From Candidatus Nomurabacteria bacterium (GTDB taxonomy: Bacteria > Patescibacteriota > Minisyncoccia > Phycocordibacterales > UBA5272), in assembly GCA_028286645.1 (NCBI GenBank), contig JAQBRF010000004.1, positions 155,501-205,191 of the forward strand: a DNA stretch of 49,691 nucleotides, written 5' to 3'. Each line of letters opens with the position of its first letter. Within the stretch, counting starts at the first letter, position 1. Positions 1-49,691 of the stretch are shown in pieces. The notes under the pieces are model-generated. The model worked only from the letters and a program-made list of their open reading frames with translations. It was not told the origin of the DNA and did not search any database. Position numbers and translations under genes: made by a program.

Positions 1-2
1 AT

Positions 3-467
3 CCAATTTCTATAAATACAATTGCTAAGATTTTAAACGTAGAAGTGAAGGAAGTGGAAAAGAATATAGAAGATGTTTCTCGTGCGCTAGAGGAAATAGG
101 ACTTTCCCTTTTAAATAGCCGCGACGGGCTTTCCATTGTAACGCAATCAAATCAGGCGGCTTTAGTGGAGGGGTTTTGGAAAGAAGAGTTAAAAGGGGAG
201 TTAACTCCGGCGGCTCTCCAGGTGCTTACTCTCGTTGCTTATCTGAGCTCTCCCACCAGAGAAGAGATTTCTTATATTCGCGGAGTTCAGTCATCTCAAT
301 CAATACGGACTCTTACGGTAAGAGGTTTAATAGCACGAGAGGGAGAGAAGTGCGGATTAACTGGAGAAGCTTTAAAACATTTGGGTGTAATAAAAGTAGA
401 AGATCTTCCAGAATATGTCCGCATAAATAAAGAATTAAAAGAAAAGCTAGAGTCTAGAAGCATGTAA
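3..467 (+). CDS. scpB: Segregation and condensation protein B (5' end outside window)
   Basis: ScpB is the winged-helix partner of the SMC-ScpA condensin that compacts and segregates the chromosome. The frame is open from the left edge, so the N-terminus is missing; a GTG at 45 is internal, because the upstream in-frame residues (SINTIAKILNVEVKEVEK) continue the first winged helix. The family signature follows: LTPAALQVLTLVAYLSSPTR, then the RGVQSSQSIRTL segment and RGLIAREG of the second winged helix. It ends 3 bases before the carboxypeptidase gene and is probably co-transcribed with the cell-wall genes behind it. scpA would be expected just upstream, outside the window. Confidence 0.88.
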   Translation, partial: PISINTIAKILNVEVKEVEKNIEDVSRALEEIGLSLLNSRDGLSIVTQSNQAALVEGFWKEELKGELTPAALQVLTLVAYLSSPTREEISYIRGVQSSQSIRTLTVRGLIAREGEKCGLTGEALKHLGVIKVEDLPEYVRINKELKEKLESRSM

Positions 468-470
468 AGT

Positions 471-1394
471 ATGATTAACCACTCAAGACATGACTATATT
501 GAACTTTCTTTTGTATATTTATTCGCAGTAATCCTGCTCTTAACTCTCTCAAGGATTACTACACCTGTTGAAATCAAAAGTACTGGAATTATTTCACCCG
601 AGATTTCAAAAAAAGAAAATTCAGTTCTGTTTTTATCTGAGAGTTTTAAAAATATAAATGTAATAGCAAAAGCATATGTTGTGTATGATGTAGTAGATAA
701 TAAAGTGATAGCTTCAAAAAATAAAGATGAAGTTTTACCTCTTGCAAGCCTTACGAAAATTATGACAGCGATTACCGCTTTAACGTATGCAAATACTTCT
801 ACCTTAATTACAATAGATCCGTCGAGCGTTGATGACGGGTATGATTTAGGATTGGAAGAAAATCAAATATGGAAGCTTGGCGAGCTTCTTAAATATACTC
901 TCGTCTTTTCATCAAATGATGGGGCCCAGGCTATAGCTGATAATCTAGGAGGGAGAGGTCAATTTGTGAATGAAATGAATTCAAAATCAAAGTCACTCGG
1001 ACTTAATTTAAAATTTACTCAGCCGGCTGGACTTGATTTGAATGGACAAATAGGGGGATCTGGGTCTGCTTTAGATATGGCTAAACTGTTTGCCGTAGCG
1101 CGTAAAACTTTGCCTGCCATATTGGACGCAACCACTAAGCCTCGAGTAACGGTAATGGCCGGAAATGGCAAAATTTCCGGTATTCCAAATACTAACCAAG
1201 AGATTGGCCAAATCAACGCAGAAGCTTCAAAAACGGGCTTTACAGACGTAGCGGGAGGGAATTTAGGGGTAGTCGTTGATCCTGTGATAGGCCATCCTGT
1301 GGTAATCGTCGTGCTTGGTTCTACTATATCAGGCAGATTTGCTGACGTGGACGCCCTCTATCGGGCGCTCCTCCAGAGTATAAACAGTAAGTAA
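471..1394 (+). CDS. D-alanyl-D-alanine carboxypeptidase (peptidase S11, DacA/PBP5-like)
   Basis: Penicillin-binding serine peptidase that should trim D-Ala from peptidoglycan stem peptides outside the membrane. A hydrophobic stretch at residues 11-28 looks like a signal/anchor. All three active-site motifs are present in order: SLTK (Ser93, Lys96), SSN (147-149) and KTG (254-256). At 307 residues it is short for the family and seems to lack the C-terminal domain and amphipathic anchor of PBP5. It sits between scpB (3-base gap) and mraY and has no Shine-Dalgarno sequence. Family is sure; the exact role (carboxypeptidase or endopeptidase) is inferred. Confidence 0.9.
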   Translation: MINHSRHDYIELSFVYLFAVILLLTLSRITTPVEIKSTGIISPEISKKENSVLFLSESFKNINVIAKAYVVYDVVDNKVIASKNKDEVLPLASLTKIMTAITALTYANTSTLITIDPSSVDDGYDLGLEENQIWKLGELLKYTLVFSSNDGAQAIADNLGGRGQFVNEMNSKSKSLGLNLKFTQPAGLDLNGQIGGSGSALDMAKLFAVARKTLPAILDATTKPRVTVMAGNGKISGIPNTNQEIGQINAEASKTGFTDVAGGNLGVVVDPVIGHPVVIVVLGSTISGRFADVDALYRALLQSINSK

Positions 1395-1431
1395 ATATGC
1401 TCAAGTATTTTACATGTTACAATTATAAAAT

Positions 1432-2502
1432 ATGATCTCTCTTACGATTTTTAAGGTTCTTATGCCTGCAGTGCTGTCGTTTATCATAGGTATTTTATTC
1501 TCGCCGCCGCTTATTTCATTTCTAAGAAAGCATAAAATATGGAAGAAGAAGAATGTGGGTAAAAGCATTGATGGATCTTTAATATCTATCACAGCGACAC
1601 TTCATAATGATGAGGAAAGAAAACTTTTAAGAATGGGAGGCATTGTTATTTGGTTTTCGGTATTTGCAACTACAGCGATCTTTCTGCTTATTTCCTGGAT
1701 ATTCCCATCTTCCATTACAGAAAAAATAGAATTTATATCCAGAAATCAAACATGGCTGCCGCTGATTGCGATGCTGGTAGGAGCCATTGTAGGAGGTGTT
1801 GATGATTTACTTGTGGCCGAAGCATTTGGTGGAAGTTTAAATTCATATGTTGGAGGAGGGCTTTCCTTTCCAGTGCGGCTCGTTGCGGTTTCACTATTAG
1901 GATTAGGCATGGGGGCATGGTTTTATTACAAGTTGGATGTTTCTGCGGTTTACATACCATTTCATGGAGGGGTAGTCGTGGGTGGGTTATTATTTATACT
2001 TTTCTTTACGCTTGTTACGGTCGCTCTATTTTCTACAAGCGTTATAGATGGAGTAGACGGGTTATCGGGTGGTATATTTTCTGCAATATTTACTGCTTAT
2101 GGTTTTATCGCATATTATCAGCAGCAAATCGACATCGCCGCACTTTGTTTTGTAATTGTGGGAGCCATCTTCGCCTTCCTATGGTTTAATGTTCCTCCGG
2201 CTACGTACATGATGGCAGAAACTGGCATTATGGCGCTTACTTTATCTTTATCTGTGATTGCATTTTTAACAGACTCAGTTATGTATCTCCCTATTATCGC
2301 CCTGCCTCTTGTGATAACGACTGGGTCAGTGATTTTACAGCTCTTATGGAAAAAAATATTTAAACGGAAATTATTTATTGTTGCGCCGCTTCACCATCAC
2401 TTTGAGGCAAAGGGATGGGCAAAGGCTCAGGTAACTATGAGATACTGGATCATTTCGTATATGTGCGCCATGTTGGGTGTGGTAGTGGCTCTTATTAGTT
2501 AA
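1432..2502 (+). CDS. mraY: Phospho-N-acetylmuramoyl-pentapeptide transferase
   Basis: Integral membrane enzyme that moves phospho-MurNAc-pentapeptide from UDP to undecaprenyl phosphate, giving lipid I. The 356 residues form about ten membrane helices. Catalytic signatures are visible: the aspartates of GAIVGGVDD, the VIDGVDGLSGG loop, and the histidine motif HHHFEAKGW near the C-terminus. An insertion between the first helices and the RMGGIVIW segment (normally PTMGG) makes the N-terminal part divergent. The start lies just after TACAAT/TATAAA-like sequence, so a short or absent leader is likely. It precedes ftsW by one base (TAA-T-ATG). Confidence 0.93.
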   Translation: MISLTIFKVLMPAVLSFIIGILFSPPLISFLRKHKIWKKKNVGKSIDGSLISITATLHNDEERKLLRMGGIVIWFSVFATTAIFLLISWIFPSSITEKIEFISRNQTWLPLIAMLVGAIVGGVDDLLVAEAFGGSLNSYVGGGLSFPVRLVAVSLLGLGMGAWFYYKLDVSAVYIPFHGGVVVGGLLFILFFTLVTVALFSTSVIDGVDGLSGGIFSAIFTAYGFIAYYQQQIDIAALCFVIVGAIFAFLWFNVPPATYMMAETGIMALTLSLSVIAFLTDSVMYLPIIALPLVITTGSVILQLLWKKIFKRKLFIVAPLHHHFEAKGWAKAQVTMRYWIISYMCAMLGVVVALIS

Positions 2503-2503
2503 T

Positions 2504-3604
2504 ATGTTTGAACGCGTAGATAAAACACTTTTAACTATTACTGTCGTCCTCCTTATTGGAGGGTTAGTAATTTTTTCTTCTGCCGCTCTGGGCGTTTTAT
2601 CAGTTAATGAGGCGAAATTTTATTCAGTTATAAAAACTCAGCTTATTTACGCTCTTATCGGCGGGTCTATAATGCTTTATGTTGGAAGTCTGATTCCATA
2701 TAATTTCTATAGAAAGTACGCTTATATTTTATTTTTTGGAGCATTAGTATTAACTACATTAGTATTTATTCCGGCGCTATCTCAGTATCACGGAGGCGCA
2801 CATAGATGGATCGATATTGGATTTATTTCATTCCAGCCTAGCGAACTGCTAAAGTTCTCATTTGTAGTAGCTGTGGCATTTTGGTGTTCTAGGTATAGAA
2901 ATAACTTTCGGGATTGGAAATTTGGGCTTCTGCCTTTTTTAGGAGCTCTAGGCGTAGTATCCATTATTCTTTTAATGCAGCCTGACTTTGGCACTTGGAC
3001 GGTAACTATCATGTCAGCATTCGCGGCTTATTTCGTAGGAGGGGCCCGAATGAAGCATATTTATATTTTAGTTTTATGTGGCTTTGTGGGTATTGCTGTT
3101 TTGATCGCCGTACGTCCATACATGCTTGAGAGAATTAAAACATTCGTAAATAATACTCACGATCCTAGGGGCTCTTCTTGGCAATTAAACCAATCACTCA
3201 TAGCTCTTGGTTCTGGGGGCTTAACGGGCAGGGGATTGGGCCAAAGCGTGCAGAAATTTAATTATCTCCCAGAACCAATCGGAGATTCTGTATTTGCCGT
3301 CTTAGGAGAAGAAATTGGTTTTTTCGGGGTCATAATCCTAATTGTCTTATATGGTATATTAGGATGGCGGGGCTATATTATATCGATGACCTCGAGTGAT
3401 CAATTTGGACGATTACTCGCTATAGGAATTACGGTTATCATTTTAGTCCAAGCTAGTTTAAATATAAGTTCAATGCTTGGGATTATGCCTTTAACTGGCG
3501 TGCCTCTCCCGCTAGTTTCTCACGGAGGAACTGCGCTCATGGTAATCTTGTTTGAGATCGGAGTGCTCTTAAATATTTCAAAAAACTCACAAAACCTAGT
3601 ATGA
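2504..3604 (+). CDS. ftsW: FtsW/RodA-type lipid II glycosyltransferase
   Basis: SEDS-family membrane protein that polymerises lipid II into glycan strands during division. It has about ten hydrophobic segments and the usual SEDS landmarks: GGAHRWIDIGFISFQPSE, a DFGTW motif, a large extracellular loop holding LGQSVQKFNYLPE, and a C-terminal PLVSHGGTALM. Position between mraY and murG favours FtsW over RodA. The stop overlaps the murG start by four bases (ATGA), so translation is probably coupled; no SD is seen. Confidence 0.92.
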   Translation: MFERVDKTLLTITVVLLIGGLVIFSSAALGVLSVNEAKFYSVIKTQLIYALIGGSIMLYVGSLIPYNFYRKYAYILFFGALVLTTLVFIPALSQYHGGAHRWIDIGFISFQPSELLKFSFVVAVAFWCSRYRNNFRDWKFGLLPFLGALGVVSIILLMQPDFGTWTVTIMSAFAAYFVGGARMKHIYILVLCGFVGIAVLIAVRPYMLERIKTFVNNTHDPRGSSWQLNQSLIALGSGGLTGRGLGQSVQKFNYLPEPIGDSVFAVLGEEIGFFGVIILIVLYGILGWRGYIISMTSSDQFGRLLAIGITVIILVQASLNISSMLGIMPLTGVPLPLVSHGGTALMVILFEIGVLLNISKNSQNLV

Positions 3605-4704
3605 AAATAATTATCACAGGAGCTGGCGGAGGGCATTTTTACCCGTTAATAGCAGTGGCCAATAGAATAAGAAAAGAAGCCTTTGTGCAAAAGATCGTAC
3701 AACCGGAGATATTTTTTATATCAGATAAGCCATATGATGAAAAAGCACTTTACCAGAATCAGATAAAGTTTATTGGTATCGCTGCGGGAAAGTTAACGGT
3801 CTATCCATCTTTTGCGAATATTTCAGGTATATTTAAAACCTTTTGGGGATGTATAAGCGCCGTTTTTAAATTATATTCTCTTTATCCTGACGTGGTATTT
3901 GCTAAAGGTGGGTATGCAAGTTTCCCAGTGCTTTTCGCTGCGAGATTCCTTTCAATACCGGTAGTAGTTCACGAAAGCGATACGGTGCCAGGAAGAACAA
4001 CAAAGTGGGCAGGTAAGTTTGCAATGCGGGTTGCACTTTCTTATGGAGAGGCTTCATCATTTTACCCGAAAGAAGTCATAGCGCTTACCGGGCAGCCTAT
4101 ACGCGACGAACTCCTTCCTCCAGAAAACTATGAAAGAAAGTTTGAGACCAGAGAGCGTCCAACCATCCTTATAACGGGAGCCTCCCAAGGAAGCAAAGCT
4201 ATTAATGAAGCAATTTTAAATGTACTTCCTGAGCTTCTCAATAAATATGATATTGTCCACCAAGTTGGCACATTAAATGTGGATGACATGAAGAAAGTTA
4301 CCGAGTCTATACTAAAAGGCCATCCGTTCCAGGATAGATATTTTATTGATGGCTTTTTAGACTTTTCAGTTTTTTATTCAAAGGTAGATATGGTTATTAC
4401 TCGTGCAGGATCTCAAATGTTTGAAATGGCGCTTTGGCAGCTTCCTATGATAGTCATACCCATACCGGAAACAATAAGCAGAGATCAAAGAAGTAATGCT
4501 TATGCTATGGCAGGACGAGGAATTGCAGAAGTTTTAGAAGAAAATAATATAGGAGCATCTATTTTGCTTACATTAATATCGAAAATAATGGAGAAAGAAA
4601 ATTATGTAAAGATGGCAATAGCCGGCAAGCAGTTTGAGTCATCTCGCCATGCAGCTACGATAATTGCTCGCGAATTAATTAGAATTGGTTTAAGCCACGA
4701 ATAA
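3601..4704 (+). CDS. murG: UDP-GlcNAc:lipid I N-acetylglucosaminyltransferase
   Basis: GT28 peripheral membrane enzyme that adds GlcNAc to lipid I, making lipid II for FtsW. The N-terminal glycine loop GAGGGHFYPL replaces the common GGTGGHxxP. Further family signatures are the GGYASFPV segment, HESDTVPG (usual HEQN region), ITGASQGSKAIN opening the C-terminal Rossmann domain, and SQMFEMALWQLP with IPETISRDQRSNA for sugar-nucleotide binding. Length (367) is normal. The gene is coupled to ftsW by a 4-base overlap and lies 4 bases before gltX. Confidence 0.94.
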   Translation: MKIIITGAGGGHFYPLIAVANRIRKEAFVQKIVQPEIFFISDKPYDEKALYQNQIKFIGIAAGKLTVYPSFANISGIFKTFWGCISAVFKLYSLYPDVVFAKGGYASFPVLFAARFLSIPVVVHESDTVPGRTTKWAGKFAMRVALSYGEASSFYPKEVIALTGQPIRDELLPPENYERKFETRERPTILITGASQGSKAINEAILNVLPELLNKYDIVHQVGTLNVDDMKKVTESILKGHPFQDRYFIDGFLDFSVFYSKVDMVITRAGSQMFEMALWQLPMIVIPIPETISRDQRSNAYAMAGRGIAEVLEENNIGASILLTLISKIMEKENYVKMAIAGKQFESSRHAATIIARELIRIGLSHE

Positions 4705-4708
4705 AGTT

Positions 4709-6139
4709 ATGTCAGATACTAATAAAAAAGTAGTTACAAGATTTGCGCCAAGTCCCACAGGATTTATGCATGTGGGCGGAGTTCGTACGGCTTTATATGC
4801 GTGGGCCTGGGCTAAGAAAAATGATGGTACCTTTATATTAAGAATAGAAGATACGGACAAGGCCCGAGAGGTTGAAGGCTCAATTGCACATATAATGGAG
4901 TCACTAAAGTGGTTAGGAATTGAATGGGATCAGGGTCCAGATATTGGAGGCTCTCATGCTCCGTATTTGCAATCTGAAAGATTAGAGAGTTATAAAAAAT
5001 ATGCAAATATTTTAATTGAAAAAGGTTTGGCCTATCCTGATCCATATACGAAAGAAGAAATAGAAAGCTTTAGGAAAAACGCAGAAGATGAGAAAAAAGT
5101 TTTTTTATTTAGAGATCATCGACCAGAAAAGTTTGGGGTTTGGAATGGCACTCAGCCTCTTCGATTTAAAGTGCCTGTTGTAAAATCTTATACCTGGATG
5201 GACGAAGTGCGGGGTGAGTTATCTGCGGGGCCTGAGGCGCTGGACGATTTCATTTTAATTAAAAGCGATGGATACCCAACTTATAACTTTGCTCACATAA
5301 TAGATGATCTTGAAATGGGTGTAACTCATATAATGAGGGCCGATGAATTTATCGCCTCGACCCCTAAGTTCTTATCTTTGTATGAAGCGTTAGAAATTAT
5401 TCCTCCTGTATTAGTTACTCTTCCTCCGATACTTGGAAAAGAGGGGACAAAGAAGTTGGGGAAAAGAGATGGGGCTAAAGACATATTAGAATATCGCAAT
5501 GATGGCTTCTTGGCGGATGCCATGGTAAATTTCCTCGCATTTTTAGGCTGGAATCCTGGGGACGAAAGAGATGTAATGACTCCTCTAGAAATAATAGAAA
5601 GTTTTGATATTTCACGCATCCATAAAAGCGGTGCAATGTTAGATGAAGAAAAGCTTCTTTGGTTAAATAAAGAGCATTTAAAAAGACAATCAGATGAAGT
5701 TAAATTAAATGAAGTAAAAAAGCACTTACCTGATTACCCCGAAGACTTACTTAAAAGGCTCCTGCCATCGATTATCGATAGAATTTCTGTATATTCTCAG
5801 ATTGATCATATTGAAAGTACAGAATTTAGATTTTTTATTGATTCTCCAGAAGTAGATATAGAAAAGATTATTTGGAAAGATGAAACCAAAGATCAGGCAG
5901 CCATACATCTTGAGGAAGTAAAAAGGTTAATAGAAAGTGGCGATCTTTCTTCTGTGGAAAATGTAAATAAACTTATTATGCCTTATGCAGAAGTGCAAGG
6001 AAAAGGTTCGGTTCTTTGGCCGCTTAGATATTCATTATCAGGTCAAGAAAAGTCAATCGACCCGTTTACTCTTGTGTATATTTTAGGCAAAGAAGAGTCA
6101 ATAAAAAGAATAGAAAAAGTCTTGGAAAAACTTACATAA
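4709..6139 (+). CDS. gltX: Glutamyl-tRNA synthetase
   Basis: Class I aminoacyl-tRNA synthetase charging tRNA-Glu. The HIGH-like box is in APSPTGFMHVGGVRTALYAW at residues 13-32 and the KMSKS-like box is KLGKRDGA near residue 254. IEDTD and the YPTYNFAHIIDD segment are typical GluRS. The 476-residue length fits a full enzyme, with a divergent C-terminal anticodon-binding part. CPR genomes commonly charge Gln through Glu-tRNA-Gln amidation, so it may be non-discriminating; this cannot be read directly. It follows murG by 4 bases, with no SD. Confidence 0.94.
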   Translation: MSDTNKKVVTRFAPSPTGFMHVGGVRTALYAWAWAKKNDGTFILRIEDTDKAREVEGSIAHIMESLKWLGIEWDQGPDIGGSHAPYLQSERLESYKKYANILIEKGLAYPDPYTKEEIESFRKNAEDEKKVFLFRDHRPEKFGVWNGTQPLRFKVPVVKSYTWMDEVRGELSAGPEALDDFILIKSDGYPTYNFAHIIDDLEMGVTHIMRADEFIASTPKFLSLYEALEIIPPVLVTLPPILGKEGTKKLGKRDGAKDILEYRNDGFLADAMVNFLAFLGWNPGDERDVMTPLEIIESFDISRIHKSGAMLDEEKLLWLNKEHLKRQSDEVKLNEVKKHLPDYPEDLLKRLLPSIIDRISVYSQIDHIESTEFRFFIDSPEVDIEKIIWKDETKDQAAIHLEEVKRLIESGDLSSVENVNKLIMPYAEVQGKGSVLWPLRYSLSGQEKSIDPFTLVYILGKEESIKRIEKVLEKLT

Positions 6140-6141
6140 TT

Positions 6142-7440
6142 ATGCGCGACACAAAGAATACATCAAAACTATTTTCGGCATTAATGGGAATATTCTTTAT
6201 ATTAACGCCTATATTTTTATCTGCGCAAAGTGCTGCAGAATTACAATCTAATTTAGATTCATTATCGGCAAAGATCAAAGCGCTCGATAAAGAGATTGAA
6301 TCATATAACAATCAGATAAATAAAACTCAAGGTGATGCTAAGACACTGAAAGTTGCCCTTGCAGACCTTGAGCTTAGACGAGGTCTTCTTTCTAAAGAAA
6401 TTGATAAAACTAAATTAAGCATTTCTCAAGCAGAAAGTGCAATTAATGAAACCCAAGGAAAGATAGTCGTGACCGAAACTGTGCTTGATAAAAAGAAATC
6501 AGATCTTGCCTTAACCTTTAGAAATTTAGTTCAAGAAGACCAGTCTGCTCCACCCCTTGTTCTCGCATTAGGGAAAGGCGCAAAATTTTCTGACGCTATT
6601 GAATTAGTGCAGAGACAAAGCGACTTATCACGGGCGATAAATCAAAAAGTTGAAGAATTATCTAATACTAAGAATGTTCTCGCTGACCAGAAGAAAACAT
6701 TTGAAGATAATAAACAGGCTTTAGAAGAATTAAACAGCCAATTAAATGATAAGAAAGCGCTTGTAGACCAAAACGCTAAAGACAAAAGTAACTTATTGGT
6801 TCAAACTAAAAGTAAAGAGTCTGAATATCAAAAGTTGTTAGCTGATAGACAAAAGAAAAAAGGGGAGTTGGAGGCAGAAATGATTGGGGTAGAATCACAA
6901 CTTAAAACAATAGTTGATGCTACTAAAATTCCGAAAATTGGAAAAGGGGTTTTGCAATATCCATTAGATAAAGTAATCATCACTCAATATTTCGGCAATA
7001 CTCCATTTGCAAGTAAAAATCCTCAGGTGTATAACGGTTCTGGACATAACGGTATAGACTTAGGAATACCAGTTGGTACACCAGTTCTAGCTGCTGCATC
7101 TGGAGTAGTAGTTGGAACCGGAAATACTGATGCTGCATGTAGCGGAGTTTCATATGGAAAATGGGTTTTGATTAAGCATAATAACGGCCTATCAACTTTG
7201 TATGCCCACTTATCTGTTATACAAGTTACGGCAGGACAGCAGTTAACTGCAAAACAGAAGATCGGTCTTTCAGGAAATACTGGGTATAGTACTGGTCCCC
7301 ATGTCCATTTTACTGTATATGCATCAGACGCTGTTCATATAACAGGTCCTGGAGAATATAAAAGTAAGGTTTGCGGTACAGACTTAATAATGCCGATCGC
7401 TCCTCCAGCTGCCTACCTTAATCCACTAAGCTTCTTATAA
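6142..7440 (+). CDS. Secreted coiled-coil M23 murein hydrolase or hydrolase activator
   Basis: EnvC-like layout: an N-terminal signal peptide (hydrophobic residues 10-28, ending FLSAQSA), a long coiled coil to about residue 260, then a C-terminal LytM/M23 domain. Zinc-binding motifs of active M23 enzymes are present: GHNGIDLG (H and D), and GYSTGPHVHF with the HxH ligand, so it may cleave peptide cross-links itself rather than only activate an amidase. Two cysteines in the domain (ACSG and VCGT) could form a disulfide. It starts two bases after gltX and ends the cell-wall gene run. Confidence 0.88.
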   Translation: MRDTKNTSKLFSALMGIFFILTPIFLSAQSAAELQSNLDSLSAKIKALDKEIESYNNQINKTQGDAKTLKVALADLELRRGLLSKEIDKTKLSISQAESAINETQGKIVVTETVLDKKKSDLALTFRNLVQEDQSAPPLVLALGKGAKFSDAIELVQRQSDLSRAINQKVEELSNTKNVLADQKKTFEDNKQALEELNSQLNDKKALVDQNAKDKSNLLVQTKSKESEYQKLLADRQKKKGELEAEMIGVESQLKTIVDATKIPKIGKGVLQYPLDKVIITQYFGNTPFASKNPQVYNGSGHNGIDLGIPVGTPVLAAASGVVVGTGNTDAACSGVSYGKWVLIKHNNGLSTLYAHLSVIQVTAGQQLTAKQKIGLSGNTGYSTGPHVHFTVYASDAVHITGPGEYKSKVCGTDLIMPIAPPAAYLNPLSFL

Positions 7441-7511
7441 ATAGATTACAGACATTAGACATTAGACATTAGATTTTAGATGATGCATACTTATATTTAT
7501 CTGAGCCATCC

Positions 7512-7631
7512 ATGATTACACTTACTATCGCCACCACAGTTGTAGCATTCCTGGTATCTTTCATACTTGGATTGAGTATTGGTATTTATGTGATTTACCG
7601 GGTAGACGCAGTTGTTAAATCTAGAGAATAA
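7512..7631 (+). CDS. 39-residue single-helix membrane peptide
   Basis: Short ORF starting MITLTIATTVVAFL and ending VVKSRE. One hydrophobic helix fills about residues 3-29, followed by a short charged tail (YRVDAVVKSRE). There is no SD, as usual for native genes here. It is followed two bases later by a second tiny membrane peptide, so the pair probably share a transcript. No family recognised; too short to exclude chance completely, but the clean helix-plus-charged-tail design and tight tandem spacing favour a real gene. Confidence 0.5.
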   Translation: MITLTIATTVVAFLVSFILGLSIGIYVIYRVDAVVKSRE

Positions 7632-7633
7632 TT

Positions 7634-7732
7634 ATGCTTATATTTACCATACCTGCATTTATCATACTGCTGTTCGTGGGATTCCTCGCAGGACTTTTGA
7701 TTGCTGTTTACTACATGCTTAATATGAAGTAG
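7634..7732 (+). CDS. 32-residue single-helix membrane peptide
   Basis: Begins MLIFTIPAFIILLFV and ends YYMLNMK. Almost the whole peptide is one membrane helix with a small GFLAGLL patch, which could support helix packing. It starts two bases after the stop of the 39-residue peptide (TAA-TT-ATG), the same close restart seen in native operons of this window. Function unknown. Confidence 0.48.
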   Translation: MLIFTIPAFIILLFVGFLAGLLIAVYYMLNMK

Positions 7733-8125
7733 GTTTTGTGATATTAATTATGATATTAAATAGGGGAGAACTCCCCTTCTAAATTTCCCTAAATTAATTA
7801 GTGTGGATCTTCTTAATTAAAATGTTCAATCAATACATATTAACTTTCTGCGAAAGTCGTATAAGGTACTAGGGGTCATCCTAAATTATCAATGTAAGCC
7901 CACTATAAGACTAAGTCTAGACCATGAGTATATAAATGGCGGAGATCTTTAAGACATCGATAACCTAAATTTACTCTGAGGCATAGTCGTAAAAGATATA
8001 TTGTGCGACATTGACCGTATAGTAAAACCGCTCCCCTCTATACCTAATTTAGGATTTTAAACATTGAAATAATAAATTCATAAATTTGGTACAATTATGA
8101 TTATTAACTTATCACCCTATCCACC
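7733..8125. other. Gene-free stretch with one small palindrome
   Basis: About 390 bases without a convincing ORF. It holds a short hairpin at 7764-7779 (AGGGGA/TCCCCT around GAAC), which could end the tiny-peptide transcript although its T-run is weak, and a TACAAT box at 8090-8095 that could serve the SPFH gene with a leader of roughly 25 bases. Between 7850 and 8040 the sequence is less AT-rich than its flanks and might be an RNA, but I could not find a convincing closing stem. Confidence 0.4.
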
Positions 8126-8872
8126 ATGCCACTTATAATTATATTAATAGTTATCGCCATTCTGTTATTAGCAAGCATTCGTCAAATTAACCAATATGAG
8201 CGCGGAATAAAATTTACGCTTGGTAGATACACTGGACTTATGGATCCAGGCTGGAGATTGGTCGTACCGGTCTTCCAGACATCTCAAAAGGTAGACATTA
8301 GAACCAAGGCTGTGGATGTTCCAGATCAGAATGCAATTACTCGTGATAATGTTTCTGTAAAAGTTAATGCAGTCATTTATTACAAAGTATCTGATGCATC
8401 AAAAGCAATTCTTGAAGTAGAAGATTATAAATATGCAATTTCTCAGTACGCACAAACAACCATGAGGAACATTGTTGGTGAAGCGACATTAGATGAACTC
8501 CTTGCTCACAGGGATAAAATTGCAGATCGTATTCGCGAGATAGTAGAAGTAGAAACAAGCAATTGGGGTCTTAAGGTACAAAATGTAGAGCTTCGAGACG
8601 TAAGTCTTCCTGCAGATATGGAAAGAACTATCGGAAAGCAAGCTGAAGCTGAAAGAGAAAAGCGTGCAGTAATTATTAATGCTGAAGGAGAACTTGCTGC
8701 TGCAGAGAATTTATCAAAGGCTGCACTGCTTCTATCGTCCACTCCTGGAGCGCTTCACCTTCGAACTCTTCAGTCTATAAATGACATGTCATCTGATCAA
8801 TCAAATACAGTTGTGTACATGGTTCCAGTCGAGGCTCTTAAAGCTCTTGAAGGATTTATAAAAAAGCAATAA
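8126..8872 (+). CDS. SPFH/Band 7 domain protein (slipin/stomatin-like)
   Basis: Membrane-anchored scaffolding protein of the stomatin/prohibitin superfamily; such proteins form oligomers that organise membrane domains and regulate membrane proteases. One N-terminal helix (residues 2-17) is followed by the Band 7 core with NQYERGIKFTLGRYTGLMDPG and VDIRTKAVDVPDQNAITRDN, then an Ala/Glu-rich coiled coil (EAEREKRAVIINAEGELAAA) typical of slipins. At 248 residues it is a normal short slipin. No NfeD partner is adjacent. It converges with the 8899-9294 gene. Confidence 0.9.
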   Translation: MPLIIILIVIAILLLASIRQINQYERGIKFTLGRYTGLMDPGWRLVVPVFQTSQKVDIRTKAVDVPDQNAITRDNVSVKVNAVIYYKVSDASKAILEVEDYKYAISQYAQTTMRNIVGEATLDELLAHRDKIADRIREIVEVETSNWGLKVQNVELRDVSLPADMERTIGKQAEAEREKRAVIINAEGELAAAENLSKAALLLSSTPGALHLRTLQSINDMSSDQSNTVVYMVPVEALKALEGFIKKQ

Positions 8873-8896
8873 AAAACCGCCACGTAATAAGGCGGC
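8871..8896 (-). terminator. Intrinsic terminator of the 8899-9294 gene
   Basis: On the minus strand a CCGCC/GGCGG stem (8877-8881 with 8891-8895) is followed by six T residues (8876-8871). It lies 3 bases after the minus-strand stop. Confidence 0.8.
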
Positions 8897-8898
8897 AA

Positions 8899-9294
8899 TC
8901 AGAGACCATTTCTTTTAATCGCCCACTCTCCCGACTGGGTTCCCCTATCTTCACTCTGGCCTTCTGTGAGTTCAAGGACATCATTTACGTGAAGTAAGGT
9001 GGTAAGTGATCCTCCAGATAAAACAAAAATAAGTTTCTTCTGGATTTTCTTTAAATATTTCTTGGGTTTACCTATTCCATCAACAAGACCCAGAAACTCT
9101 ACTCTCATGACGCGGCCATGGAGTCTTCTTGCGGAAGAATACTGCTGAGTGACATTGGTGATGTTTACAGAGAATCCCAGTTGATTCAATATTTCGCGCA
9201 CCTGGTTGTGATTTTTACCTTCCAAGTGGACTGTGACTCTCTTTACTTTCATGCTACGCAATATAACCTTTCTAAACCATGAAAGTTTAATCAT
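8899..9294 (-). CDS. Hypothetical protein, SD-led unit (131 aa)
   Basis: Function not recognised. The protein begins MIKLSWFRKVILRSMKVKRV, is basic in its first third, and contains alternating beta/alpha-looking segments (RVTVHLEGKNHNQVREILNQ, then KKLIFVLSGGSLTTLL) without known motifs. The start at 9294 is chosen because GGGAGAA lies five bases upstream and because longer frames would read through the terminator of the preceding gene at 9347-9374. A TTTACA/TAAGAT promoter (16-base spacer) fits upstream. With its own promoter, SD and terminator it belongs to the self-contained units described in the summary. Confidence 0.65.
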   Translation of the reverse strand: MIKLSWFRKVILRSMKVKRVTVHLEGKNHNQVREILNQLGFSVNITNVTQQYSSARRLHGRVMRVEFLGLVDGIGKPKKYLKKIQKKLIFVLSGGSLTTLLHVNDVLELTEGQSEDRGTQSGEWAIKRNGL

Positions 9295-9346
9295 GATTTC
9301 TCCCATTGAACAGTCTTTTAATCTTATATTATATTTTTGAATTGTA

Positions 9347-9374
9347 AATAAAAAAATCCGCGGCGAACCGCGGA
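9347..9374 (-). terminator. Intrinsic terminator of the 9380-9940 gene
   Basis: A perfect stem TCCGCGG/CCGCGGA with a CGAA loop (9357-9374) is followed on the minus strand by TTTTTTTATTT. It begins 6 bases after the stop codon and separates the two minus-strand units. Confidence 0.88.
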
Positions 9375-9379
9375 CGGAG

Positions 9380-9940
9380 TCACTTTGCTTCCTGATTTTT
9401 GTTTGCCCAGTAATCCACCAGCGGATTACCATGGTGATACGGGCATGCTGGGCCTTGACTTGCAGGCTGAGGAAAAAGTGTTTTATGTATTCCCCATACC
9501 ACCAGTTCTTTTGGCTCGTTATATAGTACCACCCGGAAAAGGCTCATTCCCCTTACTACGCTGCTCGTCTCCCCTTCGAAATGCACTTCGAATTGATCTT
9601 CGTTTTCAGGCTCGTTTTTCAGAGCAATCTGATCAATCCTGAGCGCCCGCCTGTTCCGCCGTGTTTTTTTCCAGAGGCTATTAATCAGCCCGTGGTATTT
9701 CTCGGTGAGAGCAATGTTTCCATTCCGGCGAATGTACCGGTCATACGAGACATCGGGGAAAAACAGCAGGTTTTTGATGCCCATTTCCCGTAAAACCCCT
9801 TGGATTTCTTCAATGCTCTGCTCCTTAAGATCGATTCTCCTTTTTGTTAATTTGCTATTTATTGGTGCGGTTATCATAGAAAAACCGCTCTCTTCGTTCT
9901 CTCCTACCTCACCTCGCTCGCGTTCGGTCATTGTTCCCAT
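9380..9940 (-). CDS. Hypothetical protein, SD-led unit (about 186 aa)
   Basis: No family recognised. A charged N-terminus (MGTMTERERGEVGENEE) leads to a basic middle (WKKTRRNRRALRIDQ) and a C-terminal part with a CPYHHGNP segment that could bind metal. Start 9940 is preferred because CGGGGAA lies about five bases upstream; MTER (9931) and a GTG at 9985 are alternatives. TTGCAG and TAAGCT with a 16-base spacer form a likely promoter near 9980-10020. The gene is visibly GC-richer than its right-hand neighbour and is soluble by composition. Confidence 0.6.
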   Translation of the reverse strand: MGTMTERERGEVGENEESGFSMITAPINSKLTKRRIDLKEQSIEEIQGVLREMGIKNLLFFPDVSYDRYIRRNGNIALTEKYHGLINSLWKKTRRNRRALRIDQIALKNEPENEDQFEVHFEGETSSVVRGMSLFRVVLYNEPKELVVWGIHKTLFPQPASQGPACPYHHGNPLVDYWANKNQEAK

Positions 9941-10043
9941 CGTGTTCCCCGTTTCTATTCGGTTAGTCAGTAGCCTCACCTGCACACCCTACTTTAGCTT
10001 ATAACTTTTATAAAATTCTGCAAATATAAGTTTTCCACCGTCA

Positions 10044-10574
10044 TTATGCTATATTTCTCAAGCTTTTTCTGGCTATTAGATATTTTGGGAAAGTTCTTTC
10101 AACTAATGTCCAAAAAGACTTTGAGTGATTAAGTTCATGTAAATGACATAGTTCATGCACTATTACATAGTCCCTAAGTAAAGGATCCAAAAGTCCTATT
10201 TTATAATTAAAATTTAAGTTCCCTTGCTTTGAGCAACTTCCCCAGCGTGATTTCTGATTTCTAATTGTTATATTATTCCACTTGAATCCATATTGTTTAT
10301 TGTAATAAGTAAGCCGGTCTTCGATAAGTATAAGTAATTCTTTTTTATATTCTTTTAGCTTACTTCCAGGAACCTTTGGAAGTTCTATTTTTGGCTTCCT
10401 TTCTTTAATTTTTTCTAAATTAGTATTGATCCAATTTTCATGAGTCTTTATGAATTCAGCAGCAGTATCTTCTTTCATTTTTTGCGGCACGGTAACTATC
10501 ACTTCGCCATTTTGTCGTATTGTAATTCTAGCTCTTTTGGCTCTATTGCTTTTCCTTATCAAATAATCAATCAT
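10044..10574 (-). CDS. YgjP-type zinc metallopeptidase (DUF45, M48-like fold)
   Basis: Small family related to SprT/WSS1 zincins; cellular role poorly defined in bacteria. The hallmark zinc site is HELCHLHELNH (His140, Glu141, His144, His150), preceded by the family-typical SRWGSC motif at 109-114 and the ITIRNQKS strand. The N-terminal part (residues 1-50) matches the usual MIDYLIRKSNRAKRARITIR opening. Length 176 is a little short. The gene is AT-rich and has no SD, as expected for a native gene. Two minus-strand genes flank it without overlap. Confidence 0.88.
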   Translation of the reverse strand: MIDYLIRKSNRAKRARITIRQNGEVIVTVPQKMKEDTAAEFIKTHENWINTNLEKIKERKPKIELPKVPGSKLKEYKKELLILIEDRLTYYNKQYGFKWNNITIRNQKSRWGSCSKQGNLNFNYKIGLLDPLLRDYVIVHELCHLHELNHSKSFWTLVERTFPKYLIARKSLRNIA

Positions 10575-10635
10575 AAAATTGGCGTAAAATAAGATCTCAA
10601 CTTGCTTAAAATTCCAAAAGACTTTTTCGCACTGC

Positions 10636-11109
10636 CTACTCCACTATAATAGTTACTTTAAAGTTAATTATAAATTGAGCGCACATTTCTCCTTGATTAC
10701 ATATCGGTCTTCCTTCCCCTAGTATGTCTGTTGTTCCAAGAGTTTTCCCTTCGTAAATCCCCTGTGCATCTTTCATTACGGCAATATTTTTCACACGCTC
10801 TACTATGTTCGGATTTGATAATGAAATATTCCAATTCATTTCTCCTAATTTAAGCAAAAATCTTTCCCCCTTTTTAATTCTAACGATAGTATTATTGTTT
10901 GATTGTGTAATAAATCTTTCTTCTGAAGAAGTTACCGGTTTTCCAGTTACAGAGTCAGTTGGCGGAAAATTTGGAATATCGGACACCACAGTCGTGGTTG
11001 CTGTAACTTGTTCAACAGTCTTCGATGACACTGAGTAATAATATGCAATTATTCCTATTATTATAAGAATTAGCAGCCCTATAAGGGTATTTCTTTGTAT
11101 TTTGTTCAT
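10636..11109 (-). CDS. Membrane-anchored secreted protein, possible chagasin-like fold
   Basis: An N-terminal helix (residues 8-26) anchors an extracytoplasmic domain of about 120 residues. The pattern IKKGERFLLKLGEMNWNISL, then GKTLGTTDILGEGRPIC, then a final VTIIVE strand loosely recalls chagasin/I42 protease inhibitors, but the NPTTGY motif is missing, so this is a weak guess. Two cysteines (ICNQGEMC) may form a disulfide. A TATAAT box ends six bases before the ATG, giving a leaderless start. It is the first gene of a minus-strand run. Confidence 0.6.
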   Translation of the reverse strand: MNKIQRNTLIGLLILIIIGIIAYYYSVSSKTVEQVTATTTVVSDIPNFPPTDSVTGKPVTSSEERFITQSNNNTIVRIKKGERFLLKLGEMNWNISLSNPNIVERVKNIAVMKDAQGIYEGKTLGTTDILGEGRPICNQGEMCAQFIINFKVTIIVE

Positions 11110-11221
11110 ATTCTCATTATAGCAAAAGCCTGTGAATATCTATATGAAAAATATTTATTTTGAGTAATAATTAATATAGAGGGAGATTTATTATAATTCC
11201 CTTATTAAATCAAGAAAATAT

Positions 11222-11602
11222 ATGCCAGCAAGAAACACAACGGGAGGTAGAGGAAATCAATCAAGATCAGCAACTAGTAGATCAGTAGAAAAGTCATCGA
11301 AAAGATCAGCCCAGAAAGTGGCTCCGAAAAAGAAGCAGCCGGGAGCCACCAGAAAAATGCCAAAGAAGTCTCCGAAGGTAAAAGAGATTAAAGGTGTAAA
11401 GTCCGGAGGAAGAAGTGCAGATCGCAACAAATCTACCAAGAGTTCTCCTCAATCGCCTAAAGCTAAAAGAAAAATTGAAAAGGTGATGCAAGAATATAAG
11501 AAAGGAGACTTGAAATCAGGAAATAGCAATAAAAAAGTAAAAAACAGGAAACAGGCCATAGCTATTGCCTTGTCTGAAGCCAGAGAGGAAGAAGGAAAAT
11601 AA
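11222..11602 (+). CDS. Lys/Arg-rich protein with C-terminal DUF6496-like domain
   Basis: The first 75 residues are a disordered basic tail rich in Lys, Arg, Ser and Pro (AQKVAPKKKQPGATRKMPKK), resembling histone H1-like tails. The last 45 residues, from KIEKVMQEYKKGDLKSG to NRKQAIAIALSEARE, match the small DUF6496 domain as I remember it. A nucleic-acid-binding role is plausible from charge alone. It converges with the flavoprotein gene with only 4 bases between stops and no terminator. Codon use is AT-rich and native. Confidence 0.75.
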   Translation: MPARNTTGGRGNQSRSATSRSVEKSSKRSAQKVAPKKKQPGATRKMPKKSPKVKEIKGVKSGGRSADRNKSTKSSPQSPKAKRKIEKVMQEYKKGDLKSGNSNKKVKNRKQAIAIALSEAREEEGK

Positions 11603-11606
11603 AGTT

Positions 11607-12866
11607 TTAACAATTCGATCCAGCGACGAATCCTGTTGTCCAACATAGTTGGAGGCTATAACCTCCAGAAGGACGATCTACATTTAATACATCGCCTATT
11701 AAATATAATTGTGGAACTACTCTTGATTCCATTGTTTTAAAGTTAACTTCTTTAAGCTCTACGCCTCCAGAAGAAACGACAGCCTTATCTTCGCTTAATA
11801 AGCCTTTCACGCTTAAGAATATTGACTTCATTTGGTCTACGAGTTTTTTCCTGTCCTCTGTTTTTACGCTATGGGCAAATGTTTCTCCATCTATTGAAGC
11901 TAATTCAAGTAATGGGCCCACGACAGATCCTGGTATAAGAATGCTTAAAACATTCTTAAGTTTTTTATTGCTTTGTTCAACAAGCAGTCTTTGTAATTGT
12001 GCTCGCAGCGCCCCATGATCTAAGTGAGGGAATAAATCAATTTCCATTTTTACGCTTCCGTATTTTAATAATTCCCCTATATCTCTGCTCATGTTTAATA
12101 TGGTAGGTCCCGTGAGTCCTACATGAGTAAAAAGAATTTTGCCTTTGTGTACTTCCTGTTTTATATCATCTAAAAAGGTGGTGATTTTTATGTCCGGTAG
12201 AGTTAATCCGCTTAGCTTTTTCGGCCATTTATCTTTTAATGCAATTGGTATAAGCGCTAAGTCTGGAGCAATTACGGTGTGCCCCAACTTTTCAAGCCAT
12301 GTAAATCCTTCCCCAGTCGATCCAGTTTCAGGGCGCGCAACTCCTCCTGTTGCAATGACGCATGCTTTGGCAAACACAGTTTCCCCCTTTTTAACTTTTA
12401 CTACAAAGTACTCCCCTTCTTTTTCTTTTGTAACGCTTACAACTGGAGAGTCAGATTGAATGGTAACGTTTGATTCGCCTAGATATTTATATAAAACATT
12501 AAATATATCTTCCGCTTTATTTGATGCTGGGAATATTCTCCCTTCATTTTCTTCTTTGGTTTTTACTCCGCGCGAATTAAAGAAATTAAGAGTATCCTCT
12601 ACACTAAACTTTGAAAATGCTGAAAAAAGAAATTTATCATTTCCTTTGTATTCACTAAGCAATGTCCGGGTATCTTTTTTATTATTCGTTACATTGCATC
12701 TCCCTCCTCCAGTGATAAGAAGTTTTTTTCCAAGAGTTGAATTCTTTTCAAGCAATAGTACGCTTTTACCTCTTTTAGCCGCAGTTCCTGCCGCCATCAT
12801 ACCAGACGCTCCTCCGCCAATTACAATTACATCCCAAAATTTTCGTTCTTTAAGTGGTGCTTTCAT
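11607..12866 (-). CDS. FAD-dependent oxidoreductase, HI0933/YhiN family
   Basis: Flavoprotein of the HI0933/BaiN-like family; substrate unknown in most bacteria. The dinucleotide-binding loop VIGGGASGMMAAGTAAKRGK is followed by LLLEKNSTLGKKLLITGGGR and CNVTNN, the family signature. The C-terminal half holds IATGGVARPETGSTGEG and the closing YLIGDVLNVDRPSGGYSL segment that seats FAD. I place the start at 12866, one base after the rlmB stop (TAA-T-ATG), the same spacing as mraY-ftsW; a 10-codon-longer start at 12896 would overlap rlmB. Confidence 0.9.
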   Translation of the reverse strand: MKAPLKERKFWDVIVIGGGASGMMAAGTAAKRGKSVLLLEKNSTLGKKLLITGGGRCNVTNNKKDTRTLLSEYKGNDKFLFSAFSKFSVEDTLNFFNSRGVKTKEENEGRIFPASNKAEDIFNVLYKYLGESNVTIQSDSPVVSVTKEKEGEYFVVKVKKGETVFAKACVIATGGVARPETGSTGEGFTWLEKLGHTVIAPDLALIPIALKDKWPKKLSGLTLPDIKITTFLDDIKQEVHKGKILFTHVGLTGPTILNMSRDIGELLKYGSVKMEIDLFPHLDHGALRAQLQRLLVEQSNKKLKNVLSILIPGSVVGPLLELASIDGETFAHSVKTEDRKKLVDQMKSIFLSVKGLLSEDKAVVSSGGVELKEVNFKTMESRVVPQLYLIGDVLNVDRPSGGYSLQLCWTTGFVAGSNC

Positions 12867-12867
12867 A

Positions 12868-13623
12868 TTAATTTTTATTTTGCTTTCTCCATTCATATAG
12901 CGTTACAGCGGCCGCATTTGAAGCGTTTAATGATTCGCACTTTGGGTCTATTGAGATAGATAATTTAAAGTCGCAATGCTCAAGCGTTTTCTCTCTTATG
13001 CCTTTACCCTCTCCTCCTATGACAATTACACATGAAGTATCGAACTTTGTTTCAGATAGCTTAGTGTCTCCGCTGCCAGTTAGCCCGTAAGTCCAGAATC
13101 CATTATCTTTTAATTTCTTTAAGGTTGTATTTATATTTCCTATTTTTACTATAGGAATAGAAAAAATCATACCAGAGGATGCTTTTATTACTGTTCCGTT
13201 TAATAAAGTTTGATTATGTTCCGGCATCAGCACCGCATCTGCGCCAAAGGCTACGGCGCTTCTTATGATTGCTCCTACATTGTGCGGATCTTCTAATTCA
13301 TCAAGCAATACAAACAGAGAGCTTTCGCTTTTATCTTTTGCTGCCTTTAACGCTCCATCTAAATCTGCATACAAACTATTTTCATTTATAATCGCGCATA
13401 TTCCTTGATGCAAAGCGTTTCGTCCGACTAAGGCTTCAATTTCACCTGGAGTTATTATTTCATAATCCATTTTCTCTGCCTGAATTAAGCCGATAATTTT
13501 AGGATCGGCTTCTGCCTGACGGGTTAGATATAGTTTTTCGATTAGATCCTCCAATCCTCTTTCTTTAGCTAAAAAAGCCTCTTTAAGAGGGTTTTTACCA
13601 TATAAATATACTTTCTCTCTCAT
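12868..13623 (-). CDS. rlmB: 23S rRNA 2'-O-ribose methyltransferase, TrmH/RlmB family
   Basis: SpoU-family trefoil-knot methyltransferase expected to modify a 23S rRNA guanosine using SAM. An N-terminal L30e-like substrate domain (KVYLYGKNPLKEAFL) precedes the catalytic SpoU domain, with motif 1 in DELEDPHNVGAIIRSAVAFG (the Asn-Arg pair), motif 2 VIGGEGKGIRE and motif 3 ISIDPKCESLNASNAAAV. Length 251 is normal. TATAAT ends six bases before the ATG, so the transcript should be leaderless. The flavoprotein gene follows immediately. Confidence 0.92.
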   Translation of the reverse strand: MREKVYLYGKNPLKEAFLAKERGLEDLIEKLYLTRQAEADPKIIGLIQAEKMDYEIITPGEIEALVGRNALHQGICAIINENSLYADLDGALKAAKDKSESSLFVLLDELEDPHNVGAIIRSAVAFGADAVLMPEHNQTLLNGTVIKASSGMIFSIPIVKIGNINTTLKKLKDNGFWTYGLTGSGDTKLSETKFDTSCVIVIGGEGKGIREKTLEHCDFKLSISIDPKCESLNASNAAAVTLYEWRKQNKN

Positions 13624-13668
13624 GCCTTTATTATATCACAACATAACACTTTATCATAATTGGCAAGA

Positions 13669-14061
13669 TTAAGCTTCAATCACAAATTCCTCCCCTGTTT
13701 TCATGTGGTCCCAGTGAGAAATCAACGCTCCATATTCTTTATAAATATCTCTCATGTTTTCTTCTGGTAATTTTATCTTTTCGAAGCCATTAATCTCAAG
13801 CATCATATTTATTCCATTTAAAAGTTCGTCATAGTTTATACCCCCCTCTTCTTTTAACCTCTGCGCTCCGCCTTGGAGCGCTCCAATGATGGATTCTTCC
13901 CGCATGGGATTAGTCTTTGAAGCGAAAAATCCTTCATTATTTTTCATAACTTTTAAATATGCTAAATGCATGAAGTCATGTTTAATGTAGGATTTGCTTT
14001 CGTACTCCTTTCCGTCCATTAGATGAGACACGTGAGACTTTTTTATAAAAACATGTTTCAT
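13669..14061 (-). CDS. Hypothetical protein (130 aa)
   Basis: No family recognised. The protein is soluble, rich in Lys, Glu and His, and mostly helical in appearance (HDFMHLAYLKVMKNNEGFF and YDELLNGINMMLEINGFEKI). No SD is visible; a CATAAT box lies 9 bases before the ATG. It follows the membrane-anchored 14072-14527 gene on the same strand after 10 bases, so the two are probably one operon. Confidence 0.6.
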   Translation of the reverse strand: MKHVFIKKSHVSHLMDGKEYESKSYIKHDFMHLAYLKVMKNNEGFFASKTNPMREESIIGALQGGAQRLKEEGGINYDELLNGINMMLEINGFEKIKLPEENMRDIYKEYGALISHWDHMKTGEEFVIEA

Positions 14062-14071
14062 TTCAGTGAGA

Positions 14072-14527
14072 TTATGATTGGATAAATCTATATATTGCGC
14101 ACCTCAAAAATAATTCATTTCCTTGGAGGGACTCGGCGTCCGCATATTCTTTAGTAAAATCCTCGCATGATAAATGCACCTTCGTCTGTATGTCTTTCGG
14201 AGATTTTAGCGAGAGGGCCTCTTCCCAATCTGAGAGGCATTGCCTGTATGTTATTCCGTCCGGCTTATAAAATGGGCATTTACTTTCTATAGCAGTGTTT
14301 GAAAACTTTACAAATTCTGGGTCGTTTATGGAGTCATTTAAAGATGACCTCATATTTTTATAAAGACCATCCAGCTGATGTACCGCTGTGTCTATGTTAT
14401 TTTCATTAATTTTATTTTCTCCATAATAGAACAATCCAATCTCGGACCCTAATATAATTCCTAAGACTAATAAGACAATCGGTCTAACATAATCAGAATA
14501 ACTCCGTACGGTAATATTTTCATCCAT
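14072..14527 (-). CDS. Membrane-anchored hypothetical protein with extracytoplasmic Cys residues
   Basis: One helix (about residues 15-35, LLVLGIILGSEIGLFYYG) follows a short cytoplasmic N-terminus; the rest is a soluble domain with four cysteines (SKCPF, RQCLSDW, LSCEDF, LRCAIY), which suits disulfides outside the cell. The start at 14527 is set by TATACT six bases upstream (leaderless); the frame extends to 14548 but would run into the inverted repeat. That repeat supplies the -10 box, so it may control expression. Function unknown. Confidence 0.6.
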   Translation of the reverse strand: MDENITVRSYSDYVRPIVLLVLGIILGSEIGLFYYGENKINENNIDTAVHQLDGLYKNMRSSLNDSINDPEFVKFSNTAIESKCPFYKPDGITYRQCLSDWEEALSLKSPKDIQTKVHLSCEDFTKEYADAESLQGNELFLRCAIYRFIQS

Positions 14528-14534
14528 AATTTCA

Positions 14535-14583
14535 GTATACCCCCACACCTATTTGGTTTTCAACAATAGGTGTGGGGGTATAC
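14535..14583. repeat. Perfect 19-bp inverted repeat overlapping a promoter
   Basis: Arms at 14535-14553 and 14565-14583 (GTATACCCCCACACCTATT and its exact reverse complement) flank an 11-base loop. The left arm provides most of the TATACT -10 box of the 14527 gene, with TTGAAA 18 bases upstream on the minus strand. A related element lies at 25125-25235. It could be an operator or a small palindromic repeat family. Confidence 0.8.
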
Positions 14584-14600
14584 ATATTTTTATTTTGTCT

Positions 14601-14629
14601 AAAATAAAACACGGAGCTTATAGCTCCGC
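14601..14629 (-). terminator. Intrinsic terminator of the 14638-15039 gene
   Basis: CGGAGC/GCTCCG stem (14612-14617 with 14623-14628) followed on the minus strand by GTTTTATTTT, 9 bases after the stop codon. Confidence 0.85.
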
Positions 14630-14637
14630 GTGCAATC

Positions 14638-15039
14638 TCATTGCTTCCTCCTTATCGTGAAATACACCTCCCAATTTTCGCATTGATGTGCTCTCGCGTG
14701 GAAGATCAGATGAAATTGTGGATGATTTTCTACCTGCATCCAGTAAATGACGTTATAGATTGTGTTCAGCAATTGAACGCGTGACCGATCTAGATCTTTT
14801 TCTTCCTCCGTTTTATTTCCAGGGAATTCAACTTTGAAATTCAGCCGGATTATTTCCATTGCGATGGCCTGGAGTCTTGGCGTCAAATGAAGAGATGCTA
14901 CAATTCGTCGCCCCATCATTTGCTCCAGTTGAGCCCTCCTCATCCTCAGAAGAATATTGGGCATTGGGTAATCCTTCGTCTGCTCCAACATGGAACTGAG
15001 AGATTTGAAGTTCTTGATCTTGCTTATAATATCAGCCAT
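14638..15039 (-). CDS. Hypothetical protein, SD-led unit (133 aa)
   Basis: No family recognised. The protein is basic and helical (MADIISKIKNFKSLSSMLEQ, then LLRMRRAQLEQMMGRRIVAS) with an aromatic C-terminal part (FHLIFHARAHQCENWEVYF). The frame opens at 15099, but the promoter (TTGGCA 15094-15099, TAGGAT 15071-15076, 17-base spacer) lies inside that extension, so the true start is 15039, where AAGGAG sits six bases upstream. It is divergent from the small basic gene at 15167 and is GC-richer than native genes. Confidence 0.68.
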   Translation of the reverse strand: MADIISKIKNFKSLSSMLEQTKDYPMPNILLRMRRAQLEQMMGRRIVASLHLTPRLQAIAMEIIRLNFKVEFPGNKTEEEKDLDRSRVQLLNTIYNVIYWMQVENHPQFHLIFHARAHQCENWEVYFTIRRKQ

Positions 15040-15070
15040 CTGGTGCTCCTTGTGCAGTTCTTCATAGTCT

Positions 15071-15132
15071 ATCCTACTTCTAAATACTAAGTTTGCCAAC
15101 TAGCTTGATAATTTAAAAAACTAGACTATAAT
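15071..15132. promoter_or_regulatory. Divergent promoter pair
   Basis: Minus strand: TTGGCA (15094-15099), 17-base spacer, TAGGAT (15071-15076). Plus strand: TTGATA (15105-15110), 16-base spacer, TATAAT (15127-15132). The two -35 boxes are only 5 bases apart, so polymerases would compete, or one factor could serve both. Confidence 0.65.
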
Positions 15133-15166
15133 AATTTGGCAGCTTTGTTAATCATGGGAGGATATC

Positions 15167-15313
15167 ATCGCACGCCACAGCTATATCCCGCCGCCGCGCA
15201 AGCAGAAGCGCCGTGACAGGTTGAACAGGAATCGCAGAAAGGAAGAAAGGCAAAACGGCCTGCCCGGCCGTCGGCGGCACCAGGAATCGGAGGACGAAGT
15301 GGCAAAGAGCTGA
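15167..15313 (+). CDS. Small Arg-rich protein with apparent AUC start (48 aa)
   Basis: After a consensus-like promoter and GGGAGG (15156-15161) an open frame encodes ARHSYIPPPRKQKRR followed by more Arg-rich sequence and an acidic end (SEDEVAKS). No ATG, GTG or TTG exists in frame near the SD; ATC at 15167 lies exactly five bases after it, the spacing used by other units. The ATG at 15154 is in another frame and stops after 20 codons. Either AUC is used, or one base is missing in the assembly. A terminator at 15383 follows. A nucleic-acid-binding role is possible from charge only. Confidence 0.42.
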   Translation: MARHSYIPPPRKQKRRDRLNRNRRKEERQNGLPGRRRHQESEDEVAKS

Positions 15314-15382
15314 TGTCCATGTGATTCCCGCGCTGGTCTTTCATGAAGTTCCTGTGTTTAAAATTCTTTAGGAGAAACAAAA

Positions 15383-15409
15383 GGAGCCCCGCAAGGCTCC
15401 CGTTTTTTA
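15383..15409. terminator. Bidirectional intrinsic terminator
   Basis: GGAGCC (15383-15388) pairs with GGCTCC (15395-15400); GTTTTTTAT follows on + and TTTTGTTT on -, so it can end both the small basic gene and the converging 15426-15899 gene. Confidence 0.85.
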
Positions 15410-15425
15410 TCCCTCCGTATTATTC

Positions 15426-15899
15426 TTACTGGCTGGTTTCGGTGAGGTGGGGCTTTTCTTTGCAGTCGGTCTGGTCGTGCAGTTCTTCGAGGGTGGTGTA
15501 AGCCCACTCGCGCTCTTCATCTTCGACGACGAAAATCATGTTGTCTCTCCAGCTGCACGTGGGGCAGTAGCCGAAGAGGCGCGCCTCCCCTTCTTCGAGA
15601 GGGCGCTGGTACCCAAACGCCAACAGGTGGCCGACGAATGTCGCCGCTGCGATTACTTCAGAACCGTGTTGGGGAAGTCGCAGCTTTATGCCTTCGATCT
15701 CGTAATGACCCCACTCTGGACTGAAGGTGAGTCTGAGATCGTCCATGGTGTACCGGGACGGCAGGAACTTCCCGTTATCTTGCTTTACCCATTCCATGAC
15801 TTCAGCGACACTGCACAGAATGCGTACGGTCTCCTTTCCTTCCGGAGAGACGTGTTCATTCCTTTTCCAATCGATTTCATCGAAAGATTTTATGGCCAC
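15426..15899 (-). CDS. Hypothetical protein, SD-led unit with GTG start (157 aa)
   Basis: No family recognised. An acidic soluble protein with EDEEREWAYTTLEELHDQTD near the C-terminus, a GYCPTCSW pair of cysteines that could bind zinc with other residues, and a central EGIKLRLPQHGSEVIAAATF segment. The GTG start is fixed by AAGGAGG five bases upstream and a strong promoter just beyond. It is markedly GC-richer than the polymerase gene next to it. The unit has its own terminator and sits directly against the stop of the Y-family polymerase gene. Confidence 0.7.
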   Translation of the reverse strand: MAIKSFDEIDWKRNEHVSPEGKETVRILCSVAEVMEWVKQDNGKFLPSRYTMDDLRLTFSPEWGHYEIEGIKLRLPQHGSEVIAAATFVGHLLAFGYQRPLEEGEARLFGYCPTCSWRDNMIFVVEDEEREWAYTTLEELHDQTDCKEKPHLTETSQ

Positions 15900-15929
15900 G
15901 ATGGCCTCCTTGGGAACGTATCGTCTTCT

Positions 15930-15958
15930 ATACTACAATACTATATAGAGCGTGTCAA
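15930..15958 (-). promoter_or_regulatory. Promoter whose -35 box contains the polymerase stop codon
   Basis: TTGACA (15958-15953), 17-base spacer, TAGTAT (15935-15930). The TGA within TTGACA is the stop codon of the upstream polymerase gene (15957-15955), so the unit begins without spare sequence. Confidence 0.8.
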
Positions 15959-17364
15959 TTACACCAAGCCATTCCTAAGTAAGGCACTGCCACTCGCCTC
16001 TTGGCACTTTCGCCGAAGAGTATGACCCCTCTTCTTTCGGGGACCTTCTCTTTTCCTCCTACATGGCGCGGATCTGTAACTGCATTAAATGATGAACCAA
16101 GGAAGACCGTGTTCTTCCCGAACTTCTGTGTTACTAGGTCTAGATTTTTATAAAGATTCTGTAATCCTATCTTTCTGCAAATATTTCCAAATAAATCGAG
16201 CTGTTCTACTTTTTTTGTCTCAAGTTTGGTTAGCCACACTCCAGTCGCTCTATAATCTGTATGGGGCTTATATATCTTTGTGAAATTTGTCGCAGCTTCT
16301 CTGATTATGTCTATTGGATTATTGGTCGAATCTCGTAGCTTTACTTCGACTGTGTGATATCCGAAGTCTTGAGTTTTAAGAAATATAGCAATTGAGTTTA
16401 TGAGAAGATCTTCTTTTCTGGCTCGCGATACTGCTTCTTCTATATTTTTAGAAAGCTGAGAGAAAAGGAAAGCTTTATCTTGGCTAGGAGGAGTAAATGT
16501 CTTTGTCGTAGAAATGCTTTTATGCTTTTCCTTTGTGACATTTACTTCCCATACGGATTCGCCATTTAATTCCATCCACATTTCCTGCATTGGCTTGTAA
16601 AAGACTTTCTCAACTGTTGTCTTTTGCATGCGAGCGATTTCTATTGCATTTTGAATATGCATTTTATTAAGTCTCTCAGTGGTCTTTTTCCCTATATTCC
16701 ATATCTTTCGTACTGGAGTTAATTTTAAATACTTTTCTATATCTGCTTTTGATATGACGGTCATTCCATGAGGCTTCTTCCACCCGCTTCCTAGCTTGGC
16801 TATTACCTTTGTGGGACCGAGTCCGACACTGAAGCTCACGCCAAGCTCTTTGTATAAATCATTGCTTATTCTTTCCGCGATCCCTTTATAAGTTAATCTA
16901 TGAAATCTCTGCAGTCCGGTGATGTCTGCGAAGCATTCATCAATTGAGTATTCTTCTACTACTGAGGTGTAGCGTCGCACTATAGAATACATTCTCTTTG
17001 AATATATCGTATATGTTTCATAGTCTCCCGGCACTACTATCACTTCCGGAAATTTCTTTTTTATTTCCCATACTGGCATAGCGCGCGTTATGCCCAAGCG
17101 TTTTGCTTCTATACTGATGGACGTCGCTATTCCTCTTTCCGCTCCGGTTACTATTGGTTTGCCGCGAAGGTTTTTATTTTGCGCTTGCTCGACAGACGCG
17201 AAGAATGAATCGCCGTCTATATGAAGAATAGCTTTTGGGAAAAGACTCGCAGAGTTAGATATGGATTCTATTAAGGATGGAGTTTGAATGATTGCGACTC
17301 TCTTAGGGTCTGTAGTTGATAGCAGATTCTTTTTGTCTAGCTGAGTGAATGTGATTGTGTTCAT
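15955..17364 (-). CDS. Y-family translesion DNA polymerase (UmuC/DinB type)
   Basis: Error-prone polymerase for bypass of damaged bases. Palm residues are visible: HIDGDSFFASVEQ (Asp50, Asp52) and EYSIDECFADITG (Asp142, Glu143). KLGSGWKKPHGMTVI and KIWNIGKKTTERLNKM mark the palm end and thumb/HhH region, and the little-finger domain follows (TFTPPSQDKAFLFSQ). Residues 1-43 are an extra N-terminal stretch absent from DinB. It starts 18 bases after the lexA stop, an arrangement like umuDC, so it is most likely SOS-controlled from the operator at 17953. UmuC versus DinB is not decided. Confidence 0.9.
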   Translation of the reverse strand: MNTITFTQLDKKNLLSTTDPKRVAIIQTPSLIESISNSASLFPKAILHIDGDSFFASVEQAQNKNLRGKPIVTGAERGIATSISIEAKRLGITRAMPVWEIKKKFPEVIVVPGDYETYTIYSKRMYSIVRRYTSVVEEYSIDECFADITGLQRFHRLTYKGIAERISNDLYKELGVSFSVGLGPTKVIAKLGSGWKKPHGMTVISKADIEKYLKLTPVRKIWNIGKKTTERLNKMHIQNAIEIARMQKTTVEKVFYKPMQEMWMELNGESVWEVNVTKEKHKSISTTKTFTPPSQDKAFLFSQLSKNIEEAVSRARKEDLLINSIAIFLKTQDFGYHTVEVKLRDSTNNPIDIIREAATNFTKIYKPHTDYRATGVWLTKLETKKVEQLDLFGNICRKIGLQNLYKNLDLVTQKFGKNTVFLGSSFNAVTDPRHVGGKEKVPERRGVILFGESAKRRVAVPYLGMAWCN

Positions 17365-17382
17365 GGTGATTGTTTTATTAGT

Positions 17383-17943
17383 TTATTTATATTTCCTAAT
17401 GACTGCTTTTAATACTGCTTCTATCTTTAGGGTTTCGGGTTTGGGATATATTTTCCGGAATTTTCTGTTTGCGGGCACAAGAACTGGGTTTCCATTTTCT
17501 AGTTCTAGGTATTTAAGCGTATATTCGTTTTCGACGAGTGCGAGTACGATGTCCCCTCTTACGGCTCTCTTTCCCCTCTCTACCAGCACCAGATCTCCTT
17601 CCATTATTCCCGCGTCCTTCATGCTTTCGCCCCTTACTTCAAGCATGTATGTCGATTCTTTTCTTTCTATTAAAAACTCATCTAGGGACATCAGGTCAGA
17701 TACGTCTTCATCAGATGGTGATGGGAATCCTGCTTGTACGGTTCCTAATCTCATTACTGTTCCGGTCTGAGTGAGTGATAATTTGTTCCCAGTTTTTTCT
17801 AGGATTCCTTCTTCTATCATCTTCCGGACTCTGTAAGCCACTGTGTTCTTCGAGGAGACATTAAAGAGGCTGCACATCTCTTCGTATGTCGGCATCCTCT
17901 TAAATTTATTAAAAAAGTTATTTAGTATTTCGCTGTCTTTCAT
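17383..17943 (-). CDS. lexA: LexA-type SOS repressor (possible UmuD-like role)
   Basis: N-terminal winged-helix domain (residues 1-60, MPTYEEMCSLFNVSSKNTVA) joined to a C-terminal S24 autoprotease. Cleavage should occur at Ala71-Gly72 (TVQAGFPSPSDED); the catalytic pair is Ser107 in GESMKDAGI and Lys144 in EYTLKYLEL. Length 186 is normal for LexA. The ATG lies seven bases after the TACACT -10 box, so the mRNA should be leaderless, and the promoter is covered by a perfect palindrome, consistent with self-repression. The downstream polymerase makes this a compact two-gene damage-tolerance operon. Confidence 0.9.
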   Translation of the reverse strand: MKDSEILNNFFNKFKRMPTYEEMCSLFNVSSKNTVAYRVRKMIEEGILEKTGNKLSLTQTGTVMRLGTVQAGFPSPSDEDVSDLMSLDEFLIERKESTYMLEVRGESMKDAGIMEGDLVLVERGKRAVRGDIVLALVENEYTLKYLELENGNPVLVPANRKFRKIYPKPETLKIEAVLKAVIRKYK

Positions 17944-17952
17944 GTATTTTAG

Positions 17953-17978
17953 TGTATTAGAACAAACGTTCTAATACA
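17953..17978. promoter_or_regulatory. SOS operator (perfect 26-bp palindrome) over the lexA promoter
   Basis: TGTATTAGAAC and GTTCTAATACA form exact 11-bp arms around AAAC. The core GAAC-N4-GTTC matches the Gram-positive SOS box. On the minus strand TTGTAT and TACACT (17-base spacer) are interlocked with the palindrome, so a bound repressor would block polymerase. Confidence 0.88.
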
Positions 17979-18107
17979 AGGAAAAAGAGTGGATAAACAT
18001 ACGGTTATTAGAAATTGGTTATTAGTAATTAGAAAATGGTGGATTCTCAATACTATTTCCAGAATGGGAGTTGACGGAGTTTAAACTTCTTCTTGTGGTT
18101 TGGGTCG

Positions 18108-18136
18108 TTGACAAATCGTAGTGATTATTATAATGT
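18108..18136 (+). promoter_or_regulatory. Promoter of the 18197 unit
   Basis: TTGACA (18108-18113), 17-base spacer, TAATGT (18131-18136); an overlapping TATAAT gives a 15-base spacer. Confidence 0.65.
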
Positions 18137-18196
18137 AAATATAATTGCTGTTTTGATTATTAACTTTTGCGCAGTGCGCAAAGAAAGGTAAAGAAG

Positions 18197-18640
18197 ATGT
18201 CAGATCATCAGTTGGCACTTACCGCACTCGCGTTCGGACTCCTGATCATCGTGTCTCATTACGTGTACGCCGCGAGCTTACTCGTGAAGCTTTCTCAAGA
18301 GCCTGAGAACATTCTCGGGAACTGCTGGAACAGCACATTCTCCTACATGCTCGTATGGTTCGGCGGTCCGACGATGATGGCTGCCAGCTTGCCCTTCTGG
18401 TATCTTGAGGTGTTGAACCATACGGCGCGTACCGTCGAGCAGTTGTTTGTAATCGCGCTCGCCAGTCTCTGGGCTGGGTACCTACTAACGCTTCCCATCA
18501 TTCGCGTGATAGTTCTGGTCGCATTCCCGGGGACGCGGTTCCGCAGGTGGTATTCTCTGAAGATTCTGTATCTCGGAGAATCTCTCCTCGACCAAATGCA
18601 CAGAGAGATTCAAGTCCTCCGTAGACGTGCGCGCCTTTAA
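18197..18640 (+). CDS. Multi-helix membrane protein, SD-led unit (147 aa)
   Basis: No family recognised. Three or four membrane segments (LALTALAFGLLIIVSHYVYA; YMLVWFGGPTMMAASLPFWY; LFVIALASLWAGYLL with LPIIRVIVLVAF) are followed by a basic cytoplasmic tail (MHREIQVLRRRARL). The ATG at 18197 is chosen over a TTG at 18167 because a purine-rich SD-like stretch (GGTAAAGAAG) precedes it. First unit of the tandem row, reading away from lexA; strongly GC-rich with CGC/CGG arginine codons unlike the AGA-rich native genes. Confidence 0.66.
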   Translation: MSDHQLALTALAFGLLIIVSHYVYAASLLVKLSQEPENILGNCWNSTFSYMLVWFGGPTMMAASLPFWYLEVLNHTARTVEQLFVIALASLWAGYLLTLPIIRVIVLVAFPGTRFRRWYSLKILYLGESLLDQMHREIQVLRRRARL

Positions 18641-18673
18641 TCCGTTCCCCAATTCTTTCCACCTCAACCAAGT

Positions 18674-18701
18674 CCCCGCACTCGCTGCGGGGGCATTTTT
18701 T
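18674..18701 (+). terminator. Intrinsic terminator
   Basis: CCCCGC (18674-18679) pairs with GCGGGG (18687-18692), followed by a T-run, 34 bases after the stop. Confidence 0.88.
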
Positions 18702-18752
18702 ATTTAGATTATAATTACACCCAACTTTAAGTTTTTTCAGTATTTAGTATCA

Positions 18753-18781
18753 TTGACAGCACCATCTATTTATGGTATACT
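18753..18781 (+). promoter_or_regulatory. Promoter of the 18816 unit
   Basis: TTGACA (18753-18758), 17-base spacer, TATACT (18776-18781). Confidence 0.85.
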
Positions 18782-18815
18782 ATAATAGTCTCGTTCTATA
18801 CATAAAGGTTACATT

Positions 18816-19175
18816 ATGGAATATAAGCTTTGGGAGCCCATGCCTCCAGCATTCGGAGAGGCCTCACCCGAGGTCGCAATCCTCGGTGGCACTGTATTCC
18901 TCGTCATAATCGTTCTTTCGTTCATGGCGGCTGCCTGGGTTACCGTGCGGCCGTCGGACCTGGAAGATGACCAGGACGACGAAACTACGCTCGATCGAAT
19001 GCATGGCGAGCTGAAGACGTTCGTGCGGCAGTACAAAAAGTGCCGTGCAGCGTTCGGGATATTCGCCAGCCAGTTCGACGATCTGGACGGATTCGCATGG
19101 TTCATCGCGAACCTGTTCATCTGGACGTATGTCCTCGACCCTCATCATCGCACCGTCTTCGAGTATCTGTTCTGA
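18816..19175 (+). CDS. Single-helix membrane protein, SD-led unit (119 aa)
   Basis: No family recognised. A short acidic N-terminus (MEYKLWEPMPPAFGEASPE) leads to one helix (AILGGTVFLVIIVLSFMAAA), an acidic linker with DLEDDQDDETTLDRMHGELK, and a C-terminal aromatic region (GFAWFIANLFIWTYVL) that may dip into the membrane. AAAGGT lies six bases before the ATG. Promoter and terminator are its own. It stands between another membrane protein and a soluble cysteine-cluster protein. Confidence 0.64.
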   Translation: MEYKLWEPMPPAFGEASPEVAILGGTVFLVIIVLSFMAAAWVTVRPSDLEDDQDDETTLDRMHGELKTFVRQYKKCRAAFGIFASQFDDLDGFAWFIANLFIWTYVLDPHHRTVFEYLF

Positions 19176-19198
19176 AGTGTCCTTCAACCTCAACTCGT

Positions 19199-19258
19199 CC
19201 CGCACTCACACTGCGGGGCGGTTTTTTATTTGACACAAACATTAAATTAGAGGAGGAT
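19199..19258 (+). promoter_or_regulatory. Fused terminator and promoter
   Basis: The CCCGC/GCGGG terminator stem (19199-19203, 19213-19217) has a T-run at 19222-19227 that runs into TTGACA (19230-19235) of the next unit; a 17-base spacer leads to GAGGAT (19253-19258). The -10 box is weak but keeps A2 and T6. Confidence 0.7.
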
Positions 19259-19301
19259 TAAACTGAATTCCTATTAACGCAACATTAGTGAGGAAACCTG
19301 T

Positions 19302-20249
19302 ATGGCTATGAACAAGCTCGAGTCCAGCCCCTTGGTTCATTTCGAATCTAGGGACCGCCGCTTGCCTGAATGGTTCCGCTTAGGCTTCAGCTTCGGGACT
19401 GACGGCCCCGATCCTCTTCCCCCGCAAATCATTCTTGCGGTCGAGAAGTCCGCGCTAGTTCACTTTATGGAGGATATCGAAAGGAACACTCTCGTTAAAT
19501 ACGCAGGTGAGCACTTGACTCATCGGAACGCCAGTGCTGAATTTCTCACCGATATTCGCGAGCCGTGGGGCTTCGGTGGGATTCTCAAGCCTTATGCCCC
19601 TGCCGAGCCGAATGACTTTCTCCACTTCGCGATCAATATTCCGCGGGTAGAGAAAGAAGCCGGGTTTTGCCGAGATTGCGAGGGTACGGGAAAGGATCAG
19701 ATCACCGGTCAAGGAACCTGTCATCGTTGCAACGGAAGTAAGAAGGAAACGAAGCAGGATCAAAGCGAACTCAACATGATTTCGGCGACGCTTTGTGCGA
19801 TCCATCCGCTTCTAGAACGGCCATACGAAGTATGGCTGCGCGATGTGAAGGATGTGGGGCGCCCACAGCTCCTTTCACTCATCACGAGCTTCGGACCTCA
19901 ATGCCCGTTTATTGCGGTGGTTTTCTCCCCTGAGGTTGTCGGCTTTCTAGCCCGAAATGCAGGGCGCACTCTGCCGCAAATAGAGAGCGCCATGTGGAAG
20001 ACATACATTCAAATGGTGCCGGGTTATGAAAGGTACGGGCCCTATGGCTTTGAAGCGTCGGTCGATCGTGAAGGATGTCCGAGTTTCAGTGTTTCGCGCG
20101 ACGCCCTAATGTCCGTGAGCGGGTTTCGGCAGCCTTCGAGCAGGGATAGGATGAAATTTGATTCGACCGAAGTGATGAGCTACCATCAGCAAGTTTCACT
20201 TCTCGCCGGCATTGCCATGCTTTGCGATATGGTGAAAACCACTCGATAA
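19302..20249 (+). CDS. Hypothetical protein with DnaJ-like cysteine cluster, SD-led unit (315 aa)
   Basis: Function not recognised. Residues 123-144 (CRDCEGTG, 13 residues later CHRCNG) have the CxxCxGxG spacing of one DnaJ zinc-finger half-site, with Cys123, Cys126, Cys140 and Cys143 as likely zinc ligands. There is no J domain. The rest is soluble alpha/beta sequence with PQLLSLITSFGPQCPFIAVV and FEASVDREGCPSFSV. GAGGAA precedes the ATG by six bases. It is the largest gene of the tandem row, and its GC-rich codons and private promoter/terminator match its neighbours. Zinc binding is inferred; chaperone activity is not implied. Confidence 0.66.
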   Translation: MAMNKLESSPLVHFESRDRRLPEWFRLGFSFGTDGPDPLPPQIILAVEKSALVHFMEDIERNTLVKYAGEHLTHRNASAEFLTDIREPWGFGGILKPYAPAEPNDFLHFAINIPRVEKEAGFCRDCEGTGKDQITGQGTCHRCNGSKKETKQDQSELNMISATLCAIHPLLERPYEVWLRDVKDVGRPQLLSLITSFGPQCPFIAVVFSPEVVGFLARNAGRTLPQIESAMWKTYIQMVPGYERYGPYGFEASVDREGCPSFSVSRDALMSVSGFRQPSSRDRMKFDSTEVMSYHQQVSLLAGIAMLCDMVKTTR

Positions 20250-20286
20250 CTCGGAGCGAACGCTCTTCTTAACTTCAACCTTTTAC

Positions 20287-20310
20287 ACCCCGCCTCGGTG
20301 GGGTTTTTAT
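20287..20310 (+). terminator. Intrinsic terminator
   Basis: CCCC/GGGG-based stem (20288-20303, with inner CC/GG pairs) followed by GTTTTTATTTTATTT. Confidence 0.82.
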
Positions 20311-20344
20311 TTTATTTAAATCTTTTTCATTTCATTTTTTTGAA

Positions 20345-20535
20345 ATAAAAAAGCAAACCTGATTGGTCTGCGATAATGGCAGCGGATAGATAAGGAGCGG
20401 TATCTCACTGGTGGCTCCCCGAGGACTGGCGTCCCTGAAACACGATTAACTGTGTCCCCATGATATGCGTATATTCTGCATCTCATCGTTTCAATGCCTC
20501 CCGCCTATTCTGCACAAATCTATCCGCCGCCGATT
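20345..20535 (-). ncRNA. Candidate structured non-coding RNA
   Basis: No ORF. On the minus strand a long closing stem joins 20518-20531 to 20378-20391 (ten perfect pairs, one mismatch, three more). Inside are small hairpins: GGAC/GTCC, ACAC/GTGT and GGAGC/GCTCC. A terminator follows at once: GCAGACC/GGTTTGC with TTTTTTATTT (20371-20345). No consensus promoter is clear in the AT-rich sequence at 20540-20570. No match to tmRNA, RNase P, 6S or SRP RNA signatures that I know. Confidence 0.55.
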
Positions 20536-20579
20536 TAAATAATAACACATTCTTACAATTGCATATTTTTATTTAATAG

Positions 20580-20608
20580 TTGACTAAACACTATAATTAT
20601 TGTAGTTT
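20580..20608 (+). promoter_or_regulatory. Promoter of the 20654 unit
   Basis: TTGACT (20580-20585), 17-base spacer, TAGTTT (20603-20608). Confidence 0.75.
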
Positions 20609-20653
20609 AGAAGTAAAGTGATTTCGGTCATACTAAAACCATAGGGAGTTCTC

Positions 20654-21145
20654 ATGTTGAATCGAAAGGCTGTTCGCCGAATGATTGTTCTTGGCGCGAT
20701 AGTAGGGTTTTCCGCTTTTTTCTATCCTGAGACGAAAGATATGGTAGAGAGAAAGCAGGACGGATACCTCGTCCCTTTCGCTCAAGCCGCTGTAAGGAAC
20801 GTGATTACCACAGTATCTTTCGCGCGAGATGGTGACGAGATGGGTGATGCCATGCGCATGTGCAGTAATACTCCACATGAATATCACGTAAACGCACAAA
20901 GCTTCTGGATCACGTGCAGCGTGTCCGCGGATTTCTACCGCACGCTTTCATCTTCGGACGTCGAAGGCGGGCCGGCTCTAGAGGTTATCCAGACCACTCG
21001 TCTGCAGTTAAAAGACGGAGCAGTTCTCATCGCTCTTGGTTACAAAGTGAAGAACATCTTCGTCATCGCTCAAGCGTGGAGGCAGAAGCTCGACGAAGAT
21101 GTGATGCGAGGAGAAATCTCACGCGTTGAGAAATTCGTCCCATAG
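20654..21145 (+). CDS. Secreted or membrane-anchored hypothetical protein, SD-led unit (163 aa)
   Basis: No family recognised. Basic N-terminus (MLNRKAVRRM) plus a hydrophobic stretch (IVLGAIVGFSAFFYP) looks like a signal anchor. The rest is an outside domain with two cysteines (MRMCSNTPHEY and FWITCSVSAD) that could pair, and beta-like ends (ALEVIQTTRLQLKDGAVLIA). GGGAG lies five bases before the ATG. Own promoter and terminator. The candidate minus-strand RNA just upstream is divergent from it. Confidence 0.66.
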   Translation: MLNRKAVRRMIVLGAIVGFSAFFYPETKDMVERKQDGYLVPFAQAAVRNVITTVSFARDGDEMGDAMRMCSNTPHEYHVNAQSFWITCSVSADFYRTLSSSDVEGGPALEVIQTTRLQLKDGAVLIALGYKVKNIFVIAQAWRQKLDEDVMRGEISRVEKFVP

Positions 21146-21166
21146 GAGCCTTTTCACACCCCTTTC

Positions 21167-21190
21167 GCCCCGCGCGATCGGGGCTTTTTT
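21167..21190 (+). terminator. Intrinsic terminator
   Basis: GCCCCG/CGGGGC stem (21167-21172, 21179-21184) followed by six T residues. Confidence 0.9.
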
Positions 21191-21225
21191 ATATTTATCA
21201 AAACCTTTCCTAAATGAAAATAGAT

Positions 21226-21254
21226 TTGACATATAATCTTTTATATAAGAGTAT
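21226..21254 (+). promoter_or_regulatory. Promoter of the 21286 unit
   Basis: TTGACA (21226-21231), 17-base spacer, GAGTAT (21249-21254). It lies inside the longest frame (from 21214) and so rules out that upstream ATG. Confidence 0.68.
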
Positions 21255-21285
21255 AGAAAACGTACTCTCACCTACGGAGAAGAAC

Positions 21286-21459
21286 GTGGAAACTGCGACT
21301 GTGAAATACCATGTAGTGGTCCAACAAACGGGCGCCGGCTCATGGGCGCATCTGAAAGACAATAAGGAAGTGGGAGCCCACGGACGCAACCAAAACGAAG
21401 CCGTCGGGGCAATGGTGACAGCGTACCCGAATATCTTCTCCGTTATTGTGGAGAAATAA
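21286..21459 (+). CDS. Small protein, SD-led unit with GTG start (57 aa), weakly DUF2188-like
   Basis: Begins at GTG with CGGAGAA upstream; the product reads METATVKYHVVVQQTGAG and ends NIFSVIVEK. The pattern of a YHVVV strand, a short GSWAHLKDNKE turn, an Asn/Glu/Ala helix (HGRNQNEAVGAMVTAYP) and a last strand loosely recalls DUF2188-type small alpha/beta proteins; this is a weak resemblance. Own promoter and terminator, inside the tandem row. Confidence 0.6.
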   Translation: METATVKYHVVVQQTGAGSWAHLKDNKEVGAHGRNQNEAVGAMVTAYPNIFSVIVEK

Positions 21460-21490
21460 TGGCGGAAGTGAATCGCTTCTTCACCGTTAT

Positions 21491-21557
21491 CCGCTTAAGG
21501 CTGCCCTAACCCGGCGGTTTTTATTTGCTTGACTTAGTTTTATATTAATTACAAAAT
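21491..21557 (+). promoter_or_regulatory. Terminator followed at once by a promoter
   Basis: CCGC (21491-21494) pairs with GCGG before TTTTTATTT (about 21515-21525); TTGACT (21529-21534), 17-base spacer and CAAAAT (21552-21557) follow for the 21606 gene. Confidence 0.6.
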
Positions 21558-21605
21558 GTAAGAGATTCAAGTTCTAAACCTTTTAAACATTGTGAAGGAA
21601 AGATT

Positions 21606-22070
21606 ATGGCGAAGAATCCTCTTGCTAAGGCCACGGAAGATCTGATCAATGCCGCGGAAGAAAAAGGCGCAGATAGGAAAAAGTTCAAAAGAGCCCTGCT
21701 GCTGTTTCTGATGGAGAATTTCTCGAAGGAAGTCATCGTCGACGTTATGCTAGCCTTCAGTCCCCAGATGCTGGATTCTGTTTCCAAAACATCCCCGCCG
21801 TCTCGGCTGCTTGATACGGATATAGCTCTCCATCCGGTCTTAAATGAAGTCCTGTATGGCCAAGGGTTGGACACTCGAATTGAGAATCAGTGCCGCGCTG
21901 AAGGTATGGAGCGGACAGGAGATCTGGTCGTAAGGTCTTCAAAAATTCCCAACTTAGGAAGACGGTCATATCAGAAAATTGACGACTTGCTGGCTGTTCG
22001 AGGTCTCAAGCGTGGTATGGATGTCCTGGGCTGGCAGTCAAAACCCCTTCAGTCGGGAAGCCCCACCTGA
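21606..22070 (+). CDS. Free-standing RNA polymerase alpha C-terminal-domain-like protein (154 aa)
   Basis: Residues 90-140 align without gaps, from memory, to the E. coli RpoA C-terminal domain: TRIENQCRAEGMERTGDL matches VRSANCLKAEAIHYIGDL, and IPNLGRRSYQKIDDLLAVRG matches [20 protein letters not shown], then GMDV near GMRL. DNA-contact positions corresponding to E. coli Arg265, Asn268, Gly296, Lys298 (here Arg) and Ser299 are kept (Arg91, Asn94, Gly118, Arg120, Ser121). The polymerase-assembly domain is missing; residues 1-80 are a different helical domain (KKFKRALLLFLMENFSKEVI). It could bind AT-rich promoter DNA. AAGGA is the SD. Fold confident, role inferred. Confidence 0.72.
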   Translation: MAKNPLAKATEDLINAAEEKGADRKKFKRALLLFLMENFSKEVIVDVMLAFSPQMLDSVSKTSPPSRLLDTDIALHPVLNEVLYGQGLDTRIENQCRAEGMERTGDLVVRSSKIPNLGRRSYQKIDDLLAVRGLKRGMDVLGWQSKPLQSGSPT

Positions 22071-22095
22071 TTCGCCCCCGATAGAAATAGCTTCA

Positions 22096-22148
22096 CCTCG
22101 CTTCTCGGCGGGGATTTTTTTGACAAGCATAAGAAAAAAATGCAAGAT
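22096..22148 (+). promoter_or_regulatory. Fused terminator and promoter
   Basis: CCTCGC/GCGGGG stem (22096-22101, 22108-22113), T-run 22115-22121. The next -35 TTGACA (22120-22125) takes its first bases from that run; 17-base spacer; CAAGAT (22143-22148). Confidence 0.72.
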
Positions 22149-22182
22149 GTAAGTCAAGCTCATAATTGAAAGGCGTAGTGCT

Positions 22183-22524
22183 ATGTCCAGCTCTTTGTAT
22201 GAACCGAATTTTGGAGAGGCATTCTATCCGTTTTACCAGGAGAGGATCCTCGAAGCTCTTAGGAAGCTTCCAGATGATAGCCCGGCACACGAGCGTGAGA
22301 CGCAGCTCCGGCTGATCGCTCAAGTTCAGCTGCATTTGGAGACCGACCGCAAGGTGTATGTCAACAGCGCGATGGGATCTAGAATTTCCCGTCAAGTGGG
22401 TCAGGATCTGGAGAATATCTGGAGTCAAATCAAAGTTGAGCAACTTGCGGGTTTCTCGGATGAGCAGATGAAGCTCTATCAGACCTTGGACTCAATGGTT
22501 CGTACTCTGTTGGTTTACAAATAA
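22183..22524 (+). CDS. Hypothetical helical protein, SD-led unit (113 aa)
   Basis: No family recognised. Soluble and almost all helical: FYQERILEALRKLPDDS, then ERETQLRLIAQVQLHLETDR and QVGQDLENIWSQIKVEQL, with a final LYQTLDSMVRTLLVYK. It could be a small helical bundle or dimer. The SD is weak (GAAAGGCG, nine bases from the ATG). Own promoter and terminator within the tandem row. Confidence 0.62.
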   Translation: MSSSLYEPNFGEAFYPFYQERILEALRKLPDDSPAHERETQLRLIAQVQLHLETDRKVYVNSAMGSRISRQVGQDLENIWSQIKVEQLAGFSDEQMKLYQTLDSMVRTLLVYK

Positions 22525-22540
22525 GTCCTCCTCACTTAAC

Positions 22541-22595
22541 CCGTCGCGAAAGCGGCGGATTTTTATTTGACACTTATATTATAAAAAAGTAGGCT
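22541..22595 (+). promoter_or_regulatory. Fused terminator and promoter
   Basis: CCGTCGC/GCGGCGG stem with GAAA loop (22541-22558), T-run, then TTGACA (22567-22572), 17-base spacer, TAGGCT (22590-22595). Confidence 0.75.
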
Positions 22596-22627
22596 AAACT
22601 AAATTCCCACCACTGGAGGTCGTCATC

Positions 22628-22918
22628 ATGACTTCGCTTGAGCAAGTTGTTGCGGAAGAAAGAAAACGGCTGGAAGCCGAGTTCCCGAAATTCTTGGCGG
22701 ACATCAATGGGTCCCAAGATTATTACTCTATGTATGTATTGGCTCAGGCTCTTGTAAAGGCCAAAAAAGGAGAAGCACAAGCTGCAATTGTCGGAGAAGT
22801 CAAAGACTTCGATGGCACAAGCCGCACCATCACAGTGGAAGAAGAACGGCGACTGTGGCGGTTAGCTAACACCTTGTCCGGTGAGTCGATGGTTCAGTCT
22901 CATATCGACTTTTTATGA
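22628..22918 (+). CDS. Hypothetical protein, SD-led unit (96 aa)
   Basis: No family recognised. A charged helical N-terminus (LEQVVAEERKRLEAEFPKFL), a central SQDYYSMYVLAQALVKAKKG helix, a small strand pair (AAIVGEVKDFDGTSRTITV) and a C-terminal helix. GGAGGT precedes the ATG by seven bases. Last member of the tandem row; its terminator is followed by native minus-strand genes. Confidence 0.62.
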   Translation: MTSLEQVVAEERKRLEAEFPKFLADINGSQDYYSMYVLAQALVKAKKGEAQAAIVGEVKDFDGTSRTITVEEERRLWRLANTLSGESMVQSHIDFL

Positions 22919-22935
22919 ATCCCGTTCGCTCGATT

Positions 22936-22960
22936 ACCCGCTTCACGGCGGGTTTGTTTT
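22936..22960 (+). terminator. Intrinsic terminator ending the tandem row
   Basis: CCCGC/GCGGG stem (22937-22941, 22948-22952) followed by TTTGTTTTT. Confidence 0.85.
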
Positions 22961-23029
22961 TGCCCTGTAACCTAAGCAAAAGTTGGTAACAGAACTTATC
23001 CTATATAATGCTCTGCTTTGATATAGGCT

Positions 23030-23635
23030 TTATTCATTTACCAACTTCGCATATACAACCAATCTCTTGCTGTAGGTTTTTTTTAATTGGTTCCATACTC
23101 CAGCACATGTAATAAGATTTAGCCGAGACCCGTTATTTCCATTAAATATTTCCTCAGTCGGCGCATTATCATATGGATATGTTTCTGTTTTTTCTACTTT
23201 AAAATGGAGTTTAGTTCCATCATTTCTTGTTATGTATACATCATCCCCTTCCTTTAATAACTTTAAATTTTTAAACACCCCGCTAATAGCCAATGCATTA
23301 TCAAGATGTCCCGCGATCACGGCGCTCCCATTAAATCCCGGAGCGGTGCCATATTTGTACCATCCTACATCTTTAAAGTTTCCAGGTGTTGCCATATTTC
23401 CATCTTTTGTAACCCCTACATACTTAACTGTCGTGTCTATATTTAAAGATGGTATTTGAATTGACTTTGGAAGTTCAGTTTCTGCGTATTCATATTTAAT
23501 TACTTGTGGCGGGGTATTTATTTCTAAGTCGCTTGTTACGCGGTCATAAGTTTTATAGGAGTATAGAAAAAAAACACCGAGGGCTATGATAATGATAATT
23601 ACTATTAATTTGTCAGTTTTTCTTCTTAATTTCAT
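23030..23635 (-). CDS. Sortase family transpeptidase
   Basis: Membrane-bound cysteine transpeptidase that attaches surface proteins to the cell envelope. One N-terminal helix (residues 10-26) anchors the enzyme. The catalytic triad is visible: His110 in VIAGHLDNA, Cys177 in LNLITCAGV and Arg191 in SKRLVVYAKL. The 201-residue length suits class D/E-like housekeeping sortases, but the class is not resolved. The LPNTG protein lies directly upstream on the same strand and is the obvious substrate. A 13-bp perfect stem-loop separates the two genes and may set their ratio. Confidence 0.92.
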   Translation of the reverse strand: MKLRRKTDKLIVIIIIIALGVFFLYSYKTYDRVTSDLEINTPPQVIKYEYAETELPKSIQIPSLNIDTTVKYVGVTKDGNMATPGNFKDVGWYKYGTAPGFNGSAVIAGHLDNALAISGVFKNLKLLKEGDDVYITRNDGTKLHFKVEKTETYPYDNAPTEEIFNGNNGSRLNLITCAGVWNQLKKTYSKRLVVYAKLVNE

Positions 23636-23649
23636 AAATGTATTTATTC

Positions 23650-23680
23650 TAGAAAGCGTACCTCTAAGGTACGCTTTCTA
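23650..23680. promoter_or_regulatory. Perfect 13-bp stem-loop between LPxTG and sortase genes
   Basis: TAGAAAGCGTACC (23650-23662) pairs with GGTACGCTTTCTA (23668-23680). No T-run follows on the minus strand, so it may be a weak terminator, an mRNA-stabilising 3' end, or an attenuator before the sortase gene. Confidence 0.65.
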
Positions 23681-23696
23681 TTAAAACACATTTAGC

Positions 23697-24443
23697 TTAT
23701 TTAGTTGAGTAGTTTCTCTTTAGAAGATAAACTCCGCTACCGATAACTGCAAGTGAGGCTAGTAGGAATGCTGTATTTAGCAATCCATCTCCCGATCCTG
23801 TATTTGGAAGTCCTGGAGTTGTTCCTGGATCAGTTGTTCCAGTTCCTGTTGTAGCTCCTGTTCCACCTGTGAAAGCAACCGTTCCTGAGGTCATGGCTGC
23901 TGATCCCGTTGAAGTCGTTCCTGTTGTAGGAGAAATAGCTCCTCCTGCACTAGTTGTTACGGAATTAGGAACGAAGCTTGATGGAAGTACAGAGACAGTT
24001 ATAGTTCCTGTAGGAGAAACATCTGCTGTAACGTTACATACTAGAGAAACATTTGTACTGGTTCCATTACCAACCACTAGTGGAGTATCTAGAACGAAAA
24101 TATTTGTTCCGTTTAGAAGTCCTACTAGTACGTTATTTCCTGTCGTCAGCGAAGCGCCAGTTCCGGTATTTACTATTCTACAATTTTCAAGCGAGCTTGC
24201 ATTGGCTCCTCCTCCGAAGCTGACTGCTACTGGAATGGAAGCTATACGAGCTGTGTCGCCTGCTGTACCTGTTGCGCTTAGATTAATATTTGCAATTGCA
24301 ACATTAGTAGAACCTGCTGCAACTGATGCGGGAGTGGTCATACCAACTCCTAGTCCGCTTGCAACTTGAGCAAATGATAAACCTGGGATAGCTACTATGG
24401 CTGCTATCGCGAGGCTTAGAGAAACTTTATTTCTTAATTTCAT
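23697..24443 (-). CDS. LPxTG-anchored surface protein
   Basis: Signal peptide (MKLRNKVSLSLAIAAIVAIP, ending LSFAQVAS), a Gly/Ala/Thr/Ser-rich body with strand-like segments (NVAIANINLSATGTAGDTAR), a Thr/Gly low-complexity stalk, then a full cell-wall sorting signal: LPNTG at 212-216, a hydrophobic helix (TAFLLASLAVIGSGVYLL) and a basic tail KRNYSTK. Two cysteines (ENCRIV, LVCNVT) may form a disulfide. The sortase gene follows. No adhesin domain is recognised, so function beyond surface display is unknown. Confidence 0.9.
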   Translation of the reverse strand: MKLRNKVSLSLAIAAIVAIPGLSFAQVASGLGVGMTTPASVAAGSTNVAIANINLSATGTAGDTARIASIPVAVSFGGGANASSLENCRIVNTGTGASLTTGNNVLVGLLNGTNIFVLDTPLVVGNGTSTNVSLVCNVTADVSPTGTITVSVLPSSFVPNSVTTSAGGAISPTTGTTSTGSAAMTSGTVAFTGGTGATTGTGTTDPGTTPGLPNTGSGDGLLNTAFLLASLAVIGSGVYLLKRNYSTK

Positions 24444-24610
24444 ATCTGTGGTTATTTAATCTTTATAAATTGACAATTATAATTAGCAATTATTCACTGC
24501 CACATATGTTTTATTCTAATCTGAAAACAAAGTGGCTCTACACTATAAGACGAAGTAAGAAAGATCTATATTACAAAAATATTCTTGACACCCAGTCATT
24601 CTATTGCTTT

Positions 24611-25114
24611 TTATCTAATACCCGTATCAATATCGAAATCAATTGTAGTGGTTGAAGACTGTTCTACAGTTATTTTCTTTTTCTCTCCTCCCCCAATTCC
24701 TGCAGGATTTACTTGTATATAATACGTTCCTGGTTCAATTTCTATAGCGTATGTACCGTCCGGATGAATCTTCCATCTTTCTTTGATTGTAATTTTATCT
24801 GACTCATAAACTAAAACTCTGCGTGATGTATATTCACCCTGTGTTGTAGGACATGGATTCTCAGGTTGCTCCACAGGACAATTAGGACCTATTGTAATTT
24901 TCCCCGTAACATATCCCAAGCTTTTCGCTGTGCTCGAGGATGTATCTAATGAAGTAGTGGCTGTGTTTTCTATAACAGGAGTGCTTGTGCTAGCTATTTC
25001 TACTACAGCAATAGGAGCTCTGGACGGAGTAGTGTTTCTGTCTAGGTATAAGTAAACTCCTCCGATAATAATGAGAAATAATCCACCAAAGACGATCTTG
25101 CCTAATGGGGTCAT
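24611..25114 (-). CDS. Membrane-anchored protein with carboxypeptidase-regulatory-like beta domain
   Basis: One helix (residues 5-23, GKIVFGGLFLIIIGGVYLY), a Thr/Ser linker, then a beta-sandwich-like domain with GYVTGKITIGPNCPVEQPEN, RRVLVYESDKITIKE, PDGTYAIEIEPGTYYIQVNP and a final TTIDFDI strand. This pattern is like CarboxypepD-regulatory or prealbumin-like domains common on CPR surface proteins. Two cysteines (NCPVEQPENPC) may pair. Start 25114 is used because TATACT lies nine bases upstream within the inverted repeat; the frame extends to 25147. Confidence 0.66.
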   Translation of the reverse strand: MTPLGKIVFGGLFLIIIGGVYLYLDRNTTPSRAPIAVVEIASTSTPVIENTATTSLDTSSSTAKSLGYVTGKITIGPNCPVEQPENPCPTTQGEYTSRRVLVYESDKITIKERWKIHPDGTYAIEIEPGTYYIQVNPAGIGGGEKKKITVEQSSTTTIDFDIDTGIR

Positions 25115-25124
25115 GATTATAATA

Positions 25125-25235
25125 GTATACCCCCATACCAACTTCACACAAGTCTAATGAAGGTAAACAAGAAAATAAATATTTAGATTATTCTATAAAT
25201 ACTTTTCTACTTTTTAAGTTGGTGTGGGGGTATAT
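25125..25235. repeat. Imperfect inverted repeat related to 14535-14583
   Basis: Arms 25125-25144 (GTATACCCCCATACCAACTT) and 25216-25235 match as reverse complements at 18 of 20 positions and are 71 bases apart. As at 14.5 kb, the arm next to the gene supplies its TATACT -10 box. Confidence 0.75.
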
Positions 25236-25311
25236 AGTTATTAGTAATTAGTTACTAGGGAAGATTAATAACATAAGGAATTTCTGAGAACTGGAAGCTG
25301 CCAACTGAAAA

Positions 25312-26196
25312 CTATTTTTTTACCATGTACATATCCTGTCCGAAGCCTCCTACGCCAACGAATTCTACGCAGTCATCATTATTCAATATCCATTCATAAG
25401 GGCGGCATCCTTGGCAACCGCCTTCTCGAGTCTTCGGATCGTATGGTCCATTCGGGCAAACAAATACTTTTTCTGGGCCCATTCTGCCGGCTTCCTTCCT
25501 TGCCTCTTTTACTTTATACGCTACATCAAACACATCTTTATGAGCTTTTTCTAAATCTAATAATGGAACTTCTACTAATTTGTCGCTTTCTAAATACCAA
25601 TAGCTAGCACGCGTCACTTTTCTTTTTTGAAGCGCATTACAAAGCAAAAGATAAATGGGCAATTGCAGCGACCCATCTTTCTCTTCATTCTTTCCAGTTT
25701 TGAAATCAATTATATGAAGGGAGTCCGTTTCGGGTAAGTATTCTATCCAGTCCACTAATCCATTTAAAATAATGTTGTGATCCTCGCTTATGTAATAGTT
25801 GCACGGCATTGTGTCGCGCTTTAACTTAATGCATTTTTTCACTAAGAACTTAGGATCTTTTATTACATTTTCGATCATTTTCTTTCCGCGTGCCTTAAAT
25901 TCATTCTCTTCCTCTAAAGAATTAAATCCTCCCATTTTCCCCGAAACCTTTTTCCAGGCTTCTTCATACTTTTTCAGCAAGTCATAACTCATGCGTGTAT
26001 CGGCTGGATAATCACCCAAGCCTTCTAAAACCTCATGCACAGCTACTCCTAAAGCCATGTGAGGATTTACTATAGACATCTTGTGTCCAGTCGCAGGATT
26101 TTTATACATGTTATGTAAATAATACAGTCGCGGGCATTTCAAAAAATCTCCCATGGAGGAGTGTGATACCCATACTGCACTATATTTATCCGCCAT
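25312..26196 (-). CDS. PD-(D/E)XK nuclease family protein (RecB/AddB/Cas4-like)
   Basis: Nuclease fold with an opening SSMGDFLKCPRLYYLHN helix, GVAVHEVLEG (motif I His), NGLVDWIEYLPETDS (motif II Asp), IDFKTGK (catalytic DxK) and LQLPIYLLLCNAL (motif IV). The early cysteine (KCPR) and a C-terminal cluster (VCPNGPYD and GGCQGCRPYEW) resemble the four-cysteine Fe-S site of AddB and Cas4. No cas genes are nearby, so a recombination or repair role is more likely. Start 26196 is set by TATACT six bases upstream (leaderless). It could work with the helicase-nuclease 1 kb away. Confidence 0.84.
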   Translation of the reverse strand: MADKYSAVWVSHSSMGDFLKCPRLYYLHNMYKNPATGHKMSIVNPHMALGVAVHEVLEGLGDYPADTRMSYDLLKKYEEAWKKVSGKMGGFNSLEEENEFKARGKKMIENVIKDPKFLVKKCIKLKRDTMPCNYYISEDHNIILNGLVDWIEYLPETDSLHIIDFKTGKNEEKDGSLQLPIYLLLCNALQKRKVTRASYWYLESDKLVEVPLLDLEKAHKDVFDVAYKVKEARKEAGRMGPEKVFVCPNGPYDPKTREGGCQGCRPYEWILNNDDCVEFVGVGGFGQDMYMVKK

Positions 26197-26254
26197 AGGA
26201 ATAGTATAGTGCAGAATCTCCAATTAACAATTTCTGGTTTACAAAAAAATCTGC

Positions 26255-26527
26255 TTGACAATCTATTTTGTTAGATGTAGATTATATTTGTGATACTGCT
26301 TCGTGGTGGTCTTACGGGACCAGCTTCCGGCTAGGGGTGACGAGCCTCCACAGACACAGCCCCGAGCGATTAGCGGTACCTACTATGTGCTGTTATTTCC
26401 AGGACAGTATCACACTGAATAAATGAATTACTCTCCGCCTAGGCGAGTAACAAATGGACGGACTAATAATCCGTGCCGACCCTCAGGATGTTGCTTCAAG
26501 CTTCATATCGTCCTGAGGGGTTTTTTA
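26255..26527 (+). ncRNA. Candidate structured non-coding RNA with own promoter and terminator
   Basis: TTGACA (26255-26260), 17-base spacer and TAGATT (26278-26283) put the 5' end near 26290. From there GTGATACTG (26290-26298) pairs perfectly with CAGTATCAC (26405-26413), closing a 124-base domain with several inner hairpins (for example GGCT/AGCC). Two small hairpins follow (around GCCTAGGC, and ACGGA/TCCGT), then a terminator CCCTCAGGA/TCCTGAGGG with TTTTTT (26480-26526). No ORF with an SD. Matches no RNA family I recognise. Confidence 0.65.
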
Positions 26528-26533
26528 TTGTAT

Positions 26534-26670
26534 TTGCAATATTTTTAGTGAGTGATATATTATTTATAACCACCCGCACGCAGAAGTTGTCTTCCATCCT
26601 CTGAGACGATAGATGCGAGAATCTCCCCGATTCGCGGGTGGCCTCCTGACATTTCTGTCAGGGTTTTTTA
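26534..26670 (+). ncRNA. Candidate structured non-coding RNA (about 100 nt)
   Basis: TTGCAA (26534-26539), 16-base spacer, TATATT (26556-26561). The transcript would begin near 26568 at CCACCCGC (26570-26577), which pairs exactly with GCGGGTGG (26634-26641); inside is a GAATC/GATTC hairpin. A separate terminator CCTGAC/GTCAGG with six T residues follows (26645-26669). Unrecognised. Confidence 0.62.
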
Positions 26671-26693
26671 TTTTTATCCCAATTCCATCCTAT

Positions 26694-26849
26694 CTAATCC
26701 CCGGGTATAGAGTTAATTGTGTCCTCATGTATTACGTTTTCAGGCAGGCTTAAATCAATATTCAATCTTTCGGCTTCCTCTACAGTTAAGGTGTCTAAAT
26801 CGTTTATTATTCCTCTTCTTACCGCCTCTTCTTTTGATATCTTTTCCAT
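26694..26849 (-). CDS. Small acidic protein (51 aa)
   Basis: Minus-strand frame starting MEKISKEEAVRRGIINDLDT and ending NSIPGD, acidic, with an apparent helix-turn (LTVEEAERLNIDLSLPE). AT-rich codons and absence of an SD fit native genes; TTGAAA upstream with TAAATA just before the ATG may give a leaderless mRNA. It lies between candidate RNAs and reads towards them. No family recognised. Confidence 0.45.
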   Translation of the reverse strand: MEKISKEEAVRRGIINDLDTLTVEEAERLNIDLSLPENVIHEDTINSIPGD

Positions 26850-26938
26850 ATATTTACTTTAACTTACACTTACGCTTTCAACAATGGGAATTTTCACATT
26901 CTTTAAAAAAGCTATATTTAACAAGGCCTTCTTACCCC

Positions 26939-27319
26939 TTGACAAATCCTGCAGGTTTGCTATACTGTATTTGTGAAGGGGTAGAGAAGTTTTTCTCCTC
27001 TCCACATCGCTGTTCGTTTCAAACCTTCGTGAAGTTCGGGCCTAATTAAGCCCTTGAAATAGTAAATGTTTCACCCTCGTGTGACATGCGAGCCTAGCGC
27101 TCGCCGACTCTGTGTAGGTAGTAGCAAGACCCCCTTGCCTGCCGATGGGCGCCCTTCGGTAGGTTTATCCTTCGAGAGTAGGTGCGGTTGCAAGTTGATT
27201 CTATTGCGAAGTTGGCCAATCCAGAAAGCAAGGCCGCAGTACCCGGGTAGCAGCAGACGGTTCATCGTCTCCTGCTCCCGGGGTTTGTTTTTTCCCGCTC
27301 TGCATTCGCAGGGTTTTTT
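26939..27319 (+). ncRNA. Candidate long structured non-coding RNA (about 320 nt)
   Basis: TTGACA (26939-26944), 16-base spacer, TATACT (26961-26966), so RNA should start near 26973. GC-rich and hairpin-rich (GGGC/GCCC at 27040, GCGAGC/GCTCGC at 27090) with no SD-led ORF; a 96-codon frame at 27066 runs through both terminators and is rejected. It ends with a large terminator stem (CCCGGG 27242-27247 with 27277-27282, inner AGACG/CGTCT) plus T-run, and a second one to 27319. Not tmRNA (no TTCGA arm) or RNase P (no GGAAAGTCC) by inspection. Confidence 0.62.
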
Positions 27320-27360
27320 ATTTGAAAATAAAAGTCTAAAATCTATTAGAAATTAGTGAA

Positions 27361-30300
27361 TTAGATATTTCCTTGTATTAAGTCTTCCTCAAATTCTTTT
27401 ATACCCACCAGCGACTTTTCATATTTGGATGTATCTGGAAAATCTAGCGCACATATCTTTTTATACACTGCCATTATTAATTGCTCCAATCTTTTCACTT
27501 CTTCTAAAATATTTTTATCTTCGAATGAAAGTGAGAGTTCTTGTATTTTATTACCTGTTGATTGCTCTACAAATTCCAAGCACCCCTTCTTCACCTCATG
27601 AGTATTGTGATCACGAGAATTTTCTACTAAAATTTTATAAAACATTAACTGGTATCTATAATGATGCAATTTTATTTTGTCATATACGGTAGTCTTGCCT
27701 TCATCCCAGTCATCATATCCCCGTCCAGTTTTTAAATCTATCACTGTCCATGAATCGTTATCTCCTTTTACTATTTTATCTATCTTTCCGTTTATATATG
27801 AGCCGTCTAATTGAACGCATTGCTTGGCGAAGTTTAATTCTACTATATCTTCTGCCTTAATTTCATCTTTTTTTATTTCAATATATTTTTCAAGCGCTCT
27901 TTCACCTCTCTTTCTTTGCTTCTCTTCTTCATAATCCGGGAGTCTGCCCTTTTTAAGTTCCTTTCTGAATGATTCAAATACTTTTTCTATATCCGGAAAG
28001 GCTCCATCTTTGCGTATGAGAATATGAGCATCTTCTATTGCTTTGTGAATTGCCGTTCCGTATACATTGCTGACTGATTTAGCCTGCGGGAAGCGAAGTA
28101 AGTTTTGCTCGAGAAATAACAATGGTCCTCCTTCCATAACATTTAAGAAATTATTTAAGTGTGTCGGCGGAAGCATATAGCCTTCTATTACTTTTTTGAG
28201 CAACGCTTTCTCATCTTTCGCAAAAGGAGGAATGTGATAAACCTGTAACCCTTCAGCAAGCAGCTCGCTTTGCTCTACTTCTGTGACGCCTTTATCAGTG
28301 TCTGGTAGATCCGGATGCGACAAAAATCTAAGAGGACTTTTATGATGAGTTATATAAAGAGTGTGCCTTGCTCTTGTAATGGCTACATAAAATAGCCGAA
28401 TAAAGTCATCTTCCTCGTCGCCTGTCTGTTTGAGTCCTAGAAGGTTTATCGGGAATGATAATTTATTTCCCTTTGGTCTTCCTGCCCAGATGTCATCGTT
28501 TACTGAAATTATAAATACATAATCAAATTCAAGCCCCTTCGCGCTATGAGAAGTAAGCAGTGAGACAGAATTTTCATTATGAGCAAATGGGGTTTCATTT
28601 ATAAGAGGAATATTATAATCCACATGCATGTCGACAAACTCCCCCACGTCACGAGCTAAAAGTAATGTCCCCTCTTTATAATTTCGAAGTGCCTGCATGA
28701 AGACTCGAAGAGATGAAAGGAAATGTATGTATGATGCTGGATTTTCTTTAAATACGCTTTTACCAAAGTAATATTCTTTATAAGGAGAAGTAAAGGGAGA
28801 TTCGAGGTTTAGAGCAATGAGTGTAGGTTCCTCATCTTCGTTTTCTGATTCCGGAGTCCGCGGAATGTCCTTGCTTCCTATGAGGGCGTCTAAGATAATT
28901 TCAAGCGGAATTGTTTGTGATAATGTTCCAAGCTCTATTAAGAATTGGGCGAGCAAATGCATTTTTTCATCAGTGCTCTTTTCCATTGCTTCAAGCCAGG
29001 AAATGTTTTCTCTTTTGGCATTTTCTGCAACCTTCCAAATAGAAATTCTGCCAAGACCCCAAAATGGGAATGATAAAATCTCTGGCAGATACTCATCCTT
29101 TTCCCACTGCTCTCCGCCCACTGTTGATAAAAATCTACACAGAGTAATTAATTCCTTTACATGCACCTCATCAAACACATTTTCTTTTCTGGTGTATGTA
29201 TATGGAACATTTAATTTATCCATATATGGCAAGATAGAAATAAGCTGTCTATGCTCGCGTGCAATAACTGCGATTTCTTTCGCAGGAACTCCATTTTGTA
29301 AAAGTTCTTGTATCTTTTTGCTTGTGTACGCGTACTCTTCTATGTCGGTTCCAAAGGCGCAGGTATGAATTTCTCCAACTGGGAGGTCTTTATTTTTCGC
29401 TTTTAAATCTTTCCTTACATCTTTATAAATAGTTTCCAATCTATTTACTCCTTGAGTTACAATTGCGCGCGCGAAGTCTAATATCTTCTGGGTGGATCTA
29501 TAGTTTTCTATAAGAACAATTCTTTCTACATCTTTATAAAGCTCGCTAAAGGAATGGATGTTTGAAATTTCTGCCCCCTGGAATCGATAGATCGCCTGGT
29601 CATCATCCCCGACCACGCACACATTCGGTCGTCCTTCATGAACTGGATTGCTCGATAATGCTTTTACGAGTTCTAGCTGAGCGTTATTCGTATCTTGGAA
29701 TTCGTCAACCATTATGTAGTGATAAAGCTCTTCAATCTCAGTGCGAAGTGTTTCATTCTTTGAAAGAGCGTCCACCACTTGTAAAATCATGTCTTCATAA
29801 TCGAAATATCCTTCTTTGTATAATGCCTTTTGATACATTTTATAAATATCTACTAAGGCATACAGCTTAGACAATGATAGAAAATCTTTAAACACCCTGT
29901 TTCCATCTTCATCCTTACCTGTATATTCTGTCTTCCATCCAGATAGCGGCGTATTTTTCTCTGTGGCTTCTGCTAATGTAAGAGCGTTTTCTATGCTCTT
30001 CGCATACATTGATCCGATATTTGTGCCGCTTTTCTCAAACTCCATTCGCATTACTTCAAAAGCGGAAATAGAATCTTTCCCGATGCGTTCTGGCAGGTGT
30101 TCGGAAAGTATTTTATTTAATTCTACAAGAGCTTTTTCATTTTCTTCTAATATTTCTTTAAATCTGTCTGGAGATAATCCGCCCTTTTTTATATCCTTAA
30201 TTCTTCCCTGCGCTTCTTTTAGATAGGCATATCCTCGTTCCGGATGATATCCCCCTAAAACATGCTTATGCTCTAATCTTTCAAATATGTTTTTTAAAAT

Positions 30301-30702
30301 TTCACTTTGAATTAAATCGCTCGCTGGGCGAAAGTGCGTGGCTTCGAAGAAATATTCCGGATATCGGCCGATGATATCGGTGCAAAATCCATGGAATGTG
30401 TAAATTGCCACTCTATATGCATCTGCTCCTATCAAATTTTCCAATCTCTCCCGCATATTTAATGCCGCGGTTTCAGTAAAGGTAAGGCAAAGAATGTTAT
30501 ATGCCCTTGCGCGCCCTTCTTTCAGTATTTTCCCCACACGGAGAGATAATAACTCAGTCTTCCCTGATCCAGGTCCAGCAATCACCATAACTGGGCCGTC
30601 GGTAGTGTCTACAGCTTTCTTCTGTCCTTCATTTAAGGATTTGTATCGTGCGTCAAACTTTCTATCCAAATCACTTTTTTGTTCGTTTCTAGAAATTGCC
30701 AT
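27361..30702 (-). CDS. UvrD/PcrA-type helicase fused to C-terminal PD-(D/E)XK nuclease
   Basis: Large (1113 residues) superfamily 1A helicase-nuclease resembling AddA/RecB. Walker A is AGPGSGKTE (residues 42-50); Walker B is MVDEFQDTN; VVGDDDQAIYRFQGA is motif III, TSHSAKGLEFDYVF motif V and RLFYVAITRARHTLY motif VI. The C-terminal nuclease has YGTAIHKAIED (motif I), NGKIDKIV (motif II), WTVIDLKTGRG (DxK) and HHYRYQLMFYK (QxxxY-like). It likely resects or repairs double-strand breaks, perhaps with the PD-(D/E)XK protein at 25312. TATACT lies nine bases before the ATG. Confidence 0.9.
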   Translation of the reverse strand: MAISRNEQKSDLDRKFDARYKSLNEGQKKAVDTTDGPVMVIAGPGSGKTELLSLRVGKILKEGRARAYNILCLTFTETAALNMRERLENLIGADAYRVAIYTFHGFCTDIIGRYPEYFFEATHFRPASDLIQSEILKNIFERLEHKHVLGGYHPERGYAYLKEAQGRIKDIKKGGLSPDRFKEILEENEKALVELNKILSEHLPERIGKDSISAFEVMRMEFEKSGTNIGSMYAKSIENALTLAEATEKNTPLSGWKTEYTGKDEDGNRVFKDFLSLSKLYALVDIYKMYQKALYKEGYFDYEDMILQVVDALSKNETLRTEIEELYHYIMVDEFQDTNNAQLELVKALSSNPVHEGRPNVCVVGDDDQAIYRFQGAEISNIHSFSELYKDVERIVLIENYRSTQKILDFARAIVTQGVNRLETIYKDVRKDLKAKNKDLPVGEIHTCAFGTDIEEYAYTSKKIQELLQNGVPAKEIAVIAREHRQLISILPYMDKLNVPYTYTRKENVFDEVHVKELITLCRFLSTVGGEQWEKDEYLPEILSFPFWGLGRISIWKVAENAKRENISWLEAMEKSTDEKMHLLAQFLIELGTLSQTIPLEIILDALIGSKDIPRTPESENEDEEPTLIALNLESPFTSPYKEYYFGKSVFKENPASYIHFLSSLRVFMQALRNYKEGTLLLARDVGEFVDMHVDYNIPLINETPFAHNENSVSLLTSHSAKGLEFDYVFIISVNDDIWAGRPKGNKLSFPINLLGLKQTGDEEDDFIRLFYVAITRARHTLYITHHKSPLRFLSHPDLPDTDKGVTEVEQSELLAEGLQVYHIPPFAKDEKALLKKVIEGYMLPPTHLNNFLNVMEGGPLLFLEQNLLRFPQAKSVSNVYGTAIHKAIEDAHILIRKDGAFPDIEKVFESFRKELKKGRLPDYEEEKQRKRGERALEKYIEIKKDEIKAEDIVELNFAKQCVQLDGSYINGKIDKIVKGDNDSWTVIDLKTGRGYDDWDEGKTTVYDKIKLHHYRYQLMFYKILVENSRDHNTHEVKKGCLEFVEQSTGNKIQELSLSFEDKNILEEVKRLEQLIMAVYKKICALDFPDTSKYEKSLVGIKEFEEDLIQGNI

Positions 30703-30724
30703 TATTTATTAAGTATACTTTATG

Positions 30725-30753
30725 TTGACTTATCACGCATACGCCAGTAAAGT
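30725..30753 (+). promoter_or_regulatory. Promoter of the 30785 unit
   Basis: TTGACT (30725-30730), 17-base spacer, TAAAGT (30748-30753), placed directly behind the divergent helicase promoter. Confidence 0.72.
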
Positions 30754-30784
30754 AGCATTACCCGAAACTAATTAGGCGAGAACA

Positions 30785-31252
30785 ATGTCTCCCGAACGTG
30801 CTTTTCTCCGGTATTTTCAAAGCTTCATCGACTTCCTGGATAAAAAGAAAAATATTTCTAGAGAGTTGTTGATTGAGGTGGTGCTCAATGTCCTTGATTA
30901 CTCGATACCGCTTCTTGCAGTTGTGGTAGGTGCCGTGATGTGGAGAGCCGAGAGTGGCGAATTTTCTTTGCTCTTTATGTTCCTCGGACTTTTCTGCACG
31001 GGGAAATATATGATTTTGCGAAACATTATGCAGAATCATCCTGCGCGGAACGATCCAAGGTACGAGGTCGCGGAGGTTCTGATGCGACGGCACCTCAGGT
31101 GGAGTTTCCTTGTTCTTTTGTTGATCGATTTCCTCTTTTATCACATAACCGCTGGTTACTTTTTGGGCCAGTTATGCATGGTGATCTTAGGTATTCAAGA
31201 TGTTTTGTTTGCATTTAACGAATACCTTATTTGCTCCAAATCAAGGAGATGA
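30785..31252 (+). CDS. Multi-helix membrane protein, self-contained unit (155 aa)
   Basis: No family recognised. A basic N-terminus (FIDFLDKKKNISRELL) precedes three or four membrane helices (YSIPLLAVVVGAVMW; LLFMFLGLFCTGKYMIL; WSFLVLLLIDFLFYHI; GYFLGQLCMVILGIQDVLF). AGGCGAG lies a few bases before the ATG. It has its own promoter and terminator and stands alone between the helicase and an HD hydrolase gene, with more GC-rich codons than either. Confidence 0.64.
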   Translation: MSPERAFLRYFQSFIDFLDKKKNISRELLIEVVLNVLDYSIPLLAVVVGAVMWRAESGEFSLLFMFLGLFCTGKYMILRNIMQNHPARNDPRYEVAEVLMRRHLRWSFLVLLLIDFLFYHITAGYFLGQLCMVILGIQDVLFAFNEYLICSKSRR

Positions 31253-31257
31253 CTACC

Positions 31258-31282
31258 CCCGGATTAACTCCCGGGATTTTTT
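31258..31282 (+). terminator. Intrinsic terminator reaching into the HD gene stop
   Basis: CCCGG (31258-31262) pairs with CCGGG (31271-31275), then TTTTTTATTT. The stop codon of the converging HD gene (31283-31281) lies inside the T-run. Confidence 0.8.
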
Positions 31283-31877
31283 ATTTATCCGTCTCTCCCA
31301 CAAGATCTTTAAATTCTTTGGCAATTTTTTTAAATTCATTTACCAGAACGTGGTCACTCCCCAGTTTTTCCTCAATCACTTTTATGCGCTCCTCATTAAA
31401 CCAGATTCTATTTTTATCTGATGAATTTTCAAATTTTTTTAAGAATTCTTGGCCATTTTCTTTTGTCTGTAAAATATAATTGGATAAATTGTGTATTCCG
31501 TCCGCTGCTGACACCAATGCGCTCTCCTTTCCTCCCTCTTTCAGTTTTTTTAAATACCCTTCTTTTCTTGTCATCCATGACATTGGTGTGCCTGTATTAA
31601 GTGAATTAGATTCGGTTACGAAGCTTACAATGTAAGCCACTTTTTTTCCGCAGTCTGCTACTAATTTCTCATATGTATAACCCTCCACATCTTCTAATGA
31701 ATCATGCATTAAACCGGAAATAATAATATCTTCATCTTCAGTTACTTCAGAAAGAATCATGGCGACTGATGCCAAGTGGCTGATGTAAGGAGATCTGCCC
31801 GCGTCCACTCTGGTTTGATCTCTGTGTAAGCGGGATGCGAGTCGTATCGCAGAGTCAATTCTTGAACTAAATTTCAT
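31281..31877 (-). CDS. Single-domain HD hydrolase of the RelA/SpoT (MESH1-like) type
   Basis: Likely hydrolyses (p)ppGpp or a similar nucleotide; only the HD domain is present. SRLHRDQTRVDAGRSPYISH gives the first histidine region, SGLMHDSLEDVEGYTYEKL the HD and ED pair, and ALVSAADGIHNLSNY the distal Asp, all arranged as in SpoT HD domains. Synthetase and regulatory domains are absent, as in small alarmone hydrolases. TATATT ends six bases before the ATG, so the mRNA is probably leaderless. Substrate is inferred. Confidence 0.84.
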   Translation of the reverse strand: MKFSSRIDSAIRLASRLHRDQTRVDAGRSPYISHLASVAMILSEVTEDEDIIISGLMHDSLEDVEGYTYEKLVADCGKKVAYIVSFVTESNSLNTGTPMSWMTRKEGYLKKLKEGGKESALVSAADGIHNLSNYILQTKENGQEFLKKFENSSDKNRIWFNEERIKVIEEKLGSDHVLVNEFKKIAKEFKDLVGETDK

Positions 31878-31913
31878 CAGTTAAATATATCAGAATAAGG
31901 ATAAAAGTGTCTA

Positions 31914-31942
31914 TTGACAAATAGTAGGAAATATAGTATACT
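31914..31942 (+). promoter_or_regulatory. Strong promoter of the 31986 unit
   Basis: TTGACA (31914-31919), 17-base spacer, TATACT (31937-31942). Confidence 0.88.
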
Positions 31943-31985
31943 AAAGTAGTAGCACCTAATCGCAGGTCAACAGAGGGAGATATAC

Positions 31986-32405
31986 ATGGATTTCGGACGC
32001 GTTCTTTTCATCAAAATGCTCTTCATCGTGGCGGCCCTTATGATGGGCTTCGGATACATCATGTGCACGATTGTGGTCGCCAGCGAAGCCCCCGCGTTGC
32101 TATACGCATCGGCGCAGTTTCTCGCAACCGGAATTACGGTGGTCGAGCTGACCGCCGCAGTCTTACTTCTGGGATGCGCGAGACACGTCACACTAGGGGG
32201 TGGAGTGGTGATGTTCATCGTCGCCGCACTCGGCGGGCTGATGTTCTTCCCCATCTGGCGCCAAGTTCTCGCTGCGGATGTTCCGGCGGATCACATTCCG
32301 ACGGTCGTCTACTTCGTGCTTCCATTCGTGCTCGTGGTAATGTGGTACGTCATCGCCGCCGCGCAACATGCGAGACGCGGAGATGGCGCCATCCTTAAGT
32401 CGTAG
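31986..32405 (+). CDS. Four-helix membrane protein, SD-led unit (139 aa)
   Basis: No family recognised. Four membrane helices (FIKMLFIVAALMMGFGYIMC; LLYASAQFLATGITVVELTA; VTLGGGVVMFIVAALGGLMF; VVYFVLPFVLVVMWYVIAAA) and a short basic C-terminus. GAGGGAG stands before the ATG. One 60-base stretch (32101-32160) counts as 60% GC, against 35% for a stretch of mraY (2221-2280), so it is compositionally foreign to the native genes. Strong promoter and own terminator; followed by a second membrane unit. Confidence 0.68.
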   Translation: MDFGRVLFIKMLFIVAALMMGFGYIMCTIVVASEAPALLYASAQFLATGITVVELTAAVLLLGCARHVTLGGGVVMFIVAALGGLMFFPIWRQVLAADVPADHIPTVVYFVLPFVLVVMWYVIAAAQHARRGDGAILKS

Positions 32406-32429
32406 GAAGCGACACGCCATCGCCACAAC

Positions 32430-32462
32430 CCGCCGCGTCCATCAAGGACCGGCGGTTTTTTT
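32430..32462 (+). terminator. Intrinsic terminator
   Basis: CCGCC/GGCGG outer and GTCC/GGAC inner stems (32430-32455) followed by seven T residues. Confidence 0.88.
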
Positions 32463-32481
32463 ATTTTTTAATTTCTTAGTA

Positions 32482-32510
32482 TTGACAAGAACGTATTTGT
32501 ATAGTATAAT
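32482..32510 (+). promoter_or_regulatory. Perfect-consensus sigma70 promoter
   Basis: TTGACA (32482-32487), 17-base spacer, TATAAT (32505-32510). Confidence 0.92.
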
Positions 32511-32568
32511 GCCCTAGAACCCTGCTGTTTGATTTACTCACCTGATTCAATTCTAAAGGAATTCTGAC

Positions 32569-33021
32569 ATGGCCAACGCTATCCACTTTATCGACCTCTC
32601 TCCGGAGGGAGTTCGGAATTTCGTCATCTGCCTCGGACCTTACTTGCCGAACTCGATCGCGGGGTATTTATTCCCCGTTTTCATGCTCATCGGCTTCGTC
32701 GCGTTCGTCATCGCGATGTTCTCCATACTCGGCAAGAACAGCCGGCGGCCGAAGAATGACCAGGAAGCCAAGGAGATGGTGGAGGATGCTGGGCTGGCTT
32801 TCGTCATCGGATGGATTACATCTGTATTGACGGTGATTGCGATGATCTCATGGCATTCGCTCGCCGTGAGCCGTCCAGGTGATATGGCCGACTACAAGCT
32901 GTACGCCGCGGCCAGTATCTGGGAGGTTTTCTTTCTGGTGACCTTCATCGCATTTACATTCGCCATCAAGACGCGATCAGTGGCCACTATGTGCGTCGTG
33001 GAAAAACATGGACACGCGTAA
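32569..33021 (+). CDS. Three-helix membrane protein, SD-led unit (150 aa)
   Basis: No family recognised. Helices at about 28-52 (GYLFPVFMLIGFVAFVIAMF), 76-95 (LAFVIGWITSVLTVIAMISW) and 116-135 (WEVFFLVTFIAFTFAIKT), with a charged cytoplasmic loop (KNSRRPKNDQEAKEMVEDAG) between the first two. AAAGGA is the SD, and the promoter is a perfect consensus. It overlaps a small secreted-looking peptide gene by 14 bases, the only two-gene unit seen here. Confidence 0.67.
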   Translation: MANAIHFIDLSPEGVRNFVICLGPYLPNSIAGYLFPVFMLIGFVAFVIAMFSILGKNSRRPKNDQEAKEMVEDAGLAFVIGWITSVLTVIAMISWHSLAVSRPGDMADYKLYAAASIWEVFFLVTFIAFTFAIKTRSVATMCVVEKHGHA

Positions 33022-33205
33022 CAAGCGGCGCCTTGCGGCGGTGATGCTCGTCGCGATTATCGGATCGCTCATCGAAGTCGCGGTGATAGTCGTGGAAGGC
33101 GCCAAAGCCGAAGAACCGGCAAATGTCACGGCACCCGCGCCCACCTGGTGGCATCTGCCGCTTTTGAACGGCGACGGGAACGTCATCCATGTCTACAACC
33201 TCTGA
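33008..33205 (+). CDS. Small signal-anchored peptide (65 aa), translationally coupled
   Basis: MDTRNKRRLAAVMLVAIIGS starts a signal anchor, followed by EVAVIVVEGAKAEEPANVTA and a Trp-rich end (TWWHLPLLNG). It overlaps the preceding gene by 14 bases and ends 20 bases before a clean terminator, which supports it as the second gene of the unit. GC-rich like its partner. Function unknown; a membrane partner of the upstream protein is plausible. Confidence 0.52.
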   Translation: MDTRNKRRLAAVMLVAIIGSLIEVAVIVVEGAKAEEPANVTAPAPTWWHLPLLNGDGNVIHVYNL

Positions 33206-33225
33206 TCGGAGCTCGGAAACTCCGA

Positions 33226-33250
33226 AAAAGCCACACCAAGTGTGGCTTTT
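33226..33250. terminator. Intrinsic terminator
   Basis: AAAAGCCACAC (33226-33236) pairs with GTGTGGCTTTT (33240-33250); symmetrical, so it may also serve the small minus-strand ORF at 33269. A CGGAG/CTCCG hairpin precedes it. Confidence 0.85.
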
Positions 33251-33268
33251 ATTATTTGGTAAACTAAA

Positions 33269-33334
33269 TTATTTCGTTACAACCTTCTTTGGTTTCTTTT
33301 TTTCCCTTCTTTCACTGTGATTTCCTTTTGCCAT
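33269..33334 (-). CDS. Tiny Lys-rich protein (21 aa)
   Basis: Frame starts MAKGNHSERREKK, continues KPKKVVTK and stops. Short MAKG...RREKKKPKK peptides occur as small conserved hypotheticals in other bacteria as far as I recall. TTGAAA lies upstream and there is no SD. It ends just before a bidirectional terminator. Chance cannot be excluded at this length. Confidence 0.42.
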   Translation of the reverse strand: MAKGNHSERREKKKPKKVVTK

Positions 33335-33394
33335 ATTTAAATAGTTTACAGTTTACAGTTTCAAGTTTCCAGTAAATTAAGTGGACAAGAAATT

Positions 33395-33545
33395 TTGTTG
33401 TTTTTATTAAAATTGTGTTAATCTGTAGTTGGTTCCGGCGCTCTACCCTAGGGCGTTCCTCGGGACCGGATGGAGCTCTTCGGAGCAACATCACACGGTT
33501 TGGCCCGCGAAGGTCCTTGGAAAGGATCCTCGCGGGCCCTTTTCA
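33395..33545 (+). ncRNA. Candidate structured non-coding RNA (about 120 nt)
   Basis: Possible promoter TTGTTG (33395-33400) with TAATCT (33419-33424), 18-base spacer. The RNA folds into GGTTCCG/CGGGACC (33431-33437, 33461-33467) with an inner GC hairpin, then a GATG/CATC plus GCTC/GAGC helix with a GA/AA internal loop and TTCG-like tip (33469-33492), then a long terminator stem GGCCCGCGA/TCGCGGGCC (33502-33510, 33530-33538) and CTTTTC. No ORF. Unrecognised. Confidence 0.64.
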
Positions 33546-33551
33546 TTTCAG

Positions 33552-33908
33552 CTACTTATTGCAAAGCTTTGATATTCTTCTTCCAGAGTTAACGGCAGAT
33601 TCTTCAGAATTAAAGTATATTTTATTTTTCGCTGATATATTTCCTGACCCGCTGCACCATGAAAATGTGTACGTCTTTCCCTTCTTGCTTGCAAATGGGC
33701 GCGGGTCGGAGTTGGGAAATGAAGATATAGCCTCTGCTGTGGAGGTGGCCACTATATATGAAACTGGAATTATTGAGGATGATCTTTTATATTGCAAATA
33801 AAAGCAAAATCCAATAAGAAGAATAAATGTTATTCCAATACTTAAGCAATCATAAAAGCCGAGGCGGCTATTGATTTTTTTAAAGAATTCTTGTATACTA
33901 AAGCCCAT
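33552..33908 (-). CDS. Membrane-anchored protein with Ada-like metal-binding domain
   Basis: One helix (about residues 21-40, CLSIGITFILLIGFCFYLQY) and a C-terminal domain FASKKGKTYTFSWCSGSGNI, then KNKIYFNSEESAVNSGRRIS and KLCNK. This matches the small Ada-type metal-binding fold seen on many CPR membrane proteins, where a strand with Cys and a C-terminal Cys bind zinc; only two of the usual four cysteines remain. Divergent from rpmA with overlapping promoter sequence. Role unknown. Confidence 0.66.
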   Translation of the reverse strand: MGFSIQEFFKKINSRLGFYDCLSIGITFILLIGFCFYLQYKRSSSIIPVSYIVATSTAEAISSFPNSDPRPFASKKGKTYTFSWCSGSGNISAKNKIYFNSEESAVNSGRRISKLCNK

Positions 33909-33932
33909 AAATCAATTATTTAAGTATAAGCT

Positions 33933-34211
33933 ATGGCAACAAGAAAAGCCGCAGGTTCGGCAAAAAACCTAACAGACAGCAAGCCAAAGTATCTCGGTAC
34001 TAAGCTTTATGCTGGAGAAATGGCTGGAGCCGGAGCTATTATCGTGCGTCAAAGAGGAACAAAAATCCTTCCCGGAAAGAATGTAGGACTAGGACGAGAT
34101 CACACATTGTTTGCTCTTAAGCCAGGAATCGTATCATTTTCAGATAAGAGAATGAAGCATTTAGACGGATCGATCAAACGAAAGAAGGTGGCAAACATCG
34201 AAGTTAAGTAA
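33933..34211 (+). CDS. rpmA: 50S ribosomal protein L27
   Basis: bL27 lies near the peptidyl-transferase centre. [20 protein letters not shown] matches the L27 N-terminus without the cleaved extension of Firmicutes, followed by [40 protein letters not shown] and FSDKRMKH. Length 92 is normal. rplU, its usual operon partner, lies 8 kb away on the other strand. It ends at a bidirectional terminator and has no SD. Confidence 0.95.
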
Positions 34212-34239
34212 AATAAAACGCCGCAAGGCGTTTTATTTT
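34210..34239. terminator. Bidirectional terminator of rpmA and the HD gene
   Basis: Perfect 13-bp arms AAAATAAAACGCC/GGCGTTTTATTTT around GCAA (34210-34239); T-rich on both strands between converging genes. Confidence 0.9.
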
Positions 34240-34820
34240 GGAAATAGCTTATCTTGTTCCTTTATTAAGATTTCTTTCAATTCGTTCCATATTGGAAGAA
34301 GATCTAAAGAAAGTTTAAGCTTCTCTTCCTTCTTATCGAAAACCATTTCAAGAGTTATATTCTTTTCTTTCCAAGTTCTTCCGCTATCTAAATAAATTTG
34401 AATAACTGGATACAGTTTATCTAATACGTAAATAAATTTACTTTCTTCGTCTTCTCTTTTTTCATAATTAACTATAATAGAATTTAAATCCCTAAAATTA
34501 GATAACTCCTCGCTAATTTTTATCCGAGCCGCTTCTTCTCTGTCATGCTTTGAATCATGGGCTGATTGATCTTTAGAGTATATAAATGTATCTCCTGCAT
34601 ATACTTCTACAAGATCATGGACAAGGGCATATTTAATAAGCAGACCTTTATTTAAATTAAGTGATTGGGTATCAGCTAAAAACCACGCAAGCATGGCTAG
34701 TTGATAACTATGTTCTACATCATTTTCGTACCTATCTTCTCTAACAACTTTGTAGCCTCTTTTAATTTCCTGGAAAAGATTTAAAAATTTAGTAAATTCT
34801 AAAACATCTGTTAAATTCAT
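34233..34820 (-). CDS. HD-domain hydrolase (YfbR/HDDC2-like)
   Basis: Small HD phosphohydrolase likely acting on deoxynucleoside monophosphates. Key residues: DVEHSYQLAMLAWFLA (His), YALVHDLVEVYAGDT (HD and the following E and D typical of YfbR/HDDC2), and FIYVLDKLYPVIQ (distal Asp). Length 195 is usual. TATACT lies six bases before the ATG, so a leaderless mRNA is expected. rplI is downstream of no shared promoter. Substrate is inferred. Confidence 0.84.
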   Translation of the reverse strand: MNLTDVLEFTKFLNLFQEIKRGYKVVREDRYENDVEHSYQLAMLAWFLADTQSLNLNKGLLIKYALVHDLVEVYAGDTFIYSKDQSAHDSKHDREEAARIKISEELSNFRDLNSIIVNYEKREDEESKFIYVLDKLYPVIQIYLDSGRTWKEKNITLEMVFDKKEEKLKLSLDLLPIWNELKEILIKEQDKLFPK

Positions 34821-34832
34821 GACTTAAGTATA

Positions 34833-35273
34833 CTACTTTACCTCTATAATGATTTTCTCTCTTTGAATCCCCTGCTTGAGTTCGACCTCATGGGGCCCTA
34901 CGGATTTAATGTTTCCTTGTAAAATAATTTGCTTTGGATCAATAGAGAGGCTTGAGACTTTGTAAATCGCATCAGCAATATCTGATTCTTTTATAGAAGC
35001 AAACAGCTGGCCTTTTGCATCAGCTTTCTTCCCTGTGATAATAACTTTTTCATTTCGTAATTTCTGAATAAGCTCAGCAAATGTATGGGTGGCATTTTCT
35101 TTCTTTTGCTTTTGAGAATCTTCCTTTTGTTTCCATTTAGCGAGTTCGGCAGAAGTCGCTTCTGTCGCCTCTCCTTTTTTTATAAGGACATTTATAGCGT
35201 AAACATTGGCGACTTCCTTCACCTCTCCCCTTTTGCCAAGTTTGGCGATATCCCGCAGTAGTATGACTTTCAT
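34833..35273 (-). CDS. rplI: 50S ribosomal protein L9
   Basis: bL9 with the classic N-domain MKVILLRDIAKLGKRGEVKE and VANVYAINVLIKKGEATEAT, a charged connecting helix (AKWKQKEDSQKQKKEN) and the C-domain ending IIIEVK. Length 146 is normal. TAGACT ends six bases before the ATG (leaderless). Not adjacent to rpsR or dnaB; dnaB is 3.6 kb to the right on the other strand. Confidence 0.93.
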   Translation of the reverse strand: MKVILLRDIAKLGKRGEVKEVANVYAINVLIKKGEATEATSAELAKWKQKEDSQKQKKENATHTFAELIQKLRNEKVIITGKKADAKGQLFASIKESDIADAIYKVSSLSIDPKQIILQGNIKSVGPHEVELKQGIQREKIIIEVK

Positions 35274-35332
35274 GTGAGTAGTCTACTATTTATATTAGTA
35301 ACTTTCCATATATGTGGAATATACTTCCCAAT

Positions 35333-35920
35333 ATGGCAATAACAGCACAAACTGTAATACAGACAGAATTTGGCCCCTTCAATGTTAGTTATCATAAGAT
35401 ACAAAATAAGGAACTAATTTCATTTGCTCAAGGAGACATTACGTTCGGGAGCCCTATTGTTAGAATACAGTCCGCTTGTTTATTCGGGGAAGCTTTTCAT
35501 TCGGAGCATTGTGATTGCGCTTTTCAATTAACAGAAACTATGAAGGCCATTCATGAAAATCAAAATGGCGTCATTATGTACGTTCCCTTTGAAGAAGGAA
35601 GAGGGGTTGGGTTAGAGAATAAAATTAAGTCTATGGAATTAGAAAGAACAAAAGGGATAGACATTATTGCCTCATTTAAAGAATTAGGATTTGAACCAGA
35701 TCCTAGAAACTTTAACATTTCTGTTAAAGCGCTTAATGATTTAAACCTTTCCAAAGAAATAAAATCGTTTTCTTCTAATCCTAGAAAGAGAAAAGCTCTT
35801 GAAGAAGAGGGTTATATAATTAGACAAGAACTAGAAATTAATCCCTCACAGTTAAGTGATCTGGCTAAAAAAGAGAAACAATTTAAAATAGACAATTTGG
35901 GGTATTTCGATACAAATTAA
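35333..35920 (+). CDS. GTP cyclohydrolase II-like protein (RibA domain only)
   Basis: RibA opens the GTP ring at the first step of riboflavin synthesis. The zinc site is kept: SACLFGEAFHSEHCDCAFQL (three Cys), then MYVPFEEGRGVGLENKI for the catalytic region and FSSNPRKRKALEEEGY near the end. RibB is absent, and no other riboflavin gene is visible, so it may be a GTP-hydrolysing relative. The 195-residue form from ATG 35333 is preferred: TATACT ends seven bases upstream; a longer start at 35312 exists. Confidence 0.8.
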   Translation: MAITAQTVIQTEFGPFNVSYHKIQNKELISFAQGDITFGSPIVRIQSACLFGEAFHSEHCDCAFQLTETMKAIHENQNGVIMYVPFEEGRGVGLENKIKSMELERTKGIDIIASFKELGFEPDPRNFNISVKALNDLNLSKEIKSFSSNPRKRKALEEEGYIIRQELEINPSQLSDLAKKEKQFKIDNLGYFDTN

Positions 35921-35935
35921 TTCAATAAGAGCTTC

Positions 35936-37159
35936 CTATTTCTTTACCACCTCTACTGCTTTATTCAGCTGAATATCTACATATGTACCATCTTTGTTCT
36001 TTGGGGTGGAAGTTGAGCTAAATAGTACTTCATAATCTGGTTTTATTCCGTGCTCAGAAATCGATGTACCATTTGGCGTATACCATTTAGCTACTGTCAC
36101 CTTAAGCGATGATCCGTCGTCAAAGTTTATAAGTTCTTGTACTGATCCCTTTCCGAATGACGTAGCTCCGACAACTTTCGCTACTCCTTGGTCTTTTAAC
36201 GCTCCAGCTAATATTTCTGAAGCTGAGGCTGAACCCCCGTCTATCATTACTACTATTTTAGTGGTTTTCGGCACCCCGACTATACCAGTGCTTCGGTGAT
36301 TTACAACTGTTTCGTCCTTCCCTTGCTTCTCGCTCACCACGACTTGCCCATCTTTTAAGAAATAACTTGCCATATTAACCGCTGCTTCTAGATATCCTCC
36401 AGGATTCCCGCGAAGGTCTAATACTAAATATGGAGAGCCTGACGCTACGAACTTATTCATAGCATTTTGGAAAAGTTGTGGAGATTCTGCGGAGAAGTTG
36501 TATAGATGGATAACGAATACACCATTTTTTGTCTCAGTGTCCAATGTCGGGATTTTAATTTCCTTTCTGGTTACTATTACGTCTGTCGTAGATTTCGCGC
36601 CTGCATGAAGCACGGTAATCTTTACTTTTGTATCAATTGGTCCGCGAATCAAAGACACCGCTTCATCCGAAGAAAGACCGAGGACGCTTTTGCCATCTAC
36701 TGCGGCGATTATGTCTCCTGCTTTTATTCCCGCTTGCATCGAAGGAGAGTCTTTAAGCGGAGCTATCACAACAATGTTCCCATCTTTCATCCCGACGTTC
36801 ATCCCTACCCCGCCGAATGATCCCTGTACGTTTTCTGCGAAGTTTTTCGCCTCGTCTGGCGGGAAAAATATCGTATATGGATCTTTATAGGTGCTTACAT
36901 ATCCAGAGATCATACCGTATTCAAAGTCTTTGCTTGTGGGCATAGTAGAAGAAGCCTTCCAAAAAACAAATTTCTCATTAAGCGTGCTTTGAACTTTCTT
37001 TAGTAGGCTCGAATTAGAAAGATTATCAGTATCTGCATAAGATTTTGACGAGACCGCACTTCCAGTGATGAATCCCACAGCGAAAAGCGCAAAAATAAAT
37101 ATCCCAATCCCTAAACTTTTAATCATTATTTTCTTTTGTAAAGACGAATCACCAGTCAT
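35936..37159 (-). CDS. ctpA: S41 C-terminal processing peptidase with PDZ domain
   Basis: Secreted, membrane-anchored serine protease of the CtpA/Prc type. One N-terminal helix (about 12-32), then the PDZ domain (VQGSFGGVGMNVGMKDGNIV; MQAGIKAGDIIAAVDGKSV) and the S41 core with LVLDLRGNPGGYLEAAVNMA and the catalytic serine region VMIDGGSASASEILAGALKD, followed by the Lys-bearing GATSFGKGSVQ. Length 407 is normal. TATAAT lies about ten bases before the ATG. Confidence 0.93.
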   Translation of the reverse strand: MTGDSSLQKKIMIKSLGIGIFIFALFAVGFITGSAVSSKSYADTDNLSNSSLLKKVQSTLNEKFVFWKASSTMPTSKDFEYGMISGYVSTYKDPYTIFFPPDEAKNFAENVQGSFGGVGMNVGMKDGNIVVIAPLKDSPSMQAGIKAGDIIAAVDGKSVLGLSSDEAVSLIRGPIDTKVKITVLHAGAKSTTDVIVTRKEIKIPTLDTETKNGVFVIHLYNFSAESPQLFQNAMNKFVASGSPYLVLDLRGNPGGYLEAAVNMASYFLKDGQVVVSEKQGKDETVVNHRSTGIVGVPKTTKIVVMIDGGSASASEILAGALKDQGVAKVVGATSFGKGSVQELINFDDGSSLKVTVAKWYTPNGTSISEHGIKPDYEVLFSSTSTPKNKDGTYVDIQLNKAVEVVKK

Positions 37160-37212
37160 ATATTTCTCAATTATACCCTGTAATTATGGTAGAATAAAGG
37201 GACAACTTAAAC

Positions 37213-38625
37213 ATGGCTCAAGATATACAAATCTATAATACGAAGACAAAAGCAATAGAAAAATTTGTCCCAATTACTGAAGGAGAAGTCTCTATTTACT
37301 CTTGCGGACCGACGGTGTATTACTACCCACATTTAGGAAATATGCGGCCATATGTTTTCGCAGACACATTAAGGAGAATGTTTATTTCGGCAGGATATAA
37401 GGTAAATCATGTAATTAATATAACTGATGTAGGACATTTAACTGGAGATAATGATGGAGACGCAGATACCGGAGAAGATAAAATGGAAAAAGGATCAGCG
37501 AGAGAGGGTAAAAGCGCCTGGGATGTGGCGAAGTTTTATATGGAGGACTTTTTTGAATGTTTAGATCTTTTAAACATCCCCCGTGCTGAATACCAATTCC
37601 CACGCGCGACAGATTATATAGAGGAGCAGATAAATCTAATTAAACTTTTAGAAGATAAAGGATTCACATATGTAATTTCTGACGGAGTTTATTTCGATAC
37701 ATCTAAATTTCCAAAATACGCGGAATTTGCTCACTTAGATATTGAAGGATTAAGAAGCGGCGCCAGAGTCGAGGCAAATGAAGAAAAAAGAAATATAACG
37801 GATTTTGCCTTATGGAAGTTTTCACCAAAAGACCAGCAAAGACAAATGGAATGGGATTCTCCATGGGGAAAAGGTTTCCCTGGATGGCATATCGAGTGTT
37901 CCGCTATGTCAAAGAAGCTTCTCGGTCCACATTTTGACATTCATACCGGAGGAATCGATCATATCCCGGTGCATCATACGAACGAAATTGCTCAGAGCGA
38001 ATGTGCAAATGGTGTCAAATACGTAAATTACTGGATGCATGTCAACTTTTTAAATGATAAGGATGGGAAGATGTCTAAATCTAAAGGTGATTTTTTAAGG
38101 CTGCAGTCTCTTCAAGAAATCGGAATCTCCCCTCTTGAATATAAATATTATCTTTTAACCTCGCATTATAGAGCACAGATGGACTTGGATATTACAGCTA
38201 TTCATTCAGCTGGAACAGCATATAAAAAGCTTTGGAACTTTTGTGTAGAAAATATTACTTCAGACGGCGAAGTTAATACTAAGTACAAAAGAGAATTTAC
38301 TGACGCGCTTTATGACGATGTCGGAACTCCGGCGGCTATCGCCATTATGTGGAACTTAACAAAGGATACTGATATAAAAAATGAAGATAAGTACAGGACT
38401 ATTATAGAAATGAGTCATATTCTCGGACTTAAGCTCCATATGGCAGTGAAAGAAGAAGTCGTACTGACAGATGAAGTAAAAAAGCTTTTAGACGAAAGAC
38501 ATGCGGTACGGGAGGCGAAAAATTGGCCAGAAGCAGATAGATTGCGAGATAAAATTACTGAACTTGGATTTGAAGTGAAAGATACTGACGAAGGTCAGGA
38601 AGTGAAGGAAATAAAGAGAATATAA
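37213..38625 (+). CDS. cysS: Cysteinyl-tRNA synthetase
   Basis: Class I synthetase charging tRNA-Cys. Zinc and HIGH region: YSCGPTVYYYPHLGNMRPYV; zinc ligands also in WHIECSAMSKKLLG and GGIDHIPVHHTNEIAQSE; KMSKS box in DKDGKMSKSKGDF. The C-terminal anticodon-binding domain is present and short. Length 470 is normal. TAGAAT is about 19 bases before the start. A minus-strand candidate RNA ends directly at its stop. Confidence 0.96.
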   Translation: MAQDIQIYNTKTKAIEKFVPITEGEVSIYSCGPTVYYYPHLGNMRPYVFADTLRRMFISAGYKVNHVINITDVGHLTGDNDGDADTGEDKMEKGSAREGKSAWDVAKFYMEDFFECLDLLNIPRAEYQFPRATDYIEEQINLIKLLEDKGFTYVISDGVYFDTSKFPKYAEFAHLDIEGLRSGARVEANEEKRNITDFALWKFSPKDQQRQMEWDSPWGKGFPGWHIECSAMSKKLLGPHFDIHTGGIDHIPVHHTNEIAQSECANGVKYVNYWMHVNFLNDKDGKMSKSKGDFLRLQSLQEIGISPLEYKYYLLTSHYRAQMDLDITAIHSAGTAYKKLWNFCVENITSDGEVNTKYKREFTDALYDDVGTPAAIAIMWNLTKDTDIKNEDKYRTIIEMSHILGLKLHMAVKEEVVLTDEVKKLLDERHAVREAKNWPEADRLRDKITELGFEVKDTDEGQEVKEIKRI

Positions 38626-38789
38626 AATAAAAAGGAGGCATTGCCAGGATCGCTGGATACCTCCCCCTACAGTTTTCTCTTTATAATTCATCGGGCCTTA
38701 TGCCTACGCTCAGGAAGCGGTGTCATAAGGTTAGAACAAAGAAGAGCGAATTACATATAAATCATATACCCTTTTTTTATATTTTTCAA
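38626..38789 (-). ncRNA. Candidate non-coding RNA antiparallel to and abutting cysS
   Basis: On the minus strand TTGAAA (38789-38784), 17-base spacer, TATGAT (38766-38761), RNA start near 38754. CCTTATG (38730-38724) pairs with CATAAGG (38702-38696), with a GCTT/GAGC-type hairpin within. The end is a two-part terminator stem (GGAGG/CCTCC 38634-38664, inner CCAG/CTGG) and TTTTTATTTTAT, finishing on the last bases of cysS. No ORF. Unrecognised. Confidence 0.58.
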
Positions 38790-38877
38790 TACATCTGAAA
38801 ACTTATCCACATAAGTCACAAAAACGGGAGAAAGTCTGGTGTATCTAATTATCAGGTATCCATGTAAAATAGATCGT

Positions 38878-40332
38878 ATGTCTCCGCTAGAAAGATCTCC
38901 ATATACAGCTCGTAAAGGCCGCTCGCGCGACGGCCATTCAACTATTTTGGTGGAAGATCCGCTTCGCGGTCCTCGTATTCCTCCGCAAGATTTGGAAGCA
39001 GAGAAAGCACTTCTTGGATCTTTACTTCTTTCATCAGACGCGATGTTTGAAATCGCAGACCTTTGTACTACTAAAAGCTTTTATGCGGCAAAGCACCAGA
39101 TTATATTTGAAGTCGTTTGCGATTTGGTAAACAAAAAAGAGCCAGTTGATATCCTTACGGTGTCTTCATCATTAAGAAATAGAAAAGAATTTGATCAAAT
39201 CGGAGGTGCTCAGTATCTCTCAGAGCTTTTAGGGTTAGTGGGATCTGCGGCGAACGTTAAGTATTATGCTCAAATAATCAGAAGGAAGGAGTTATTGCGA
39301 AGGCTTATTGAAGCAAGCACCCATATAGCTGAAATTTCATATGATGAATCAGAAGATATAGAAAATGTATTAGAAGAAGCAGAAAAAAGGATTTATGAAG
39401 TAACCACTAGCGGTGGAACATCTAACAGGCTAATCGCCTTCCAAGAGCTTATCGAAGAAACCTGGAGTCGAATCGAAAAATTATCCGAAAATGGAGGAAC
39501 TCTTCGCGGTGTACCATCAGGATTTAAAGATTTAGATAATAAACTTTCCGGATTTCAAAAGTCTGATCTAATTATATTAGCTGCCCGGCCATCTGTCGGT
39601 AAGACTTCCCTGGCTCTAGACTTTGCTCGCCATGCTGCAGTTAAACATAACATCCCTACAGCGATATTTTCTTTGGAAATGAGTAAGGAACAGCTGGTAG
39701 ACCGTATGCTTTCTGCTCAGTCACAGGTGGATGGTTTCAAACTAAGAAATGGAAAGCTTACTCTTGATGAAGAATTTTCTCGTTTGCAACAAGGAATGCA
39801 TGAGCTCATGAAAGCTCCTCTTTATATAGACGATAAGGCGGCGAATACCATAATGAACATGAGAAGTGTTTTAAGAAGATTAAATACAGAGAGGCCGATT
39901 GGTTTAATTATCGTAGATTACTTGCAGCTTATGGGGACTGCGAAAAGTTATGACAACATGGTAAACCAAGTTACTGAAATCTCCCGGTCTCTTAAAGCTC
40001 TTGCAAAGGAATTTAATGCGCCAGTTATAGCGCTCTCACAGCTTTCTCGTGCAGTGGAATCTCGTGGAGGACGTCCTCGATTATCTGACCTTCGAGATTC
40101 CGGTTCTATTGAGCAAGATGCGGATGCTGTGCTCTTCATTCACCGTGAAGATAAATATGGAGAAAATAATGAAAAGAAAAATGTGGTGGAAATTTTAATT
40201 GAAAAACACAGAAATGGTCCAACTGGAATAGTTGAATTGTACTTCGATGATAAAAAGACAAGTTTCCTTCCGGTGGAGAAGAGCGAGTTTGGAGACTTTG
40301 TCTTGCCAAATATGAATACTCCGGAGTTTTAA
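38878..40332 (+). CDS. dnaB: Replicative DNA helicase
   Basis: Hexameric helicase that unwinds DNA at the replication fork. A basic N-terminal tail (YTARKGRSRDGHST) precedes the DnaB N-domain (PPQDLEAEKALLGSLLLSSD); the RecA-like motor holds Walker A AARPSVGKTSLALDFA, Walker B LIIVDYLQLM and the SQLSRAVESRGG and DLRDSGSIEQDADAV signatures. No intein. TAAAAT ends seven bases before ATG 38878, which is preferred to the frame opening at 38839. Confidence 0.95.
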   Translation: MSPLERSPYTARKGRSRDGHSTILVEDPLRGPRIPPQDLEAEKALLGSLLLSSDAMFEIADLCTTKSFYAAKHQIIFEVVCDLVNKKEPVDILTVSSSLRNRKEFDQIGGAQYLSELLGLVGSAANVKYYAQIIRRKELLRRLIEASTHIAEISYDESEDIENVLEEAEKRIYEVTTSGGTSNRLIAFQELIEETWSRIEKLSENGGTLRGVPSGFKDLDNKLSGFQKSDLIILAARPSVGKTSLALDFARHAAVKHNIPTAIFSLEMSKEQLVDRMLSAQSQVDGFKLRNGKLTLDEEFSRLQQGMHELMKAPLYIDDKAANTIMNMRSVLRRLNTERPIGLIIVDYLQLMGTAKSYDNMVNQVTEISRSLKALAKEFNAPVIALSQLSRAVESRGGRPRLSDLRDSGSIEQDADAVLFIHREDKYGENNEKKNVVEILIEKHRNGPTGIVELYFDDKKTSFLPVEKSEFGDFVLPNMNTPEF

Positions 40333-40409
40333 AGACTAGATGGTAGATTTTAGATAATAGATGTTAGAAATTCAAGCAAGTTTAAACATTAACTGAGGCC
40401 TATCCGACA

Positions 40410-40961
40410 CTACTTATTATAAGTTTCTAAAAATGTTGTCATCTTTTCTAACGCAATCTTTCTCATTGAAGTTTCATGCTTTTCATCGTCTGTCATTTCT
40501 GCCCAAGTCTTTGAATATCCTTTAGGTATGAATACAGGATCCCAGCCGAAGCCCATTTCGCCCTTAGGAGTATTAGAAATCGTTCCTTCCATTGATCCGC
40601 TAAATGTATACACCTGCTCTCCATCACAGATTGCAAACATTACTTCCGCGTAAGCATCTCTGCTTTCAAATGAATCTAAGAGTTTGCACAAGCCGCCATT
40701 TCCTAAAGTTTCTAAAAACCATTTTATTAATGGGCCAGGCAGTGACTTCATTGAAGTAAAAATTAAAGAGACATCTTCAACTAAAACAGGTTCTTTAACT
40801 ATTTCAAATGCTCGTCTCGCCTTATCTTCAACCACTTCTTTTAAGTCTAAAGATTGTATCTCGTGTAAATCTAATTTTCTATGCTCCACAGGTATATGGA
40901 AATAATCACTAAGGTATTTAGCTTTTCCAGCATTCCCTGTTATAAATGTTAGTTTTTTCAT
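40410..40961 (-). CDS. Non-canonical purine NTP pyrophosphatase (ITPA/RdgB/HAM1 family)
   Basis: House-cleaning enzyme hydrolysing dITP/XTP-type nucleotides to monophosphates. FITGNAGKAKYLSDYF is the substrate loop; LVEDVSLIF carries the catalytic acid; LPGPLIKWFLETLGNGGL, GFGWDPVFIPKGYSKTWAEM and the C-terminal KHETSMRKIAL (SHR-like) follow. Wording is closer to eukaryotic/archaeal ITPA than to E. coli RdgB. TACAAT lies eight bases before the ATG. Confidence 0.9.
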   Translation of the reverse strand: MKKLTFITGNAGKAKYLSDYFHIPVEHRKLDLHEIQSLDLKEVVEDKARRAFEIVKEPVLVEDVSLIFTSMKSLPGPLIKWFLETLGNGGLCKLLDSFESRDAYAEVMFAICDGEQVYTFSGSMEGTISNTPKGEMGFGWDPVFIPKGYSKTWAEMTDDEKHETSMRKIALEKMTTFLETYNK

Positions 40962-40991
40962 GTAGCCTTATTGTATCATTTTGAATTAATT

Positions 40992-41029
40992 CTATCTAAA
41001 ATCTAATATCTAACGTCTAAAATCTATTT
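40992..41029. repeat. Degenerate TCTAAAA-type intergenic repeat
   Basis: Runs of ATCTAAAATCTAATATCT and CTAACGTCTAAAATCT. Closely similar text lies at 42135-42172 and 46757-46785, and in reverse at 7446-7482 and 40337-40369. Confidence 0.6.
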
Positions 41030-41049
41030 TTGCTATACTGCAAAAACAT

Positions 41050-41676
41050 ATGAATGCTACCGACCGCCTTACAGAACTTTTTATGCGCTTTCCTGGCATT
41101 GGGCCCAAGCAAGCCAGGCGTTTTGTGTATTATCTGCTTCGCGAACATTCTCATTATAAGGAACAATTAATTAAGGCCCTGGAAGAATTAAAGTCCACAG
41201 GAAAGCAATGCGAGAAATGCTATAGGTATTTTGGCGACAAAAGTTTTAATAGCGACATGAAAATGTGCGATATCTGCGCTGATGAAAATCGTGACTTAGG
41301 AACTTTTATGATAGTGGAAAAAGAATTAGACTTAGATGCGGTTGAAAAAACCGGATCGTATAATGGACTATATTTTATTTTAGGAGGAGTTATCCCGCCG
41401 CTTACGGAGAAACCCTCTGAGTTAATTCGTATCAGAGAGCTCACTTCTCGCATTCATAAAGAAATTGAATTGAATACTTTAAAAGAAATAATATTTGCTC
41501 TTCCTGTAACGGATTATGGAGATACGACAAAAGAGTATGTGGAAAAAACTATTAATCAAATTGTTGGTATTAAAGATATAAAGATTTCTCATTTAGCGCG
41601 CGGGTTGTCCTCTGGCCTAGAATTAGAATATGTAGATCGCGATACATTTAAAAGCGCGCTTGAAAGAAGGGATTGA
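41050..41676 (+). CDS. recR: Recombination mediator RecR
   Basis: RecR forms a DNA clamp with RecO to load RecA at gaps. N-terminal helix-hairpin-helix (RFPGIGPKQARRFVYYLL), zinc finger with CEKCYRYF and MCDICADENR, TOPRIM domain starting FMIVEKELDLDAVEKTGSYN, and the C-terminal Walker B-like part (LARGLSSGLELEYVD). Length 208 is normal. TATACT lies ten bases before the ATG. Its TGA stop lies within the -35 box of the next unit. Confidence 0.94.
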   Translation: MNATDRLTELFMRFPGIGPKQARRFVYYLLREHSHYKEQLIKALEELKSTGKQCEKCYRYFGDKSFNSDMKMCDICADENRDLGTFMIVEKELDLDAVEKTGSYNGLYFILGGVIPPLTEKPSELIRIRELTSRIHKEIELNTLKEIIFALPVTDYGDTTKEYVEKTINQIVGIKDIKISHLARGLSSGLELEYVDRDTFKSALERRD

Positions 41677-41701
41677 CCAATGTGTATTTTAATGCCAGTA
41701 T
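41673..41701 (+). promoter_or_regulatory. Promoter overlapping the recR stop codon
   Basis: TTGACC (41673-41678), 17-base spacer, CAGTAT (41696-41701). The recR stop TGA is 41674-41676, within the -35 box. Confidence 0.65.
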
Positions 41702-41707
41702 TTAAAT

Positions 41708-41803
41708 AAACAAATCAGGAGAACTGATAGCTTAACAGCCCGAGTGCCATTTAGGAATGGCGACCTGATTTTGATTAAGAATGACTTATTCCTGGAGGAA
41801 TTC
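41708..41803 (+). promoter_or_regulatory. Structured 5' leader of the 41804 unit
   Basis: AAATCAGG (41712-41719), almost at the predicted RNA 5' end, pairs exactly with CCTGATTT (41764-41771). Inside, GCCATT/AATGGC (41746-41751, 41756-41761) forms a TAGG-capped hairpin. The SD GGAGGA lies 25 bases further on. Could be a regulatory leader or riboswitch-like element; no known class recognised. Confidence 0.5.
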
Positions 41804-42070
41804 ATGTTAACCAAGATCCTTTTTGTCATATTGGCTGGTATTTGCATCTTCGGGTGCGCTGAGGGAATTGCGCACTACAACGAGACTTCTATAACAAACT
41901 TCGAACTGTACGAAATCGTAACTGCTTTTGCGTTCGGAGTCTTGATTACCCTCGGGATCGTGAGCTTTATTGCTTTATATTTCCCACGTCTTTCCTGGGG
42001 GGAAGTTAGTGATGATTTTTCCCAAACGAAGACGGATGATCCAGACCATCCAAACTTTCTTAACCCATAA
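41804..42070 (+). CDS. Two-helix membrane protein, SD-led unit (88 aa)
   Basis: No family recognised. MLTKILFVILAGICIFGCAE resembles a signal or lipoprotein-like leader (Cys in IFGCAEG), a second helix follows (FAFGVLITLGIVSFIALYF), and the tail is acidic (DDFSQTKTDDPDHPNFLNP). GGAGGA sits four to five bases before the ATG, so the frame's upstream extension to 41744 is ignored. Structured leader, own promoter and terminator. Confidence 0.64.
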   Translation: MLTKILFVILAGICIFGCAEGIAHYNETSITNFELYEIVTAFAFGVLITLGIVSFIALYFPRLSWGEVSDDFSQTKTDDPDHPNFLNP

Positions 42071-42090
42071 CATATGGGCAGAAATAAAAA

Positions 42091-42120
42091 CACCGGGAGC
42101 GATCCCGGGGTTTTCTTTTT
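42091..42120 (+). terminator. Intrinsic terminator
   Basis: CCGGGA/TCCCGG stem (42093-42098, 42103-42108) followed by TTTTCTTTTT. Confidence 0.88.
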
Positions 42121-42134
42121 ATATTTTAAAATCC

Positions 42135-42172
42135 TTAATCTAAAATCTAACGTCTAAAATCTGCCATCTAGT
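42135..42172. repeat. Degenerate TCTAAAA-type intergenic repeat
   Basis: Contains CTAAAATCTAACGTCTAAAA, shared with 40992-41029; lies between a cassette terminator and the rplU stop. Confidence 0.6.
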
Positions 42173-42173
42173 C

Positions 42174-42491
42174 TTACGCTATTGAATCAATCTTTAGATC
42201 CATAAAAGGCTGTCTGTGGCCATTTCTTTTATGATATCGGCTCTTAGCTTTGTATTTAACAACCATTACCTTATCTCTTTTGCCAAGTTTTGTGATAGTA
42301 CCAATCACCTTTCCTCCCTCGATAAACGGAGCGCCAAGCTTGGTGGCGTTTCCGTCATCAGTTAGGATAACAGAATCAATAGTTATCTTATCTCCTACTT
42401 TATGGTCTCCTTTTAGGATTTCTGTAGAAATAGTGTCCCCCGTGGTGACTTTATATTGCTTCCCCCCTGTTTGAATAACTGCGAATGTCAT
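42174..42491 (-). CDS. rplU: 50S ribosomal protein L21
   Basis: bL21 with MTFAVIQTGGKQYKVTTGDT, the central EGGKVIGTITKLGKRDKVMV and the signature KYKAKSRYHKRNGHRQPFMD near the C-terminus. Length 105 from ATG 42491. TATAAT lies nine bases before the ATG with TTGAAT 17 bases further up, so a near-leaderless transcript is expected. rpmA is not adjacent. Confidence 0.95.
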   Translation of the reverse strand: MTFAVIQTGGKQYKVTTGDTISTEILKGDHKVGDKITIDSVILTDDGNATKLGAPFIEGGKVIGTITKLGKRDKVMVVKYKAKSRYHKRNGHRQPFMDLKIDSIA

Positions 42492-42555
42492 AGTTTTAAG
42501 ATTATACAATAAACCCGCCTATAATTCAAGTTTTAATAATAAAGCAATAGCTCGG

Positions 42556-42585
42556 TTGACTCAGGGTAATGTCTCATGTTATTTT
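42556..42585 (+). promoter_or_regulatory. Promoter of the 42617 unit
   Basis: TTGACT (42556-42561), 18-base spacer, TATTTT (42580-42585). Confidence 0.6.
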
Positions 42586-42616
42586 ATAGGCAATCCAACT
42601 CAAAGAGGTGGTTTTG

Positions 42617-42874
42617 ATGACTGCTAAACAAAAAATGGTTGTGGGAGTAAACCTCGACTTCTTCCTCAATAACAGAAACAGCCAGCTGGTCGTGTTAAAG
42701 CCAGCGGCTGTCTCACCTGGTCAGAAAGAGCGGTGGGAAGAGGTTGCGAGGTTTTCTAGCCGAAAGAAGTGGCAAAAGAGTGATTACCATGAACCCATGG
42801 CTATCGGCTTTCCACTCGAAATCATCAATCAGTTCTGGACTAATATCGAGGAGGCGCGCTCCGCTTCGCGTTAG
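42617..42874 (+). CDS. Hypothetical protein, SD-led unit (85 aa)
   Basis: No family recognised. Small basic soluble protein: MTAKQKMVVGVNLDFFLNNR, then QLVVLKPAAVSPGQKERWEE, RKKWQKSD and a C-terminal helix (EIINQFWTNIEEARSASR). AGAGGTGG precedes ATG 42617; a GTG three codons earlier is less well spaced. Own promoter and terminator, between rplU and rmuC. Confidence 0.6.
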   Translation: MTAKQKMVVGVNLDFFLNNRNSQLVVLKPAAVSPGQKERWEEVARFSSRKKWQKSDYHEPMAIGFPLEIINQFWTNIEEARSASR

Positions 42875-42893
42875 AAATTCAATCTCCAAACAC

Positions 42894-42941
42894 CCCACGA
42901 CCTGACCTCAGCTAAAAGCATAGGCAGTCGTGGGTTTTTTT
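42894..42941 (+). terminator. Intrinsic terminator with long loop
   Basis: CCCACGAC (42894-42901) pairs with GTCGTGGG (42927-42934); the 25-base loop has a CTG/CAG mini-stem; seven T residues follow. Confidence 0.85.
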
Positions 42942-42956
42942 ACATAATGCTCGAGA

Positions 42957-44000
42957 CTAATCTTCTTCAAATGACGGTTTATCAAGCAATACAGTTTCCA
43001 CCCCTATTTCAGTCGCTGTGATTCTAAACACATCTTTATCTACTTTCTTGAGTTCCTTATATGCGGCATTGTAGTGGTTCACCGTGGTTCCAAGTGTCAT
43101 CCCAAGTTTTTTCATGAATTCCTCGTACGCCCCCAGATGCCTTCCAAGCTCTTCGACCCTCTTTTGTATATGTTTAGCACTTTCTTCTATTTGGAACGCC
43201 TTAAAGCCAAATAACACTGATTGGAGGTATGCGTAGAAAGTGGTTGGAGATACAATGATAACTTTTCTTTTATTGTATGCATATTCTATTAGATTTTGAG
43301 TGTTAACTGCTCCGCGGGCAACTTGGTTTATAAGTAAATCATAATAAATTCCTTCAGCAGGGATAAACATGAAAGCAAAAGGAAGAGTTCCTTCCTCTGG
43401 TTTTATATATTTTGAAGTTTCATCAATGCGAGCTTGGATGTCTTTCTTAAACTCATTTTGGTAATAAGCTATATCTTCTTCATCATCTGCATTCATCAGT
43501 CTTTGATAATTATCTAACGAATATTTTGCATCAATCGGAATTATTCCATCTTTTGTAGTTATGATAGCGTCAACTATCAGTCCGTCCTTAAAATAATGTT
43601 GCATTTTGTACTGGCCCGGTGAAAGCATGTTCGACAAAATGAGCTCGAGCGACGCTTCTCCTAAATTTCCTCTTTGCTTTTGATGGGTCAAAACTTTTTC
43701 TAGGTTCTGGAGTTGTTCGGTCATTGAAAATACTTGCTTATTCCCCTCTTTTACTTCGGTAAGCTCTTTCGTAATATCCGCTATGATTCTATTAGCTTCT
43801 GAATTATGGCGATGAAGAACTTGATGGAGTTCTGATTGCCCTCGTTCTAGCTTATTTTCCATCGCGTTTCTTAATTTGTCTAATTGATCTTGAAGAATGA
43901 GGAATGAATTATCTTCCTCCTTTTTTGGTTTACGAAAGACAACTACAAGAAGAAGCAGGATAATGATTACTCCGATGATAACAATAGCGATTTGATCCAT
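42957..44000 (-). CDS. rmuC: DNA recombination protein RmuC
   Basis: Membrane-anchored nuclease-fold protein that limits DNA rearrangements. N-terminal helix (IAIVIIGVIIILLLLVVVF), coiled coil to about residue 110, then the RmuC core: GNLGEASLELILSNML, DGLIVDAIITTKDGIIPIDA (catalytic-like region with KYSLDNY) and FIPAEGIYYDLL, VIIVSPTTFYAYLQSVLFGF. Length 347 is normal. TAAAAT lies seven bases before the ATG. Confidence 0.93.
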   Translation of the reverse strand: MDQIAIVIIGVIIILLLLVVVFRKPKKEEDNSFLILQDQLDKLRNAMENKLERGQSELHQVLHRHNSEANRIIADITKELTEVKEGNKQVFSMTEQLQNLEKVLTHQKQRGNLGEASLELILSNMLSPGQYKMQHYFKDGLIVDAIITTKDGIIPIDAKYSLDNYQRLMNADDEEDIAYYQNEFKKDIQARIDETSKYIKPEEGTLPFAFMFIPAEGIYYDLLINQVARGAVNTQNLIEYAYNKRKVIIVSPTTFYAYLQSVLFGFKAFQIEESAKHIQKRVEELGRHLGAYEEFMKKLGMTLGTTVNHYNAAYKELKKVDKDVFRITATEIGVETVLLDKPSFEED

Positions 44001-44134
44001 GAGGACTATTTTATCACAAATAAAGATGATTTAAGATTAATGATTAAAGATTTAAGAATAGAATTCTAGCATCATTCGTAAATCGTAATTCGTGGATCGT
44101 GAATCGGACTATAATATGATAATATATAGGCACT

Positions 44135-44581
44135 ATGCAAGAAAAAATAAAAGATGAAATCAAGAAAGCTATGATAGCAAAAGACCCAGTACGCGTCGGC
44201 GCACTTCGTATGCTCTCTGCTGCATTTACTAATGAATTGGTTTCTCAAGGTCGCCCTCCGCAAGAACCGCTTTCTGATGAGGACTGCTTAAAAGTTATAA
44301 AAAGACTTACTAAGCAAAGAAAAGATTCAATGGATCAATTTACTGCCGCGGGCCGTCCAGAACTTGCAGAAGATGAAAAAAATGAGCTTATAATTTTAGA
44401 AGAATTTTTACCTACTCAGATGTCTGAAGCAGAAATCGAAAGTGCAGTAAAAGCTAAGTTAGCGGCCTCACCTATAGATCCATCAAAGAAAGGAATATTT
44501 GTAGGGACTATGATGAAAGAGCTTGGAGGAAATGCCGATGGAGCAGTCGTCAAAGCAGTAATAGATAGATTGGTCGTATAA
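44135..44581 (+). CDS. GatB/YqeY domain protein
   Basis: YqeY-like protein related to the tail of the GatB amidotransferase subunit; probably tRNA-binding, role in bacteria unclear. Signatures: QEKIKDEIKKAMIAKDPVRV, LRMLSAAFTNEL, CLKVIKRLTKQRKDSMDQF, ELIILEEFLPTQMSEAEIE and the final MKELGGNADGAVVKAVI. Length 148 is exact for the family. TATAAT and TATATA boxes lie close upstream; no SD. Confidence 0.92.
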   Translation: MQEKIKDEIKKAMIAKDPVRVGALRMLSAAFTNELVSQGRPPQEPLSDEDCLKVIKRLTKQRKDSMDQFTAAGRPELAEDEKNELIILEEFLPTQMSEAEIESAVKAKLAASPIDPSKKGIFVGTMMKELGGNADGAVVKAVIDRLVV

Positions 44582-44586
44582 TACTG

Positions 44587-44615
44587 TTGACAAAATGGGA
44601 AATATGTTTAACAAT
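44587..44615 (+). promoter_or_regulatory. Promoter of the 44664 unit
   Basis: TTGACA (44587-44592), 17-base spacer, AACAAT (44610-44615). It overlaps the upstream frame extension, which is therefore not translated. Confidence 0.68.
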
Positions 44616-44663
44616 ATAAATGGACCAGAACATCGGACACATCAACCATTGGAGGATGTTGTC

Positions 44664-45227
44664 ATGAAGCCATTTGGCGAAATGACTACGGAAGAATTCA
44701 GCCTCCACTTGGAAGGCCTTTCTCCTGGAATTGAACGAGGTAAAGCAAGAGCAGAAAGATTTAAACAGCTTGAAGCTAAACAACGTGCGACACTAACCGA
44801 AAATGAAAGGAAGGTCAAAGACGAAGTAAAAGCTCTTGAAGATGAGCGCGGAAGACGAGGGTCCCTTGGAACAACGGGGAATTACATTACCCCCGCCGCA
44901 CCAATGAAAGGGGTTAAGCCTTCCTCGGCAAACGCCGAGCGCTCCCTATCTATCAAAGATGTGATCGCTGGAGAGGAAGTTGAGGCACGTAATGAGGGAC
45001 GCGTCATGGTACCCTCTCCCGAAAAGGAGGATCTGCCTTTAACTCCTGCTGAAAAAAAAGCGCTCTTAGAAAAGATGGGACGGGAGTGGGCTCGCGAGTA
45101 CCACGGAAATGATGATTTCAGGAGGGCTATGGATCATCCGGATCCAGATGAACCGCATTTCTTGCATGTCGATTCACCAGAGGGAGCAGAAGAATATCTT
45201 GGACCGCAACAGGAAGGTGAAAGATGA
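44664..45227 (+). CDS. Charged hypothetical protein, SD-led unit (187 aa)
   Basis: No family recognised. Hydrophilic and probably largely disordered: a helical charged N-part (KARAERFKQLEAKQRATLTE), a Gly/Pro linker and an acidic C-part (EKDDL-type stretches, REYHGNDDFRRAMDHPDPDE). GGAGG lies eight bases before ATG 44664; the earlier frame start at 44595 falls inside the promoter. More GC-rich than the YqeY gene beside it. Own terminator. Confidence 0.6.
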   Translation: MKPFGEMTTEEFSLHLEGLSPGIERGKARAERFKQLEAKQRATLTENERKVKDEVKALEDERGRRGSLGTTGNYITPAAPMKGVKPSSANAERSLSIKDVIAGEEVEARNEGRVMVPSPEKEDLPLTPAEKKALLEKMGREWAREYHGNDDFRRAMDHPDPDEPHFLHVDSPEGAEEYLGPQQEGER

Positions 45228-45268
45228 GAACCGCGCTTGATCGTGGTTCCAATAAACCAGCCCAAGAA

Positions 45269-45297
45269 AAAGCCGCGAAGTAATGCGGCTTTATTTT
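45269..45297. terminator. Intrinsic terminator, probably bidirectional
   Basis: AAAGCCGC (45269-45276) pairs with GCGGCTTT (45285-45292), then ATTTTTTT; preceded by a GAACC/GGTTC hairpin. It lies between converging genes. Confidence 0.85.
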
Positions 45298-45298
45298 T

Positions 45299-46078
45299 TT
45301 AATTACAAACTACCGGAATAGAAACTTTTATATATTGAGGAGTAGTAGTTCCCGCAACTGTTGAAGTATTTGCAGACTGGAAAACTAAGAGACATGGAGT
45401 CTTGCTTGGAAGGATATCTTTTATTTTTACTTCAAATTTATCCCACCCAGGAACAGACCAGTTTGGTGATGCATCGCTTGGATTTACAGAAACGATCTTA
45501 TTTTGATTGCTTACCACGATGGTGGGGAATCTTCCATCTTTAAACATTGTAGTTCGTGCTTCGCCAGTTATAGTTAAGCCTTTAAATATTGAACTTCCAG
45601 TTGATACAGAAATATTTCTTACATAGGTGGATGGAGGTGTAGAAGGCGTAGATATAGTCGTGGTTGTAGTAGACGATGTTGGTGGTTTATTTTGTGAATT
45701 GCCATTTAACACAACTTCTTTACCGGAAGAATCATATGTAATAAATTGTACGGCAGCGCTTCCGCTATTATATTCCATCCCGTATCTATATTGATTACCT
45801 GAACCATTGTAGACATTTCCTCCCTGGTATTCATTCCCTCCTTGATAAACATTTGTATTCGCGTCAGGTGTCTTAGCTGTTCCAAATATTCCACGGAAAC
45901 TTCCAGGAGGCGGAAGCCAATCCCCTGCAGACCTGGTAGAAGTACTATTTAATCCTAAAAGATTTCTGTATTTTAAATCCGGGTATAGAGAACTCACCAG
46001 CCACCAGACAGCAATAATTAAAACTAATACAATGGCTAGCTTTATTAAAAATCCGATAATTAGTTTTATTGTATCCAT
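45299..46078 (-). CDS. Membrane-anchored surface protein with Gmad2-like domain
   Basis: N-terminal helix (LIIGFLIKLAIVLVLIIAVW), a linker with a Tyr/Gly/Asn-rich repeat (YQGGNEYQGGNVYNGSGNQY), a Thr/Ser/Pro stalk, and a C-terminal domain starting SSIFKGLTITGEARTTMFKD with FPTIVVSNQN, WSVPGWDKFEVKI and LLVFQSAN. This follows the Gmad2 immunoglobulin-like pattern. It starts three bases after the nuclease stop, so the two form an operon. Confidence 0.74.
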   Translation of the reverse strand: MDTIKLIIGFLIKLAIVLVLIIAVWWLVSSLYPDLKYRNLLGLNSTSTRSAGDWLPPPGSFRGIFGTAKTPDANTNVYQGGNEYQGGNVYNGSGNQYRYGMEYNSGSAAVQFITYDSSGKEVVLNGNSQNKPPTSSTTTTTISTPSTPPSTYVRNISVSTGSSIFKGLTITGEARTTMFKDGRFPTIVVSNQNKIVSVNPSDASPNWSVPGWDKFEVKIKDILPSKTPCLLVFQSANTSTVAGTTTPQYIKVSIPVVCN

Positions 46079-46081
46079 ATA

Positions 46082-46654
46082 TTATTTCTGGCCATTGCAG
46101 GCATCTTCTGCCCAAAGCCCTCTTTTTGAAGTCTTCGCGATATTTTGAAGCGACCTAAACTCTGTTTGATATTTATAAGGAGTCATATAGGTGTATTCAT
46201 ATGCATATCCTTCCGCTATCATCTTTCTATTTATCATCTCTCCATCATCAATATAAACATAAGCAAGCAATCTTCCATATACATCTCTCGAACTCTGAGA
46301 CTCGTCATATTCAAGCCTTACTATTTTCCCGCTTAAAAGTTCCTTCATGCGAGTGGAAGCTTCTTTTCCGAAGCATTCGACTGTTTTACGCGGGTCTACT
46401 GTTTCCGGCGTGTTTATTCCTATTAATCTTATCGTCTCATCCGTTCCATCCATATCAATATGGATTGTATCTCCATCAGTTACTTTAGTAACCTTATAAT
46501 ATGTGTCTATCTGATTTGTAGATGTCGCATTTAAGTTTAAGTCTACAATTCCGGACTTATCTATTTGGAATACTCCGGCAATTATCAAGATCAAAAGTCC
46601 GAGCCATCCCCAACGGCTAGCTATTATTTTTTCTGCGGGTATTTTATCTGCCAT
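46082..46654 (-). CDS. Membrane-anchored thermonuclease (SNase family)
   Basis: Staphylococcal-nuclease fold, probably degrading extracellular nucleic acid for nucleotide scavenging. One helix near residues 15-28 (LGLLILIIAGVFQI), then VTKVTDGDTIHIDMDG (catalytic Asp), IRLIGINTPETVDPRK (Arg and Glu-Thr), and DVYGRLLAYVYIDDGEM with the second Arg. The C-terminus reads KRGLWAEDAC. TAAACT lies seven bases before the ATG. First gene of a two-gene operon. Confidence 0.9.
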   Translation of the reverse strand: MADKIPAEKIIASRWGWLGLLILIIAGVFQIDKSGIVDLNLNATSTNQIDTYYKVTKVTDGDTIHIDMDGTDETIRLIGINTPETVDPRKTVECFGKEASTRMKELLSGKIVRLEYDESQSSRDVYGRLLAYVYIDDGEMINRKMIAEGYAYEYTYMTPYKYQTEFRSLQNIAKTSKRGLWAEDACNGQK

Positions 46655-46790
46655 AGGGAGTAGTTTATAGTTTTAAGTTTCAAGTTTCCAGTGACAACTA
46701 ATTATGGCCTCCAAACTCATTGAAGTCTCGAACTGAAAATTGAAGATCCGAGCTTACTATTATCTATAATCTAATGTCTAAAATCTAGTT

Positions 46791-47330
46791 TCAACATACC
46801 CCTGGAGCGGCTACTTTTTGTGCTAATGAGTAAGTTGCTATAAACAAGAAAATAATACCGATATAGCCGATCTCTAAGCCTTGGTAAGGCAATAAATTAA
46901 GCATCGCTGAGAAGCCGAAAAAGCCAAGCACCACGCTAAGGAGAGCTGTTCCACACGCTACACATCCAATCCCTAGAATTGCCAGTATTAACCCCATCCC
47001 ACTATAAAGTCCGCTTCTGATTATGATATCTCCGCGAGATTTCATATAAGTGTATGCCATTGAAATATTTATACCTGCCAGAAGTGATCCTAAAATAGCT
47101 AAGATAAGCGTGCTAGTAGTGAATGTGTCTGAAATATTAAAAAAAGTTGTAAAAGCAAGTGATAATCTTTCAAAAAGTGGAAGCAAATCAAAAGAAAGCA
47201 CCTGGCTGGTTTCACTCCCATTCTCCACTATGAGGAGAAGTAAAAATAATACAATCGTGGAGATAATGATTACTCGCCTGCTATCTTTTCTTGAGCTTAT
47301 AATAGACAAGCTAGCAATTAACTGCTTCAT
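46791..47330 (-). CDS. Multi-helix membrane protein with CxxC motif
   Basis: Five membrane segments with a central ILGIGCVACGTALLSVVLGF motif: two cysteines two residues apart in a helix, as in several CPR/archaeal membrane families of unknown role, where redox or metal function is suspected. It ends AAPGVC. TAAAAT lies six bases before the ATG. No domain assigned. Confidence 0.66.
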   Translation of the reverse strand: MKQLIASLSIISSRKDSRRVIIISTIVLFLLLLIVENGSETSQVLSFDLLPLFERLSLAFTTFFNISDTFTTSTLILAILGSLLAGINISMAYTYMKSRGDIIIRSGLYSGMGLILAILGIGCVACGTALLSVVLGFFGFSAMLNLLPYQGLEIGYIGIIFLFIATYSLAQKVAAPGVC

Positions 47331-47373
47331 GTCTTAATTTTACCACAAGGACGACCCTTTCATTGTTTATAAC

Positions 47374-47409
47374 AAAATAAAATTCTGGAATATTCCAGAA
47401 TTTTATTTT
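47374..47409. terminator. Perfect 16-bp palindromic terminator
   Basis: Arms 47374-47389 and 47394-47409 (AAAATAAAATTCTGGA and reverse complement) around ATAT. On the minus strand the T-rich arm ends the 47403-47693 gene, whose stop lies inside the palindrome. Confidence 0.9.
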
Positions 47410-47693
47410 ATCTCATCCCCCACCTTTCTTCTTGCCAAGAAGTCTTCGAGTTGGACTATTTCTGTTTCAACTGCTTCTATCCATTCCTGTTTAGTCCCAT
47501 GGACAGCGCGCAGCTTTGCTTTATAATTTATGTAAAGCGGATAGATAAGTTCGGGCTCTTGCTCTAGCAGGTTATAAAATGTCTTTTGCTCATCATCGGT
47601 TAGCATCATTAGGCCTGTTTCAAATGCCCTGGCCTCTTCAGAAGTGAGCTCAGAGTCTTCTAATATTTTTCGTAAGCGTTCGTAAAGTGCCAT
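47403..47693 (-). CDS. Small helical hypothetical protein (96 aa)
   Basis: Acidic, all-helical: ALYERLRKILEDSELTSEEA, FETGLMMLTDDEQKTFYNLL and EWIEAVETEIVQLEDFLARR. No family recognised, though small proteins of this kind are frequent in CPR genomes. Native codon use and no SD; AATAAT lies six bases before the ATG. Confidence 0.66.
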   Translation of the reverse strand: MALYERLRKILEDSELTSEEARAFETGLMMLTDDEQKTFYNLLEQEPELIYPLYINYKAKLRAVHGTKQEWIEAVETEIVQLEDFLARRKVGDEIK

Positions 47694-47785
47694 AAAATGA
47701 TTATTTCCCTTGTAAAATAAGGGTTAAGAATACGCTTACTCTCTCATATATGATAAAAAGCGTCAAGGTATATAATTATCAGCTC

Positions 47786-48223
47786 TTAAGCTGCTATTTT
47801 CCACTTTTTGTTAATTTCATCATCCCCTGATTTAGGATTACCGTCCTTTGCCGCCTTCTTTCCTGGGGCACCATAATGTCGGTCATTGGCTGCTTCAATA
47901 GAATTACTATCATTTGCTGCTCTCATTCCTTCAGAAGGACCATAATGTCGGTCATTGGCTGCTTCAATTGTAACTGGAACGGCAATGGCCTCTCTAAATA
48001 CGCATTGATCAATTAAATTTATAAGGCCCTGTGTAACAGGAGACATTTCTTTTCTTCGCTCTTCTGCGGCCTGCTGGAAACTTCTGTAGTGTTCGGGCCA
48101 TTCCTTGGGAGGTTTGTAATGAGAAAGGTTCTCCGTAGGTATTGCTTTGGGAGAATTAAACATGCCTGACCCTTCTGGGGATCTAGACATTAACCTACGA
48201 AATTCCATTCTTTTTGAGTGCAT
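47786..48223 (-). CDS. Hypothetical protein with duplicated EAANDRHYG repeat
   Basis: Start at ATG 48223 is preferred over a TTG at 48298, since TATAAA lies seven bases upstream. Basic N-part (MHSKRMEFRRLMSRSPEGSG), Pro-rich middle (NLSHYKPPKEWPEHYRSF), and two copies of IEAANDRHYG about 20 residues apart, linked by MRAANDSNS, then KKAAKDGN. The repeat is also exact at DNA level. Probably disordered; function unknown. Confidence 0.58.
   Translation of the reverse strand: MHSKRMEFRRLMSRSPEGSGMFNSPKAIPTENLSHYKPPKEWPEHYRSFQQAAEERRKEMSPVTQGLINLIDQCVFREAIAVPVTIEAANDRHYGPSEGMRAANDSNSIEAANDRHYGAPGKKAAKDGNPKSGDDEINKKWKIAA
47870..47960. repeat. Two nearly identical 28-29-bp direct repeats within a gene
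   Basis: CCATAATGTCGGTCATTGGC with the following GCTTCAAT occurs near 47871 and again near 47930, about 60 bases apart, encoding the EAANDRHYG units. Confidence 0.75.
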
Positions 48224-48423
48224 GTAATGTTTTATATTACTTATTAATGAGTCGAGTATACTCCCCCCGCCTTTATTAATGCAAGCAATTTTAATCAAAC
48301 TTTAGCTTTAAAAGTTTTCATGATTTTATATGAATGATTCCCTTCCGATTTTTCTTTCCGTCAATATTGATTTCCGTTACTTTTTAAGAATGAGATGGTC
48401 ATAAAAGTTAAAGACTTATAAAT

Positions 48424-49137
48424 TTAATGGACTTCCTTCTGTTGACTATTTACAAAATTAGTCCAGTAGCTTACGATGTCACGGTCTTTTTTAAATGATG
48501 GAGTTAAGATATTTGCCCCCTCAGGGTTTGGTTCATTGTTTTTAAATATATAAACATATATCCCTTTCGGAGTGTTGTCTTTACATAGTTTTCCATCCAT
48601 TTCCGCTATTTTAATTATATTGTTACCTTCCACCGTAAATAAATATGATTTCCAGTCATCATCTGCGCACCCTGCACGCTCATATGAATAAAAATAATTC
48701 GACGAACCCACTCTAATTGCATTTGCATAATCTGAAAACCCAACAACTGCATCAAAGCTTTTGCTTTTGGCATTATATACATATGCTTCGTTTGTCGCTG
48801 TGCTGCTCCATGACACCACAATGTCTATATTGCCATCCCCATTAATATCGTTTAATTTAATATCATCAGGATAGTAGTCACTCTTTTTTAGAATAACCGT
48901 ATCTTCTCTCAGTATATAGAAAGAAGTTAGATAACCATTTCCTTGTGGCTTCTGTCTTAGTTCAACAGAATAATTTCGATCCTGCTCTTTAAAAATTTCA
49001 TTACCAACAATTAATTCATCATTTTCTGGTAAGGTAGAGGTGCTCTCATTTTTGCTTACTCTCCAAAAATAAGCGGTTATGATTATAATAATGACAATAA
49101 TGCATGCAATGATCCCATATTTCTTCTTTCCTCTCAT
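48424..49137 (-). CDS. Membrane-anchored protein with calcium-binding FG-GAP/VCBS-like repeat
   Basis: N-terminal helix (YGIIACIIVIIIIITAYFW) then an outside domain with KLNDINGDGNIDIVVSW: the DxNxDGxxD loop of FG-GAP/VCBS or EF-hand-like repeats, so calcium binding is likely. A cysteine pair (AGCADDDW and GKLCKDN) may form a disulfide. Two ATGs (49140 and 49137) follow TATACT by three and six bases; 49137 fits the usual spacing. Function unknown. Confidence 0.68.
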   Translation of the reverse strand: MRGKKKYGIIACIIVIIIIITAYFWRVSKNESTSTLPENDELIVGNEIFKEQDRNYSVELRQKPQGNGYLTSFYILREDTVILKKSDYYPDDIKLNDINGDGNIDIVVSWSSTATNEAYVYNAKSKSFDAVVGFSDYANAIRVGSSNYFYSYERAGCADDDWKSYLFTVEGNNIIKIAEMDGKLCKDNTPKGIYVYIFKNNEPNPEGANILTPSFKKDRDIVSYWTNFVNSQQKEVH

Positions 49138-49171
49138 CATGGAAGTATATACCAATTTGGTTTGATATTAT

Positions 49172-49200
49172 GATTACTTATAGACAAAATTACACGAAAA
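49172..49200 (+). promoter_or_regulatory. Promoter of the 49246 unit
   Basis: TTGATA (49172-49177), 17-base spacer, CAAAAT (49195-49200). Confidence 0.55.
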
Positions 49201-49245
49201 GAGTAGTGTATCTAGTGTTTCCTTAACCAATAGCAGGAGGATGCC

Positions 49246-49691
49246 TTGAGGCCCATTTCACTTTCATCCGCTGATTTGAAGGATATCGGCGCAAACCCCA
49301 CTTTCACTTCCTTGAAAGGCAACAAGTATCGCCTGAATCATTTTCCAATCGGCAAGCTGCGTACCCTCTCCTGGCGGGAAATGCAGGCGGTGAAGCGCGC
49401 CGCGTCAAGCGCATGGAATATATACGTGCGTTCCGGTGTTATCCATACCGCGATGTATCACACGGTGCAGTCAAACGCTGTTCCGCAACTGCCAGCTCTG
49501 GCGCCGGTGTCGGACGAGAGTCTCCTTATGTCCCCCGCGACGGTTAAAAGTGGCCGGAGGTCCACTGACGCAAATGCGTACGACTCATGGAATCGGCCGA
49601 TGATCATGCCTTACTTGTGGAATAGTCAAAATTCGCAGATCGCTCCGCAAGATCTCAGTTTTGCAAAGGCGTACGCAGGCATGAATTCGGA
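49246..49691 (+). CDS. Hypothetical protein, SD-led unit with TTG start (3' end outside window)
   Basis: Open frame of at least 148 codons to the right edge. AGGAGG (49235-49240) lies exactly five bases before TTG 49246; the product starts MRPISLSSADLKDIGANPTF and continues FPIGKLRTLSWREMQAVKRA. GC-rich with no native-like AT bias. No domain recognised; truncated by the window. The ATG inside the spacer (49241) stops after two codons. Confidence 0.6.
   Translation, partial: MRPISLSSADLKDIGANPTFTSLKGNKYRLNHFPIGKLRTLSWREMQAVKRAASSAWNIYVRSGVIHTAMYHTVQSNAVPQLPALAPVSDESLLMSPATVKSGRRSTDANAYDSWNRPMIMPYLWNSQNSQIAPQDLSFAKAYAGMNS

Follow-up and report, generated by a model that had tools for sequence, protein, structure and literature searches.

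Does a GC-rich stretch with a strong promoter and terminators in the genome of a Candidatus Nomurabacteria bacterium (genome size 0.86 Mb) encode a divergent housekeeping RNA, a new RNA, or something else? An earlier note, made from the DNA letters alone, had left the choice between the first two. We followed up this locus computationally within the stretch of DNA that contains it (contig JAQBRF010000004.1, positions 155,501 to 205,191; 49,691 nt, hereafter referred to as the window, whose numbering is used unless another locus is named) and in related genomes. The genome size is in keeping with the Patescibacteria. The standard bacterial genetic code was applied throughout, because the genes of the window use TGA as a stop.

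A promoter and two terminators enclose an ORF-less unit

The focal unit consists of the following features:
26939-26966, + strand: promoter TTGACA-16 nt-TATACT with extended -10 (TGCTATACT), from a consensus scan
26973-27238, + strand: predicted transcript body without SD-led ORF, from a frame and SD search; folding as a whole not above chance
26973-27005, + strand: 5' hairpin GUGAAGGGGUAGAGAAGUUUUUCUCCUCUCCAC, from the MFE fold
27242-27283 (to 27293 with TTTGTTTTTT), + strand: first intrinsic terminator, a long GC-rich hairpin, from sequence, fold and terminator scan
27297-27314 (to 27320 with the T-run), + strand: second intrinsic terminator, hairpin GCTCTGCATTCGCAGGGT plus T-run, from the terminator scan

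The promoter matches 11 of the 12 consensus positions and has a TG preceding the -10 element, which bears out the earlier reading of a strong TTGACA/TATACT promoter. Across the whole window, promoters of equal quality occur six times, compared to a mean of 1.9 in shuffled sequence. At the other end, the stem arms of the first terminator (CCCGGGuAGCAGcAGACG...CGUCUCCUGCUCCCGGGG) are followed by TTTGTTTTTT, and the terminator block as a whole folds far better than shuffled sequence (z -6.3; 0/100 shuffles as stable). The two consecutive terminators that had been proposed are thus indeed present. The predicted start lies at about 26973 and the predicted ends at about 27293 or 27320, giving a length of about 320 nt to the first and 348 nt to the second terminator. 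The size of about 320 nt and the elevated GC content (0.52 for the unit vs 0.40 for the window) agree with what the earlier note had stated, but this GC content is not distinctive, as several gaps of the window that hold small protein genes reach 0.43-0.49.

The frame and SD search did not detect any SD-like motif on the + strand of the focal unit. The sole long + frame (27066-27356) lacks both an SD and a Pfam match and continues through the two terminators; the remaining + frames are short. The absence of an SD-led frame was therefore read correctly for the + strand. On the minus strand, the SD scan picked up a frame of 64 aa (27265-27071) with an SD-like AGGAG near its ATG. At the level of sequence, an ORF-less unit running from promoter to terminator is thus confirmed, and it has both its own promoter and an intrinsic terminator, as bacterial intergenic sRNAs do.

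The promoter belongs to a class that is widespread in the order

The pattern TTGACA-N13-TGCTATAMT, with the spacer left free, is present in 171 of 397 genomes of the order, whereas the reversed-pattern control gave two hits. This distribution argues for a general promoter class and, judged by sequence, the focal promoter is a member of this common strong class of the order and not a dedicated switch. Downstream of close copies of the focal promoter in other genomes of the order, small SD-led genes are usually found. In the same genome, nearly the same promoter drives short, ORF-less, terminator-ended units at two loci (L002 1380-1545 and L003 1370-1545, minus strand); as they resemble the focal layout, such units apparently recur in this genome.

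The spacer of the focal promoter contains a near-palindrome, CAAATCC-N3-GGATTTG, which is shared with two other promoters of the genome, those of the L002 and L003 units. We considered a special operator, i.e. a repressor site, and dropped this idea, as the order-wide class has variable spacers in which the palindrome is mostly absent. The LexA-like gene of the window (17383-17943) was likewise rejected as an operator partner, as its own upstream box differs (TTAGAAC..GTTCTAA). This LexA-box-like palindrome (TATTAGAACGTTTGTTCTAATA, 17944-17990) is positioned directly 5' of the gene, whose product we take from its protein sequence to be LexA/UmuD-like; the gene is followed by 15955-17364, presumably encoding a Y-family polymerase-like protein.

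As a separate observation, the promoter match at L073, L075, L082 and L085 in related genomes is followed by a common leader of about 150 nt (TTAAYARCAAGC...RAGGNTARCC...), which in L082 and L085 ends with GGGATTTTTAATT ahead of a gene starting MKATEEE. From its sequence, this leader looks like a conserved cis-regulatory RNA.

Folding of the predicted RNA resides mainly in the terminators

The focal unit as a whole folds with a z-score of -3.8, which is because the terminator block carries the folding signal. The body (26973-27238, 266 nt) reaches a z of -1.1 against dinucleotide-shuffled sequence, with 13/100 shuffles as stable, and the z-scores of neighbouring coding transcripts, -2.7 to +1.1, span this value. 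The many hairpins that the earlier note had listed are therefore not borne out, as the body behaves like its shuffles and like coding neighbours. Its 5' part (26973-27103) folds mildly better than chance (z -2.3, 0/100 shuffles) and forms one good hairpin. Elsewhere in the window, a short GC-rich ORF-less stretch at 33395-33551 has strong hairpins and a terminator (z -4.4, terminator included).

The focal RNA is an orphan and matches no housekeeping RNA

The search against Rfam models that had been proposed for variants of RNase P RNA, tmRNA and 6S RNA was run on the window at gathering scores and returned no match; a lax search gave only chance-level hits. RNase P RNA and tmRNA of the same genome are located elsewhere (G000:C5:467772-468104, 126.5 bits, and G000:C3:7964-8358, 94.7 bits, respectively). 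The focal RNA resembles RNase P RNA (RF00010) in size and GC content only, and tmRNA (RF00023) in size only, and ARAGORN found 0 genes in the window. With 6S RNA (RF00013) it would share the nature of a stand-alone noncoding transcript, but its predicted fold is not a single long rod. The 6S model matched neither the focal RNA nor anything in 16 genomes of the genus, where the model may not reach this lineage, and in a scan with the whole library the covariance models of bacterial SRP RNA did not match the focal RNA either.

The body was also not found beyond its own genome. In blastn searches of the focal region against the 16 genus genomes, it was recovered from its own genome only, and the few other matches were to the promoter. 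The RNase P RNA of the genome, used in the same way as positive control, was recovered in 15 of the 16, and the sensitivity of the search is therefore adequate. Searches across the family (21 genomes) and the order (397 genomes) likewise returned the body from its own genome only. The order-wide search is coarser than the genus blastn, as several RNAs were joined into one query and two candidates were scored per genome, and two of the loci that the query itself came from are missing from its results. The lineage-wide conservation expected of a 6S-type housekeeping RNA is accordingly not seen. An origin from a phage or plasmid was dismissed, as blastn gave no match to either, and two exact patterns from the body were absent from IMG/VR viral contigs. 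In the literature on noncoding RNAs of this lineage, we found nothing bearing on the focal RNA.

Size and GC content alone agree with a divergent housekeeping RNA (RNase P, tmRNA, 6S or SRP). With RNase P RNA and tmRNA residing elsewhere, no Rfam match and no conservation in a genus in which RNase P RNA is readily recovered, we reject this explanation as extremely improbable. As no homolog was found in any of the genomes searched, the other option of the earlier note, a new RNA, holds only weakly: it stands in the sense of an orphan and not of an RNA with a conserved structure or function.

The unit lies in a slot where small genes come and go

The focal unit is flanked by two genes:
25312-26223, minus strand: gene for a PD-(D/E)XK nuclease family protein, from protein domain and neighbourhood comparison
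27361-30702, minus strand: gene for a UvrD-type helicase carrying a PD-(D/E)XK nuclease domain at its C-terminus; convergent to the focal RNA

The pair is a conserved feature of the genus, and the interval between the two genes varies from nothing to about 3.3 kb. In all nine relatives examined, the interval holds unrelated small genes, which are mostly SD-led and in some cases have a separate promoter and terminator. By sequence comparison, it is a turnover slot in which small orphan genes are gained and lost. Within it, the focal genome has one frame of 51 aa on the minus strand and three units without an ORF, the focal unit being the longest of the three.

The second of these units (26255-26530) starts from a promoter TTGACA-17-TAGATT; its body is closed by a GUGAUACUG/CAGUAUCAC helix and is, taken alone, not above chance (z -1.25), and a strong terminator ends in GAGGGGTTTTTTATT. 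The third, short unit (26533-26672) consists of a long imperfect hairpin (CCACCCGC...GCGGGUGG) and a terminator (z -5.7, terminator included). A GC-rich, well-folding and apparently ORF-less unit of about 230 nt was also observed in a relative (L044, slot of G012, about 3063-3350), where it adjoins the nuclease gene at a position equivalent to that of the 26255 unit. Outside the slot, a run of small + strand genes at 18167-22970, several of which have a promoter and a terminator to themselves, displays a similar cassette-like layout.

Weighing the explanations

We tentatively favour a noncoding RNA of about 320-350 nt that is restricted to the species and transcribed on its own, with a standard strong promoter of its lineage and a double terminator, residing in the turnover slot; this explanation leads the others, while falling somewhat short of an even chance. 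Nearly as likely is a decayed small-gene cassette, i.e. a gene with promoter, SD, small ORF and terminator that lost its frame and ribosome site and kept promoter and terminators. The small genes occupying the slot in every relative examined, a body without structure beyond chance and a body GC content near that of neighbouring small genes all fit such decay. However, the promoter and the two terminators remain intact and close to consensus, a state that would be unusual for a long-decayed gene, and low-stringency blastn did not reveal any remnant similarity to a slot gene.

A small protein as product is unlikely, be it an SD-less peptide from the + strand or the 64-aa product of the minus-strand frame. 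SD-less and leaderless translation occur in bacteria, and the minus frame, with its 64 open codons, was detected in the SD scan. Its AGGAG, however, is built from bases of the terminator stem and lies just 3 nt from the ATG, and promoter and terminators are oriented the opposite way, while the frame on the + strand extends across the two terminators and is without a Pfam match. We likewise consider it improbable, and slightly more so, that the focal RNA acts as an antisense or interference RNA on the convergent helicase gene, whose mRNA, if it extended beyond the stop at 27361, would be complementary to the RNA over its full length. About 40 nt separate the end of the RNA from the helicase stop, which lies on the other strand, and we found no clear T-tailed helicase terminator in between (by reading the sequence; the scan lists none on the minus strand). 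Yet the RNA does not overlap the helicase coding sequence, and relatives retain the helicase gene without the focal RNA.

Discussion

The focal unit is real as sequence, of an ordinary kind and an orphan: it has a promoter and terminators, lacks both an SD-led + frame and a homolog in the genus, and lies in a slot that turns over in relatives. We infer from this sequence that it is transcribed, with an RNA rather than a peptide as product, and a stand-alone noncoding transcript is probable, as promoter and both terminators exceed chance. In the species-restricted noncoding RNA that we favour, transcription would start from the strong promoter at about 26973 and be ended by the double terminator, within a slot of small-gene turnover.

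Whether this RNA would also function by base pairing is more doubtful, and we regard a functional sRNA of this type as possible at rather less than even chance. If functional, it may be a young trans-acting sRNA that pairs with mRNAs, in which C-rich stretches could bind to SD regions, and the 5' hairpin together with the 3' terminator might protect the RNA. Against a functional noncoding RNA stands the body, which does not fold above chance, and homologs are lacking in the genomes searched, so that covariation and signs of selection are likewise absent. Complementarity to the 54 gene starts in the window was not enriched (mean -25.5 vs -25.4 kcal/mol for shuffled RNA), and no signal above shuffles pointed to trans targets among these gene starts. 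Like generic bacterial intergenic sRNAs, the focal RNA has its own strong promoter, intrinsic terminators, no SD-led + frame and a stable 5' hairpin, and many young sRNAs are similarly species-restricted; however, it is longer than most, and the structure of its body does not exceed chance. A wider scheme appears unlikely: a genome-wide set of young noncoding cassettes with near-identical promoter and terminator and unrelated bodies that enter small-gene slots, with the focal RNA as the longest member and a functional species-specific regulator.

Size, GC content and visible hairpins are not enough to identify a housekeeping RNA, and conservation measured against an RNase P RNA control settles such a question quickly. 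If the focal unit is expressed, it would illustrate how bacteria with very small genomes continually acquire and discard short orphan units, coding or noncoding, that are transcribed independently and sit at fixed places.
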